From Gemmatimonadota bacterium (GTDB lineage: Bacteria > Latescibacterota > UBA2968 > UBA8231): a stretch of 9,649 nucleotides of DNA. The stretch covers positions 2,884 to 12,532 of the forward strand of contig PATE01000096.1 of assembly GCA_002712305.1 (NCBI GenBank). Direction: 5' to 3'. Below are positions 1 to 9,649 of the stretch, one piece after another (positions within the stretch are counted from its first letter, which is position 1; each line of letters starts with the position of its first letter). The notes under the pieces are model-generated. The model saw only the letters and a list, made by a program, of their open reading frames with translations, searched no databases and was not told the DNA's origin. The position numbers and the translations under genes were made by a program.

Positions 1-1843
1 GATAGGCCGCCACACGTACGACATAGGATCGTGGTGTCTCGATGATTTCGAAGAGAGGAACATCCGCCTCAAATTGAGGCTCCCCCACCTCCGACTGTGG
101 TTCCTGGGAATCCATCCGCGCGTCGGCAGCCAATCTCTCAACATCAGATGGGGCCGCGTCGGTGACCTGGGGTTCGACCGGGACCAGGCCCTGGGGTTCG
201 GGCGTGGGCATACGCTGCGGATCGACTCGCTCGACAGGATCGGCCAGAGTTTGAGGCGGCTGCGAAGTCATTCTAGGCTGTGCGGACAACCCCTCGGCTG
301 TCGGCTCCATCGACAACAGGCCCGGCAGCACGCCGCTCTGCCACGAGACGCCCACAGCAGCCACAGCCAGGGCAACGTAGGTGACGAGTCTTCTCCCCAG
401 ACCCGATCCGCCATCCTCCTCATCGTAGTCGTCCTCATCCTCGAGGTCGTCGCTGTCGACATCGGCGGCGGCATCTGGATTGATGTAGGGCGGAGGAACG
501 TGATCGTCCTCGCCGATGCCGAGTCGTTTTCCCCAACGCCTCGACCAGTCCCGGACTTTTTGCTCAAGGGTGCGCTCCGGCGTATCGAGGGTCTCTGCAA
601 CCACGGCGAAGACCACGCCCAGAACCAGCCCCAGCAGCACCCCCATGATGGCGCGACGCATCGAATAGTGTGGATTGGTCGGAATCGAGGGCGTCAGAGC
701 CCACTCAAGGACCGAGACTTCTTCGACCTTGTCTGCCTCACGAATGAGCGCTTCCTGATAGGACTCCTCCAGGACGGTGACCACCTCCTGCCGTATCGCC
801 ACTTCGCGCTGGAGTCGACTCAACTCCAGGCCCATGGAGGGCAGGAGATTGTATTGTTCGCGCAGATTTGCCAGACGCACTCGCTCTGCGTCCAGATCTC
901 GACGCATCGCTTCGCGGCGCTGACGCAATTCGCCGGTCAGATCACCTGTGAGTTGATCGATCTTCACCTGCACGCGTCGCACATTCGGATGGTCCGGCGT
1001 CAACTGCACCAGCAATGCGTCGCGCTGCAGTCTCTGGTCGTTCAGGTTGCGACTCAGCGACATGAACGTCTCGCCGACACGTCGGACGGAAGTCCCCTGC
1101 AGGGTCCGCTCCGACAGGCCGCCACTCGACTCCATTTCGGCGACCATGACATCGATAGCGGCCAGATCCTGCACGAGTCGCTGCTCCTCACGCTCGGAGC
1201 TTCTGATGCCCTGGAGATTGACGCTGGCCTGGCTCTCCAGAGAGATCAGTTCGCTTCGTTCCCGATAGAGCCGCACCGCCTCTTCCGCCTTCTCCAGCAT
1301 CGAACGGGCATTGGAACGCTGCATCTCCACAAACTCTCGATGCCGAACGGCCTGCTGATTCTTCAACTCGTGGTCGTAGTCGCGATAGACCCGAGAGAGG
1401 GTGTTGGCCATGTCTCGGGCCCGTTCGGGCACCGGATGTTTGGCCGACACGGTGATGATGTTCGTGAAGCCCTCTTGGGAAGTCGTAATGATCCGCTGAA
1501 GATCCTGAAGAATCAGGGCCGAATCAGGAGCGGTCGTGTTTCTTGTCAGCAGACCCAGCTCGGCCGCCGTCCGGCGCAGGACCGGCTGGCTTGTGATAAT
1601 CGTCTGCTGCGTCTCGATCTGATCGCCGGAGTTATAGGCGATCGTCTGGAGATAGAGACCGGTCAGATTGTGGTGAAGATTGATCTGGACCTTGGCCGTC
1701 GCCTGATAGAGAGGCTGGGGTTTCCAGATCGATGCCAGAAGGAAGCTGAAGAAACCAAGAAGGAACGCCGTAAAGACGACGATCCCCTTGCGCCGACGAA
1801 GGATGCGCCAATAGTCGCGGAGAGTGACTTCGTACTGAGCCAT
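1..1843 (-). CDS. Wzz/GumC-type polysaccharide chain-length determinant with likely C-terminal SPOR domain (3' end cut by window)
   Basis: A reading frame of at least 614 codons runs from the ATG at 1843 to the window edge without a stop. Residues 1-20 (LRDYWRILRRRKG) resemble the Wzz N-terminus. TM1 is at about 21-40. A long, charged, probably coiled-coil periplasmic region follows, with a GNVR-like motif LTPDHPNV at about 281-288. A Pro-containing stretch leads into TM2 at about 398-417. This is the usual layout of Wzz/GumC proteins, which set O-antigen or exopolysaccharide length in the inner membrane. Instead of a Walker-type tyrosine kinase there is an acidic linker (461-477, almost all D/E), a third hydrophobic segment (about 486-510), a Pro/Gln-rich stretch, and YVVRVAAY at 607-614, which looks like the first strand of a SPOR domain. 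With three membrane passes, that C-terminus would be periplasmic, as SPOR requires. An in-frame TGA lies just upstream, so this ATG is the only sensible start; its Shine-Dalgarno is weak. Wzz assignment is firm; SPOR is inferred from eight residues. Confidence 0.85.
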   Translation of the reverse strand, partial: MAQYEVTLRDYWRILRRRKGIVVFTAFLLGFFSFLLASIWKPQPLYQATAKVQINLHHNLTGLYLQTIAYNSGDQIETQQTIITSQPVLRRTAAELGLLTRNTTAPDSALILQDLQRIITTSQEGFTNIITVSAKHPVPERARDMANTLSRVYRDYDHELKNQQAVRHREFVEMQRSNARSMLEKAEEAVRLYRERSELISLESQASVNLQGIRSSEREEQRLVQDLAAIDVMVAEMESSGGLSERTLQGTSVRRVGETFMSLSRNLNDQRLQRDALLVQLTPDHPNVRRVQVKIDQLTGDLTGELRQRREAMRRDLDAERVRLANLREQYNLLPSMGLELSRLQREVAIRQEVVTVLEESYQEALIREADKVEEVSVLEWALTPSIPTNPHYSMRRAIMGVLLGLVLGVVFAVVAETLDTPERTLEQKVRDWSRRWGKRLGIGEDDHVPPPYINPDAAADVDSDDLEDEDDYDEEDGGSGLGRRLVTYVALAVAAVGVSWQSGVLPGLLSMEPTAEGLSAQPRMTSQPPQTLADPVERVDPQRMPTPEPQGLVPVEPQVTDAAPSDVERLAADARMDSQEPQSEVGEPQFEADVPLFEIIETPRSYVVRVAAY

Positions 1844-1916
1844 ATCGGCGAGGGATCGTCAGCTGGAGGGTCGTGGACAGTTCGGGGCGCCGGGCGCGGC
1901 GATGGCTCCCCTCACG

Positions 1917-2726
1917 TTATCGACGTCGTCCTTTTTCAATGCGAGCACTACGGCCGAACGTCATCTCTTCAGGTTTGGGGTCCACGCGCCGCGTTGCTTC
2001 ACCAGCGATCGATGGGCCTCGACCGCCGCCCCCCCCACCACCACCGCTGCGCTCAGGCCGTTCCCCACGCTCACGTCGGCCACCGCCCTCCGAGCGACGT
2101 CCTCCATCGCGACCACCCCCCTGACCCCGGGGGCGTCGCCGAGGGCGCTCGCCTTCCTCCTCGTCGTCACGTCTCGGAGGTGCTCCTTCGATCTCGACAA
2201 TCTCACCGACAAACTTTGCGTCGAGGGTGCGCGTGAGCACGACCTCGCCCCGCTCCCAGAATTGGACACCGTCGCCGGCCGCTTCGGCCGCCTTGATCTC
2301 GACGAGGGACGGGTGGTCCATCGAGCCAGATCGCGACACAGCTGAGTCCCGACTCGCTGACAGATGGAGGTAGAAACGATCCTCAGGTCGAATCCCTTCA
2401 TCCTTCATGACCGCCGCCGCCTCCGTCGTGGCGATCATATAGAGACAGTCCGGCGGCGTCATCGGCTCGCCATCCATCTCTACGTAGAAGCTGTGCGCAT
2501 AGAGGGCGCGGATCCCATCGTCGGTGATCTCGAATCGCCGCTGACGGGAGGTCTCCACAAGGTCCCGGATATCCTCTTCCTGTACGGCCGAATAACGTTG
2601 CTGAACGGCCTCGACGACTTCATCGAAAGGAATGAAACCAAACTCATCCATCTTGAGGCCGAATTCGTCTGGCCGATGACGCAGGATGAGGGAAAGAAGC
2701 TTGGAAATGCGTCTGCGATCTGGCAC
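1917..2726 (-). CDS. kptA: Divergent RNA 2'-phosphotransferase (KptA/Tpt1 family) with Arg/Gly-rich tail
   Basis: The 269-residue protein starts at GTG, 11 bases after AAGGA. KptA/Tpt1 enzymes transfer an RNA 2'-phosphate to NAD+, giving 2'-OH RNA and ADP-ribose 1'',2''-cyclic phosphate. Residues 7-17 (ISKLLSLILRH) match the family's N-terminal motif. DDGIRALYAHS (69-79) matches the IRAxQGHS region, and EDRFYLHLS (115-123) the RxhVHLS region. FWERGEVVLT (156-165) fits the C-terminal FWxxxNGVWLT. The Arg-His-Arg-Arg catalytic set therefore looks intact (R16, H17, R73, R117). Two deviations stand out: the conserved LYHGT reads LYMIAT (95-100), losing His and Gly, and QGHS reads YAHS. After the domain ends near 180, residues 184-237 are dominated by Arg and Gly, including eight Gly in a row, and a short basic end follows. 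Such tails often bind RNA; that role here is inference. The gene lies between purE and the Wzz gene on the same strand. Confidence 0.82.
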   Translation of the reverse strand: MPDRRRISKLLSLILRHRPDEFGLKMDEFGFIPFDEVVEAVQQRYSAVQEEDIRDLVETSRQRRFEITDDGIRALYAHSFYVEMDGEPMTPPDCLYMIATTEAAAVMKDEGIRPEDRFYLHLSASRDSAVSRSGSMDHPSLVEIKAAEAAGDGVQFWERGEVVLTRTLDAKFVGEIVEIEGAPPRRDDEEEGERPRRRPRGQGGGRDGGRRSEGGGRRERGERPERSGGGGGGGGRGPSIAGEATRRVDPKPEEMTFGRSARIEKGRRR

Positions 2727-2737
2727 GACGGTCAGGG

Positions 2738-2742
2738 TCCTT
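2738..2742 (-). promoter_or_regulatory. Ribosome binding site of kptA-like gene
   Basis: AAGGA on the minus strand, 11 bases before the GTG at 2726. It supports the GTG as the start, since the first residues (MPDRRRISKLLS) already sit at the expected beginning of the KptA domain. Confidence 0.5.
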
Positions 2743-2804
2743 GTAGAGAGTCGGTTGTAAGGAACAGGCGACAGGCACGTTGGGATCGTGCGGGTTGAGT
2801 TGAT

Positions 2805-3257
2805 CTACTGATTCCACTGCTCTCGGTATTTGAGCAGTGCTGCTTGGATTTGGTCATCCTGCAACGCCAGAATCTGGCCCGCGAGTACGGCCGCATTCCG
2901 GCTGTTGTCGATTCCGACGGTTGCCACGGGCACCCCGGGTGGCATCTGCACGATACTGTAGAGTGAATCCACACCATTGAGCGCCCCTGAAGCGATGGGC
3001 ACTCCAATCACTGGAACTGTGGTGTGCGCGGCGACAACGCCCGGTAGGGCTGCGGCCAACCCCGCCCCCGCAATGATCACCTTGATTCCGCGACCTGCTG
3101 CTTCACTAGCCCAGGTGGCGGTGCGCTCCGGATTCCGGTGAGCGGAAGAAACCACGGTCTCGTGCGTGATTCCCAACTCATCGAGAACGGCGACAGCTTT
3201 GTCCATCACCCCTTGATCAGAGGGGCTTCCCATAATGATTCCAACTGTGGCACTCAA
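2805..3257 (-). CDS. purE: N5-carboxyaminoimidazole ribonucleotide mutase (PurE, class I-like)
   Basis: PurE rearranges N5-CAIR to CAIR in de novo purine synthesis, in the cytoplasm. The 150-residue protein is of typical length. Motifs in order: [10 protein letters not shown] near the N-terminus; SAHRNPE (family SAHRTPE, with the catalytic His); [29 protein letters not shown]; and [17 protein letters not shown], a class I hallmark. One family position is changed: the usual AGAGGAAHLPG reads [11 protein letters not shown], so the second conserved His is Ala. I chose the TTG at 3257 because AAGGA sits 8 bases upstream and the core beta strand begins four residues later. The frame is open to an ATG at 3320, but that would add 21 non-family residues and has no clear binding site. 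No purK is visible in the window, although class I PurE normally works with PurK. A 198-base gap separates it from ftsZ, so it may have its own promoter. Confidence 0.93.
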
Positions 3258-3265
3258 GCTCACAT

Positions 3266-3270
3266 TCCTT
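3266..3270 (-). promoter_or_regulatory. Ribosome binding site deciding the TTG start of purE
   Basis: AAGGA on the minus strand, 8 bases upstream of TTG at 3257. A GTG nine bases earlier is only 2 bases from this site, and the ATG at 3320 lies upstream of it, so the TTG is the best-placed start. Confidence 0.6.
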
Positions 3271-3387
3271 AATTCAAAGAGTGAAAGTGGGTTTGTTTTG
3301 ACCGAAGAGTCCGCATCCACTCACATCGCCAGACACTGATGGCAAGCAGATGTAAGCTGTCGGCGGACAAAGAGTTACGGACCGGCC

Positions 3388-3404
3388 AAATATCACCACG
3401 TCGG
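3388..3404 (-). promoter_or_regulatory. Element upstream of purE, shared with the region upstream of ftsW
   Basis: The plus-strand sequence AAATATCACCACGTCGG matches AAATGTGGCCACGTCGG at 9498-9514 at 14 of 17 positions, including an unbroken nine-base CCACGTCGG. On the transcribed sense strand both read CCGACGTGG followed four bases later by ATTT. It lies about 130 bases before the purE start and about 50 bases after the ftsZ stop. It may be a regulator site or part of a promoter. No protein is identified, and chance similarity is not excluded. Confidence 0.3.
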
Positions 3405-3455
3405 CCATAAGGCGCAATCACTCATCGGACCGCATTCGGTCGCCTCTTGCACTCG

Positions 3456-4631
3456 TCACCCCATCTTCCGGCGCAAGATGGCGGGATACTCCAGGTCTTC
3501 GCTCCACTGCGTCTCGTTTCCCGCCTTGGTCTCGGCCTCCAACGCGCGACGCGGCGTCCGCAGGACTCGGCCGGGACGCTGCTCTGGCTCCTGAGCCGGA
3601 ACAATCTCTTCAGGATGCGCAGATGGCGCCATCTGAGGCTGCATCTGTGACTGGGGAACGAACTTGCCATCCTTGTTGAGATGGAAACCGGTGGCGATGA
3701 CGGTTACTCGCAACTCGTCAACCATCGACTCATCGATCACGGTGCCAAAGATGATGTTCGCCTCACTGCCAGCGGCTTCCTGAATGATCGATGCCGCTTC
3801 GTTGGCTTCATACAACGTAAGGTTGGCACCGGCGGAGATATTGATGAGTGCACCCTTCGCTCCATCGATGGAGATCTCTTCGATCAACGGACTCTTGATC
3901 GCCTTCTTTGCTGCCTCCAATGCTCTACCTTCACCACGATGGGCGCCCACGCCGATAATGGCATCTCCCCCTTCGGTGATGACGGTCCTCACATCGTTGA
4001 AGTCGAGATTGATCATGCCCGGGATCGTGATAAGGTCAGCGATTCCACGGGTGGCTTGCAGCAACACCTCATCCGCCTTGGCAAATGCTTCTTCGAGCGT
4101 CGTATCCCGCGAGCAGACCTGCAGAAGTCGCTGGTTCTTGATGACGATGAGCGTATCCACGTGCTCTTGCAGCTCGGCGATCCCCGCCTGCGCATTGCGC
4201 ATTCGCGGGAACCCCTCGAACTGGAAAGGTTCGGTGACGATGCCGACGGTGAGCGCACCCTGCTCTTTGGCGATCTGAGCCACCACCGGTGCCGCCCCGG
4301 TTCCCGTGCCACCACCCATGCCCGCTGTGATGAAGACCAAGTCCGTATCTGCGAGTTTTTCGGCGACCTTCTCGCGATCCTCCTCGATGGACTGTCGACC
4401 AATCTCGGGCTTGGCACCGGCACCAAGGCCGCGAGTCACGCTTTCGCCGATGCAGAGGCAGTGATCGGCGGCGGACACTTCGAGATCTTGACTGTCAGTA
4501 TTGACGGCGACGAACTCGACGCCATGCATGCCTGACTGCACCATGCGGTTTATGGCATTGCCACCGGCACCGCCAACACCGACAACCTTGATACTGGCGC
4601 ACGATTCGAAATCGATAATCTGGAACGTCAT
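3456..4631 (-). CDS. ftsZ: Cell division GTPase FtsZ
   Basis: FtsZ is the tubulin-like GTPase that polymerises into the cytokinetic ring. The protein has 391 residues. The nucleotide-binding loop GGAGGNA is at 20-26, the tubulin signature GGGTGTG at 106-112, and the T7 loop NLDFND at 208-213 with the catalytic Asp residues D210 and D213. The globular core ends near VTVIATGF (309-316). A variable linker rich in Gln, Pro and Glu covers about 317-378. The C-terminal peptide LEYPAILRRK (380-389) matches the family's D-P-x-F-L-R-R type peptide that binds FtsA. A small deviation is IKNQRLL (164-170) where most FtsZ have IPNDRLL. The ATG at 4631 is fixed by GGGGGAGG seven bases upstream, by far the strongest binding site in the window, in keeping with the high FtsZ demand of cells. 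It follows ftsA after 91 bases. Confidence 0.98.
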   Translation of the reverse strand: MTFQIIDFESCASIKVVGVGGAGGNAINRMVQSGMHGVEFVAVNTDSQDLEVSAADHCLCIGESVTRGLGAGAKPEIGRQSIEEDREKVAEKLADTDLVFITAGMGGGTGTGAAPVVAQIAKEQGALTVGIVTEPFQFEGFPRMRNAQAGIAELQEHVDTLIVIKNQRLLQVCSRDTTLEEAFAKADEVLLQATRGIADLITIPGMINLDFNDVRTVITEGGDAIIGVGAHRGEGRALEAAKKAIKSPLIEEISIDGAKGALINISAGANLTLYEANEAASIIQEAAGSEANIIFGTVIDESMVDELRVTVIATGFHLNKDGKFVPQSQMQPQMAPSAHPEEIVPAQEPEQRPGRVLRTPRRALEAETKAGNETQWSEDLEYPAILRRKMG

Positions 4632-4638
4632 ATGGTGG

Positions 4639-4646
4639 CCTCCCCC
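4639..4646 (-). promoter_or_regulatory. Strong ribosome binding site of ftsZ
   Basis: GGGGGAGG on the minus strand, 7 bases before the ftsZ ATG. It is much closer to consensus than the sites of ftsW, ftsQ and ftsA, which suggests that ftsZ output is raised at translation relative to its coupled upstream neighbours. Confidence 0.7.
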
Positions 4647-4722
4647 TGGGTGGGCATCGATCGCTGCGGTTTTCTATTCTGGAACGGTTTCTTCGGCTGT
4701 TTCACGAGGACAGATTCACTGA

Positions 4723-5928
4723 TCAGAGAAATCCTTCCAACCACGAGCGCATGCGCCCTGCGGTGGCGTCAAAGCGAGTGACAAGTTCGTTGGACGAGGT
4801 AGTGCGCCCGTCACGGGCGCTGAGCACGAGTCCCATGGCAGTCGCCCACTCCGGTTCGGCCAGACCGTCTCCGATACCGGGTCGAGGCTCGGGCGTCACG
4901 ATGCGTACAGAGGTCTGTAGAACCCGTTCGGCGACATCGGCGGCCTGTCGAAGCTGGCAGCCACCACCGGTCAATACGAAACCTGCTCTTGGTGATGTCC
5001 GTTCCTGCAGATCGAGCCCCTGGGCCACGAGGGAGAACAGTTCCTCGAAACGCGCCTCGCAGATCTCCCAGACATCCGCAGGGTCCACACGCTCGGGCGT
5101 CCGGTCGGCCACACCAGCCACCTGCAGCGCATCCTCTGCACTGAGGGCAAACTGCCGCTTCAGCGTCTCTGCGTGATTCCAGCTAGTGCGCAGGCAGACG
5201 GCCAGGTCACCCGTGACCTGTTGTCCACCGATGGGGACGACGTGGGTTCGCACAACGGCGCCCTCCTGGAAGCAGACGGCATCCGTCGTTCCGCCCCCCA
5301 GGTCGATGAGTCCCACACCCATGTCGAGATCGTCTTCGGTCAGGCACGCACGCGCCGCCGCCAGAGGACTGAACACGAGATCCGTCACCTGCAGCCCCGC
5401 ACGCTCCACGCAGGCCACCAGATTGCGGACGGCGGTGACGCCACCCGTGACGATGTGAACACGCGAGCTGAGTCGCACACCAGACATGCCGACGGGATTC
5501 TGGATTCTGTGCTGATCGTCGACGTCAAAATCCTGCGGCAACACGTGCAGAATCTCATGCTCGAAGGGAATCGCTACGGTTCGGGCTGCGTCGACTGCCC
5601 GCTGACGGTCGCCTGACGATATAGTGCCTTCACGCCCCTCAACCGCGACAGCCCCCTGACTCTGCAGAGCGTTCACGTGCTCGCCCGAGATCGAAACCGT
5701 CGCTCGATCAACCTGTTCGCCGGACGCCATCTTCGCCTGCCCCAGGGCCTGACGAACCGCCGAGCTGAGACGGTCTGCGTCTACCACGACGCCGTGGCGC
5801 ACTCCCAGGCTAGGTGCAGATCCGACACCGATCACATCCAACTGCGAGCCCCCCGCCTCAGCGAGGACGACCCGCACCATGGTCGAACCGATATCGACAC
5901 CGGCCAGTAGCGTGTTCGACTCAACCAT
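4723..5928 (-). CDS. ftsA: Cell division protein FtsA
   Basis: FtsA is the actin-like ATPase that anchors FtsZ filaments to the inner membrane and recruits later divisome proteins. The protein has 401 residues, a usual length. The phosphate-1 loop GVDIGSTMVRV is at 10-20. The FtsA-specific 1C subdomain covers about 85-165 (TVSISGEHV, then LHVLPQDFDVDD). Phosphate-2 is GLIDLGGGTTD at 206-216, the AE-x-LK motif is at 253-257, and the adenosine motif VLTGGGCQL is at 318-326. The C-terminal end from about 386, RFDATAGRMRSWLEGFL, is an amphipathic helix with Trp and Phe, the expected membrane-targeting sequence. The chosen ATG at 5928 begins just before the first beta strand. The frame is open upstream to 6246, but those codons lie inside ftsQ and do not resemble FtsA. 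The start overlaps the ftsQ stop by 8 bases and has no strong Shine-Dalgarno, which points to translational coupling. Confidence 0.97.
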   Translation of the reverse strand: MVESNTLLAGVDIGSTMVRVVLAEAGGSQLDVIGVGSAPSLGVRHGVVVDADRLSSAVRQALGQAKMASGEQVDRATVSISGEHVNALQSQGAVAVEGREGTISSGDRQRAVDAARTVAIPFEHEILHVLPQDFDVDDQHRIQNPVGMSGVRLSSRVHIVTGGVTAVRNLVACVERAGLQVTDLVFSPLAAARACLTEDDLDMGVGLIDLGGGTTDAVCFQEGAVVRTHVVPIGGQQVTGDLAVCLRTSWNHAETLKRQFALSAEDALQVAGVADRTPERVDPADVWEICEARFEELFSLVAQGLDLQERTSPRAGFVLTGGGCQLRQAADVAERVLQTSVRIVTPEPRPGIGDGLAEPEWATAMGLVLSARDGRTTSSNELVTRFDATAGRMRSWLEGFL

Positions 5929-6817
5929 GGGAGACGACCTGTTCTTCAGATGATGCGGGACGTCTGGCACGGGAATTCTCTGACCTTCGCGACGTTCCCA
6001 CGACAGCCTGGCCGTTGTATCGCAAATCGACGTAGATCGCATCAGGCACATCGTGATAGACCCGATCCAGAACGCCCAGCAGAGCTTGTAAGCAGTCGTC
6101 GTCGGCCCGGGGCAGACGCACCTCCAGATCATCGGCGACCAAGTGAAGTCGCAGGGAGCCCTCTTCGAGGGGCATGATCTCTGAAATCTCCGGCACCAGA
6201 TCGGGCGCGTTTCGACGGACACGCAGCCACCACGCCAGGAGGCCACTCACATCCAACTGCTCCGGCAATCGTTCACCCACAACCGGCTCCCAGGAATCCG
6301 GCTCGGCTGAAATCGCTGAAGAGATGCCATCGTGAGGACGGATGACGGGCAGATCCAGATCCGTCACCCCTTCGGTAGTGAGACGGCCACGAGGAAGGAC
6401 CACCCCCTCCTCATCCAGACCGAACAATTCGCCCTGCCAATCGAGCCAGGCGATCCTGCGTCGCTCTGTGAGCGTAACGACTAGGCGGTCGGGCGGTCGG
6501 CGTTCAACACGGGCGCTGCAAACCCAGACCAGTTCACCGATCCGGGCGGCGACGTCGTCCAGATCCGCATCGAAAATGCTGTCCTCTGGGCGCAGCCCGC
6601 TGGCGGTGAGAATCTCCTCACCGGAGAGCAGACGCAGCCCGTGCACCTCGAGAGCAAACAGCCGATACCCGGGGACCTCACCCAGGGCGTGGCGCGCCGC
6701 CAGTCCACCTGCCACGACGGTACCGATGCCGAACATCAGGAACGCGGCAACGATCACGCGACGACGTCTATGTGTACCCGCGGTCTTGGAGGTAAGGGGG
6801 CGCTTGGTCCGTGCCAT
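5921..6817 (-). CDS. ftsQ: Cell division protein FtsQ (DivIB family)
   Basis: FtsQ is a bitopic inner-membrane protein that scaffolds the divisome and binds FtsB/FtsL. The protein has 298 residues. The N-terminus is short and strongly basic (RRRR at 17-20), and a single TM spans about 21-43. A POTRA domain covers about 51-122: YRLFALEVHGLRLLSGEEIL opens it, and VERRPPDRLVVTLTER carries the usual final strand. The beta domain follows and ends with YVDLRYNGQAVVG (262-274), typical of FtsQ. About 24 basic, polar residues follow as a tail. The start at 6817 is one base after the murC stop (TAACATG), with AGAGG 9 bases before it inside murC. The longer open frame to 6982 is within murC and unlike FtsQ. 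The 3' end overlaps ftsA by 8 bases. murB and ddl, often found between murC and ftsQ, are absent here. Confidence 0.95.
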   Translation of the reverse strand: MARTKRPLTSKTAGTHRRRRVIVAAFLMFGIGTVVAGGLAARHALGEVPGYRLFALEVHGLRLLSGEEILTASGLRPEDSIFDADLDDVAARIGELVWVCSARVERRPPDRLVVTLTERRRIAWLDWQGELFGLDEEGVVLPRGRLTTEGVTDLDLPVIRPHDGISSAISAEPDSWEPVVGERLPEQLDVSGLLAWWLRVRRNAPDLVPEISEIMPLEEGSLRLHLVADDLEVRLPRADDDCLQALLGVLDRVYHDVPDAIYVDLRYNGQAVVGTSRRSENSRARRPASSEEQVVSHG

Positions 6818-6818
6818 G

Positions 6819-8204
6819 TTACGACGCCTCTGCCCGGCGAAGAGACAACACGTCGTCGAGGCGATCCCCGACGTCTCCGGCGCCCATGACCAACAGCAGG
6901 TCTCCCTCTGAACACCGATCGAGAGCCGTCGAGATCGCGGAGGTCGGATGGGCCTCGTCCCGTGCAACCACGCCACGCTCACGCAACGCGTCCGTCAAGA
7001 GGCTCGAGGTCACACCGGCGATGGGTGCTTCACGCGCTGCGTAGATCTCACATACCGTCACTTCATCTGCAAGACTCAGGGCGTCGACAAAGTCATCGAG
7101 TAGATGCTGGGTTCGTGAGTAGAGGTGGGGTTGAAACACGGCCACCACACGGCGATCCGTGCCACGAGCCCATCGCAGGGCGGCGGCAACCTCGGTCGGA
7201 TGATGGGCGTAGTCGTCGACCACGAGTGTTCCATGGAGCTCGGCTTTTGTCTGCAGGCGCCGATCGACACCCCGGAAGCCCGTCAGCCCATCGTCGACGG
7301 CAGACCAGGGCCACCCCATTCGGTCGGCGACGGCAATGGCGGTCATGGCGTTGTCCACGTTGTGCTGTCCACGTGCGGCCAACTGCACAGCAGGGCGGGC
7401 CTCCCCACCGACCTTGACCTGCAATTGGCAGTGGTCCGTCCCCACCACGACATCCTGCAACTGCACGTGGGCGCGCGGGCCACCGCACAGGGTCACTGGT
7501 GCCTTTGAGCGCGCCGCGACCTGCACACATCGCGGTTCATCGTGAGTGACGATCCAGTCACTCGTCTGCCCGAGGAACGAAGTGAATGCGTCGTCCAACG
7601 CCGCATCATCCGCATACGTGTCGTGGTGGTCAGCCTCGATATTCGTCACCACCGCACCCATGGGGTGAAGAGACAGGAAGCTGCGATCGTACTCGTCGGC
7701 TTCAGCCACAAGCAGATCGTCCTGTCCAGTGGCGGCCAGACTCGCGCCGGACTGCCATCCTCCCACAACCACGCCGGGGTCCTGGCCCGCGGCGCGGGCC
7801 ACGGCGACGATCATACTCGACGTCGTGGTCTTTCCGTGCGTTCCAGCGACAGCGATCATCGGACGCTGACGCGAAAACCACCCCAGCAACTGGGCTCGAG
7901 ATAAGACTTGGCCGACCTGATCACGCGCTGCCCGCAATTCCGGATTGTCCTCGGTGACGGCCGCAGAATACACCACAATGTCTGCCCCTTCGACGCGGGC
8001 AGAATCGTGTGCCCCTGTCCAGACATCGATCCCATGTGTCCGAAGAGACTGGACGACCTCCCCATCCGCCTGATCCGACCCTCTTACATCATGGCCCGCG
8101 TGCTGCAGCAGGCGCGCCAGCGGTTCCATGCCGGCGCCACCGATACCGATCATGTGCACGGCCCTGGAGCCCGTGAGGTCAACAAGAGGCAGTTGAGATT
8201 CCAT
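6819..8204 (-). CDS. murC: UDP-N-acetylmuramate--L-alanine ligase
   Basis: MurC adds L-alanine to UDP-MurNAc with ATP, the first step of stem-peptide synthesis, in the cytoplasm. The protein has 461 residues, as usual for the family. The N-terminal Rossmann motif HMIGIGGAGM is at 17-26. The ATP P-loop GTHGKTTT is at 121-128. EADEYDRSFL is at 168-177 (family EADESDxSFL), NIEADHHDTY at 188-197 and GQHNVDNAMTAI at 279-290. The C-terminal domain has DDYAHHPTEV (330-339), FQPHLYSRT (357-365) and MGAGD (440-444). All three Mur-ligase domains are complete. The ATG at 8204 is two bases after the ftsW stop, with GGAG 12 bases upstream. The frame is open to 8384 inside ftsW, but those 60 codons do not look like MurC. 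It is tightly coupled to ftsQ downstream. Confidence 0.97.
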   Translation of the reverse strand: MESQLPLVDLTGSRAVHMIGIGGAGMEPLARLLQHAGHDVRGSDQADGEVVQSLRTHGIDVWTGAHDSARVEGADIVVYSAAVTEDNPELRAARDQVGQVLSRAQLLGWFSRQRPMIAVAGTHGKTTTSSMIVAVARAAGQDPGVVVGGWQSGASLAATGQDDLLVAEADEYDRSFLSLHPMGAVVTNIEADHHDTYADDAALDDAFTSFLGQTSDWIVTHDEPRCVQVAARSKAPVTLCGGPRAHVQLQDVVVGTDHCQLQVKVGGEARPAVQLAARGQHNVDNAMTAIAVADRMGWPWSAVDDGLTGFRGVDRRLQTKAELHGTLVVDDYAHHPTEVAAALRWARGTDRRVVAVFQPHLYSRTQHLLDDFVDALSLADEVTVCEIYAAREAPIAGVTSSLLTDALRERGVVARDEAHPTSAISTALDRCSEGDLLLVMGAGDVGDRLDDVLSLRRAEAS

Positions 8205-8206
8205 GA

Positions 8207-9430
8207 TCACCGAGGGCTCCAAGGCAGAGGCAACACCGACCAGCGACGTCGACGACGACTGTGCGCATGGCGATGGTCCGCCGCCGGTCGCCAGGTGACG
8301 GGCGACAAGGCCGCTCGCATACCCGATTTGTCCTCCTGTTCGCGTGCGACGGCGGAGAGAATCCCGAGACCACACAGATTCCACAGCAGCGCCGAGCCGC
8401 CATAACTGATAAAGGGCAACGGCAGCCCCGTCGTCGGCGCCAGACCGGTCGCGACAGCAACATTCAACAGGGCGCAGACGGAGATCATCATCGTGACCCC
8501 CGCGGCCGTGGAGAAACCAAAATCAGATCGGGCACCAGCGGCGATACGGAAGCCGTGGAGAGCCAATGCGATGAACAGGCCTATGATACTCAGGGTGCCA
8601 AACAGGCCCAGTTCCTCACCGGCGAAAGCGAAGACGAAGTCGGTATGCGGTTCGGGCAGGAAGTATTTCTGCATGCTATTGCCAAGCCCCACACCGACCC
8701 ACCCCCCGCTCCCCAGGGCCAGTTCGGCCTGCGCAATCTGAAATCCGGCGCCCTGCGGATCCGCGTCGCCAAAAAATGTCAGCAAACGCTGCAGCTGATA
8801 CGGTGAAGTCAGGACCGACACCATGATGACGGGCAGCCCCGCGATACCCACGCAGGCCAGATGCGCCGGGCGAGCGCCGCCGATCCACAACATGAACAGT
8901 GCGATGGTACCGATAGCCAACGCCGTTCCGAGATCGGGCTGGAGAACGATGAGTCCCAGTACGATAGCGATGATGAGCAGTCGGGGCAGCAGCCCGTGCT
9001 GCCAATCCGTCATCAGTTCGCGGTGGCGGACCATCACATCGGCCAGATACAGTACGAGAACCAGTTTGGCGAATTCAGAGGGCTGGAACGTGATCTGTGC
9101 CACGGGGAGGCGAAAGGGCAACCACCGTTGGGCACCCTTGCCCTCGCCAAAAAGCAGCACGAGTACAAGCAGTCCGATCACGCCGATCAGAAGAGGCCGC
9201 GCAAGACGCCGCCACCATCCCAACGGCACACGGGAGATGGCAAACATGATCAGTAGGCCGAAAGCTGCCCGTAGTAGCTGGCGATGGAGGAAGAAACCCG
9301 CATCATGAAAACGCGTTCCGGCCAGGGCGGAACTCGAACTGTACACCATGACCACGCCGATACCGACGAGGACGACGGCGATCAGGAGAACCTGCCGAGC
9401 CGCACGCTCTGCGGGAGAACTAGTGGACAA
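8207..9430 (-). CDS. ftsW: Lipid II polymerase FtsW (SEDS family) with unusual basic C-terminal tail
   Basis: FtsW is the septal SEDS peptidoglycan glycosyltransferase, working with a class B PBP. The 407-residue protein has about ten hydrophobic segments. Motifs in order: GAQRWLPF (99-106), QPSEFAKLVLVLYLAD (116-131), LQPDLGTAL (163-171), PYQLQRLLTFF (210-220), GVGLGNSMQKYFLPEPHTDF (246-265, with the family's Asp at 264) and PTTGLPLPFISYGGSALL (332-349). The start is a TTG at 9430, directly after an in-frame TGA. It places about 12 residues before TM1, as expected, but I see no clear Shine-Dalgarno. FtsW proteins usually end soon after the ILSAVARE stretch. Here about 44 further residues follow, with five Arg in a row at 392-396 and no relation to FtsW. 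This tail covers the position where murG would normally begin. RodA is the main alternative; the murC/ftsQ context favours FtsW. Confidence 0.95.
   Translation of the reverse strand: MSTSSPAERAARQVLLIAVVLVGIGVVMVYSSSSALAGTRFHDAGFFLHRQLLRAAFGLLIMFAISRVPLGWWRRLARPLLIGVIGLLVLVLLFGEGKGAQRWLPFRLPVAQITFQPSEFAKLVLVLYLADVMVRHRELMTDWQHGLLPRLLIIAIVLGLIVLQPDLGTALAIGTIALFMLWIGGARPAHLACVGIAGLPVIMVSVLTSPYQLQRLLTFFGDADPQGAGFQIAQAELALGSGGWVGVGLGNSMQKYFLPEPHTDFVFAFAGEELGLFGTLSIIGLFIALALHGFRIAAGARSDFGFSTAAGVTMMISVCALLNVAVATGLAPTTGLPLPFISYGGSALLWNLCGLGILSAVAREQEDKSGMRAALSPVTWRPAADHRHAHSRRRRRWSVLPLPWSPR
8320..8337 (-). promoter_or_regulatory. Perfect Shine-Dalgarno plus ATG inside the 3' end of ftsW, without a matching gene
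   Basis: The minus strand has AGGAGG at 8337-8332 and ATG at 8320-8318, 11 bases apart. The ATG is in the ftsW frame and opens only 37 codons before the ftsW stop at 8207. This is where murG starts in the common ftsW-murG-murC order, so it may be the remnant of a lost murG start. It could also be a chance purine stretch coding for Gln-Glu-Asp. Confidence 0.3.
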
Positions 9431-9490
9431 TCAAACGACCGATCGTACTGGACATCGACCCGGAATCGGGCGGGAGAGAAACGTCCTACA

Positions 9491-9518
9491 TACACCGAAA
9501 TGTGGCCACGTCGGTGTA
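9491..9518. repeat. Perfect 8-base inverted repeat upstream of ftsW (possible operator)
   Basis: TACACCGA (9491-9498) and TCGGTGTA (9511-9518) are exact reverse complements separated by 12 bases. The spacer contains its own palindrome, GTGGCCAC (9502-9509). The centre lies about 75 bases before the ftsW start. No T-run follows in either direction, so it reads more like a dimeric regulator's operator than a terminator. The right half overlaps the CCACGTCGG element shared with the purE upstream region. Confidence 0.45.
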
Positions 9519-9552
9519 CCAAACAGCAGGGAGGGAGAAAGTCACCGTCACC

Positions 9553-9572
9553 GGGGTGGGTGGGTGGGTGGG
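9553..9572 (+). repeat. G-quadruplex motif with single-T loops
   Basis: Five G-runs of three or four (from GGGG at 9553 to GGG at 9570-9572) are each separated by one T. Single-base loops and three-G tracts are the most stable class of quadruplex-forming sequence. It is on the plus strand, which is the template strand for the genes here, so the RNA would be C-rich. It lies 20 bases past the stop codon at 9592. Confidence 0.75.
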
Positions 9573-9591
9573 ACGGCTATCGTCGTGCAGC

Positions 9592-9649
9592 CTATGTCGT
9601 CGTTTCGGCGAGCAGTCCTTCTGCGATGTGCTCCAAACCTACACCGCGC
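9592..9649 (-). CDS. C-terminal end of an upstream gene, possibly murF
   Basis: The last 18 codons of a minus-strand frame enter from the window edge and end at TAG (9594-9592). The residues are RGVGLEHIAEGLLAETTT. RG-V-G-L-E followed by a hydrophobic helix resembles the end of MurF (family SRGxxLExVVxAL), the ligase that adds D-Ala-D-Ala to the UDP-MurNAc tripeptide. MurD, which often sits directly before ftsW, also ends in an RGxxF helix and remains possible, though it normally has Phe where this has Leu. Eighteen residues are too few for a firm call. It shares strand with the rest of the cluster. Confidence 0.45.
   Translation of the reverse strand, partial: RGVGLEHIAEGLLAETTT

Follow-up and report, generated by a model that had tools for sequence, protein, structure and literature searches.

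The gene at the edge of the window (the whole 9,649-nucleotide stretch of DNA analysed, G000:C15:2884-12532) is, judging from its sequence and that of its relatives, a member of a family of tyrosine kinases for polysaccharide export, so far undescribed, that have a third transmembrane segment (TM3) and a SPOR domain. The reading that we favor, with a probability of roughly 0.6, is that the protein is a Wzc-like export kinase that has been extended by TM3 and a periplasmic SPOR domain and is anchored to septal peptidoglycan. No description of a SPOR domain on a Wzz or BY-kinase protein was found in a literature search that had most subscription papers outside its reach; the only paper combining SPOR with Wzc was a genome paper naming each once.

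Domain architecture and the SPOR domain

The window is cut at base 1 because the adjacent contig base, 2883, is an N. When the contig was read past this point, the ORF ended at G000:C15:2531 and comprised 731 amino acids in total, with 10 N bases. Its order is a Wzz/GNVR core, an acidic linker, a third TM segment, a Pro/Gln-rich stretch, and a SPOR-like domain (Table 1). The original prediction, made from the window alone, described a normal Wzz core with two TM segments and a GNVR motif. Both domains scored above their cut-offs and were flanked by TM1 and TM2 (aa 398-416), which identifies the ORF as a Wzz-type polysaccharide co-polymerase. The Asp/Glu run and the strand at the window edge were as described. 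The hydrophobic segment proposed as a third TM had its best 19-mer at aa 492-510 (KD 1.51) and was a TM helix in the model of the congener. The C-terminus, expected to form a SPOR domain, did not end early; the continuation (YVVRVAAYXPGSXWVERNLXALRQXGEDAXLSPXHXDSERYLRLLVGRF and beyond) holds the remainder of a full SPOR-like domain at G000:C15:2660-2883, followed by about 40 aa.

Table 1. Features of the window and of related loci. Positions are those of the window unless a genome and contig are given; aa, residue of the gene at the window edge.
Feature	Position	Strand	Basis or remark
Wzz-(kinase missing)-TM3-SPOR gene	2..1843	-	614 aa in window, open at edge
Wzz, PF02706 (aa 5-96)	1556..1831	-	30.9 bits, cut-off 25.5
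TM1 (about aa 21-39)	1727-1783	-	
GNVR, PF13807 (aa 343-415)	599..817	-	30.2 bits, cut-off 27.7; overlaps TM2
Junction TLDT/PERT (aa 421/422, between bases 581 and 580)	580..583	-	congener carries 885 bp BY-kinase here
Asp/Glu linker run (aa 461-477)	413..463	-	sequence
Third TM segment (aa 486-510)	314..388	-	hydrophobicity; conserved G..WQSG.L at end
Pro/Gln-rich spacer, predicted disordered (aa 511-600)	44..313	-	sequence; low pLDDT in congener model
SPOR-like domain start (aa 602-614; strand YVVRVAAY aa 607-614)	2..40	-	
kptA/Tpt1 RNA 2'-phosphotransferase	1917..2726	-	domain search; conserved neighbor, between division genes and Wzz-SPOR gene
purE	2805..3320	-	domain search
ftsZ	3456..4631	-	domain search
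ftsA, listed ORF, true start inside	4723..6246	-	domain search
ftsQ-like ORF	5921..6982	-	sequence reading; conserved position
murC, listed ORF	6819..8384	-	sequence reading; conserved position
ftsW	8207..9430	-	sequence reading; conserved position
OPX/Wza genes	G001:C96:111339, G014:C188:1188, G017:C23:8951, G004:C47:27907		
Desulfobacterota/Nitrospirota SPOR loci	L084, L086, L087, L090, L091, L093, L096, L097, L100, L135		

A SPOR profile was built from 15 relatives, with the window's own copy and its congener left out. The own SPOR region matched this profile at 92.5 bits (E 8e-28), a match that is not due to chance because the best of 200 shuffles reached 3.7 bits. The own C-terminus alone had no match to Pfam SPOR (PF05036), owing to its divergent sequence and the N-derived residues inside the domain, which also explains why an initial search of the genome for SPOR domains missed the gene. 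The congener alone scored 17.6 bits against the Pfam cut-off of 21, and some close relatives also fell below it; other relatives passed. Searched against PDB sequences, profile A4 matched DedD (2.9e-5), FtsN (5.7e-4) and, weakly, CwlC (0.043). A model of the congener C-terminus (pLDDT 81) aligned to the SPOR domain of RlpA with a TMt of 0.71 in Foldseek. In VIA-align, 5 of the best 6 rows were SPOR domains, namely those of RlpA (two entries), DedD, DamX, and CwlC, at Z 5.8-6.9; the rows after them dropped to 4.3. Z values of this order are moderate, and the assignment therefore rests mainly on sequence. Aspartokinase regulatory domains, which topped the Foldseek list, were rejected, with a TM of about 0.35, an rmsd of 6-9, and a rank below SPOR in VIA. 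By homology of sequence and by modeled fold, the C-terminus of the relatives that have the tail is a SPOR domain, and that of the window copy is SPOR-like.

Selection on the two parts of the tail was compared. The SPOR segment had pN/pS values of 0.24 between the own copy and the congener and 0.10 between genomes G009 and G005, indicating purifying selection, whereas the Pro/Gln spacer was under much weaker constraint (0.65 and 0.39, respectively). The SPOR domain of RlpA binds denuded glycan, and a Gln in its first strand contacts the glycan (PMC6895207). This residue, which is not universal in SPOR domains, was replaced by Arg or His in the subfamily examined here and was present in several Desulfobacterota members. 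The ligand preference may differ because of this replacement. One Arg was invariant in the SPOR domains of the subfamily.

The kinase segment and its absence from the window copy

The homologue search covered 60 related genomes. The match between relatives and query was split: one part covered residues 1-428, the other ran from about residue 417 to the C-terminus, and in the relatives some 290 additional residues separated the two. Those from Candidatus Latescibacterota that reached that far were about 900-1100 aa long and carried Wzz, BY-kinase, TM3, and SPOR. In the alignment, the BY-kinase lay between TM2 and the linker and was complete in the congener and in all others reaching the region. 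Walker A (EGKSTT), Walker A' (LLVDxDLRKP), and Walker B (DVVLFDxPP) motifs were present, as were an ESYRTLR motif (E..R..R) and a tyrosine cluster (YYxYG), and these motifs together with the domain scores identify the relatives as Wzc-type BY-kinases. Pfam AAA_31 was found in 20 of 21 members, the sole exception being the window copy, and NCBIfam eps_fam matched the congener at 176 bits (cut-off 108). Pfam SPOR was found in 12 of the 21 at E<=0.01 (best 1.9e-24). Because the kinase is intact in the relatives, SPOR was added to a Wzc-type kinase and did not replace it. The expectation that a SPOR domain stood in place of a tyrosine kinase thus held for this assembled copy and failed for the relatives that reach the region.

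A hydrophobic segment of TM length followed the kinase in every long-tailed member (KD 1.4-2.6). Its outer end mostly read G..WQSG.L (alignment A1), and similar W/Y-Q motifs were seen in Desulfobacterota members. Acidic linkers were common to most relatives of the same family-level group. In the full-length AF2 model of the congener, residues 19-39, 394-420, and 772-792 were TM helices, residues 794-885 formed a spacer lacking structure, and SPOR spanned 889-960; with a mean pLDDT of 69 and a pTM of 0.34, the model is not informative for the arrangement of the domains. Some members had two SPOR repeats, two distant members stopped after the kinase and had neither TM3 nor SPOR, and G042 had TM3 with SPOR not detected. 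The gene was missing from several genomes within the same family-level group, and it is therefore not essential in that group.

A domain search of the window's own ORF found no BY-kinase after TM2. The congener, G001, is 87% identical to this ORF over residues 1-428 and carries 885 bp extra, in frame and exactly over the kinase. The missing kinase was sought in the rest of the own assembly and was not found; two weak matches elsewhere, covering part of the domain at 35% and 31% identity, were read as ParA/MinD-like ATPases. The clean, in-frame gap, the lack of the kinase elsewhere in the assembly, and a reading frame that stays open all through SPOR would fit a true kinase-less Wzz-SPOR protein that has lost regulation by tyrosine phosphorylation and kept the wall anchor. 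We consider this improbable, since no kinase-less copy was seen among the relatives reaching the region and the same end of the contig is disturbed. Compared with G001, the contig end (G000:C15:1-2530) is missing the ligase gene and most of the GT4 glycosyltransferase, and the first part of WbqC and an inner part of PIG-L are fused in one ORF. These further gaps fall within about 3.5 kb, and among them are the 10 scattered Ns, which themselves lie in a stretch of 168 bp. Because of these nearby gaps and Ns, and because the relatives keep the kinase, its absence from the window copy most probably reflects an error or collapse in the assembly, or a recent local deletion.

Gene neighborhood and distribution

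The original prediction had the gene just behind the division cluster, and gene order at the locus and in relatives bore this out. Within the same family-level group, all 11 loci whose contigs extend far enough in this direction (L061-L068, L070, L079, and L094; the contig of L063 starts inside ftsZ) showed the order ftsW-murC-ftsQ-ftsA-ftsZ-(purE)-kptA-Wzz/kinase/SPOR gene. They span 5 genera, the window's genome included. FtsQ identity among these loci falls to about 38%, which makes the gene order an old one in the group. Among the loci compared, no division genes were found near homologues outside this family-level group, which makes the linkage lineage-specific. A second copy in G011 had no division genes nearby and carried neither TM3 nor SPOR. 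In each of the 11 loci, kptA/Tpt1 separates ftsZ/purE from the Wzz-SPOR gene, for no obvious reason; the kptA/Tpt1 of the window has an Arg/Gly-rich tail.

On the other side, O-antigen ligase was the next gene in 4 of 4 relatives examined. In G001 the ligase is followed by GT4, PHP, WbqC, PIG-L, and two DegT aminotransferase genes. In G001, G004, G014, and G017, an OPX/Wza gene of the same orientation was observed on the far side of the division cluster, 21-25 kb upstream, and the genes between it and mraZ read as NifS/Fe-S type. LMW-PTP genes, a possible tyrosine phosphatase partner, were present in 4 of 6 genomes; the PHP gene downstream of the Wzz-SPOR gene fell below its domain cut-off. 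Other SPOR proteins were also present in these genomes.

In a GTDB scan, relatives came mostly from Candidatus Latescibacterota, with some records labelled Gemmatimonadetes or Handelsmanbacteria. TM3 together with SPOR above cut-off was also found in Desulfobacterota and in one Nitrospirota genome. Four TM3 kinases (L088, L089, L109, and L120) had SH3 where others have SPOR, that of L088 being just below cut-off, and L106 had an NTF2-like domain in its place. In a quick kinase tree, SPOR rows fell mainly in one large part, and SH3 rows either branched from within these or belonged to a different group. The tree requires 16 changes of tail type; its loci were picked by similarity to the Wzz/kinase/SPOR family, and the numbers are no census. 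The exchange of SPOR for SH3 suggested by these sequences fits a wall-binding role.

Proposed function and its alternatives

In FtsN, DedD, and DamX, as in the family described here, a low-complexity spacer connects the SPOR domain to a TM anchor. These proteins and RlpA share the C-terminal SPOR fold with it, but none has a polysaccharide co-polymerase or tyrosine kinase, and the family differs from them in the Arg or His at the first-strand Gln. Wzc (PCP-2a, E. coli K30 type) has the same succession of TM1, periplasmic Wzz/GNVR, TM2, and cytoplasmic BY-kinase with a tyrosine-rich cluster. Wzc has two TM segments and ends in a free tyrosine-rich tail, which drives a cycling between octamer and phosphorylated monomer that is proposed to regulate export (PMC8285477). 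In the family here, in contrast, the chain goes on past the tyrosine cluster into a linker, TM3, a spacer, and SPOR, and the gene stands behind the division cluster.

By homology, the usual export ring would consist of the Wzz/GNVR domain in the periplasm together with TM1 and TM2. If the Wzc mechanism applies, this ring would assemble and come apart in response to phosphorylation by the cytoplasmic BY-kinase, the domain seen in relatives, with its tyrosine cluster. The linker and TM3 are predicted to return the chain across the membrane, so that the Pro-rich spacer would put SPOR in the periplasm. SPOR would bind the septum-enriched glycan that is without stem peptides and thereby place polysaccharide polymerization and export at the division site. 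We infer septal placement from SPOR biology and from the linkage to the division cluster. A ring released by phosphorylation yet still anchored to the wall could, more speculatively, tie export to the progress of division.

A somewhat unlikely alternative is a general wall anchor, in which SPOR or SH3 would tie the export complex to peptidoglycan anywhere, bracing or steering the path of the polymer through the wall with no septal specificity. The replacement of SPOR by SH3 in relatives, a domain not known for septal specificity, and the absence of division-gene linkage outside one lineage would agree with such an anchor. However, known SPOR domains prefer denuded, septal glycan (PMC6895207), and division genes were linked in every one of the lineage's loci with flank on that side. 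It is very unlikely that the protein is first a division regulator, acting at the septum like FtsN, with a kinase that reports on division or controls it and with polysaccharide control secondary, as the place of its gene behind the last division genes and the influence of the BY-kinase CpsD on pneumococcal division (PMC4574921) might suggest, given the complete Wzz/GNVR domain under strong selection (pN/pS about 0.1), the O-antigen ligase and sugar genes next to it, the other SPOR proteins in these genomes, and the genomes of the same group that do without the gene.

For a septal Wzc-like export kinase, the closest functional precedent by analogy would be pneumococcal CpsCD, which is found at the septum and organizes capsule synthesis there (PMC10233549, PMC4574921). 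CpsC and CpsD likewise pair a Wzz-type protein with a BY-kinase, but they are two polypeptides without SPOR, in a Gram-positive organism, and are recruited via divisome-associated proteins. The coordination of surface-polysaccharide synthesis with division in diderms is largely open, and a link between polysaccharide control and the septal wall, as originally predicted, is plausible from the sequences. The broader proposal is tentative, and we hold it at somewhat less than even odds: a transmembrane tyrosine kinase encoded with the division cluster would read septal peptidoglycan via SPOR and control surface-polysaccharide export from inside, coupling capsule or O-antigen export to septation in diderms, and wall-binding modules (SPOR, SH3) would be interchangeable across phyla. 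If this is true, the coupling is built into a single polypeptide and its gene order, compared with a pneumococcal kinase pair recruited by other proteins, and it could be tested by moving one domain. The tails of polysaccharide-export kinases would then be able to extend across the membrane and be fitted with different wall-binding modules. These data suggest that bacteria of this lineage physically tie the export of surface polysaccharide to the dividing cell wall.
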